Shown here: piece by piece, positions 1-35,312 of the stretch
Layout of the letters: each line of letters opens with the position of its first letter
Numbering within the stretch: the stretch's first letter is position 1
Origin: a virus
DNA length: 35,312 bases
Virus record (IMG/VR): IMGVR_UViG_3300032285_001266
Location: 1 to 35,312 of that record
Direction: 5' to 3' (one strand)
The notes under the pieces: model-generated
What the model was told of the DNA's origin: nothing
The model's input: only the letters and a program-made list of their open reading frames with translations
Databases searched by the model: none
Position numbers and translations under genes: made by a program

Positions 1-2146
1 CTGTTGGACTAGGTTCTTTGTTCTTCATCATTTCTTGACCTTGCTGAATCATAGCCATTACTTCTTTATCACTTGGTAAATAACTATCACAGTCTTTTAC
101 ACCAAGTACATATAATGTATCAGCAAATGGCTTCTTAATCTTTTTATAAACTTCTGGAGTTAATGTACCACTTTGTACCATACCCTGTGTCATTGTATAC
201 AATTGAGTTTGACATTGTTGTATTGTTTGCAATCTGCCCAATGCATTTTCTTGACTCATCATACCAATTGCAAGTTCTAAATGTAATTGCTTTCTATCAC
301 AGAAGTTCATATCGTCCCATGAAGTATAGTCTAAAAACTCTGCTTTCTTTTCTGGGTGATAAGTTTGTGCTAGTTTCTTAACACCATAATCATCACCATA
401 TTGAATTAGTGTACGCCATATTAACCATAATGCTTCTTTCAGTCCTTCAGCCGCATTACGTATTGTGTTATCTTGTATGATTTGATTTGGTGTTAATGCA
501 AGTTGTAGTTTGATACCACTATTGCCAGGTGCCATTACTTCTGGATTGAACACATCTTGTGGAGTAGTCATACCAACCATAGCCATAGTGTCTTGTTGAA
601 TACGATTCATTGCAACTTCTAAGAATTGCAAGTTACCACCAGGAGGAGGCATTTGATAGATGTCTTTTGCCGGATCAAACTTACTATCTAAAATAAAGAT
701 AGCACTTTCGCCATCTTGCATCATCTCAAAGTCTACTCTATCAGGTTTAACACCGATCCTTGGTGTGGCTGTTAATAAACCTAATTGTATTTCTGCCCTT
801 GCTGCTGAAGTATTGTATTCTTGCATAGGTATTACTGATTCAGCAATACTCATACCATAGAAGTTGCCTGGCAAGGGCTTGGGACACATATTAGCAACTG
901 GAATGAATTCAACTTCTTTTGCGCTAATAATATAACTACCTGTATAAATTAATTCGATTAATTCTAATTCACCATCGCCATCAATGTCATAGCGATTCCA
1001 AACTGTAACTACTGAAACCATTCTACTATCTGGATCAGCACTTGCTGCACTACTAACAGGTATACCCATAACAGGTACACTATCACGTGCATGAATTGCT
1101 AAGTTGTTTAATACTGAACCTGCTTGATAAGCACCATTCATATTATATTCAGCATGACGTTCTACTTCAGCCAAATCAACATCAGGATATAATTCCATTA
1201 ATTCTTGAATAGTCATTGGATCATAATAACCACAGAAAGGTTGATCCTTCATTTCAGGACATGTTGGATCACATATCCAATAATGTTGTGCAATAGGATG
1301 AAACTTAATATTAATACTATAACCAGTTAATTTATATTTTGCAACATAAATTGTATTGCGACTAATTGCATCACTCAATATAGATTTTTCACCATCTATC
1401 AACTCAGTTTGTACGCCAGTTACATTTTGAGCAACACTATCTAATGGATTTTCATTATCACTTGATCCTAAACTTTCCATGTATTTGTCAATAATACCTT
1501 GAGCAATATTTTGATTTTGTTGTCCAGTTAATTGTTGTACTTCTTGTAGTACCTTTTCCATTTCAACATTTATACGTCTACGACTTTGACGTAATGGAAC
1601 TAATCCACCTTCAATTGCTTGTTGTTCAAATGCTTTTAATTGGTCTAATGTACCTTGTGTTTCTACATAACGTGTAATTTGTTCACGTATTGGCTTAATC
1701 ATCATCATGCCATTTTTATGCATGTTAGCATCCATGACCCAACGTTCTAATATAAAATGTGGATCATTCATTTGGTTAACAACTTTCTTAACCATTTCAG
1801 TTGCTTGACGTGCGGCTATTTCATCATCTTCACCATCTGCTACAAACTCAAAGTTTATTTCGCCATTTGGCATAAGTCCTTTAGCAATAACAGCAGTTGC
1901 GTAATCCACAACAGGCTTGACGCTTGGGTGAATATAATCAATGCCGTTGACAGGAGCAGTACTATCAGTAACGGCAAGACACAAATAATGATAATCACTA
2001 GCTCGGTTGACAGCATTTTTAGTTCCTAAATATCTAAGATAACTAGCCATCTTAGTATCCATCATATTCTTCATTCTGACAAATCTAGAATTAATGGATC
2101 TGTTTTGATTTATGTCTTCTATTGGTATGTTTTTAATATCAAGCAT
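1..2146 (-). CDS. Portal protein, P22/SU10-like (3' end cut by the window edge)
   Basis: The frame opens at 2146 (ATG CTT GAT) and runs uninterrupted to position 2, so at least 715 residues are present and the C-terminus is missing. The protein would form the dodecameric ring at the portal vertex through which DNA is packaged and ejected. My translation gives an N-terminus with RFVRMKNMMDTKMASYLRYL, then HPSVKPVVDYATAVIAKGLM, a long charged helical stretch (about residues 185-225), and near the middle VTVWNRYDIDGDGELELIE and NFYGMSIAESVIPMQEYNT. This order fits the large portal proteins of P22- and SU10/phiEco32-type phages (about 700-760 residues), not the shorter T7 connector. It lies downstream of the large terminase and the 36-residue gene. 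AAGGG lies about 11 nt before the ATG. Identification is by family pattern only. Confidence 0.8.
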   Translation of the reverse strand, partial: MLDIKNIPIEDINQNRSINSRFVRMKNMMDTKMASYLRYLGTKNAVNRASDYHYLCLAVTDSTAPVNGIDYIHPSVKPVVDYATAVIAKGLMPNGEINFEFVADGEDDEIAARQATEMVKKVVNQMNDPHFILERWVMDANMHKNGMMMIKPIREQITRYVETQGTLDQLKAFEQQAIEGGLVPLRQSRRRINVEMEKVLQEVQQLTGQQNQNIAQGIIDKYMESLGSSDNENPLDSVAQNVTGVQTELIDGEKSILSDAISRNTIYVAKYKLTGYSINIKFHPIAQHYWICDPTCPEMKDQPFCGYYDPMTIQELMELYPDVDLAEVERHAEYNMNGAYQAGSVLNNLAIHARDSVPVMGIPVSSAASADPDSRMVSVVTVWNRYDIDGDGELELIELIYTGSYIISAKEVEFIPVANMCPKPLPGNFYGMSIAESVIPMQEYNTSAARAEIQLGLLTATPRIGVKPDRVDFEMMQDGESAIFILDSKFDPAKDIYQMPPPGGNLQFLEVAMNRIQQDTMAMVGMTTPQDVFNPEVMAPGNSGIKLQLALTPNQIIQDNTIRNAAEGLKEALWLIWRTLIQYGDDYGVKKLAQTYHPEKKAEFLDYTSWDDMNFCDRKQLHLELAIGMMSQENALGRLQTIQQCQTQLYTMTQGMVQSGTLTPEVYKKIKKPFADTLYVLGVKDCDSYLPSDKEVMAMIQQGQEMMKNKEPSPT

Positions 2147-2168
2147 TATGTTTGCCCTTGGTTATATA

Positions 2169-2279
2169 CTATTTAGTCTTTTTATTTTCTTCATGCTTCT
2201 GCTTCTTACCAAAGATTTTCTCATAGTTTTCATCAAACTGTTTTTTGTCAGTTGGTCTTTGTTTGCTACCTTTACTCAT
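2169..2279 (-). CDS. Small basic conserved phage protein (36 aa)
   Basis: This short frame encodes 36 residues: it starts MSKGSKQRPTD, has a central FDENYEKIFGKK and ends in a lysine-rich tail. A good Shine-Dalgarno (AAAGGAATATT-ATG) precedes it, overlapping the end of the large terminase gene. Tiny proteins with an RPTD...F..NYD.IFGKK pattern are, from memory, common near terminase or portal genes in tailed phages, which supports it as a real gene. Its function is unknown. It is highly charged, has no membrane segment and is probably cytoplasmic or DNA-associated. No enzyme motif is visible. Confidence 0.7.
   Translation of the reverse strand: MSKGSKQRPTDKKQFDENYEKIFGKKQKHEENKKTK
2170..2178 (-). 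promoter_or_regulatory. T4-late-like promoter element before the portal gene
   Basis: Minus strand reads GACTAAATA followed by GTATA. The element overlaps the stop codon of the 36-residue gene and lies 23 nt before the portal ATG. A start site six bases downstream would give a short leader containing AAGGG. Overlap with the coding end means it could be partly coincidental. Confidence 0.4.
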
Positions 2280-2288
2280 AATATTCCT

Positions 2289-3902
2289 TTATTCTGCTGG
2301 GTTATATGCTTGTTTCCAAGCTGGCTTACTAGTATTATCTTTACGAATATATCTATCTCGTTGAGCCATCATACGTTGACGACTATTGCGATTGTCCCAT
2401 GGTTCAGCGACTCCATTCAATATACCTAATAATGCATAACGACAACTATCAATACAATCGTCTGGATCGCTAAAACGTCCCTTTTCATCTACAAAGTAGT
2501 TTTGTGCTTCGCTTAAAAATTGTGTACAGTTTTCATTAACCATTAAACTTCCAACTTCTAGCATTTGTCGCATTTGATTGATACCATATGCTTTATGATT
2601 TGTAACACGACCTTGACTATCAGGTGGATTCATTATTGCTTTGTCGTAAACATTAAGTTCATAACTTTCAAATAATTCACGTATGCTATTTGCACTCATT
2701 GTATAACGACCAGATGTACTTGCATCAGCAGGTAATACAATAGGAGTACCAAATACTTCTGGTCTTAATAAATGATTAATATATTGTGTTGGAACAGCTT
2801 CTTCAATGCCTTGCACAATAATTTGTCTATGTAAATACGCAGTTTTGTCATATGGTTCCCAATACATTAAACTAATAACAGTTTTATCATTAACAAGACC
2901 TAAATCTAATGCAATGATACGTTGTATATTACTTATGTTACTAAAGTCTATATCGCCAGTTTTATAAGTGGGCCAGTTACTTAATTGGAACACTGCACCT
3001 TTACCCATGACTGGCTTACCTGCAATACGTGCTTCACGTTCATGTGGTAAATAATCACGTTCTAATTGTTTGCGTGTTTCGTTTAATAAAAAGGGCATTC
3101 CCCATGGATCATATTCAGGACAATCATCCCAACTCACACGAATATATTCATATCCTTGTTCTTTGTTCCAAAACTTACTAACTAATCCATTCAATCCTTT
3201 TAATGGAGTAAATGAACATAACACTTTACCTTGTGTTGTAGCAGTACGTGTTACAATTTCACTAAAAAAATCATCTGGTGGTTGTTCATCAAAGATTGCT
3301 AAGTTTAATTTAAAACCCTGTAATTGTCTTACTTCTTGTGTGTAGTTAGCAAAGAGCAAATAACTATTAGTACCCGATACATGTTTAACTTCAACACCAA
3401 TACAGTTAGCACCATCATTTCGCATAGTTTCTGTAACGATACATTTACGTGGAATAGCGCCGCTTCCAAGATTTTCAGTAATTTTAACATCTTGTGTTCC
3501 TAATAATTCATTTTGTAGTACAAGTGCAACTTGACTCCAGCCCTCGCCTGCTACCATACATGTGATAGGTTTATTAAAGCGATAACCTTCCCACCAATCA
3601 GGATATATCCCAGTTAAATGCATTGCGGCTTCATAACAGGTACTTACTGTTTTACCAATACGATTGGCAGCAAGTATACCACGGCGTTCACTATCACCTG
3701 TACTAAAAAACTTTAATTGATGATTAAAAGGTCTAAAGTATTTTAATTGATTATACTTCATATCTTCGCATATTTCTATGCTTAGTTCTTGAAGTTGTTC
3801 TTTTAGTGGGCCGGGTATGTAATTAAGACTATCAATCGTTAATTCGTTTTTATCAACGACATAACGCAATGCTCTTGCCATTAATGTTTCTGTACCAAGC
3901 AT
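2289..3902 (-). CDS. terL: Terminase large subunit (packaging ATPase-nuclease)
   Basis: The motor protein cuts concatemeric DNA and pumps it through the portal. The 537 residues show an adenine-binding region around FRPFNHQLKFF (56-66), a Walker A AANRIGKT (78-85), a Walker B LAIFDE (201-206) followed by QPPDD, and a coupling motif LCSFTPLKG (228-236). The RNase H-like nuclease domain follows, with IIALDLG (catalytic candidate D333), PADAST (D393) and DPDDCIDSCRYAL (D485 or D481 as third acidic residue). Length is normal for the family and no key residue is missing. The start overlaps the stop of the 120-residue gene by one base (TAATG), so translation is probably coupled. The portal follows downstream, the usual packaging order. 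Confidence 0.93.
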   Translation of the reverse strand: MLGTETLMARALRYVVDKNELTIDSLNYIPGPLKEQLQELSIEICEDMKYNQLKYFRPFNHQLKFFSTGDSERRGILAANRIGKTVSTCYEAAMHLTGIYPDWWEGYRFNKPITCMVAGEGWSQVALVLQNELLGTQDVKITENLGSGAIPRKCIVTETMRNDGANCIGVEVKHVSGTNSYLLFANYTQEVRQLQGFKLNLAIFDEQPPDDFFSEIVTRTATTQGKVLCSFTPLKGLNGLVSKFWNKEQGYEYIRVSWDDCPEYDPWGMPFLLNETRKQLERDYLPHEREARIAGKPVMGKGAVFQLSNWPTYKTGDIDFSNISNIQRIIALDLGLVNDKTVISLMYWEPYDKTAYLHRQIIVQGIEEAVPTQYINHLLRPEVFGTPIVLPADASTSGRYTMSANSIRELFESYELNVYDKAIMNPPDSQGRVTNHKAYGINQMRQMLEVGSLMVNENCTQFLSEAQNYFVDEKGRFSDPDDCIDSCRYALLGILNGVAEPWDNRNSRQRMMAQRDRYIRKDNTSKPAWKQAYNPAE

Positions 3903-4264
3903 TATTCTATGTCAGTAAAATGATTATCTAATAATGATGTAAGTTCGCTGGCGTTTTGAAAGTCTCTATGTATTTGATATACATTATGTAATGCACTTGC
4001 TAATTGATTGATGTCAGACGGACTTAGTTTCCAAGTAGTAACATCATCAACAACAACATTATCACGTTTATCTAAACCCATTTGTAATCGTTCACTTAGT
4101 AAACGTAATACATGTTCAACTTGTCCAGGAAATCTTTCTCTGAATGCTTCTCTATAAGCATGATTTACTTTTTGCATAATAACAGTTTCTTGTGCAAGAT
4201 GTTCTTGCTTTACCTGTCTTGCTCTAAGTATTTCTCTATTTCTACCAGTAAGTTTATCTATCAT
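3902..4264 (-). CDS. Helical charged protein upstream of terL, possible small terminase (120 aa)
   Basis: I do not recognise this family with certainty. The protein is 120 residues, helical and charged. Its N-terminal half (LTGRNREILRARQVKQEHLAQE) is basic, a middle stretch (FRERFPGQVEHVLRLLSERLQMGLDKRD) is amphipathic, and the C-terminal part has WKLSPSDINQLASALHNVYQ. It sits directly before the large terminase, overlapping it by one base, and its own ATG overlaps the stop of the 270-residue gene (ATGA). There is no clear Shine-Dalgarno, so coupled translation is likely. Position and size would suit a small terminase subunit, the DNA-recognition partner of TerL, but no helix-turn-helix is obvious. 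The 116-residue protein at 7991-8341 is a competing candidate. Confidence 0.6.
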   Translation of the reverse strand: MIDKLTGRNREILRARQVKQEHLAQETVIMQKVNHAYREAFRERFPGQVEHVLRLLSERLQMGLDKRDNVVVDDVTTWKLSPSDINQLASALHNVYQIHRDFQNASELTSLLDNHFTDIE

Positions 4265-5073
4265 TTATCTAAATCCCATGGGTTATTAGCAACACCGCCA
4301 TCAACTGTAATAAAGTCTCTATCGACCCAAACGTCCCATTGATTAGATTTATTAATTCTAAATGTTTGCATCATACCACGTAATCGTTTACCTTGTGGAG
4401 TCATCGAGCCATCTGCACGAATTGCAACTTGTTCACCTGTACGTGGATCTACCCATTTAATAATCTCTGGGCGAGTACGACCATATTTGTCTAGTTTTTC
4501 ACCAACTGCTTTTTGTTCTAATGGTCCTAGTATTTCATATGTAATCATACCATTCTTATACTTCTTAAAAACCATATCAACTTTTTTATCTTGTGCTCTC
4601 ATGTCTGGATCGGGATGAGGTACAAAGGGACTATAAAAGTTATTTTGCACTTCGTCATCACCTGGAATAGAACGGTCACGCGGGGGTACTGGTTTTAATT
4701 CTTCAACTGGAACCATATCTGCTTTTTCAATATATGGATTAGTTCCGCCAATAAATTTAGGGTCAATATCTTCACCATTAAGAACACTTAATGCTACTTC
4801 ATATTTTAATTTATTTGCACGACCTTTTAGATTTAATGTAACACCTGTTTGGTCGTAAACAAAGCGTTCTAAGTCTGTTGCAGTTGGGAAGTCTGTCATT
4901 AGACCTTCAATATCAAAATCACCTGCGCCTATACTAATTGGTTGCGTTGGTTTTTTTACTTCTTGTACTATTTCTTCAATTATTTCTGGCTCAGATGTTT
5001 CTGGCTCTAATGTTTCGGGATTAATGGGCTGATCCCAAATATTTTCTGCTGGTGTTACTTTTTGTTTTTTCAT
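4261..5073 (-). CDS. Unknown phage protein with acidic N-terminus (270 aa)
   Basis: The reading frame extends up to 5103, but the internal ATG at 5073 (ATGAAAAAACAAAAAG) has a proper AAGGA about 8 nt upstream, so it is chosen, giving 270 residues. The first 60 residues are low-complexity and Glu/Pro/Thr-rich (PETLEPETSEPEIIEEIVQE). The rest looks globular, with FDIEGLMTDFPTATDLERFVYDQTG and WVDPRTGEQVAIRADGSMTPQGKRLRG near the C-terminus. I do not recognise it. It begins a unit (protein, 120 aa, terL, 36 aa, portal) preceded by a promoter-like element and a 5' hairpin, so a role in packaging or head assembly is plausible, though this rests on position only. Confidence 0.7.
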   Translation of the reverse strand: MKKQKVTPAENIWDQPINPETLEPETSEPEIIEEIVQEVKKPTQPISIGAGDFDIEGLMTDFPTATDLERFVYDQTGVTLNLKGRANKLKYEVALSVLNGEDIDPKFIGGTNPYIEKADMVPVEELKPVPPRDRSIPGDDEVQNNFYSPFVPHPDPDMRAQDKKVDMVFKKYKNGMITYEILGPLEQKAVGEKLDKYGRTRPEIIKWVDPRTGEQVAIRADGSMTPQGKRLRGMMQTFRINKSNQWDVWVDRDFITVDGGVANNPWDLDK

Positions 5074-5102
5074 TTCTATTTCCTTTTCTAAACTATAAAA
5101 CA

Positions 5103-5119
5103 AGAGACCCCATGTCTCT
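5103..5119 (-). promoter_or_regulatory. Stem-loop at the predicted 5' end of the packaging-unit mRNA
   Basis: On the minus strand AGAGAC-ATGGG-GTCTCT forms a 6-bp stem with a 5-nt loop. Its first base (5119) is the sixth base after the GATAAATA element at 5125-5132, the predicted transcription start. A stem at the very 5' end commonly protects mRNA from 5'-end-dependent decay. It could also be a weak terminator for the upstream gene, since TGTTTTATAG follows. Confidence 0.45.
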
Positions 5120-5124
5120 ATTAT

Positions 5125-5132
5125 TATTTATC
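5125..5132 (-). promoter_or_regulatory. T4-late-like promoter element of the terminase/portal unit
   Basis: Minus strand GATAAATA-ATAAT, in the 62-base gap between the 114-residue and 270-residue genes. It is identical over 13 bases to the element at 8347-8354. Unlike several other copies it does not overlap a coding end. Confidence 0.5.
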
Positions 5133-5135
5133 TTA

Positions 5136-5480
5136 TCATTTTTTAATTGTATTAGTTGCTAAGGGCGTTGGTGCTATTGGATTAATTTTTACCGGTAAGG
5201 GAGTAAATGGTGCAAAAGTTAATGGATTGGGATTGCCCCAATTAAATTGATTTTGAGTAGGATTTTGAGTAGGTAAGGATGCAGGTTGTATCCAGCCGGG
5301 ATTAATACCTTGTGGAATTTGCAAATTTACTAAAGGATTACCCCAATTAATTTTTGGTGCAACATATGTCGATGGCGTACTTGGTTTAGGATATACAGGT
5401 AACTGTGGTGGGGGTGCCCATGTATATGGCATCATAGTTGCCGGATTTAATCCTTGAGGTCCACCAAATATGCCAAACAT
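5136..5480 (-). CDS. Proline/asparagine-rich small protein sharing a module with the 968-aa virion protein (114 aa)
   Basis: The 114-residue protein starts MFGIFGGPQGLNP, is rich in Pro, Asn, Thr and Gln, and has no charge clusters or membrane segment. Its centre carries IPQGINPGWIQPA, then N-x-TQNQFNWGNP. Nearly the same arrangement (IPTGLNPGWIQPA ... SQAEFYWGN) lies near the C-terminus of the large protein at 13041-15947, so the two probably dock to the same partner or to each other. WGNP occurs twice (residues about 46-49 and 84-87). It starts three bases after the stop of the 90-residue gene with no clear Shine-Dalgarno, suggesting coupled translation. Probably a minor virion component; function unknown. 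Confidence 0.65.
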   Translation of the reverse strand: MFGIFGGPQGLNPATMMPYTWAPPPQLPVYPKPSTPSTYVAPKINWGNPLVNLQIPQGINPGWIQPASLPTQNPTQNQFNWGNPNPLTFAPFTPLPVKINPIAPTPLATNTIKK

Positions 5481-5483
5481 ATT

Positions 5484-5756
5484 TTACTTACGTCTGCCAG
5501 CGTTACCTTTAGTAGGTCCGCGTCCAACATTAGTATTGTCATGTACACTTTCTAATGCAGGATCATCTTTACCGCGTTGACCACGACCACGCATTGCCAT
5601 TGCGTCTGTGACCATTTTTGCTAATACAGATTTTTCACCTGAACTTTTAGATTTTTCACTCATAAAATCACTACGCTTAGTACCTGGATTTTCGTTACCA
5701 GTTGTAGGTCCACGTTTTTGATTAATAGGCTTTTGTTGTGGGTTAGTTGTTTTCAT
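5484..5756 (-). CDS. Basic disordered protein with two RGPT(K/T)GN motifs (90 aa)
   Basis: The 90-residue product is strongly basic and looks disordered. It carries KRGPTTGN at residues 14-21 and GRGPTKGN at 78-85, with RGRGQRGK between them (56-63) and a C-terminal NAGRRK. The same GRGPTKGN motif occurs in the protein at 7197-7667. Such Arg/Gly/Lys-rich tails often bind nucleic acid, so a DNA- or RNA-associated virion or packaging role is possible, but I do not recognise the family. It starts after AAGGAAAATAA-ATG, directly downstream of the 343-residue gene, and is followed after 3 nt by the 114-residue gene. Confidence 0.65.
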   Translation of the reverse strand: MKTTNPQQKPINQKRGPTTGNENPGTKRSDFMSEKSKSSGEKSVLAKMVTDAMAMRGRGQRGKDDPALESVHDNTNVGRGPTKGNAGRRK

Positions 5757-5765
5757 TTATTTTCC

Positions 5766-6797
5766 TTATGCTACTGGATAGCCACTGATTGCTACTACAT
5801 TTAATGTAGCATTAACGATTTGATCTGGATAACGGAATGGTAATCCTTCATGACTAAACATTCTTACTTGATATACTGTTTCTACACTAGGTGTTACAGT
5901 AGTTACTAATGGTATGCCAATTGGAGCGAATACACCAATATTGGTATCTTCTGATTCGTTATAAAATTGATATCTTGCACCCTGTAATGCATTTAACACT
6001 GATGTTTCACCAGCAAATGCTAATGCAGTCAATTGATATGTAATATCTGCAGCCAATGTAATTTCGCCTGTTTCATGGTCAATACTAATATCAGTACCAA
6101 TATCTGTACCTGTAGTATTGAATGTCATTGCTGCTATATTACCAGCAGTAAGATATTCAGTAACTGTGTAAGTATTATAGTTACCACTATTAGCAACATA
6201 AGTTGTAAAACCTGTACTATCAACACCATTATTTAATGAACTATCTGAATATAATTCAAAAGTAGTTTGTGATGTAACTTTTACAAAATATTGATTTGTA
6301 CCATCATATCCTTCGGTCAATAATTCTGTCATTCCACCGATATCATTTAACAATATAGGATCACCATCTACCATTGTACCTGGGATTGTAACTGCTGCTG
6401 GAATTGAAACATCAGTAATTGTGCCTGCAGTTGGAGTTGTTCCACCTACTGCTTGTATTGTTAAACTTGTATTACCAAGAATTCTAACTACATGAATTAC
6501 TCCTGTACCAATACTACCTGTACCACCTGTTGCAGTAATTATAGTACCTGGTCTAATACCAGTAGTAGTTGTCATGTTAGTAATAGTTGCAGTCCAAGGG
6601 CCAGAACCTGCAATTGTACCAACTGTACCTGTAGTACTAATTACTGTAGGTATTGATGTTGTTACAACTGCTGTACTTGCTTTGCTGATATCAGCAATTG
6701 GATTTGGAAATATATCTATTCCCGGAGTACTAATTGTGAATAAGTTTTGCGGACCTACATTGTATGCTGTTGATACGCTTGCGTTTGCTGTTGCCAT
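5766..6797 (-). CDS. Virion decoration/fibre-like protein with E1_FCCH-like and TNF-like segments (343 aa)
   Basis: The 343-residue protein is Thr/Gly/Ile-rich and predicted to be all-beta. Residues about 145-205 (DPILLNDIGGMTELL ... FVKVTSQTTFELYSD ... STGFTTY) match the pattern of the ubiquitin-activating-enzyme-like FCCH segment often seen in phage structural proteins. Residues about 219-343 contain DHETGEITLAADITYQLTAL (240-259), the typical strand pattern of C1q/TNF-like trimeric heads, then ARYQFYN and IGVFAPIG. The N-terminal 120 residues are low complexity. It follows the 126-residue gene by about 9 bases. A trimeric capsid-surface decoration or head fibre is the best reading. This is inference from domain pattern. 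Confidence 0.7.
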   Translation of the reverse strand: MATANASVSTAYNVGPQNLFTISTPGIDIFPNPIADISKASTAVVTTSIPTVISTTGTVGTIAGSGPWTATITNMTTTTGIRPGTIITATGGTGSIGTGVIHVVRILGNTSLTIQAVGGTTPTAGTITDVSIPAAVTIPGTMVDGDPILLNDIGGMTELLTEGYDGTNQYFVKVTSQTTFELYSDSSLNNGVDSTGFTTYVANSGNYNTYTVTEYLTAGNIAAMTFNTTGTDIGTDISIDHETGEITLAADITYQLTALAFAGETSVLNALQGARYQFYNESEDTNIGVFAPIGIPLVTTVTPSVETVYQVRMFSHEGLPFRYPDQIVNATLNVVAISGYPVA

Positions 6798-6806
6798 AAT
6801 TGTTCC

Positions 6807-7187
6807 TTATAATCCTAATGCCAATACTGGCGTAATGTATAAATCTGCTGTTGCTGGACTTATAGCCTTGAAAAATACTGTGTTTGGACCATCATTAATA
6901 CCTGATTGCTGTACTTCAATTATTTCTGTAGATTTTGGTTGGATACAAATGCCTGTACCTGAACTAGTTGCATTAGCAATAGTTACATTGGCTGCGTTTG
7001 CATTTGGTCCCCAATTTAAAAATGCAAGATTTGTACCATCAACATTGTCTACTTTAATAAACAATGGACCACTAACGCCACTAAAACTACTGCTTGCGTT
7101 TGCTACAGTAATATTACCAGTACCGATTGAAGTATTAGCAGTAATTAATATTGTATTACCTGTTTTTTGATATGGAGTTGATGCCAT
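6807..7187 (-). CDS. Small beta-rich protein, probable capsid decoration (126 aa)
   Basis: The 126 residues begin MASTPYQKTGNTILITANTS and are rich in Ala, Asn, Thr and Ser with almost no charge. Segments alternate as expected for a small beta-sandwich (NITVANASS, PLFIKVDNVDGTNLAFLNWG, NTVFFKAISPATADLYITPV). Small proteins of this composition beside head genes are often capsid-decoration or minor head proteins, and the pairing with the next gene (343 residues, 9 bases away) supports a common surface structure. No specific family is recognised. ATG is preceded by an AAGGATTA Shine-Dalgarno. Confidence 0.65.
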   Translation of the reverse strand: MASTPYQKTGNTILITANTSIGTGNITVANASSSFSGVSGPLFIKVDNVDGTNLAFLNWGPNANAANVTIANATSSGTGICIQPKSTEIIEVQQSGINDGPNTVFFKAISPATADLYITPVLALGL

Positions 7188-7196
7188 GATTAATCC

Positions 7197-7667
7197 TTAA
7201 TATTGACTCTTAGGTCCATAGTTGAAATTAGTGTCGCCTGCTTTAGTTTTAGGCATGCCACCTTTTTCCATTTTGCCATCACCCATTGAGTAACCACTTA
7301 CGTTGATACGGTCTGCATTACCACTATAGTTCTGACCCATTTTAGGATCCCAACTACGTGTGCCACCTGGTGTACGAACTTGTGCGCTACCTTTAAACAT
7401 ATCTTTACCTTGACCACTAGCTGGTAAACCACTAGTTGGTGCAGCACGATAACCATCTTTAGTTGCGCTTGGTCCAACATTCATTGGCTTCATATCTTGA
7501 TTGCCTTTAGTAGGTCCGCGCCCTTTATTAACTAAGCGACCATCATTTGCATGACCTGACCACTTATTAGTTTGTACACTATTAGTTCTACTATTACGGC
7601 TATAGCCTGGGCCACTCATGCCATCAGCATATAGGCTGTTATCCATTTGGTCTTTTGCTGGTTTCAT
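7197..7667 (-). CDS. Gly/Lys/Asn-rich basic protein with RGPTKGN motif (156 aa)
   Basis: The 156 residues are hydrophilic and look disordered: Gly, Lys, Asn, Ser and Met are abundant and there is no hydrophobic core. GRGPTKGN lies at residues 49-56, exactly as in the 90-residue protein at 5484-5756. Other short motifs are YADGMSGPGYSRN (13-25) and SWDPKMGQNYSG (105-116). Its ATG overlaps the stop of the DUF6496 gene (TAATG), so the two are probably translated together. A nucleic-acid-binding or capsid-interior role would suit the composition. I do not recognise the family. Confidence 0.65.
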   Translation of the reverse strand: MKPAKDQMDNSLYADGMSGPGYSRNSRTNSVQTNKWSGHANDGRLVNKGRGPTKGNQDMKPMNVGPSATKDGYRAAPTSGLPASGQGKDMFKGSAQVRTPGGTRSWDPKMGQNYSGNADRINVSGYSMGDGKMEKGGMPKTKAGDTNFNYGPKSQY

Positions 7668-7825
7668 TACTTTTTTCCTTTAGTTGATTTAGCCTTTGAT
7701 TTAGCGGCACTTCTTTTCTCTGCATAAGCAATGGCTACCGCTTGCTTCTGGGGCTTACCAGCAGCAATTTCTTTAGAAATATTCTTGCTGAATGCTTTCT
7801 TACTTGTTGATTTGATTAATGGCAT
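7667..7825 (-). CDS. DUF6496-like small phage protein (52 aa)
   Basis: A longer open frame begins at 7966, but the recognisable protein begins at the ATG at 7825, giving 52 residues: MPLIKSTSKKAFSKNI, then EIAAGKPQKQAVAIAYAEKR, then a Lys/Ser tail. This is the DUF6496-type pattern (MPLv.S.skkAfs.Ni..E..aGKp.kQAvAIAys.kR), very common in tailed phages of aquatic bacteria. Its biochemical function is unknown. It is strongly basic. An AAGGAAAGAG lies about 10-13 nt upstream, inside the end of the preceding 51-residue gene, whose stop overlaps this start region. The stop overlaps the next ATG (TAATG). Confidence 0.8.
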   Translation of the reverse strand: MPLIKSTSKKAFSKNISKEIAAGKPQKQAVAIAYAEKRSAAKSKAKSTKGKK

Positions 7826-7826
7826 A

Positions 7827-7982
7827 TTATTTGCTCTTTCCTTTTTTAGCTGTTTTTGCTGATTCACGAAATGCTTTTGCAGTTGGTGCACCTTTAGTTC
7901 CTGGCTTACGCATTTTCTCACCAGAACCATTTTTAATTCGTTCTTGTTTTTTATGGATATTAGCATAAAGACCGTTTTTCAT
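7827..7982 (-). CDS. Small conserved phage protein, KNGLYANIHKKQERIK family (51 aa)
   Basis: The 51-residue protein begins MKNGLYANIHKKQERIK, continues GSGEKMRKPGTKGAPTAKAF and ends in a Lys-rich tail. I recognise the pattern LYANIhaKqeRIk.GSGEKMRKpGskGAPTa.aF..sAkTAk as a small protein frequent in phages, often beside DUF6496 as here. Its role is unknown. There is no Shine-Dalgarno. Instead GACTAAATA ends 5 bases before the ATG, so the mRNA would start on the A of the start codon (leaderless) if the element is a T4-late-like promoter. It can alternatively be read from transcripts of the upstream 116-residue gene. Confidence 0.8.
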   Translation of the reverse strand: MKNGLYANIHKKQERIKNGSGEKMRKPGTKGAPTAKAFRESAKTAKKGKSK

Positions 7983-7987
7983 ATTAC

Positions 7988-7996
7988 TATTTAGTC
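7988..7996 (-). promoter_or_regulatory. T4-late-like element exactly 5 nt before a start codon
   Basis: Minus strand GACTAAATA-GTAAT-ATG. The spacing to the ATG is the same as at 8347-8354 and 34070-34077. It overlaps the TAA stop of the 116-residue gene, so part of the match may be forced by coding. Confidence 0.45.
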
Positions 7997-8341
7997 TTTC
8001 TTAATTCCGGTTAAGTTCGCAAATGCTTCAGCAAATGCTTGTTGTTTTGCTTCAATGCTTTCTTGTGTATCAGTAACTTCAACACGATTTAATGTTGACA
8101 TAACTTTATTCAATATCAGATTATGATATTTGATAGTAATGTTGTTATCACCCATGGTTCGTGCTTTTAGAAAATCTTCTACAAGCATATCATCATAACC
8201 TTTACCATTACTTTTTGCACGTAATGTGGCTAATAGTTGTACGACACTAATCTGTTCAGTTGAACCTTTTTTGCGACCTGAGTTGGCTCTTGCGCCCCCT
8301 CGCCCGTCTTTCTTTTTAATAGGTTGTTCAATGTTTTGCAT
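7991..8341 (-). CDS. Small DNA-binding protein, possible terminase small subunit (116 aa)
   Basis: The N-terminus has RGGARANSGRKKGS (residues 14-27), an AT-hook-like GGARxxxGRxxG segment frequent at the start of phage small terminase subunits and other phage DNA-binding proteins. A helical middle follows: ISVVQLLATL, YDDMLVEDFLKARTMGDN, KYHNLILNKVMSTLNRVEV. The pattern of an ED(F/Y)..A...GD followed by KYH.LILNKV recalls small terminase-like proteins of aquatic phages, from memory. If so, it recognises the packaging site and brings DNA to TerL. It is far from terL (about 4 kb) but in the same direction. No Shine-Dalgarno precedes it; GATAAATA lies 5 bases before the ATG, suggesting a leaderless mRNA. 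Confidence 0.65.
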   Translation of the reverse strand: MQNIEQPIKKKDGRGGARANSGRKKGSTEQISVVQLLATLRAKSNGKGYDDMLVEDFLKARTMGDNNITIKYHNLILNKVMSTLNRVEVTDTQESIEAKQQAFAEAFANLTGIKKD

Positions 8342-8346
8342 ATTAT

Positions 8347-8354
8347 TATTTATC
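8347..8354 (-). promoter_or_regulatory. T4-late-like element, leaderless start of the 116-aa gene
   Basis: Minus strand GATAAATA-ATAAT-ATG in a non-coding gap. Divergent from, and only 10 bases away from, a similar plus-strand element. No Shine-Dalgarno lies between it and the ATG, or at normal distance upstream. Confidence 0.5.
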
Positions 8355-8364
8355 TTTTAAAAAC

Positions 8365-8372
8365 GTTAAATA
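8365..8372 (+). promoter_or_regulatory. Plus-strand TAAATA element of the GNAT-like gene
   Basis: Plus strand GTTAAATA-TTGTT, then ACGAAAGGAAATGCA and the ATG. A start six bases downstream gives a 15-nt leader that contains the AAAGGA ribosome binding site. The first two bases differ from the usual GA. Confidence 0.35.
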
Positions 8373-8392
8373 TTGTTACGAAAGGAAATGCA

Positions 8393-8902
8393 ATGACTTA
8401 CACATGGCACAAAGCAGCAGGATTTGATGTAGAATCAATAGTTAACTTAGCACAAACCAATTTTGAGAGTGAAATTGACACAATTTTTACTCCAGAACCA
8501 ACGACATATAGTAGAAACATTACATTAGCAGTTGTAAACAGTTTCTTTAGTCCTAATACAGAATTACTATCTGTAGCAAAAGACAACAACAATAAACTAA
8601 TAGCATATACTTGGGCTACAGGTACAGAAAGAGCACCATGGAGTGATGACAAAATGGTACTCGTCAAAATGGCACATACAGATTTAACATTACCTAGTAT
8701 TACTAGAGTTAAGTTAGTTAAAGATATGTTAAACATTTGGGAGACCTTTGCTTATGTTAGTAATATTAATATTGTTTGCAGTACAACTATGCGTAAAGAC
8801 CAAGACACATTTCTAAAATTGCATAAGAAATACGGATATGATGTACGTGGAAGTTATGCGTATAAAAGATTGAACACGACACAAGCTACTCCTGCCAATT
8901 AG
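8393..8902 (+). CDS. GNAT-like protein, the only plus-strand gene (169 aa)
   Basis: The open frame begins at 8324, but the ATG at 8393 has AAAGGAA 7 nt upstream and is the likely start (169 residues, MTYTWHKAAGF). The layout suggests a GNAT acetyltransferase fold: N-terminal helix FDVESIVNLAQTNFESE, strand pair LLSVAKDNNNKLIAYTWA (residues about 59-76), strand KMVLVKMAHTD, helix ITRVKLVKDMLNIWETFA, strand NINIVCSTT, and a C-terminal FLKLHKKYGYDVRGSYAYKR typical of GNAT ends. The usual acetyl-CoA loop (Q/R-x-x-G-x-G/A) is not evident, so it may be inactive or act differently. It is divergent from the 116-residue gene and convergent with the Dps gene. Possibly an accessory gene; activity not established. 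Confidence 0.65.
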   Translation: MTYTWHKAAGFDVESIVNLAQTNFESEIDTIFTPEPTTYSRNITLAVVNSFFSPNTELLSVAKDNNNKLIAYTWATGTERAPWSDDKMVLVKMAHTDLTLPSITRVKLVKDMLNIWETFAYVSNINIVCSTTMRKDQDTFLKLHKKYGYDVRGSYAYKRLNTTQATPAN

Positions 8903-8961
8903 TTGATACCCAGATTAGAAACACGCAAAATCATCTGATCCTTGATAGTGTTCATGGCGTA

Positions 8962-9393
8962 TTAACTCAGTGTGGATTTTAACATCCAAATCTGTTTAGT
9001 AAGTGTTGTAATTCTATCTTGTGCGTAATTAGAAATTTCTTCATGGTCTTCTAACTCAGCAATTTCATTTAGTTCTTGATATTTCGTTACTAAATGTTCT
9101 AAATCCATTAAAATTTTACTTAACAAATAATCGCTATTGCCCCAAAGTTCACCTGTGCCAACATAACTATTGTTTAATACATCTTGTATTTCACATGGCA
9201 TATAGTCACCAAGACTACGAATCTTTTCAGCAATCTTGTCAATTTCATCTTGTAAACTTTCATAGATTTTTTGTAGTAACTTATGGTCACTATAAAAGTT
9301 TCTACCTTCTATGTTTACATGTGCAACATGACTACGATAGTATGCTACGAAATTGTCATTAAAGACTTGTATTAATTGTTCAATTGTACTCAT
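8962..9393 (-). CDS. Dps-like ferritin family protein (143 aa)
   Basis: Dps proteins form 12-subunit shells that oxidise and store iron with peroxide and protect DNA. All four conserved ferroxidase positions are present with the spacing of E. coli Dps: H25 (SHVAHVN), H37 (YSDHKLL), D52 and E56 (DEIDKIAEKIRSLG); gaps 12, 15 and 4 match E. coli H51, H63, D78 and E82. The Trp usually following the first His is Val here. The C-terminal TKQIWML matches the family's K..WML helix. There is no long basic N-terminal tail, so DNA binding is uncertain. The length (143) is slightly short. AAGGAAAAGAA precedes the ATG. It lies 18 bases after an internal virion protein gene and may be part of that unit. 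Confidence 0.85.
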   Translation of the reverse strand: MSTIEQLIQVFNDNFVAYYRSHVAHVNIEGRNFYSDHKLLQKIYESLQDEIDKIAEKIRSLGDYMPCEIQDVLNNSYVGTGELWGNSDYLLSKILMDLEHLVTKYQELNEIAELEDHEEISNYAQDRITTLTKQIWMLKSTLS

Positions 9394-9411
9394 TTCTTTT
9401 CCTTATTAAAA

Positions 9412-10137
9412 TTATTGACCACGATTCATAATTGCGGCGCTTAAACTAGTATCACCGCCCATTGCGCCTAACATTTGATTATCATAAAATGATTTGCGTT
9501 GTTCTGGAGACATATTTGCTATTTGATTACCTGCAAAACCTGTCGCAGCTCCTCCACCAGCAAGTATTCCGACTGCAGGGCCCATAACGCCTGCGCTTGG
9601 AGCCATGGATGTAGCACCTCTTGCACCTTGCATAACTTTGTCCATTGCAAGTTGTCTTATTTTACTCGCATATTCCATACCTTGTTGAACTACGCTTGGT
9701 CTATTCATTGCTTGACCATAACTAGGAGTAATAGTACTTGCCCCCATTCTACTTGCTTGTGCTGCTTGTGCTGCTTCTCTTGCTCGAATACCTTGCTCAC
9801 CAAACTTTGCAGCTTCTGTTTCTAATTTTACTTTATCCAAATAAGCATTGGCTAATTTATTGGCTTTATATAAACCTGCGGCGCCGGCTGCTATACCAGG
9901 ATGTTCAGCAGCCATTTGAAATGGTACTTGTGCTGCCGCGATTACCTTTTCGCCCATCGATGGCTGTTGTGCTTGTTGTGTTGATTGAGCCATTGATTGA
10001 GTACCCATATGTGCTACTGGCTTACCGAATTCTTGACTTGCACGTGAATGAACTTCTGAATCATCGACATTATCTGGTACATCATCATATACATGACTAC
10101 TACCATCTTCAAAATGTACTGTTACTGATTTACTCAT
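9412..10137 (-). CDS. Ala/Gly-rich internal virion or ejection protein (241 aa)
   Basis: Two ATGs two codons apart are possible. The second (10137) is chosen because AAGGAG lies 9 nt upstream of it and because it overlaps the stop of the upstream gene (TAATG). The first 40 residues (VTVHFEDGSSHVYDDVPDNVDDSEVHSRASQEFGKP) match a short beta-alpha module found at the start of many phage internal proteins (pattern: v.f.DG....y..vPd.v...ev..ra...f). The rest is Ala/Gln/Met/Gly-rich with helical segments and a Gly/Ala stretch (GPAVGILAGGGAATGFAG) that could insert into membranes. It follows the transglycosylase protein, so a DNA-ejection role is likely, by context. Confidence 0.65.
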   Translation of the reverse strand: MSKSVTVHFEDGSSHVYDDVPDNVDDSEVHSRASQEFGKPVAHMGTQSMAQSTQQAQQPSMGEKVIAAAQVPFQMAAEHPGIAAGAAGLYKANKLANAYLDKVKLETEAAKFGEQGIRAREAAQAAQASRMGASTITPSYGQAMNRPSVVQQGMEYASKIRQLAMDKVMQGARGATSMAPSAGVMGPAVGILAGGGAATGFAGNQIANMSPEQRKSFYDNQMLGAMGGDTSLSAAIMNRGQ

Positions 10138-12293
10138 TACCATTTACTCCTTGTTGGTTCTTGTACTGAATTTAGTACCTTTTGAGTTCTTGGTAATAAT
10201 TTATTATCAAAATCTTTTAATCCAGCACTTTCATATGTTTGCTTCAAGCCTTTAACTTGACCTGCCATTAGTTTCTGATATTTTTCTATTGCGCTTAATA
10301 ATTGTCTTTCGCTACTTGCCGCATTAATTTCTCTGCGAATTTCTTCACGATCACCTAATGCAGTAGCACCGCCTGCGACTGCTTTAGCAACTTCACTACC
10401 AACAATAGATTTTAACGCATTAAAATCTGTAACTTGAGGACTGCCTGTATTTTTACTATACATATTACCAATTTCATTAAACAATGGAATATTTTTGTTT
10501 TCTAATGCTTTTGCCGCTTCACTCAATGTATCTAAATGGTCAACTGCAACATTCAAACTTTGTACAGTTTGCCCTTGCTTACCAGTTGTAAAATCTTGTT
10601 TAGTTTTATTAGCAATTTTATATTGACCAGCATCCCATGTTTTACCTTGTTGTGCAGCCAATCGTTGTACTTCATTTAATAATGCAATCTTAGCAGGAGT
10701 CGTAGGTCCTACTGGAGGAGGACTATCATAATCTAAAATACTTTGTGCTTGTGATTTAGGTTGATTACCTGCAGGTGTTTTATTAACAGTTGGTTGTACA
10801 TTTGGCGTAGGTTGCTGATTTGACGTGGGTGCTGGTTGATTACCTGAAAGTGCGCTTGGCGCGGTCATAGCTCCACCGCCATATGGCTTTCCTGTCATAG
10901 TTTCATATGCACTATTTCTAGCCTGTTCAATTTGTTGTTGACTATATATTGGTTGTCCGCCAACTGCTATAGCATCTTGATTTGCTTTAGACATTTTAGT
11001 CACTATGCCATTAGCAGCAGTTAAGCCTTTTAAGTGTGCTGGATCTTGTGCACCCACATGAGTTAATCCAACTGGTGCTTGTGATGTCCATCCTGTACCA
11101 GCACTATCATCTTTATACATAATACCATTTGGTGTGCGTTTTGTACTGATTGTATGTACTTCGCCATTAATAACAGCTTGATGAGGTGTTAATGAAACAT
11201 CAGTTGCTTTACCTGTAGCATTACTCGTTACAGTTACTAATTCATTTGCTGAAAGTTTTTTACCTGTTTCAGCACTATATCCTTCGATTGGTGTACCATT
11301 ACTAGACATTTTAACTAAGTATGGTTTGCCATCAGCTCCTAATATGCTAGTTTCTTTACCAATGCCTAATTTAGCTGCTTCTGCTTGTTGACTTTGATCC
11401 ATACCTAATAAGCCAAATATAATTGCTTTAGTCCAACTACCACCTGTAGTCTTTTCACGCAACTTACTTGCTAAAGTATTTGGATCCATTGATTTAATTT
11501 CTTCTTCGGCTCTTTGTTTATCTCTATTACTAATTAATATTTCGCCCGCACGATTTTTTGCTTGTTGTTTCATCCAATCAGGTGCATCACTTCTAGAAAT
11601 TTCTAATAGTTTGCCTGGATCATCTTGTGCATCTTCATATTGACGTAAATGATTCATTACTGGGGGCATTGTAGGTTCGGGTGGCAAACTAGTTTGAGGT
11701 TGTTGTTCTGGCATTTGTAAGCCAGGTTGTTGTCCTTGCATAGTATACATTGGATTAACAGGGGCAACTGGTGCTTGTTGAGTTTGTTGAGGTTGTACGC
11801 CTACCTTTTGTACATAGTTTTGTGTTTCTTTTGGTAGATATTGCAATACGTCGCCACCTTGTGTGCTTGCTATTTGTACTGCTTTATCTACACGCCCAGG
11901 GCCAGCGTTATATGCGGCTGTCGCTAATGTTTGATCTCCGTTGTATTTTTTAAGCATAGCATTGAAATAATCTTGTCCAACACGATTATATTCTTCTGGA
12001 GTTTGCGATTGAGCAGGTGTTATACCGTAGCCTGGGTTTTGTGCAGTCGCTGGCATTACTTGTGCAGCGAACATAGCACCTTTTGGACTAGTTACTGGTT
12101 GTCCACTAGGTGTATAGTTTTGATTGTTACTTTCAACTTGTAACATTCTATTATATGTTTGATTGGGAACAACAGGAGCAATTGGCTGTTTTGGAGCCAT
12201 AAGCATTGCTTCTTCTTCACGCTTTCTTCTTTCTTCTTCAGTTTCAACTGAAGTATCTAATGGTATTGAATAATCTTGTTGTGTATAAGCCAT
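10137..12293 (-). CDS. Internal virion protein with lytic transglycosylase domain (718 aa)
   Basis: Residues about 45-165 form an SLT-type lytic transglycosylase: QVESNNQ with catalytic E54, SPKGAMFAAQVMPATAQNPG (69-88, corresponding to the S-x-x-G-x-x-Q-x-M-P motif) and ATAAYNAGPGRVDKAV (124-139). It would cut the glycan strands of peptidoglycan at infection so that the ejection apparatus can cross the wall. The middle is Pro/Gln-rich (about 165-215 and 470-530) and the C-terminal 200 residues are helical (LNVAVDHLDTLSEAAKALENK ... ALKSIVGSEVAKAVAGGATA). The architecture resembles T7 gp16-type proteins, though much shorter. Downstream overlap with the 241-residue gene and 1-nt spacing to the 240-residue gene indicate one unit. 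Confidence 0.85.
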   Translation of the reverse strand: MAYTQQDYSIPLDTSVETEEERRKREEEAMLMAPKQPIAPVVPNQTYNRMLQVESNNQNYTPSGQPVTSPKGAMFAAQVMPATAQNPGYGITPAQSQTPEEYNRVGQDYFNAMLKKYNGDQTLATAAYNAGPGRVDKAVQIASTQGGDVLQYLPKETQNYVQKVGVQPQQTQQAPVAPVNPMYTMQGQQPGLQMPEQQPQTSLPPEPTMPPVMNHLRQYEDAQDDPGKLLEISRSDAPDWMKQQAKNRAGEILISNRDKQRAEEEIKSMDPNTLASKLREKTTGGSWTKAIIFGLLGMDQSQQAEAAKLGIGKETSILGADGKPYLVKMSSNGTPIEGYSAETGKKLSANELVTVTSNATGKATDVSLTPHQAVINGEVHTISTKRTPNGIMYKDDSAGTGWTSQAPVGLTHVGAQDPAHLKGLTAANGIVTKMSKANQDAIAVGGQPIYSQQQIEQARNSAYETMTGKPYGGGAMTAPSALSGNQPAPTSNQQPTPNVQPTVNKTPAGNQPKSQAQSILDYDSPPPVGPTTPAKIALLNEVQRLAAQQGKTWDAGQYKIANKTKQDFTTGKQGQTVQSLNVAVDHLDTLSEAAKALENKNIPLFNEIGNMYSKNTGSPQVTDFNALKSIVGSEVAKAVAGGATALGDREEIRREINAASSERQLLSAIEKYQKLMAGQVKGLKQTYESAGLKDFDNKLLPRTQKVLNSVQEPTRSKW

Positions 12294-12294
12294 A

Positions 12295-13017
12295 TTATAG
12301 TCCTGCGAATGGGTTACCGAAATTCAATTGACCACCTGTAGTTGTTTTACCTTGTGCGCCAGTAAAGTTACCTGTATAACTACTTGCTGGAGTACCAAAG
12401 ATAACACTAGCATATTGATTGTACAATTGTTGTGGTGTCATAGCTGCAGTTACTTGTTGACCTGCGGCGCCTACTGCTTGACCTAAACCACCTTGTCCTA
12501 ATTGCGCTAAATTGCTGGCTGCGCTTGCACGTTGTTGTGCGATACCTGCTTGAATTTGAGCGGCTGTTTGTGCTTGTTGTGCTTGAGTTAATCCAGCAAG
12601 TTGTCTACCTGCTAATGCTTGTCTTGCACTACCTAATTCACCTGCCCCACCAAACTGTGCGCCTTGATTAGCAATGTTTTGTTGATATTGTGCTTCAGCA
12701 GGTGTCATTGCGGCTGCAATTTGTTTTGCTTCATAATCTGGACTGAATAAACTTTCTAATCCAGTTACACCCGTACGTAAAGCACTTTCACCTGTTTCTC
12801 CTAATGTTGTTTTTGCTTGATTTGCAATGCCACCTAATTGTTGTGCTGCATTAGTTAAGCCTGGTGCGTTTTGATTATAGATATCAGTAGCACCTTTAAC
12901 TGCACCGCTATACGCTGGTATAATGTTTTGCGTTAAAAATCCAGTTGTAGCCGCGATTTGATTTTTCTGTTCTTGTGACAGTTCAGGTGATGTTGATGAA
13001 TAAGTTTTAGAACCCAT
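12295..13017 (-). CDS. Gln/Ala-rich internal virion protein (240 aa)
   Basis: The 240 residues are dominated by Ala, Gln and Gly. Long amphipathic helices cover the centre (SARQALAGRQLAGLTQAQQA, IAQQRASAASNLAQLGQGG), and the C-terminus has SVIFGTPASSYTGNFTGAQG and NFGNPFAGL. This composition and the YASVIFGTP..SY..NF.G pattern recur, from memory, in ejection or internal core proteins of podoviruses. It lies between the 968-residue protein and the transglycosylase protein. AAAGGATACATAT precedes the ATG. Assigned to the ejection apparatus by composition and neighbourhood; no enzyme motif is seen. Confidence 0.65.
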   Translation of the reverse strand: MGSKTYSSTSPELSQEQKNQIAATTGFLTQNIIPAYSGAVKGATDIYNQNAPGLTNAAQQLGGIANQAKTTLGETGESALRTGVTGLESLFSPDYEAKQIAAAMTPAEAQYQQNIANQGAQFGGAGELGSARQALAGRQLAGLTQAQQAQTAAQIQAGIAQQRASAASNLAQLGQGGLGQAVGAAGQQVTAAMTPQQLYNQYASVIFGTPASSYTGNFTGAQGKTTTGGQLNFGNPFAGL

Positions 13018-13034
13018 ATATGTATCCTTTAATG

Positions 13035-13042
13035 TATTTATT
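13035..13042 (-). promoter_or_regulatory. TAAATA promoter-like element before the 240-aa gene
   Basis: Minus strand AATAAATA-CATTA, then AAGGATACATATATG. The predicted start site lies on the first A of AAGG, giving a 12-nt leader. It overlaps the TAA stop of the 968-residue gene. Confidence 0.4.
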
Positions 13043-15947
13043 ATATTTTTGCAGTAGGCATAATAGGCCCTGAAATAGAAGGATAATATCCTGCTAATGT
13101 TTTTAATATCTCTTCTGGTGTTGCGCTTGTTTGTGCATTACTAATACCCCATGGCACTTTAGGTGCATTAGGCACATTATTATATAATTCTTGATTGAAC
13201 ACTGGCCCTAGCTGATATGGGTGATTACCCCAATAAAACTCTGCTTGACTTGGAGTAGTATTTTTATAAAAAGGAGCAGGTTGTATCCAACCTGGATTTA
13301 ACCCAGTAGGTATATGCAAATCCGGAGGTGTACCTAAAGTATAAGTGCCATATGTCGTTGGTGCTTTTGGCGTTGGAGGCGTATAAGGTGGTACAATAGG
13401 TACGATTGGCACTACAGGCTCTTCTGGCGTAGTCACAGGAGGTTTAGGTGGCTCTACTGGAGGCTCAGGCGGTGGCTTAGGTGGCTCTACTGGAGGTTCT
13501 ACGACTACCTCAGGTATTTTTGTACTTGGGGGAATAGTAACTTGAGTAGGTGGTGTTAATGGTGGATTAACAGTCGGTGGTACGATAGGTACAATTGGTG
13601 TTGTATTTGTTTCTGGTGGTAGTTTAGGTGCAGTAATTGTTATAGTACCAATATCAGTAGGATTAGTACTTGGTGTAACAGGTCCGGTAACAGTACTGGG
13701 CGTAGTAGTCGCTGTTGTTGTGTTTGTACTTGGTGTCGTTGAAGAAATTGTATTGTCACTAGGTGTTGTTGTTACAGTTGTACTAGGATTTTGATTAACA
13801 ATTGGTGTTTCGGTTATAACTGACGTTGGCGCTGTTGGTGCAACGTTAGTAGTTGGTGGAATAACATGTTCTGTACCAGTTGTATTATTTGTAATTTTTA
13901 CAGAACCATCATTGTAATGTGTTTCAGTTATAACGCCATTAGGAGTTACATTTGTACTTGTATATATTGGTGTTACGATTGGTGTTTCAGTTGCTACCGA
14001 TGTTGGCGCAGATGGCATAACTTCTGTTGGCGTAACAGGATTAACTTCTGTAGTGTTAGTAGGTGTTGTACTTGTCGCAGTAGTTGCGGGCGCACTAGTA
14101 ATTGGCGCATTAGGATTAACAGGTGCGTTAGGTGCAGATGTTTGCGTACTTGTACTAGTATTATCAGTTGGTGCCATTTTCCATATTTTGTCAACAGTAT
14201 CATAATACATTCCTGACATTCTTTGTGTTGCATCACCCTCTTGCCAATCTCTCCAATGACCTAAATCATCATCCCATACCATGCCACCGGGACCAAAGTT
14301 ATTGCCTGGAGTAGGATTGATATCAGGGTTTCTTAAATTAATACCTGTAACGTTAGTTGTATTAGTATCTGTAACTGTCCCTGTATTTGCTGCCGCAACT
14401 TGTGTACCTTCGCCTGGATTAATAGGTGGTAATATTGTTTTGCCATTAACATCAACAATACTATTGTCTGCAAGATTTAAATATTTACCATCACCTAATG
14501 ATATACTATTTGTATTATCAGGAACAACCCATGCTTTTAATCCTGGCGCTAATTGAGTAGCATGTAATCCATGTTGTTGCATTTCTAACATTTCTTGTAC
14601 GCTTGCAAGATGTTCGCCAGGAGGAGGAGTTACATTGTTTGGATTGTATGTTTGATTTGCTTCAAAGTCTGGAACATTAACTTGATTTGGCATGTTCCAT
14701 GGTTGTACAGGTTGTATAGGTGTTGTTGCAACATCAACGTTCGTTGGTGTAATTGGTGTTTCAGTTACTGTATTTGTTGGTGCTACGGGTGCAGTTGGTG
14801 TAGTAGTTGGTGGTGTAGTAGTTGTAGTAGGTGGTGTTACTTTAGGATTTGTTTCAACAAACTGACCTTTAGTATTTTGTACATAATCTGTATTGATACT
14901 TCCATCAATATCATACACAGTTCCAGTACGTGGGTTATATAATCCTGTAGTACCATCTGGTAATGTAACACGTGGTAAACTTGGATTAACTAAATTGCCT
15001 GATGTTGGATCAACTTTAAGACCCTCATTATTAACATAAGTTCCGTTTGGTAGTTTTGTTACGCCTTCTGGTAATGTAGGTTCAACTGGGGCAACAAATG
15101 TATTACCTGTTGTAGGTGTAGTTGGCTCATTAACTGTTGTAGGCTTCGCAGTACTAACAGGCGCAACTGCTGGCTTATTTGCATTAACATAATTACCATA
15201 TTCATTAGATATCGCTGATCCTGTTACAGTATTATAATTCCATCCTAACTTATCAGCAACATATTTACCTACATCAGTATTTGGATTTGCTTTAACTGCG
15301 GCTTGTGCATCTTTCAATACATAATCTGGAATACTATCACGCAATTGTGTAACAGTAGTAGCCATGTTTTTACTAAATGCTTGGCTAGCGGCTGCACGTG
15401 CGCTATCACTATCAGTCCAACCTTGTTGTTGAATTAAATCACCTAATGGATCTTGACCCTTAGCATAGATTTCTGCAAGTTTATCTTTAGGTATTTGAGC
15501 GATTGCTTCTGCGGGTGTCATCAATTGAGCAACACCACCTGATACTGTACCTAATACTAGTCCAGCTTTAACAGCAGTCATTACATCTTGACCAGTTAAT
15601 ATAGCACCTGTTGCAGCACTTACTGCTCCTGTTGCGGCTGCTTGTGCAATTGGACCTAAGCTACCTGAAGCGGCACCAGCCATTGAGCCCATGTAACCCA
15701 TGGCTCCGCCGGTGAATGCACCTTTCAATATATCTTGTCCATTACTAGCCGCATTGGCTGCGCCACCTAATGCTCCTGCCCATGCTGGAGGAATGCCATA
15801 TGCTATAGCAACTGCGCTTGTGATAGCACCAATTGGATTATGTTGTACGGCTTTCCATGCATTGTTAATTGTATTGCCTACATCATTAACTGCACTATTG
15901 ATTGCTTCACCTGGATTGTGAAAAAATGATTCTATCCAACCGCCCAT
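13041..15947 (-). CDS. Large virion protein: membrane-active N-terminus, Thr/Pro-rich linker, C-terminal docking module (968 aa)
   Basis: Residues 1-170 start GGWIESFFHNPGEAINSAVND and include an Ala/Gly stretch from about 38 to 145 that could enter membranes, as in phage ejection proteins. Residues about 250-880 are Thr/Pro/Asn/Val-rich and low complexity, with PVEPPKPP-type repeats near 825-850, interrupted by small folded-looking pieces (LPNGTYVNNEGLKVDPTSG; LGHWRDWQEGDATQRMSGMY). The last ~100 residues carry IPTGLNPGWIQPA and AEFYWGN, shared with the 114-residue protein at 5136-5480. AAGGAATCATAT precedes the ATG. It lies between tail and transglycosylase genes and is probably an internal/ejection or tail-fibre-like component. 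The family is not recognised. Confidence 0.65.
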   Translation of the reverse strand: MGGWIESFFHNPGEAINSAVNDVGNTINNAWKAVQHNPIGAITSAVAIAYGIPPAWAGALGGAANAASNGQDILKGAFTGGAMGYMGSMAGAASGSLGPIAQAAATGAVSAATGAILTGQDVMTAVKAGLVLGTVSGGVAQLMTPAEAIAQIPKDKLAEIYAKGQDPLGDLIQQQGWTDSDSARAAASQAFSKNMATTVTQLRDSIPDYVLKDAQAAVKANPNTDVGKYVADKLGWNYNTVTGSAISNEYGNYVNANKPAVAPVSTAKPTTVNEPTTPTTGNTFVAPVEPTLPEGVTKLPNGTYVNNEGLKVDPTSGNLVNPSLPRVTLPDGTTGLYNPRTGTVYDIDGSINTDYVQNTKGQFVETNPKVTPPTTTTTPPTTTPTAPVAPTNTVTETPITPTNVDVATTPIQPVQPWNMPNQVNVPDFEANQTYNPNNVTPPPGEHLASVQEMLEMQQHGLHATQLAPGLKAWVVPDNTNSISLGDGKYLNLADNSIVDVNGKTILPPINPGEGTQVAAANTGTVTDTNTTNVTGINLRNPDINPTPGNNFGPGGMVWDDDLGHWRDWQEGDATQRMSGMYYDTVDKIWKMAPTDNTSTSTQTSAPNAPVNPNAPITSAPATTATSTTPTNTTEVNPVTPTEVMPSAPTSVATETPIVTPIYTSTNVTPNGVITETHYNDGSVKITNNTTGTEHVIPPTTNVAPTAPTSVITETPIVNQNPSTTVTTTPSDNTISSTTPSTNTTTATTTPSTVTGPVTPSTNPTDIGTITITAPKLPPETNTTPIVPIVPPTVNPPLTPPTQVTIPPSTKIPEVVVEPPVEPPKPPPEPPVEPPKPPVTTPEEPVVPIVPIVPPYTPPTPKAPTTYGTYTLGTPPDLHIPTGLNPGWIQPAPFYKNTTPSQAEFYWGNHPYQLGPVFNQELYNNVPNAPKVPWGISNAQTSATPEEILKTLAGYYPSISGPIMPTAKI

Positions 15948-15965
15948 ATATGATTCCTTATATTG

Positions 15966-15974
15966 TATTTAGTC
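15966..15974 (-). promoter_or_regulatory. T4-late-like promoter element before the 968-aa gene
   Basis: Minus strand GACTAAATA-CAATA, then TAAGGAATCATATATG. It sits in the 34-base gap after the 283-residue gene, non-coding, and gives an 13- to 14-nt leader with an AAGG ribosome binding site. Confidence 0.5.
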
Positions 15975-15981
15975 AATGTTG

Positions 15982-16833
15982 TTATTGCTTGACCACTTGC
16001 GCTGATAAACTTCTTAATTTAAATTCATCAGTATTAACTATCAATGACCCAGTTGAGATATAATATATTTCAAGTATATACCAATAGTATCCTGGCTTAG
16101 GTTGGTCGATCAATGTACTAAAAACTGTATCAACATTTTGTGTTGTGCCACTTAATGTAGTATAGTTGTATTCTTTTTCTGCAACAGTTGCCTCAAACAA
16201 AAACAAATAATCTGGATTGATAGGGTCACTATTCAATACGCCTATATAACGATTAACTTGTACCTTAACAGTTAAATCTCCTGATCCAGTATAACTTAAT
16301 ATTTGGTCTAACTGTCCTGATATAAAAACTCTGTCAGTACCACCTGTTACAATAACACGTGCGTTGCAATCGGTTGAATTAACTGTATCCGCATAATCTA
16401 ATTGAACTGTGCCACCTGATGTGTCATCACCAATGCCTGGATAATAGTTTGTTGTTCTAAAAATTACATAATCAGTTGTGCATTTAACAACACCAATTGT
16501 ACCTACACTACCATTATAAAAATCGTTAGTCCATCCTGCTCCATTAATGTTATTACCATTAGTAAAGGGTACGATTGATTGTGTTGTAGTAAAATTATAT
16601 TGAAAGGTTCTATCATCCAATTGCACTGCACTACTACAACTTATTGGTGCTACATAAAGATATGTTAAACTTGATTGTGTAAATGGTTTACGAAAGTTAC
16701 CTGTAAGATAAACAGGTTGATAACTACTAAAGCCTGCGAAGTTTTGACCTAAGCCACTGGGACCACTTAATAAATTGTTAACCGCTTCGACAATACCTTG
16801 ACTGTCATCGGTTGATACTGGGAACTTTGCCAT
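15982..16833 (-). CDS. Tail structural protein, beta-rich (283 aa)
   Basis: The 283 residues begin MAKFPVSTDDSQGIVEAVNNLLSGP and go on GLGQNFAGFSSYQPVYLTGNFRKPF. The rest is rich in Tyr, Thr, Asn and Val with alternating strands and ends in KLRSLSAQVVKQ. There is no signal peptide or membrane segment. It follows the nozzle-like gene by 9 bases with AAGGATATAAT before the ATG, so it is probably a partner of that protein in the tail. I recall similar proteins next to nozzle genes in marine podoviruses, but I cannot name a family. Needle, collar or fibre-attachment roles are all open. Confidence 0.6.
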   Translation of the reverse strand: MAKFPVSTDDSQGIVEAVNNLLSGPSGLGQNFAGFSSYQPVYLTGNFRKPFTQSSLTYLYVAPISCSSAVQLDDRTFQYNFTTTQSIVPFTNGNNINGAGWTNDFYNGSVGTIGVVKCTTDYVIFRTTNYYPGIGDDTSGGTVQLDYADTVNSTDCNARVIVTGGTDRVFISGQLDQILSYTGSGDLTVKVQVNRYIGVLNSDPINPDYLFLFEATVAEKEYNYTTLSGTTQNVDTVFSTLIDQPKPGYYWYILEIYYISTGSLIVNTDEFKLRSLSAQVVKQ

Positions 16834-16842
16834 ATTATATCC

Positions 16843-18741
16843 TTAACGGTCGTCCTCAACTTGTGTATACTGCCATGTTGTTGCACTACACATCCATATG
16901 TTTGTATTTGAACTATTATTAATTTCTATTGTGTTTACACGATGACTGTTTTGTGTTATCTGTACCCATGGATTATTCGTATCTAAGTTCATTGTAAATC
17001 GTGTTGTGTCTATTGGACTAGATCCTACACTATCAGTACCTTCAACTTTAATGTTAATCGATCCTGGGCTTGGTGTTATAGGCAATTCATTGTGACTACC
17101 TGCAGTTGGATTAGCACCCATGTTAACAGCCTCTGGTAATAGTCTATGCACCATTAACTTACCTGAATAATCTTTTAATAACTTAATGTTGTCACGACGG
17201 AATGTTGAATTAATAGGAGAGCCATCATACCAACTAAAGCCCTGATCTTTTTGTATAATCTTTGCGTTCGTTACACCTCTTGCATATGTTACACAACGTG
17301 TACCTAAGTTAAATTTATTATTAAAATATATAGGGCTTTCGCATGCCATTGTAGCATTGCTAACTTCTCTTGGTGGGTTCCATACTTGCAAATCATAACG
17401 GAAACTTAACATTTTATTAGGCACGCCGTTAATTGCACTTTGATCAGGATAATATATTTCCACTTGATTTTTTTGTGTGTTGATTTGCATAAACACTCTA
17501 TCATAATAGTTAGGACTTAATTGGTCAAAAAACCAATTCTTAACTTGTTGATTGCCTATGCCTGTAAAGTCATTGCCATCGAACACCCATATGTCACGTG
17601 CATCAACGCCATAAACTAATTTGTCAGTATTGCCCCAACAGTTACTACTTAATAGTCCACGACCTTGATTGTATAATCGTACGCCAAGAATAGGTGCACT
17701 TGTTGTTGAATAGTTTAATGGACTGAATACAACAGTATCCCAATAACTACATAAAAAGAATTGTCCATTGCTAGGGAATGCATCTAACGCGGGACCACGT
17801 AATGGAACCTCTAGTTGGTTAGCAACGTTTGTAACTGTAGGTGTCCACGTTGTTGGTGCTTGATTTAAACCAAATGCTTGACTCCATTGTATTGTAACAG
17901 GATAGATATTTGTATCTCCACCTAAACTATCAATGTTAGTTGCAATTAAGTTACCTGCTACTAATATACTACCAACGTTAGGTGTGCTATACAATCTCAT
18001 AAAGTTTGCAACAACACTACTCCAATTGGGATTATAGTTCCATGTATATGCTGGGCTTACAGTTCCTACATTGCCGCCTGGATAACTCGCGCCTGGTACT
18101 GCAAGATAATTGATTGTAGTTGTTGTTGAACTTACAACTGTGAATGTACCATTAAAAAAGTTATTAACATCTGTAATAACTATTTGTTGTCCTGCTATAT
18201 AGGGTGGCGTGTCATATGTTGTTGATAGTTGTATTTGCATTGTTGTTGGATTAACATAAACAATATCATCAATGCCACTAGGTAAAATAAGATTACTATA
18301 TTGAACTAATATTGCATTTTCAGTATCTGGTAAAAACATGGGTGCGCCAACAGTATCATTATAAAAAGGTATCGTGCCATTCCATGCTTCAGTAATGTTA
18401 GTTGCTTGATTATATCCAAGTATGGGGCCTCCGCCTGGGGTAATATTATACCAATCAATCGTGCCATTACTTGCATACCAATAGCCCTCTGTTGTTGCAA
18501 CTATATACCAAAACTGTCCACCTAAGCGAAAGCCACCACTGATATATGTAGGTGTGCCTGGAACATTGTTTAATATCTGTTGGTCACCAGCAACACTACG
18601 TATGCCCCTAACATCACACTCAACGTTTAATCCTACGTTATATTCGTTTGGTCCTAATGCCGTACTTGGTACATCAGGAACATAATTCATTTTGTTGAAG
18701 GGTATGCGAACTTCTTGGTATTGTGATTGTATGTTTGGCAT
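16843..18741 (-). CDS. Tail nozzle/hub-like beta-propeller protein (632 aa)
   Basis: The 632 residues begin YQEVRIPFNKMNYVPDVPST with GPNEYNVGLNVECDVRGIRS, followed by blade-like repeats: FRLGGQFWYIVATTEGYWYA, PPYIAGQQIVITDVNNFFNG (an FCCH-like insert near residues 175-225), GQFFLCSYWDTVVFSP, LVYGVDARDIWVFDGNDF, and MLSFRYDLQVWNPPRE. This pattern, with WY.AT..G.WY and LV.GV..R.IWVF, suits the beta-propeller nozzles of podoviruses (T7 gp12, P22 gp10, SU10 nozzle), which close the tail channel. Size fits. The upstream leader has a promoter-like element. Assignment to the nozzle is by pattern; P22 gp10-type hub is essentially the same role. Confidence 0.6.
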   Translation of the reverse strand: MPNIQSQYQEVRIPFNKMNYVPDVPSTALGPNEYNVGLNVECDVRGIRSVAGDQQILNNVPGTPTYISGGFRLGGQFWYIVATTEGYWYASNGTIDWYNITPGGGPILGYNQATNITEAWNGTIPFYNDTVGAPMFLPDTENAILVQYSNLILPSGIDDIVYVNPTTMQIQLSTTYDTPPYIAGQQIVITDVNNFFNGTFTVVSSTTTTINYLAVPGASYPGGNVGTVSPAYTWNYNPNWSSVVANFMRLYSTPNVGSILVAGNLIATNIDSLGGDTNIYPVTIQWSQAFGLNQAPTTWTPTVTNVANQLEVPLRGPALDAFPSNGQFFLCSYWDTVVFSPLNYSTTSAPILGVRLYNQGRGLLSSNCWGNTDKLVYGVDARDIWVFDGNDFTGIGNQQVKNWFFDQLSPNYYDRVFMQINTQKNQVEIYYPDQSAINGVPNKMLSFRYDLQVWNPPREVSNATMACESPIYFNNKFNLGTRCVTYARGVTNAKIIQKDQGFSWYDGSPINSTFRRDNIKLLKDYSGKLMVHRLLPEAVNMGANPTAGSHNELPITPSPGSINIKVEGTDSVGSSPIDTTRFTMNLDTNNPWVQITQNSHRVNTIEINNSSNTNIWMCSATTWQYTQVEDDR

Positions 18742-18764
18742 TTAGGTATCCATTAGTAATATAC

Positions 18765-18772
18765 TATTTATT
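18765..18772 (-). promoter_or_regulatory. TAAATA promoter-like element before the nozzle-like gene
   Basis: Minus strand AATAAATA-GTATA in the 72-base gap between the zinc-finger gene and the 632-residue gene, 23 nt before the ATG. The rest of this gap is AT-rich and shows no other feature. Confidence 0.45.
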
Positions 18773-18813
18773 AAATTTAAAAAGTAATACTTTCTGCTTA
18801 ATTTTGATTATTT

Positions 18814-19080
18814 TCAGAACTTTTTTTCCCAAGGTCTGCCATACCTATCGATAATCTGTTCTGGCTCATCTATATTATATTTGCGTTCTCTAGGCATACA
18901 ATGTGTACTATGTTTGGGTAATGTACTGTCATTTTTTAATATTTTGTCACATACATTACAACGATACCCACTAAAGTTCCAAATCTTAGATTTTTTATTA
19001 TCTTTATCTGTTATTAGTCTATAAACTAAGTCATAACGTTCTGTGGGTTTGGGATTATTTGATAGAATACTTTTACGCAT
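18814..19080 (-). CDS. Small zinc-finger protein (88 aa)
   Basis: The 88 residues contain a single classical-type zinc finger: C41-x2-C44-x12-H57 and then H60/C61, in YRCNVCDKILKNDSTLPKHS with THC following. The spacing fits C2HC (C-x2-C-x12-H-x3-C) or a tight C2H2 finger, with a conserved-position Leu before the first His. The N-terminus (RKSILSNNPKPTERYDLVYRL) is basic and the C-terminus (IIDRYGRPWEKKF) charged. A DNA- or RNA-binding regulator is possible; HNH endonuclease was considered, but the His-Asn-His core is absent. It lies beside the candidate origin and reads away from it. ATG is preceded by AAAGG with only a few bases' spacing. Confidence 0.6.
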   Translation of the reverse strand: MRKSILSNNPKPTERYDLVYRLITDKDNKKSKIWNFSGYRCNVCDKILKNDSTLPKHSTHCMPRERKYNIDEPEQIIDRYGRPWEKKF

Positions 19081-19084
19081 CCTT

Positions 19085-19092
19085 TATTTAAT
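19085..19092 (-). promoter_or_regulatory. Weak TAAATA element before the zinc-finger gene
   Basis: Minus strand ATTAAATA-AAGG-ATG. The spacing to ATG is 4, not 5, and the upstream pair is AT, not GA. It may be no more than AT-rich leader sequence. Confidence 0.2.
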
Positions 19093-19129
19093 AACCTTAT
19101 TATATATGAATGAATTACTTAATTTATGG

Positions 19130-19302
19130 TCACAGAGTAGCAAGAGTAGCAAGAGTGCGGGGGTATCTAAAAAACTAAGAAAATAACAAAAAGTAGCGTA
19201 AAATAGCAGTATATATATAAAAAAAATACTATATATTAGGCTCAAGCAAGTACCGCTACTTATCGCTACTCTTGCACTCTTGCTACTCTTGCTACTCTGT
19301 GA
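19130..19302. repeat. 29-bp perfect inverted repeat with 115-base AT-rich spacer
   Basis: The 29 bases at 19130-19158 are the exact reverse complement of 19274-19302. Each arm begins TCACAGAGTAGCAAGAG and is built of 9-base units (AGAGTAGCA, AGAGTAGCA, AGAGTGC..). The spacer holds runs such as TATATATATAAAAAAAATAC. Extra half-units (GCTACT) continue inward from the right arm at 19255-19270. Confidence 0.9.
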
Positions 19303-19343
19303 AAATATTGCGTTTTTGAGCGTTAAACGCACTTTTTGCAATT

Positions 19344-19384
19344 TCACAGAGTGCGGAAGAGTGCGGCCAGTTGCTACTCTGTGA
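19344..19384. repeat. Third iteron cluster and hairpin at the end of the helicase gene
   Basis: TCACAGAGT at 19344-19352 and ACTCTGTGA at 19376-19384 are inverted. Between them lie two AGAGTGCGG units and one TGCTACTCT unit. The stop codon and last codons of the helicase gene (ending at 19374) are made of this repeat sequence. It can also form a hairpin in the helicase mRNA 3' end. Confidence 0.8.
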
Positions 19385-20963
19385 CCACATCATTTGCCAG
19401 TCTTAATCTGTATTTTCGTACAGTTCTTTTGTTACTAGCAACCGTTTCTACACATACCACATCCTTATTTTTAATAAGTTCGGTTAACAATTCTTCTCTT
19501 TGCTCACTGGATAATGCACGTTGAAAGTTTGGGCCCTCTTTTCGTAAATCATTCAATGTACCAATATAATCTTTATTCTTGTCCAGTTTCCACCATGCTA
19601 AAAATAAATTTGCACCCCTAGTTAATATTGGATTAGTGTCTTCAATACCCAAATCTAACTTACTACGCTCATCAATGAAAAAATGCATTAAACTAACTGA
19701 TGCTTTTGCATCATTAATGTTTACAACAGTTCTATGTTCAAATGCCGCTAATGTGGCTGCAATACGCAAACTATGTTCATGTAGTCGATTAGCGAACCCA
19801 CTATATCTTTCTAAGATATTGTTTTCTTTACCATATTTTTTAGTACTGTTATAGAAATTTGCCAAATAAGTTGCAGCATTATCATCTAATGTTATAATGA
19901 TAGGATCAAGTTCAAAATGCTTATCTGGTACCATTCTTGGTCTGATATCTAATATCTCTTTAAGCCTATTGTTAAATCTTTTTAGTTGTCTTCTAAGTTC
20001 ATCTGTTCTATTTCTATTAACAGTATCTACATACATGTCTGGTTTTTCATAGTCATCAATACGACTGATTAAAATACGATGTATAAAACCCTGTTCTTGA
20101 AACATTGAATTATTAAGTACGTCTCTGATAACCATTGCTTGAACCATAAAAAACAAATTAACTCTGCGATTTTTAACAGTTACTTTAGTTTCTTTTGTAT
20201 TTCTTTGTACAGGTGATCCATCCCAAAACTTAGTTAACATACTTGTCATTTCAATTGCACGATTTGCATCATTTTTACCACCTTGAAATGTATGACTACT
20301 GAAAAACTCACCTGCTTCATCACTAATTAAACTTGCATTTGGTTGACTAACTAAAACATCAGTTATACCACCGCTAGTAGTTTTTGATATGATATAATCT
20401 GCTGTTTCAGCAGGCATGGGCTTATCTGGAAATTTTGGATTATTGCCCAATTCTTTTTCTTTTTCATATTCTCTGATTTTACTAGTATAGACTTTGTTTT
20501 CACTAATATATCTTGCATTTTCATTTCTTAACGCTTCATACATAAATTGCTGATAATCTTCAAATGGATCTTTAATTTCGTTCCATAATGAACTTTTACC
20601 GCCACCTGTGTCCAAAATAGTCATAATAAACAATGTTGTGGGTCTAATCTTGTAAACTATACTATCTACATTATACCTGGTATGTGTACAACTGTTAATT
20701 GCACCTAAAAGCGTACAAATTGATAATTCATAAGGAGTATTGTTCATATCCTTCAGTATAATCATTGCATCTTTTATTAATGTTGGTAAATGCTCGCAAA
20801 ATGCAGGAAGTTGATTGTATCTGTTTGTAAAATCTATGTAATTGTTGTCAAAAACACTTAAATTTTGGGGTGTTTTTATTTCATCGTTTTTGATGTGTTT
20901 TGCTGGAATGTTAGATGCATGTATCTTTCCGCCTATTTTATTCATTAAATCTATGTTATTCAT
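19374..20963 (-). CDS. DUF3987-type replicative helicase/ATPase (529 aa)
   Basis: The 529 residues contain a P-loop LDTGGGKSS (117-125), a Walker B-like NASLISDEAGEF (209-220) and a downstream AIEMTSMLTKFWDGSPVQRNTK segment, typical of DUF3987 proteins, which sit beside or fused to AEP primases in phages and plasmids and serve as replicative helicases. A long charged helix (about 145-175) lies between the two nucleotide motifs. The C-terminus has a winged-helix-like region (IGTLNDLRKEGPNFQRALSSEQREELLTELI). The gene starts 2 bases after the primase gene with AAGGA upstream. Its last codons lie in the iteron array. It would unwind DNA at the fork, using ATP. Confidence 0.8.
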   Translation of the reverse strand: MNNIDLMNKIGGKIHASNIPAKHIKNDEIKTPQNLSVFDNNYIDFTNRYNQLPAFCEHLPTLIKDAMIILKDMNNTPYELSICTLLGAINSCTHTRYNVDSIVYKIRPTTLFIMTILDTGGGKSSLWNEIKDPFEDYQQFMYEALRNENARYISENKVYTSKIREYEKEKELGNNPKFPDKPMPAETADYIISKTTSGGITDVLVSQPNASLISDEAGEFFSSHTFQGGKNDANRAIEMTSMLTKFWDGSPVQRNTKETKVTVKNRRVNLFFMVQAMVIRDVLNNSMFQEQGFIHRILISRIDDYEKPDMYVDTVNRNRTDELRRQLKRFNNRLKEILDIRPRMVPDKHFELDPIIITLDDNAATYLANFYNSTKKYGKENNILERYSGFANRLHEHSLRIAATLAAFEHRTVVNINDAKASVSLMHFFIDERSKLDLGIEDTNPILTRGANLFLAWWKLDKNKDYIGTLNDLRKEGPNFQRALSSEQREELLTELIKNKDVVCVETVASNKRTVRKYRLRLANDVVTE

Positions 20964-20964
20964 A

Positions 20965-21948
20965 TTAATATATCCTTATTTTCTTGTTTAGTTCTTTAAT
21001 TACTTGATATGGTTCTAGTAAAATCTCAATGTTGTTTCGGGCACGAAATTCTAGTTCCATTTGTCGTAACTCATCTTTATCAAAATTACTTAATTTAATA
21101 AGTGTAGCAATTCCTGGACTTCTAGAACTATCCCAACTATCAAATGCATGTAATTCTTTTTTTGTTTTTGATGGCCAATGTTGCAACATTAGATTTTTTG
21201 CATTATTGACACCTACAGTATGACATGTTGCCCATGCTATACTTAACCAATCATCATATTGTCCATGCAAATTACCAACATTATTAGCGATTTTGGATAA
21301 TAATTGACTTACATAAATTTCATCATATTGAGTATCATATTGTCTTTGATAATCTTGTGTTTTGACTTTTTCATTGTCTATTCTATCTATCATGTTAACT
21401 AATTCATCAGTAATAAGTTTGGGTAATACTTTGTCTGTGTATTCTTTAATTACACAATTAGGAACGCCGTAATATATACGGCTTGCATCTTTACAACTTT
21501 TATCACCCGATTCATATATTTCTAACAATCCCCGAATAATTTTACGCATTCGTAACGCATCATATTCTGGTTCTTCTAATACAAACATAATACGAAATCT
21601 ATGTGCATCATCAGTATGTCTGGCTGTAGTATAAAATCCTGCGCCATATTCATTGTAAAAATCATTTTCAAACAATTCTTGTATGGTCATACCATCATCA
21701 ATATCAACCATACATAATTGTCTACTTATATAATTAGATTCTTCCCTATGATTTGAACTCAGTTCACAACTTGTTGCTAATCCATCTATTGTAATTGCAT
21801 CAAATGCTTCTTGCCAGGTACATTCTATATTTTCCCAATCATATCCTAAATTTATAATAGTTCCTTTATAAATGTATAATGGTGGTTTATCTTTGCGTTC
21901 TAACCTGTCTGGTTTACCTCTAAATTTAGGATGTATACTTAATTTCAT
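20965..21948 (-). CDS. AEP-type primase/PrimPol with PriCT-2 domain (327 aa)
   Basis: The N-terminal half matches small archaeo-eukaryotic primases: MVDIDDG (80-86) supplies the metal-binding D-x-D, GFYTTARHTDDAHRFRIMFV (104-123) the central His motif, and CKDASRIYYG (152-161) the third motif. Residues about 205-300 (LLSKIANNVGNLHGQYDDWLSIAWATCHTVG ... FDSWDSS ... GIATLIKLS) match PriCT-2, the domain usual at the C-terminus of such primases. It would make primers for replication with the downstream DUF3987 ATPase. The ATG overlaps the stop of the 194-residue gene (ATGA). No DNA polymerase lies in the window, so the phage may rely on the host enzyme. Confidence 0.75.
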   Translation of the reverse strand: MKLSIHPKFRGKPDRLERKDKPPLYIYKGTIINLGYDWENIECTWQEAFDAITIDGLATSCELSSNHREESNYISRQLCMVDIDDGMTIQELFENDFYNEYGAGFYTTARHTDDAHRFRIMFVLEEPEYDALRMRKIIRGLLEIYESGDKSCKDASRIYYGVPNCVIKEYTDKVLPKLITDELVNMIDRIDNEKVKTQDYQRQYDTQYDEIYVSQLLSKIANNVGNLHGQYDDWLSIAWATCHTVGVNNAKNLMLQHWPSKTKKELHAFDSWDSSRSPGIATLIKLSNFDKDELRQMELEFRARNNIEILLEPYQVIKELNKKIRIY

Positions 21949-22529
21949 TGGTATTTTCTCTTTGCGTAATCCTTAAATGCAGAAAATACTTCTGGCTTCA
22001 TGGTTCTTTTTGCGGATTGTATCATATCTATAGCAAACAATTGTTGAAGGTCTATATGTTTACCCAATTTATAAAATGCATCTTTATCATCTTCGTCCCA
22101 AGCATACCATTCATCATTGTATAATAATAAATCTCCCACAACCTGAGGATGTTTGTCAAATAATATTTCCAATTTTTCATCACCCATATTACAATAATAT
22201 TTTGATAAAATCTTTCCTATATCCATATCTACTATGTATGAAACATCCGCATTAAAAAACTTTTGCGTACTATCAACATGTTTATTAGTTTTGTTATCAT
22301 AATTCCACCAATGCCCATGCACAACAGTAGAATTATTTTCTGTTTCATGCACTACCCAACCAGTGACAAAATCATATCTTTTTTCATTACTAAAAACAAG
22401 ATTATATGAATTTTGTTTACATTTTCCTAATTCAGCAAATGTGGTTTCTATTGGAACCACATTAACATATTTTGATAATGGTCTTGCTTGTAATAATTTA
22501 CGAACAGCCCTTTTCATTTCTTTACTCAT
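21945..22529 (-). CDS. Putative Cys-His-Asp (papain/transglutaminase-like) protein (194 aa)
   Basis: The N-terminal part shows an ordered set of residues typical of transglutaminase- or NlpC-like cysteine enzymes: GKCKQNSYNLV with C37 and N40, VVHGHWWNYD with H71/H73, and HVDST with D86. Between them lies YDFVTGWVV, like the strand before the His in this fold. The C-terminal ~70 residues are acidic then basic (EWYAWDEDDKDAFYKLGK ... KPEVFSAFKDYAKRKYQ). Phage proteins with C..NA/N ... H.W.N ... D.T are known to me from several phages but without a proven substrate. It is embedded in the replication operon, overlapping both neighbours by ATGA, so a role in early takeover (protein processing or deamidation) is possible. 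Confidence 0.6.
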   Translation of the reverse strand: MSKEMKRAVRKLLQARPLSKYVNVVPIETTFAELGKCKQNSYNLVFSNEKRYDFVTGWVVHETENNSTVVHGHWWNYDNKTNKHVDSTQKFFNADVSYIVDMDIGKILSKYYCNMGDEKLEILFDKHPQVVGDLLLYNDEWYAWDEDDKDAFYKLGKHIDLQQLFAIDMIQSAKRTMKPEVFSAFKDYAKRKYQ

Positions 22530-22717
22530 TTCTTATCACCTTTCAATTTATAAATCAATTCCAATAAATCTTCTTCAATTTCAGCAACACGTTCTTCCCA
22601 CCACAAGTACATCTCACGATCACCTATACTTCTATAGTGAGTACAATTGCCAATAGCATTTTCTAAATTCGTGTATATATCATATGCACGATCCACATTG
22701 TTGTCTTCGTTTGTCAT
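22526..22717 (-). CDS. Small acidic helical protein, first gene of the replication operon (63 aa)
   Basis: The 63-residue protein (MTNEDNNVDRAYDIYTNLEN..., then WWEERVAEIEEDLLELIYKLK) is mostly helical and acidic with a heptad-like C-terminal half suggesting a coiled coil. I do not recognise it. AAAGGAG lies 6 nt before the ATG, a strong Shine-Dalgarno, but this site can be base-paired with CTCCT in the leader (see 22723-22818). Its stop overlaps the ATG of the next gene (ATGA), so control of this start would influence the whole primase-helicase operon. Confidence 0.65.
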   Translation of the reverse strand: MTNEDNNVDRAYDIYTNLENAIGNCTHYRSIGDREMYLWWEERVAEIEEDLLELIYKLKGDKK

Positions 22718-22722
22718 TTTTT

Positions 22723-22818
22723 CTCCTTTAAAAATGTTTCCTAGTACATGTCAATCTCTTGAACCTGAGATGAAGCCCCAGGGTTCAAGCTGGGGACTTC
22801 GTTTGACATTTTTAGGAG
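22723..22818 (-). promoter_or_regulatory. Structured leader RNA with kissing loops and Shine-Dalgarno sequestration
   Basis: Minus-strand RNA. P0: CUCCUAAAAAU (22818-22808) pairs with AUUUUU-AA-AGGAG (22735-22723), covering the ribosome binding site of the 63-residue gene. P1: AUGUCAA (22809-22803) with UUGACAU (22754-22748). P2: GAAG-U-CCCCAG with CUGGGG-CUUC (22800-22772), loop CUUGAACC. P3: AUCUC with GAGAU (22771-22754), loop AGGUUCAA. The two 8-nt loops are complementary over 7 bases, so they can kiss. P0 and P1 share two bases and P1 and P3 one, so the ends must compete or stack. A three-way junction with a loop-loop contact recalls purine riboswitches in shape only; their conserved junction bases are missing. 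Ligand, protein or peptide control is unknown. Confidence 0.55.
22741..22809 (-). CDS. Possible 22-aa leader peptide inside the structured leader
   Basis: ATG at 22809 opens a 22-codon frame (MSNEVPSLNPGASS...) ending in TAG. The first 19 bases around this start (AAAAATGTCAAACGAAGTC) match the start of the downstream gene (AAAAATGACAAACGAAGAC) at 17 positions, so one may be a duplicate of the other. There is no Shine-Dalgarno, CTCCT standing in its place. It coincides fully with the RNA structure, so either the peptide or the structure may be the selected feature. Confidence 0.2.
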   Translation of the reverse strand: MSNEVPSLNPGASSQVQEIDMY

Positions 22819-22841
22819 TTGTCACACAGTTAAGTGCTGTG

Positions 22842-22849
22842 TATTTATC
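22842..22849 (-). promoter_or_regulatory. T4-late-like promoter element of the replication operon
   Basis: Minus strand GATAAATA-CACAG in a non-coding gap. A short inverted repeat (ACACAG/CTGTGT, 22824-22842) begins at the end of the element and could fold at the 5' end of the transcript or bind a regulator. Confidence 0.5.
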
Positions 22850-22890
22850 ATTATATAGAAATATATTGAAATAAGCTAGTGTTTTGGTAT

Positions 22891-22959
22891 AAAAAGATTG
22901 CTAGAATGACCACTTTAGGGAATTAACAAGAGACTAACAGGACGTGACCATTCTAGCAA
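22891..22959 (-). terminator. Terminator-like hairpin with U-tract at the end of the candidate RNA
   Basis: The 16-bp stem (22898-22913 with 22944-22959) is followed at once by TCTTTTTAT. The 30-nt loop is long for an intrinsic terminator, so termination may be partial or the stem may serve another purpose. Confidence 0.45.
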
Positions 22960-23049
22960 AAACACAAAATATATTAAGGATGTACAGAGAACAATCATCG
23001 GAAATGTGTAAATGGCATTAAACACGTATATAAAAACCATCCTCTGTAC
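22891..23049 (-). ncRNA. Candidate phage small RNA (~159 nt)
   Basis: No coding frame is supported here. The predicted start (23049, six bases after GATAAATA at 23055-23062) is the first base of GUACAGAG, which pairs with CUCUGUAC at 22989-22982. Further on, UUGCUAGAAUGGUCAC (22959-22944) pairs with GUGGUCAUUCUAGCAA (22913-22898), 16 pairs including two adjacent G-U pairs, with a 30-nt loop, followed by UCUUUUUAU. The G-U pairs would be A-C mismatches on the plus strand, which supports minus-strand transcription. It could instead be a long leader for the replication operon. Confidence 0.5.
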
Positions 23050-23054
23050 GAAAT

Positions 23055-23062
23055 TATTTATC
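23055..23062 (-). promoter_or_regulatory. T4-late-like promoter element of the candidate small RNA
   Basis: Minus strand GATAAATA-ATTTC, then GTACAGAG. The predicted first base coincides with the first base of an 8-bp stem. The element overlaps the TAA stop of the holin-like gene. Confidence 0.5.
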
Positions 23063-23279
23063 GTTTGTTATTTTGTCTGTCTAATTTTTCTTCAATGCGA
23101 TTCAATTGATTTTGTAACTGAGTTAAACTTTTGTTTGTATTTTCTGTATTGGTATGTGTAACTGCAACTTTAACTTTAATGTCATCTACATCTTTGGTCA
23201 ATGTCATATAACCAGTGCCACCAATGCCCAATGCAGTGATTAATACCCAAGATAATTGTTGTGTTGAAAAGTCTATCAT
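23058..23279 (-). CDS. Small membrane protein with coiled coil, holin-like (73 aa)
   Basis: The 73 residues have one hydrophobic segment (LSWVLITALGIGGTGYMTL, about 9-27) and a polar C-terminal helix with heptad spacing (LTQLQNQLNRIEEKLDRQ, about 52-69) ending in basic residues. This resembles XhlA-like or single-span holin-type proteins, which sit in the inner membrane and take part in lysis. It follows the adhesin-like gene by about 15 bases (AAGGAACAATATG start) at the end of the late unit, a usual place for lysis genes. No endolysin lies next to it, so a lysis role is tentative. Confidence 0.55.
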   Translation of the reverse strand: MIDFSTQQLSWVLITALGIGGTGYMTLTKDVDDIKVKVAVTHTNTENTNKSLTQLQNQLNRIEEKLDRQNNKR

Positions 23280-23294
23280 ATTGTTCCTTAATAA

Positions 23295-25079
23295 TTATAA
23301 TTGATATTGAACTAAAATTGCACCCGAAGCACCGTACCCACCTGTGTAAGTTCCAGTAGAACCATATGCGCCTCCGCCACCACCACCAAATCCAAAACCT
23401 ATACCTTGTTGTGCGCTAGCTCCGCTACCAGCAGTACCGCTAGCTCCGCCTCCTAGTCCAGCACCACCCCCTCCACCAGATCCACCAGATCCACCTCCAC
23501 CGCCACCAGCAAATACATTTAATTGTGTACTATTATTAGGGAATAATTGACTAACGGTTCTACTAGAACCACCGCTGCCACCAAACGCACTAACACCATT
23601 TTGTCCATTACCTCCGGCACCAGCACCGCCGCCGCCTGCAACTGCCACAAATGTACTTGCCGCAAAACCATTACCACCACGATAAGTTCCAGTACTATCA
23701 CCTGAACCACTAATTGTAGCATTAGCTCCACCGCCCCCACCAATTGCAACACCTGCATATGTAGTTGGAACACCTCCACCACCTCCACCAACAGCAGTAG
23801 AACCAAATCCAATACTACTATTACCACTACCTCCTGTTATAGAACCACCATTTCCCATGGTTACATTGTATGCTGTTCCACTAGTTAATGATTGATTAGT
23901 TAATACAATAACATTGCCGCCTCCACCTCCACCTGCCGCAGAATTAGCACCACTAACGGTAAGATTACCACCACCGCCTCCGCCACCAATAATAACAATA
24001 GTTGCATTACTTATATTAGCTGTAGGCGTAAATGTTCCGGTGCCACTGGTTGTGTTTCCTGATAGATTATATACACAATGAACTGCATAAGCGTTATTTG
24101 TATTTGGATCTATATATCCAACATAATCATAAAATCCAGTTGTGGTTACAGTTAATTTACTATTACCTAATGGATAGCGAACCATTACTCTACCTGAGCC
24201 ACCTGCAGAAGGTATAATACCGCTTGCTCCACTAGCACCACCACTACCGCCACCAGTATTAACACCACCCGCAATACTACTACCAGCAACGCCGTTACCA
24301 CCGCGTCCTCCCCCACCTAATCCACCGATACCTGCACTAGTAGCAGCATTTCCGCTAGTACCTATTGCTCCACCACCACCACCTGCATAATATACAGAAC
24401 CACTAGAAAAAATATTAATAAATAATGCACCATTACCACCATTACCACCCTGACCACTCACGGCATTAAATCCGTTTTGTCCGGCACCACCACCGCCCCC
24501 ACCTGCTTTTGTTGCTGTAGTAGATCCAAAGCCATTTCCACCATTATATATACCTAATCCGCCAACGCCATTTTCCCCTGGCGCCGCATTACCAGACCCA
24601 CCACCTCCAGAGCCACCAGTAGGTGCTGCTGGTGTAGAACTCGCAGTATATCCTCCGCCACCGCCACCATTAGCAGTAAAACCAAATGCAGTTGTCGCAT
24701 TGCCCGGATTGCCAGCTGTTCCTGATGTTGTTGGAGCAGCACCGCCATTACCTATAACTATTGAATATGTGTTTACAGAAACTGTATAGTTACTTTGTAA
24801 CTGTACATTGCCGCCACCCCCACCTCCAGTTGCTTGACCGCCACCCGCACCACCAGCAGCCCTGCCACCCGAACCACCTCCACCAACTAATAATGCATCT
24901 ATTAATCCATTAGCACCAGTATTAGTAACAACAAAAGAAGTATTACTAGTAAAAGCATGTACTTTATAAAACACATTACTTGTATCAATAAAATATGAAA
25001 TAGTTCCGCCAGTAGCAACTATAGGTCTACTATTTGTGCTACCAACAAAAGTCATAAAAGTATCACGCCATGCAAACAT
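23295..25079 (-). CDS. Polyglycine-rich tail adhesin-like protein (594 aa)
   Basis: After a short N-terminal part (MFAWRDTFMTFVGSTNSRP) come two glycine-rich domains, residues about 60-290 and 350-594, each opening with a strand pattern (LIDALLVGGGGSGG; ATIVIIGGGGGGG) and full of GGGGGG blocks separated by short polar turns. The last residues (SGAILVQYQL) form a strand closing the second domain; GRVMVRYPL closes the first. This is the glycine-rich family used by phage adhesins such as the gp38 type of T4-like phages, where polyglycine helices pack into a sandwich tipped by variable loops. The ATG overlaps the stop of the 1357-residue fibre (TAATG), so it is probably the receptor-binding tip of that fibre. 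Confidence 0.7.
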   Translation of the reverse strand: MFAWRDTFMTFVGSTNSRPIVATGGTISYFIDTSNVFYKVHAFTSNTSFVVTNTGANGLIDALLVGGGGSGGRAAGGAGGGQATGGGGGGNVQLQSNYTVSVNTYSIVIGNGGAAPTTSGTAGNPGNATTAFGFTANGGGGGGYTASSTPAAPTGGSGGGGSGNAAPGENGVGGLGIYNGGNGFGSTTATKAGGGGGGAGQNGFNAVSGQGGNGGNGALFINIFSSGSVYYAGGGGGAIGTSGNAATSAGIGGLGGGGRGGNGVAGSSIAGGVNTGGGSGGASGASGIIPSAGGSGRVMVRYPLGNSKLTVTTTGFYDYVGYIDPNTNNAYAVHCVYNLSGNTTSGTGTFTPTANISNATIVIIGGGGGGGNLTVSGANSAAGGGGGGNVIVLTNQSLTSGTAYNVTMGNGGSITGGSGNSSIGFGSTAVGGGGGGVPTTYAGVAIGGGGGANATISGSGDSTGTYRGGNGFAASTFVAVAGGGGAGAGGNGQNGVSAFGGSGGSSRTVSQLFPNNSTQLNVFAGGGGGGSGGSGGGGGAGLGGGASGTAGSGASAQQGIGFGFGGGGGGAYGSTGTYTGGYGASGAILVQYQL

Positions 25080-28000
25080 TATGCATATCCCTTTCCTAAA
25101 CTAGCATAATAAGTTGTACCATCATAAAATACACTCATAATATCTATTGCACTTGCAGCAGTACTTAATGTTTTACTACCGCCTAAGAACTTCATAGTAC
25201 TTGTTAATGTTCTACCGCCAGTAGCGTCTTGTGTTAATATAAGTGTCATACCTGTACCAGCAACTGCATTACCTAATGCATTTATTGTAATATTACCTGT
25301 TAATGTATAATTATAAATTGTACCAGCAGCTGCATTTGGTGTTAATGTAGCAGCACCTGTACTACCACCTGCAACAACTGTTTCGTTATATTTAGTAAAT
25401 AAAACGTTTGCAATATTTCCTAGTCCAACTGAACTAATGTTACCTGTTGTAATATTACCAGTAACAGACAAACTAGTTAAAGTACCAACACTAGTAATAT
25501 TTGGTTGTGCTGCAGTTGTTACTGTACCGGCAGTTGTTGCGCTAGTCGCACTACTTACTGTTCCAGTTACGTTTGCACCTGTAATTGCAGTTAATAAACT
25601 TCCATTACCACTAATATAATTAGCACTTACTAAATTACCACCACTTAATCTAGAACCAGTACCACTCATTGTAATGTTGCCATTACTTGCAAAACTTAAA
25701 CCTGTTAATAATCCAACACTAGTAATATTGGCTTGTGCATTGCTAGTTACTGTTGCTGCAACACCTGCAGTACTTGCAAAACTAGCACTACTAACTGTAC
25801 CTGTAACATTTGAACCATTGATTGAACTTAATTGTGATCCATTACCAATAAAATAATCTGTTGTTAAAGTATTACTAGTATTATCAAATGTTAAATTTGC
25901 ACTACCTGCAATAGATCCATTGTCATTATATTGTATTTGAGTATTACTTCCTCCGGGACTTGCAGTAACAGTTGACCAACTTAAACTACCTGCGCCATCT
26001 GTTTTTAAATATTGACCTGAACTACCACCAGTAATAGTAATACTACTGTTTGATGCCAAATTCATTGTACCATAATTATTAAACGTACCATTAAGACTAG
26101 TAGGACCTAATAATTGAGTGGTACCATATAATGATGTGGTATTATTAACTGCAAGATTGTTTGCAGTAACATAATTGCTTGTTTTATCAAATGTTAAATT
26201 TACACTTCCACCAAAACTTCCGTTATCATTAAATTGTACATATGTATTACTACCACCTGGCGAACCACCTCCACCACTTTGTGCAACCCAACTTAAGTTA
26301 CCAGCACCATCTGTTTTAAGAACATAGTTATTAGTACCGCCTGTAATTTTAACATTACCAACTGCACCTAAACTTACATTACTTGAAGTAGTAAAGTTAA
26401 CTGTTCCACCAGATGTTAATCCAGTTAATACTCCAACACTTGTTATATTTGGTTGTGCATTAGTTGTTACAGTACCGGCAGTTGTTGCTGATGTAGCAGT
26501 ACCTGCACTAGTTGCATAAGTTGCATTTGCTACAACTCCTGTTACATTAGCACCTGTAATACTACTTAATAAACTACCATTACCTGAATGATAATTACCA
26601 CTAATTAAATTGCCACCTGCAATGTTACCACTTGTAATGTTACCTGTTACTGATAAACTACTTAATGTACCAACACTTGTTATATTTGGTTGACTATTAG
26701 TATATACAGTGCCTGCAATCAATGCGTTTGCTACTTGTCCAGTAACATTGCTACCACTTACTGAGTATGCAGTATTTGCAATATTTGCGTTTGGCACATA
26801 TCCTGTTACATTAGCACCTGTGATACTACTTAATAAACTACCATTACCACTATGATAATTAGCACTTATTAAATTGCCGCCTGTTATATTTCCATTTGTA
26901 ATATTACCTGTAACATTAAGTGATGTTAATGTACCTACACTAGTAATGTTAGGTTGTGCATTTGTATATACAGTACCACTAATTAAACTATTGCTTACTT
27001 GACCACTTACATTACTACCTGATACATTAAATGCATTGCCAGCATAATTTGCATAGTTTGCATTACCAGTAGTTGATGTAATGCCAGTTAATAAACTACC
27101 ATTACCAGAAAAGTAATTTGCGTTAATTAAATTACCACCATATAAATTGCCAGTTATACCTAATCCACCTTTTATAGTTACAGTACCACTTGTATTGTTT
27201 GTTGACACAGTATTTGGTTCATTCATAACTGCGGCAATGTTTTCAATGTTTGCGCCACCGACAATAAATTTAACTTGTGCACCTGGTGTTGCTGAACCTA
27301 ATATTAAGTTACCATGCGTACCAGTTGTATCTCCGCCGATTACATATACATATCCATCATTGTGGTCTAATGATGTAAATTCACCTGCGCTATCATAAGC
27401 AGTAGAAGTAATACCCATGTCAATAAAATAATTAAGTGCATTACCGTTATCAGCAAGAAGTGACATGTCTGTACTTGCATTAGCACCTGAATTAATATTT
27501 TGTAAATTTATGTCAATATAACCATCATAATTACCAGCAACTTGTAATACTGTTTGTGGAACATTAGAATAACCTAAAGGTATACCTGCATATAATGCAC
27601 CAAACCCAGTTGTTACGTTACCAAAGAATTGTCCTGAGTTACCACTAATTTGATTAATATTACCAGTTATGTTTGCATTACCTGTTACAGTTAAATCAAC
27701 AGTTGTAATACTTGTTGTTGCCTGTAAATTACTTGTACTGATGTTACCAGTAACTGCTAAACTACCTAATGTACCAACACCAGTAATATTTGGTTGGTCA
27801 TTACCATAAACAGTATTTGCTACAAGCGCATTAGCAACTTGACCAGATACATTACTACCTGATACTGAATATGCAGTTCCGCTATATGTACTATAATTTG
27901 CGTTAGCAACAACACCTGTTACATTACTACCTGATACACTATTTGCAACATCTGCAATATTTGCATGTGTTGCATTACCTACAATACCTGTTATATTTGC

Positions 28001-29152
28001 CCCTGTGATTGAAGTCAATAAACTACCATTACCAGAATAATAATTTGCAGTTACATTACCAGTAACAGTTAATATATTACTAGTTGCATCAAACTTAAAA
28101 TTATCACTAGCACCTGCATTGCCGCCATCATTATATAATATATCCCATTGTAATCCAGGTACAACAATGTTACCACTAATGTTACCTACAACGTTACCTA
28201 TAAAATATGGTGCAGTAATATTGGCACTACTTGTTAATCCAGTTAACGTCCCAACACTTGTAATATTGGGCTGTGCGTTAGTATAAACAGTACCTGCAAC
28301 TAATGCATTTGCTACTTGGCCACTTACATTACTACCTGATACACTATAAGCAGTACCACTAGTAACTGCATAAGTAGCATTTGCCACAACACCACTAACA
28401 TTTGCACCACTAACACTATTTGCTAAATCACTAACATTTGCATGAACTGCATTACCAGCAAAATTTGAATAGTTTGCGTTAGCAGTAATAACACCAGTTA
28501 ATAAACTACCATTACCACTAAAATAATTACTAGTTGCTAAATTACCTAAATTAACAGTTGAGCCACCGGGAAAAGATGTGTTACCATCTTTTTGAAATGT
28601 CCAAGTATGATTATTAGCAGGATAGTTTGTACCAATATATACTGCTGTATTATCTGCTTGTACATATTGGTCTAAATCATTACTAGCAAGTATAGCATAT
28701 CCACCTGAATTTGCTTTTAATCCTACTCCACCATCATTATATACATCACCTATTACTCCATTGCCTGGTAATGATAAATTACCAGTAGTATCAAAGTTCC
28801 ATTGTTTGTCTACGCTACTATTAGCATTGATATAGATGTTACCATTACTAGTAGGTACAGATACATTACTGTTACCATTTTCAATTTTATTTGGATTACC
28901 ACCTGCACCCCAAGTACCATTACCTAATAATACTTGACTGCCATTACCAGTTAAATTAACAGTTGCAATATTACCTATACCAACTACGTTACTAACATTA
29001 ACTGAGTTTGCAACATCTGCAACATTTGCATGAACTGCATTACCTACAGTAGCATTTGCAATATATTGATTTTTAATAGATGTTGGCGCTCCATTAATGT
29101 CTACGTTGACGATTTGATAGAAGTTTGAATTTATTTCACCGCGTGTTGTCAT
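25079..29152 (-). CDS. Giant repeat-built tail fibre (1357 aa)
   Basis: The protein consists mostly of repeats of 60-90 residues with recurring phrases: GNGSLLTGITGANVTG, SGSNVSGQVANALVAGT, VYTNAQPNITSVGTLTSL and VTGNITSGNI. Repeats of this type make long trimeric beta-helical fibre shafts. Interspersed pieces are YVLKTDGAGNLSW and a globular insert around residues 505-665 (FGALYAGIPLGYSNVPQTVL ... YVYVIGGDTTGTHGNLIL). The last ~108 residues (AAGTIYNYTLTGNITINALG ... ASLGKGYA) closely match the end of the 675-residue fibre. N-terminus MTTRGEINSNFYQIVNVDING suggests the virion-attachment part. It has the longest coding region in the window and strong internal nucleotide repeats. Confidence 0.75.
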   Translation of the reverse strand: MTTRGEINSNFYQIVNVDINGAPTSIKNQYIANATVGNAVHANVADVANSVNVSNVVGIGNIATVNLTGNGSQVLLGNGTWGAGGNPNKIENGNSNVSVPTSNGNIYINANSSVDKQWNFDTTGNLSLPGNGVIGDVYNDGGVGLKANSGGYAILASNDLDQYVQADNTAVYIGTNYPANNHTWTFQKDGNTSFPGGSTVNLGNLATSNYFSGNGSLLTGVITANANYSNFAGNAVHANVSDLANSVSGANVSGVVANATYAVTSGTAYSVSGSNVSGQVANALVAGTVYTNAQPNITSVGTLTGLTSSANITAPYFIGNVVGNISGNIVVPGLQWDILYNDGGNAGASDNFKFDATSNILTVTGNVTANYYSGNGSLLTSITGANITGIVGNATHANIADVANSVSGSNVTGVVANANYSTYSGTAYSVSGSNVSGQVANALVANTVYGNDQPNITGVGTLGSLAVTGNISTSNLQATTSITTVDLTVTGNANITGNINQISGNSGQFFGNVTTGFGALYAGIPLGYSNVPQTVLQVAGNYDGYIDINLQNINSGANASTDMSLLADNGNALNYFIDMGITSTAYDSAGEFTSLDHNDGYVYVIGGDTTGTHGNLILGSATPGAQVKFIVGGANIENIAAVMNEPNTVSTNNTSGTVTIKGGLGITGNLYGGNLINANYFSGNGSLLTGITSTTGNANYANYAGNAFNVSGSNVSGQVSNSLISGTVYTNAQPNITSVGTLTSLNVTGNITNGNITGGNLISANYHSGNGSLLSSITGANVTGYVPNANIANTAYSVSGSNVTGQVANALIAGTVYTNSQPNITSVGTLSSLSVTGNITSGNIAGGNLISGNYHSGNGSLLSSITGANVTGVVANATYATSAGTATSATTAGTVTTNAQPNITSVGVLTGLTSGGTVNFTTSSNVSLGAVGNVKITGGTNNYVLKTDGAGNLSWVAQSGGGGSPGGSNTYVQFNDNGSFGGSVNLTFDKTSNYVTANNLAVNNTTSLYGTTQLLGPTSLNGTFNNYGTMNLASNSSITITGGSSGQYLKTDGAGSLSWSTVTASPGGSNTQIQYNDNGSIAGSANLTFDNTSNTLTTDYFIGNGSQLSSINGSNVTGTVSSASFASTAGVAATVTSNAQANITSVGLLTGLSFASNGNITMSGTGSRLSGGNLVSANYISGNGSLLTAITGANVTGTVSSATSATTAGTVTTAAQPNITSVGTLTSLSVTGNITTGNISSVGLGNIANVLFTKYNETVVAGGSTGAATLTPNAAAGTIYNYTLTGNITINALGNAVAGTGMTLILTQDATGGRTLTSTMKFLGGSKTLSTAASAIDIMSVFYDGTTYYASLGKGYA
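25082..25405 (-). repeat. Duplicated fibre C-terminal domain, copy 1
   Basis: Encodes the last ~108 residues of the 1357-residue fibre, including GNAVAGTGMTLILTQDATGG and SKTLSTAASAIDIMSVFYDG. It pairs with 30487-30810; the boundary is approximate. The codons around the stop (GGATATGCATAATG on the minus strand) are identical in both copies. Confidence 0.75.
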
Positions 29153-29161
29153 TTTGTGTCC

Positions 29162-30484
29162 TTAGGGTAAAGTTATTCCATAACTGAATGGAGTAACTGT
29201 ATTTAACGATTGAGTAACTGTAGATGGAGATATACTACCACTAGCTATTGTTGCTGAACTATTTGATAATGTAACTTTAGTACTAGTACTAAATGTTGGT
29301 ACATTATCACTACTAGATGTAATAGTACCACTAAAAGTATAATTTGTGCTATCATCACTAGTTACAGTATAACTGTATGCTTTGTTTAAACCAGTTAAAT
29401 TACCATTATTAGGTAATTTAAAATTTGAACCATCGACTCTAGTACCTGCATTTTTTAAAGTAAACTCAACATACAAATTAGTACTTGAACATGTTATGTT
29501 TAATGGATAAAAATTTGATGTATCATTTGTATAATATGTTGTATATAATGCACTTGGAGTAGTAGTTATAACACTTATATAACCGCCAACGTTTCCTGCT
29601 GCAGTACTCATCAATGCAAGATTGCCACTACCATTAATAATCATACGATATCCACTAGTTCCTAAACTAGTGTTATCTGTCACAGTATATTCATATACTT
29701 TTGTACCAACACTATTAATTTTAACTAATACATAACCATATCCACCAACTTGATTAATTAAGTAAATATTATTACTACTGTCAAAACATACACGATTTAA
29801 TAATGTACTAGTTGTTGAAGTATACGCAAGACTTTTTTGCCATAGTATACTACCAGTATTATCAAGTTTAATAATATAGTTATATGGACTTGAACCAGAA
29901 TATGCAGTAATATACAAATTGCCACTTGGATCTATTAATAATTGATTAGTATCACTAGTTGTAAGTGTAATTATTTTATACCAAGTAATACTATATGTAC
30001 TACTATCAATTTTTAGTAAGTTCATTACTGTACCATTATAAATTAATACATATATATTATTTGTATTATCTATAACCATATTGTCAGTTGTACCTAAACT
30101 ACTTAAATCTATACCTGTTACAAAATTATTGTTTGAATCATATTTTTGAAGTATGGCTTTATTAAAAATAACATGTGTATTATTGCTACCATCAACTAAT
30201 ATATCTGTTACATTATTTGTTGAACTGAATGAATTGACATCGGGAAAAACTACATAAGTATCAATCAATCCAACACTATCATTAAGTTTTGCAAAATATG
30301 GTCTGTATAATCCAGTACTAGAACTATTGCCACGACCAAATATATATGAATTATTATTGATATTCTTAATGGTTGTTGTTGTGCTGGCACTAGCGCCATT
30401 GCATTTTAAATCAATAGCATCGAACCAATAGGCATTTGGGTTATTACCACTAGTATATTCAAAACCCATTCTTGCACTAAACAT
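29162..30484 (-). CDS. Beta-propeller tail adhesin-like protein (440 aa)
   Basis: The 440 residues start MFSARMGFEYTSGNNPNAYW and then show propeller-type repeats with aspartate/asparagine turns: DILVDGSNNTHVIF, MVIDNTNNIYVLIYNG, LLIDPSGNLYITAYSG, VCFDSSNNIYLINQVG. About five to six blades cover residues 40-320, like SBBP/NHL-type beta-propellers. A Ser/Thr-rich beta domain ends the protein. Its ATG overlaps the stop of the 675-residue fibre by one base (TAATG), and its start codon context is identical to that of the 594-residue adhesin. It probably caps the shorter fibre and binds a surface sugar or protein. Receptor unknown. Confidence 0.65.
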   Translation of the reverse strand: MFSARMGFEYTSGNNPNAYWFDAIDLKCNGASASTTTTIKNINNNSYIFGRGNSSSTGLYRPYFAKLNDSVGLIDTYVVFPDVNSFSSTNNVTDILVDGSNNTHVIFNKAILQKYDSNNNFVTGIDLSSLGTTDNMVIDNTNNIYVLIYNGTVMNLLKIDSSTYSITWYKIITLTTSDTNQLLIDPSGNLYITAYSGSSPYNYIIKLDNTGSILWQKSLAYTSTTSTLLNRVCFDSSNNIYLINQVGGYGYVLVKINSVGTKVYEYTVTDNTSLGTSGYRMIINGSGNLALMSTAAGNVGGYISVITTTPSALYTTYYTNDTSNFYPLNITCSSTNLYVEFTLKNAGTRVDGSNFKLPNNGNLTGLNKAYSYTVTSDDSTNYTFSGTITSSSDNVPTFSTSTKVTLSNSSATIASGSISPSTVTQSLNTVTPFSYGITLP

Positions 30485-32511
30485 TATGCATATCCTTTAC
30501 TTAATACTGCATAATATGTTGAGCCATTATAATATAAACTAATGATATCAACCGAGTTGCCAGCAGTACTTAATGTTTTACTACCACCACTAAATTTCAT
30601 ACTACTTGTTAATGTACGACCACCTGTCGCATCCTGTGTTAATTCAATAGTCATACTTGTACCTGCTACTGCATTAACAAGATTGTTTAATGTAATATTA
30701 CCAGTTAATGTATATTGATATATTGTACCAGCAGCCGCATTAGGCGTTAATGTACCACTAACACTTCCACCTGAAATAACAGTTTCATTAAATTTATTAA
30801 AATTAGTATTTGCAACATTACTTGTTCCAGACACAGTTAAACTAGTAAGTGTACCTACGCTTGTTATATTTGGTTGACTTGCAGTATATACTGTACCTGC
30901 TATTAAACTATTACCTACTTGTCCAGATACATTACTACCATTAACATTTGTTAATCCAAATCCATTACTAACTATATTTGTAGTGCTTAATGTATTTGTA
31001 GTATTATTAAATGTAAGATTAACGCTACCTGCAAATAGTCCACCATTGTTATATTGAATTTGTGTGTTTGCACCACCTGGATTAATATTAACACTAGCCC
31101 AACTTACATTACCACTACCATTAGTACTTAATACTTGCCCACTTGCACCGCCAGTAATATGTAAATTACTTACACTACCTAATGTAACATTACTAGTATT
31201 ACTAAAATCAACAACACCATTGCTTGTTAAATTAGTTAAATTTCCTATAGTTGTAATGTTTGGTTGATTATTTGTTGTTAACACGCCTGCTATATAGTTA
31301 CCAACTATTAAATTACCTAAGTTACCATTTAATGATGTTATATTACCATTAACTAATAATCCTGTTAAACTACCTACGCTTGTTATATTTGGTTGTGCAT
31401 TATCTGATACTGTATTTGCTACATTAGCAGTATTTGCAGTAACTGCGCTACCCGCAGTTGTTGCGCTTGTAGCAGTTAAACTAGATCCCGCACTAATTGC
31501 ATATGTTGCGTTTGCTACTGTACCAATAACATTTGCGGCAGTAAGACTTGATAATTGACTGCCATTACTTATAATATTTTGTACAGTTAATGTATTGCTT
31601 ACATTGTTAAATGTAAATCCTGTTGATCCATCTAAACTACCATTTGTATTAAATTGTACACTAGTATTGATACCACCTGGTACAACGTTACTTGATATTT
31701 GTGATGTCCAATTTAAATTACCTGTACCATCTGTTGTAAGAACATAGTTAGCAACACCTCCTGTAATTTTAACATTGCCAACATTGCCCAATGTAGTTAC
31801 ATTATTAACAGTAAGATTATTAGTACTAATATTGCCAACAGTTAATAAACTATTAGTTTGATTAAATGTAAAACTACTATTACCACTTAATGATACACCA
31901 CCATTATATTGTACTTCGGTTAAATTGCCACCTGGATTTGATCCATTACTACCACTTTTACTAGGTAATACATCAATACTATCTCCTGTATTTAATAATA
32001 TGTTAATTATTAATGTATCGCCGGCTATAGTATATAAGTTTGGTTCAATGTTAATACCATTTTTAAATACAGCCATAGTATAAACATTTGGATATACAAC
32101 TAAATTACCATTTGTGAAAAATTGATTGTTTGCAGTACTAGATACATCAAAATGAATATAAGTTGTAGTATTTGCATAGCCTGGTAATTCAGACCATGTT
32201 AAATTACCTGTGCCATCAGTTTGTAATACATAATTTAAATTGCCACCTGTTATATGTACATTACTTACATTGCCTAAACTAGTGTTACCAACTACAGTTA
32301 ATCCATGGCTACTTATAACACCATTACTAACAATATTTTGTACAATGTTGCCACCGATATCACTACCTGCATTTAAAAATGCTTCAACATTACTATTACC
32401 ATATGGTTGTTGTGCAGTAATTTCGCCGGCGCCACCACTATACAAAGTTGTATAATTATTACTACTTACATTATTGCTAACTGTTGTGGTATAAAGAGTT
32501 GTCGTAGACAT
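30484..32511 (-). CDS. Repeat-built tail fibre (675 aa)
   Basis: This is a shorter relative of the 1357-residue fibre. It has repeated NVHITGGNLNYVLQTDGTGNLTW-like units (three to four copies, first near residue 84), NITSVGSLTGLLVNGNIT units, and the same C-terminal domain of ~108 residues (AAGTIYQYTLTGNITLNNLV ... AVLSKGYA). The N-terminus (TTTLYTTTVSNNVSSNNYTT) differs from the other fibre. It follows the tail adaptor gene by 9 bases with AAGGAATACTC before the ATG, so it belongs to the head-tail unit. A trimeric fibre or fibre-attachment protein is the likely role. Confidence 0.7.
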   Translation of the reverse strand: MSTTTLYTTTVSNNVSSNNYTTLYSGGAGEITAQQPYGNSNVEAFLNAGSDIGGNIVQNIVSNGVISSHGLTVVGNTSLGNVSNVHITGGNLNYVLQTDGTGNLTWSELPGYANTTTYIHFDVSSTANNQFFTNGNLVVYPNVYTMAVFKNGINIEPNLYTIAGDTLIINILLNTGDSIDVLPSKSGSNGSNPGGNLTEVQYNGGVSLSGNSSFTFNQTNSLLTVGNISTNNLTVNNVTTLGNVGNVKITGGVANYVLTTDGTGNLNWTSQISSNVVPGGINTSVQFNTNGSLDGSTGFTFNNVSNTLTVQNIISNGSQLSSLTAANVIGTVANATYAISAGSSLTATSATTAGSAVTANTANVANTVSDNAQPNITSVGSLTGLLVNGNITSLNGNLGNLIVGNYIAGVLTTNNQPNITTIGNLTNLTSNGVVDFSNTSNVTLGSVSNLHITGGASGQVLSTNGSGNVSWASVNINPGGANTQIQYNNGGLFAGSVNLTFNNTTNTLSTTNIVSNGFGLTNVNGSNVSGQVGNSLIAGTVYTASQPNITSVGTLTSLTVSGTSNVANTNFNKFNETVISGGSVSGTLTPNAAAGTIYQYTLTGNITLNNLVNAVAGTSMTIELTQDATGGRTLTSSMKFSGGSKTLSTAGNSVDIISLYYNGSTYYAVLSKGYA
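30487..30810 (-). repeat. Duplicated fibre C-terminal domain, copy 2
   Basis: Encodes the last ~108 residues of the 675-residue fibre (NAVAGTSMTIELTQDATGGR, SKTLSTAGNSVDIISLYYNG). By eye about 70% of residues match copy 1 at 25082-25405. The boundary is approximate. Confidence 0.75.
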
Positions 32512-32520
32512 GAGTATTCC

Positions 32521-33477
32521 TTATTTTATGTTATATTGTCTATATTGTCTTGGTTGCCATACACTTGTTAATCTTGTATGTCCGCCACTCCATTTACCTA
32601 GATTGTTTTGGTCTTCTACAATATTCCATGCCTCTTTATACTTTGCATCATAAACTTGTGCATCTTGGTCATTATGTCGTTTAATATAATATTCACGCAA
32701 TGTTGCATAAACATAACCTTCTGGCCATGTAGCAAGTACTGCATTAGTTTGTACCGTATCTGATGTATCTGTGATTGGACTAAACAATAGGGGCCATGCT
32801 CTATAATAGTACATGTTAATTAAATCACCCTCAGCAATATATGGTAAAAATTCATATACTTGTCCAACTTCACTAAACTTACCACGAATAACTGCTGGTA
32901 CGTTTACTGGTTGTAGATATAATTGTGCAATCATACTTTGTGTGATAATATCACGATCACCAATTCTATCATACACAATCCATGGACCTGTTTGACTACT
33001 ACGATTTGCAGTACTTGTAAAATTGATGGTACCTGATACTGCGCCTGTATTTGCTAATGTTACAGTAATAAGTTGACTACCACTATTACCTGTAATGTTT
33101 TGTATTGTTGCACCAGCTGCAACACCTGTACCTGTTACTAACATACCTGAACTTAATGGTAAGTTTGTAGTACTAGTTAATTGAATTGTATATTCACCAA
33201 TAGTTCCTGTACCAGTACCACTTGTATTATATGTGCCACCTTGTTTAAAAAACAATATGGGCTTGTTCATATCACCCGGAATAGGTATACGACCATTACT
33301 ATCTGCTACACCAATGTTTTCGGGTGCATATGGATCACAACGTAATGCAGGTAACTCAATGTTACGCATTGACAATTCTGCCATGAAAATACATTTTTTA
33401 ATTTCTTCATCATTAGTACTTCCTGTGAAGTCTTTGATGAAAGTTACTAAGTCATCTGCTGTTGGGATTACAAACAT
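32521..33477 (-). CDS. Head-tail adaptor protein with inserted beta domain (318 aa)
   Basis: The ends of the protein fit phage adaptors (SU10-type, P22 gp4/T7 gp11-like): N-terminal helices LVTFIKDFTG and EEIKKCIFMAELSMRNIELP, then GRIPIPGDMNKPILFFKQGG, GPWIVYDRIGDR, and C-terminal LREYYIKRHNDQDAQVYDAKYKEAW. They would form the ring between portal and nozzle. Residues about 82-163 are a Thr/Gly-rich beta insertion (YTIQLTSTTNLPLSSGMLV ... GTINFTSTANRS) absent, as far as I recall, from typical adaptors. It splits what should be a continuous stretch FFKQGG...GPWIVYD. Start is 3 bases after the stop of the previous gene. Confidence 0.7.
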   Translation of the reverse strand: MFVIPTADDLVTFIKDFTGSTNDEEIKKCIFMAELSMRNIELPALRCDPYAPENIGVADSNGRIPIPGDMNKPILFFKQGGTYNTSGTGTGTIGEYTIQLTSTTNLPLSSGMLVTGTGVAAGATIQNITGNSGSQLITVTLANTGAVSGTINFTSTANRSSQTGPWIVYDRIGDRDIITQSMIAQLYLQPVNVPAVIRGKFSEVGQVYEFLPYIAEGDLINMYYYRAWPLLFSPITDTSDTVQTNAVLATWPEGYVYATLREYYIKRHNDQDAQVYDAKYKEAWNIVEDQNNLGKWSGGHTRLTSVWQPRQYRQYNIK

Positions 33478-33479
33478 TA

Positions 33480-34064
33480 TTAATGTCCTTTAAAGAATCG
33501 TTGTTGACCTACTTTTGTTGGATAAGGTACTTCAACGGGTATTGGTAATTTGCCACCTGGATAGCAAACATATTGTGGATATTCTGTTTCTACTACACGA
33601 TAAAATTGTGCTTTTAATGTTCTATCGTTTTTAAGTGCATTCCATGGAATACCACCAAAATATTGGTCGCTGATACGTATACTTATCACACTTGGTAGTT
33701 CCATCCATTTGTGTCCAAGTTTACCATCAGGCATAATTGGTGCTAATGGATCAGGCATTCCTGCTTCTGCTCTTGCACGATATTGTTTGCAATGTTCTAT
33801 AATTGCTTCAATGTTGTTTTGTTCACGTTGAATAAAGAACTTGCCATCTTCACGACCTGTAGTAACTTTAATATTTTTGCTTTTATTATAATCAGTTCTT
33901 TTCCAATCACCCTTCATTTGATTGTATAACTTATCATTTTGCAATAGTTTATCTGCTATGCCATTATGATTAGTAATCATTCCACCATGATCCTGTCTCC
34001 AGTAATCATGATTCTTTTCGGGGTCTTTGTCACTTAAATATTCGGGTTGGTTAATATCATTCAT
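33480..34064 (-). CDS. Conserved unknown head-associated protein (194 aa)
   Basis: The frame is open to 34094, but the ATG there lies inside the terminator stem of the capsid gene. The ATG at 34064 (MNDINQPEYLSDKD) is chosen, giving 194 residues. It contains HDYWRQDHGGMITNHNGIAD, a basic DWKRTDYNKSKNIK and, later, GHKWMELPSVISIRISDQYFG and PWNALKNDRTLKAQFYRVVE. I do not recognise the family. Its position between the capsid protein and adaptor suggests a head-completion or minor head role. There is no Shine-Dalgarno; GATAAATA-CATAC directly precedes the ATG, so a leaderless mRNA is predicted. Confidence 0.65.
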   Translation of the reverse strand: MNDINQPEYLSDKDPEKNHDYWRQDHGGMITNHNGIADKLLQNDKLYNQMKGDWKRTDYNKSKNIKVTTGREDGKFFIQREQNNIEAIIEHCKQYRARAEAGMPDPLAPIMPDGKLGHKWMELPSVISIRISDQYFGGIPWNALKNDRTLKAQFYRVVETEYPQYVCYPGGKLPIPVEVPYPTKVGQQRFFKGH

Positions 34065-34069
34065 GTATG

Positions 34070-34077
34070 TATTTATC
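34070..34077 (-). promoter_or_regulatory. T4-late-like promoter element, leaderless start after the capsid terminator
   Basis: Minus strand GATAAATA-CATAC-ATG in a non-coding stretch, placed directly after the T-tract of the capsid gene terminator. A fresh promoter here is expected because the terminator would cut off read-through. It is the cleanest of the three leaderless cases. Confidence 0.55.
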
Positions 34078-34080
34078 AAT

Positions 34081-34108
34081 AAAAAAAGGCTCACATAGTG
34101 AGCCTTTT
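34081..34108 (-). terminator. Rho-independent terminator after the major capsid gene
   Basis: Minus strand AAAAGGCTCAC-TAT-GTGAGCCTTTT: an 11-bp perfect stem with a 3-nt loop, continuing into seven T residues in all. It lies 18 bases after the capsid stop codon. The A-tract on the other side could allow weak termination on the plus strand too. Confidence 0.9.
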
Positions 34109-34126
34109 GTGTTACTAATTTTGTGA

Positions 34127-35305
34127 TTAGTAAGTAGAGCCAGCGCCTTGGTTTGTACGAGATACCAATGCTGCTGGGCGTGCGCCTGGCAAACTTGCTT
34201 GTGCATCTGTACCTGCAGTGATGTTGTGCAATACGCCAACGCCTGCTGGGTTACGAACAATCAATGTACCTTCAAGAATGAACTGATCCAAACTTGCATC
34301 AGCATTACTGAATACTTCGTTGTTAGGACCTAAGTCACGTAATGAACCCCACTGAATAACGTCTTCATTCAAGAAATAAATCTGATTAGCAACACCAGAT
34401 TGATCCATAATCCATGAATCAAATATTTCATATGAATAGTTAAAGTCACCTTCGTATGTAGCGATTGTGTCACCACGCTCACTGTTTACACGATTGATAC
34501 CACGACTTTGTGGCATGTTATCACTTAGACTAGAACGTAGACTTGTTGGGCAAACAATAGTACGAATCTTAGCGTTATAACGTTGTTCAGCAACTGTTAC
34601 CAATTGCTTATACAATGCTGGTGAGAAATACTGGTTAGTAAATGTACCAGTATAATACTCTGTACCATTAGCAGCAATGTTGAAAGTATTAGTAGCAGTT
34701 GATGCGCTATCTGTACTTGCATTGTTTGTATTGGTATTCAAACCAGTAGTTGTACCACTTGTTGTATTGAATGAATGTGTACCAGCGAATGCATTCAATG
34801 AACCCATTCTACGACCACCGCTATATGCTTGTGTTGGATTAGTAATAGCAGTACCTGTTTGACCAGAATACTGTGTACCGATTTGGTCAGCACGAACTAA
34901 TTGTTGCTCAACGTCAAACATCAATTCAATCAATTGCTTGACTTCTTGATATGCTTGAGGATCGCCACCAGACTGCATAACAGCACGTGCAGTTCCAGAT
35001 GCAGCAATAACTGTACTGAAAATCTGTGTGTAGTTACCTAAGTTGAAACGACTATTGCTTTCTGCTTGTGAAGTTGCAACAGTAGCACCTTCAACTTGCG
35101 CTTGAGCCGCTGGTAGACGATAAATGTCGTCTGTCCATAATGGTAAAGTACTGTTAACTTTACGCTTTTTTGACATACACATGTTTAATACAGGTGTGTC
35201 ATCTTTAATACGATTGCTTACGTCAAGGTCTAGGTCCTTAACAACGATATCTGAACCATACGCTGTTGTACCATTACCAATTTGACTGGTTGTAATTTCT
35301 GCCAT
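34127..35305 (-). CDS. Major capsid protein, SU10-like (DUF5309 type, 392 aa)
   Basis: The 392 residues open with TAYGSDIVVKDLDLDVSNRI and DTPVLNMCMSKKRKVNSTLPLWTDD, the N-terminal pattern of the SU10/DUF5309 major capsid family (HK97 fold). The E-loop/spine region follows (SRFNLGNYTQIFSTVIAASG, QAYQEVKQLIELMFDVEQQL), then a Thr/Asn-rich inserted stretch (about 178-212), and the A-domain pattern YNAKIRTIVCPTSLRSSLSD, YSYEIFDSWIMDQ, LRDLGPNNEVFSNADASLDQ. It forms the icosahedral shell. The length is slightly above the usual for the family, because of the Thr/Asn insert. The start is at the right edge of the window, so its promoter cannot be seen. Its own terminator (34081-34108) suggests a separately boosted transcript. 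Confidence 0.8.
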   Translation of the reverse strand: MAEITTSQIGNGTTAYGSDIVVKDLDLDVSNRIKDDTPVLNMCMSKKRKVNSTLPLWTDDIYRLPAAQAQVEGATVATSQAESNSRFNLGNYTQIFSTVIAASGTARAVMQSGGDPQAYQEVKQLIELMFDVEQQLVRADQIGTQYSGQTGTAITNPTQAYSGGRRMGSLNAFAGTHSFNTTSGTTTGLNTNTNNASTDSASTATNTFNIAANGTEYYTGTFTNQYFSPALYKQLVTVAEQRYNAKIRTIVCPTSLRSSLSDNMPQSRGINRVNSERGDTIATYEGDFNYSYEIFDSWIMDQSGVANQIYFLNEDVIQWGSLRDLGPNNEVFSNADASLDQFILEGTLIVRNPAGVGVLHNITAGTDAQASLPGARPAALVSRTNQGAGSTY

Positions 35306-35312
35306 GTTATTC

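Follow-up and report, generated by a model that had tools for sequence, protein, structure and literature searches.

A conserved, probably riboswitch-like leader RNA at the head of replication operons in uncultured phages

What is the structured stretch that stands immediately 5' of the first replication gene in an uncultured phage, and how might it act on the genes below it? The window, i.e., the whole stretch of DNA analysed here, is a record of 35,312 bases from an uncultured phage that its terminase and tail proteins place near uncultured Caudoviricetes (best match MW202484, Manatee Spring). The stretch in question is read from the minus strand (window 22842-22715). The primase/helicase operon below it encodes a 63-aa protein, a 194-aa protein, a primase-like protein and a DUF3987 helicase. 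Upstream of the leader, a 73-aa gene (MIDF) closes the late genes; its product is weakly similar to Rz-like spanins. The annotated genes of the operon are as follows.

22526-22717, minus strand: 63-aa first gene of the operon, of a family with the conserved LENAIG motif (alignment of relatives); start codon at 22717
20965-21948, minus strand: primase-like protein, 327 aa (phrog_2135, DNA primase, 2.8e-9)
19374-20963, minus strand: DUF3987 replicative helicase/primase, 529 aa (PF13148, 4e-44; phrog_2373, DNA helicase, 1.3e-31)

The 63-aa protein has no match in Pfam or PHROGs. It belongs to a small undescribed family with few invariant residues (L, NA, D, W, I), which sits first or second in these early operons.

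A sequence-only reading of the window had described three stems (P1, P2 and P3) with two loops complementary over 7 bases, enclosed by an outer pairing over the Shine-Dalgarno (SD) sequence of the first replication gene. All of these stems and loops are present on the minus strand, and homologues confirm them. The parts of the leader, listed from 5' to 3' of the RNA with the evidence for each, are the following.

22841-22847, minus strand: TAAATAC, promoter-like -10 block (TAAATA found 33-55 nt 5' of P1 in 10/10 members)
22820-22842, minus strand: 5' hairpin ACACAG/CUGUGU, then UGACA (sequences and folds of members)
22809-22818, minus strand: anti-SD strand CUCCUAAAAA (coevolves with the far SD strand, P=5e-5; five double-change pairs)
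22803-22808, minus strand: P1 5' strand UGUCAA (P1 100% paired and nearly invariant; UGU also used by the SD helix)
22801-22802, minus strand: junction J1/2, AC (near-invariant A-A-A-C before GAAG in the alignment)
22797-22800, minus strand: 5' strand of the P2 base, GAAG (compensatory GUAG/CUAC in L043)
22796, minus strand: conserved single-nucleotide bulge U, C in L052 (alignment)
22790-22795, minus strand: upper P2 5' strand CCCCAG (pair 31-42 seen as GC, AU, UA and CG)
22782-22789, minus strand: loop L2 CUUGAACC, first kissing partner (permutation test and covariation)
22772-22781, minus strand: P2 3' strand CUGGGGCUUC (covariation)
22771, minus strand: junction J2/3, A, invariant (alignment)
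22767-22770, minus strand: P3 5' strand UCUC (double changes in all four pairs)
22759-22766, minus strand: loop L3 AGGUUCAA, second kissing partner (permutation test and covariation)
22755-22758, minus strand: P3 3' strand GAGA (covariation)
22749-22754, minus strand: P1 3' strand UUGACA (covariation analysis of the aptamer)
22739-22743, minus strand: near strand UAGGA, which may pair with UCCUA of the anti-SD strand once the aptamer has formed (energy models)
22723-22737, minus strand: far strand ACAUUUUUAAAGGAG, containing the SD sequence AGGAG (permutation test and SD-helix covariation)

The 5' hairpin ends in UGUGACA and the anti-SD strand follows, after which the RNA reads UGUCAA AC GAAG U CCCCAG CUUGAACC CUGGGG CUUC A UCUC AGGUUCAA GAGA UUGACA. 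Then UGUACUAGGAA leads to the far strand ACAUUUUUAAAGGAG, and the start codon follows. L2 and L3 are complementary over 7 nt. The SD helix joins CUCCUAAAAA(UGU) to (ACA)UUUUU-AA-AGGAG across the SD. Among the homologues described below, P2 has 10-11 bp with its bulge and P3 has 4-6 bp. The junction segments are short: J1/2 has about 2 nt, J2/3 about 1 nt and J3/1 0-3 nt, the last being missing or variable (GCG in L043, A in L052). The most conserved nucleotides surround the junction (AAAC, the bulge U, CUUCAUCU and AGAUUGACA), and such conservation in the sequence suggests a candidate binding site there.

The window sequence folds more stably than its dinucleotide shuffles, with z = -4.4 for 161 nt and z = -3.8 for 111 nt (0 of 200 shuffles were as good). 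Complementarity over 7 nt arose between shuffled versions of L2 and L3 in 0.085% of trials. A lax geometric descriptor of the architecture gave 542 matches over 1.27 Mb versus about 288 in shuffled DNA. As this descriptor yields many chance lookalikes in a single sequence, the case for the RNA rests on homologues; a homologue search by architecture only was dropped as too unspecific.

Nine further distinct homologues were found by pattern and covariance searches, all in contigs of uncultured phages in IMG/VR. The set thus has ten distinct members: the window, L002, L007, L018, L022, L024, L027, L032, L043 and L052. They were reached through pattern scans, through a query with the small protein encoded downstream, and by running the covariance model R1 over 80 loci that had been fetched with a tail protein. 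L002, the one related contig that a first protein search found, has the same leader core and different kissing loops, UUUAGCGG/ACCGCUAA versus CUUGAACC/AGGUUCAA in the window, which amounts to several compensatory changes. The whole records of 50 structural relatives contain the leader RNA only where it was already known. A scan with a pattern of the 3' half gave no further member, and the search for homologues via the 194-aa protein gave none. Nor did a search for diverged SD-sequestering leaders in the 80 related phage loci give a new member among the best 60 candidates, judged by eye. A DNA-similarity search of an annotated phage collection returned no match to the window leader and, for the L018 leader, only a 26-nt chance match. 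In 84,980 bacterial and archaeal genomes, the pattern TTGTCAAACGAAGT...CTTCATC had only two chance matches inside other sequence; this narrow pattern fits only 4/10 members (L018, L022, L024 and L027), so the leader RNA may still occur in cells. The leader RNA has so far been found only in phage contigs.

The genes downstream of the leader change among its carriers. The replication enzymes of the RNA-bearing members include Prim-Pol or another primase-like type and DUF3987 or DUF5906. The LENAIG protein is the second gene in L043. It is absent from the whole L052 record (36,453 bases), where the leader RNA is present and precedes an unrelated 99-aa gene. A small zinc-finger-like protein (CxxC...HxxxC), encoded at window 18814-19080, occurs in all RNA-bearing loci that extend as far as its gene; of 75 other loci, only 3 have it.

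A comparison across related phages, of the kind proposed as a check on the initial reading, showed that P2, P3 and the kissing loops covary. In the ten members, 98.9% of the aptamer cells (P1, P2, P3 and the loop-loop helix) are paired. Compensatory double changes occur in 13 of the 28 aptamer pairs, six of the 13 being in the kissing helix. The SD helix has 98.4% of its cells paired and five double-change pairs, including a replacement of C-G by U-A between the anti-SD strand and the SD. These counts of paired cells and double changes rest on a hand alignment padded with N (A8), which leans towards structure, and ten members are few. The covariation score was 0.356, versus 0.104 for shuffled and at most 0.066 for slid controls. 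P1 lacks covariation support of its own because it is nearly invariant; a G-U pair in P1 of L043 fits the minus strand only.

Permutation of partners between members requires no column alignment, although the segment bounds were cut by hand and kinship among members was ignored, as it was in the counts above. By this test, each L2 matched its own L3 with 66 summed positions in Watson-Crick runs, versus 39 for permuted partners (P=5e-5). The pairing of anti-SD and far SD strands summed to -89.8 kcal/mol versus -58.0 kcal/mol for permuted partners (P=5e-5). Thus the outer pairing over the SD of the first replication gene is not only present in the window, as first described, but also coevolves across the homologues. 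Coevolution of the near strand with the anti-SD strand was not significant (P=0.11). Changes counted on the MIDF protein tree numbered at least six for the kissing class, five for one P2 pair and four for one SD-helix pair; this tree is short and mostly weakly supported, and its history may differ from that of the leader.

How could the two structures be connected? In all ten members the far strand starts with ACA, which is complementary to UGU of the P1 5' strand. This UGU is thus claimed by both the aptamer P1 and the SD helix, which compete for it. This three-bp extension of the SD helix into P1 (ACA with UGU, 10/10 members), missed in the initial reading, is, judging from the sequences, the real switch. 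The computed energies of the two folds are 0-2.3 kcal/mol apart in 10/10 members (with the kissing helix left out), and the minimum-energy fold lacks P1 in several of them. In single-sequence folds, the SD is open in the window, L027 and L032 and closed in L018, L043 and L052. The leader combines a conserved aptamer-like domain with a mutually exclusive SD-sequestering helix, as translational riboswitches do, and its predicted anatomy is that of a translational switch.

We propose the following mechanism. A leader RNA of about 125 nt, transcribed from its own promoter, would set the translation of the replication operon through two mutually exclusive folds that interconvert by strand exchange. 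In the ON fold, P1 would close the P1/P2/P3 three-way junction, locked by the L2-L3 kissing helix of 6-7 bp; the SD would then be exposed, and the anti-SD strand (U/C)UCCU either unpaired or loosely bound to the near strand (U)AGGA. In the OFF fold, the far strand ACA-(AU-rich)-AGGA(G/A) would capture UGU of P1 together with the anti-SD strand, so that P1 opens and the SD is buried. Binding of a ligand or protein to the junction would stabilise it and so move the RNA to ON. We consider it likely that a two-fold leader RNA controls translation of the replication operon. That the balance is regulated, that binding means ON, and what kind of trigger is involved are all things we infer.

Other pairings have been considered for the P1 strands. 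Every homologue has a hairpin at the site of the 5' hairpin, with UGAC or GACA (GACA in L018) in its loop or 3' flank. This UGAC/GACA is complementary to part of the P1 5' strand and might pair with it as a third possible competitor. In the window, the P1 3' strand UUGACAU can also pair, with one mismatch, with AUGACAA at the start of the 63-aa gene, and an alternative fold had been suggested on this basis. It is not conserved: the start regions of homologues read AUGACUAAAG, AUGAGUAAAG, AUGAACAAAG and AUGCAUUC. The suggestion that the RNA senses translation of a small internal frame finds no support either, as the AUG in P1 exists in only 4/10 members (the window, L002, L007 and L032). The internal frame ends at different points among members or has no end. 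An attenuator based on an upstream frame or leader peptide was rejected: there is no conserved small frame, frame lengths differ, and there are indels in the core.

The TAAATA block lies in the same place in 10/10 members and reads TAAATAC in nine of them. A generic sigma-70 scan gives no call at this block. TAAATAC may nevertheless act as a promoter, with the RNA starting just downstream. A motif of the type CCAAAAA...GCTTA occurs about 45 nt further upstream (window 22870-22885) in the window, L007, L018 and L052. From these sequences, the block and the upstream motif together are likely to form a phage early promoter that departs from the plain sigma-70 consensus.

Is the leader a known RNA? 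Rfam release 15 (4227 models) gave no match above the gathering cut-off in the window and seven homologous loci. The window scored 17.1 bits for freshwater-2, 16.8 for preQ1-II and 13.8 for sar, which share a cis-regulatory or phage context with the leader; these scores are at chance level (gathering cut-offs 49.9, 47 and 43). The purine riboswitch model had no match at the gathering cut-off or at E<=10 in the window, L018, L052 and L032. Purine riboswitches (RF00167 and relatives) share with the leader a three-way junction, a P2-P3 loop-loop contact and a P1 that competes within the expression platform. However, their loops carry invariant motifs, whereas the leader loops are variable and joined by 6-7 Watson-Crick pairs. 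The junction lengths given above, the 10-11 bp of P2 with its bulge and the 4-6 bp of P3 also set the leader apart. The purine junction consensus has no counterpart in the leader, and the resemblance is architectural only. A purine riboswitch was thus rejected: the junction nucleotides, including the specificity pyrimidine of J3/1, are missing, and J2/3 is a single A. The initial reading had excluded this class as well, and the absence of both an Rfam match and the junction consensus bears it out.

In the lysine riboswitch, a 6-bp loop-loop helix between L2 and L3 organises the junction, and the kissing helix of the leader resembles this complex. In contrast to the leader, the lysine riboswitch has a five-way junction and a much larger conserved core; the leader had no lysine match in the Rfam scan. 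The operators of T4 gp32, gp43 and RegA also place structure over the SD of phage replication genes. They are simpler, being hairpins, pseudoknots or sites without structure to which a phage protein binds. The leader differs from them in being conserved while the downstream genes change. Phage RNA candidates have reportedly been catalogued on a large scale by Fremin et al. (2023), where a bare listing of the leader is possible; no paper on it was found. Covariation, the conserved position before replication operons, and the lack of an Rfam match or a paper strongly support the earlier proposal that this is an undescribed cis-regulatory RNA whose pairing can hide the ribosome binding site. Most likely, the leader is a new cis-regulatory RNA family, riboswitch-like in character.

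What the RNA senses can be read in several ways. The first is a small-molecule riboswitch of a new class, the junction binding a host metabolite (e.g. a nucleotide or a cofactor reporting cell state) and thereby licensing replication; we put this slightly below even. A junction, a distal loop-loop contact and an overlapping expression platform are known riboswitch architecture, the two folds are energetically balanced, and the RNA is independent of the identity of the downstream gene. Yet the junction is small, with about 3-4 unpaired nucleotides and the bulge. No riboswitch family match and, by the narrow genome pattern, no cellular homologue were found, so gene context offers no clue to the ligand.

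Alternatively, a phage or host protein could bind the three-way junction and set operon translation, the two folds being its bound and unbound states. T4 replication proteins act in this way on their own mRNAs (autogenous control). The leader heads a replication operon. The helices also show strong sequence conservation (GAAG/CUUC, AUCU/AGA). The zinc-finger-like protein, which accompanies the RNA wherever the locus extends to its position, is a possible trans-acting partner, but it is also encoded in three RNA-negative loci. No operon protein is known to be common to all members, as the LENAIG protein is missing in L052 and primase and helicase types vary. A private autogenous operator of the 63-aa protein was rejected on the evidence of the L052 record and the second position of the gene in L043. 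Translational autocontrol is classical for phage replication genes; for T4 there is a review (PMC3014915). We regard a protein operator as plausible if rather doubtful. Since the RNA persists when the genes downstream of it change, we find a small molecule somewhat likelier than a protein.

A device that needs no ligand, either an RNA thermometer or a co-transcriptional (kinetic) delay that keeps the SD accessible for a fixed period once the RNA has been made, seems unlikely. The SD helix is AU-rich, the folds are balanced, and the P1 5' strand has three possible partners (UGAC of the 5' hairpin, the P1 3' strand and the far ACA), which would suit sequential exchange. Such a device leaves unexplained the upkeep of a three-way junction and a 6-7 bp kissing helix by repeated compensatory changes. 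A DNA-level element (an inverted TGTCAA/TTGACA operator or a replication origin) with an incidental RNA fold is highly improbable: TTGACA and its inverse resemble promoter or operator half-sites and hairpins are common at origins, but loop-loop and anti-SD/SD covariation has no evident meaning in duplex DNA, and the distance between TTGACA and any -10 varies among members.

Two further elements lie near the leader. A second conserved structured element (window 22982-23049, minus strand) lies immediately after the 73-aa MIDF gene; six different phages have it there, namely L018, L024, L027/L041, L043 and L052 in addition to the window. It is a long hairpin whose inner loop has an invariant AUGCCAU, followed by a UUCC-type stretch (not in L052), and it has no Rfam match. 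On the opposite strand, several of these elements carry an SD, AUGGCA and a very short frame (MALSFADTL*, MAYQLIN*, MALSSYKN*). Next to this element, another long hairpin (window 22898-22959, minus strand) has a 15-bp stem and a loop of about 30 nt; its homologues contain in the loop AUUCCUA, which is the anti-SD sequence of the leader. The two hairpins fold together at z = -4.4. They separate the late from the early operons; in L024, L027, L043 and L052 these operons converge. They are possibly bidirectional terminators or small RNAs.

To our knowledge, only a few riboswitches have been validated in lytic phages, and the hosts share most of these. The leader is compact and stands at the gate of DNA replication; its kissing-loop tertiary contact is supported by compensatory evolution, and the RNA probably decides when the replication machinery is produced. 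The overlap of P1 with the SD helix makes the switching hypothesis directly testable. Were a protein its partner, the RNA would lead to a phage regulator not known so far. A metabolite ligand would instead mean that the RNA contains a new aptamer and that phages sense the state of the host before committing to replication. A bolder reading, which we hold to be less likely than not, is a new riboswitch class by which lytic phages would gauge a metabolite of the host (or its nucleotide pool) and license the replication operon for translation, and which they would have kept through the exchange of replication genes.
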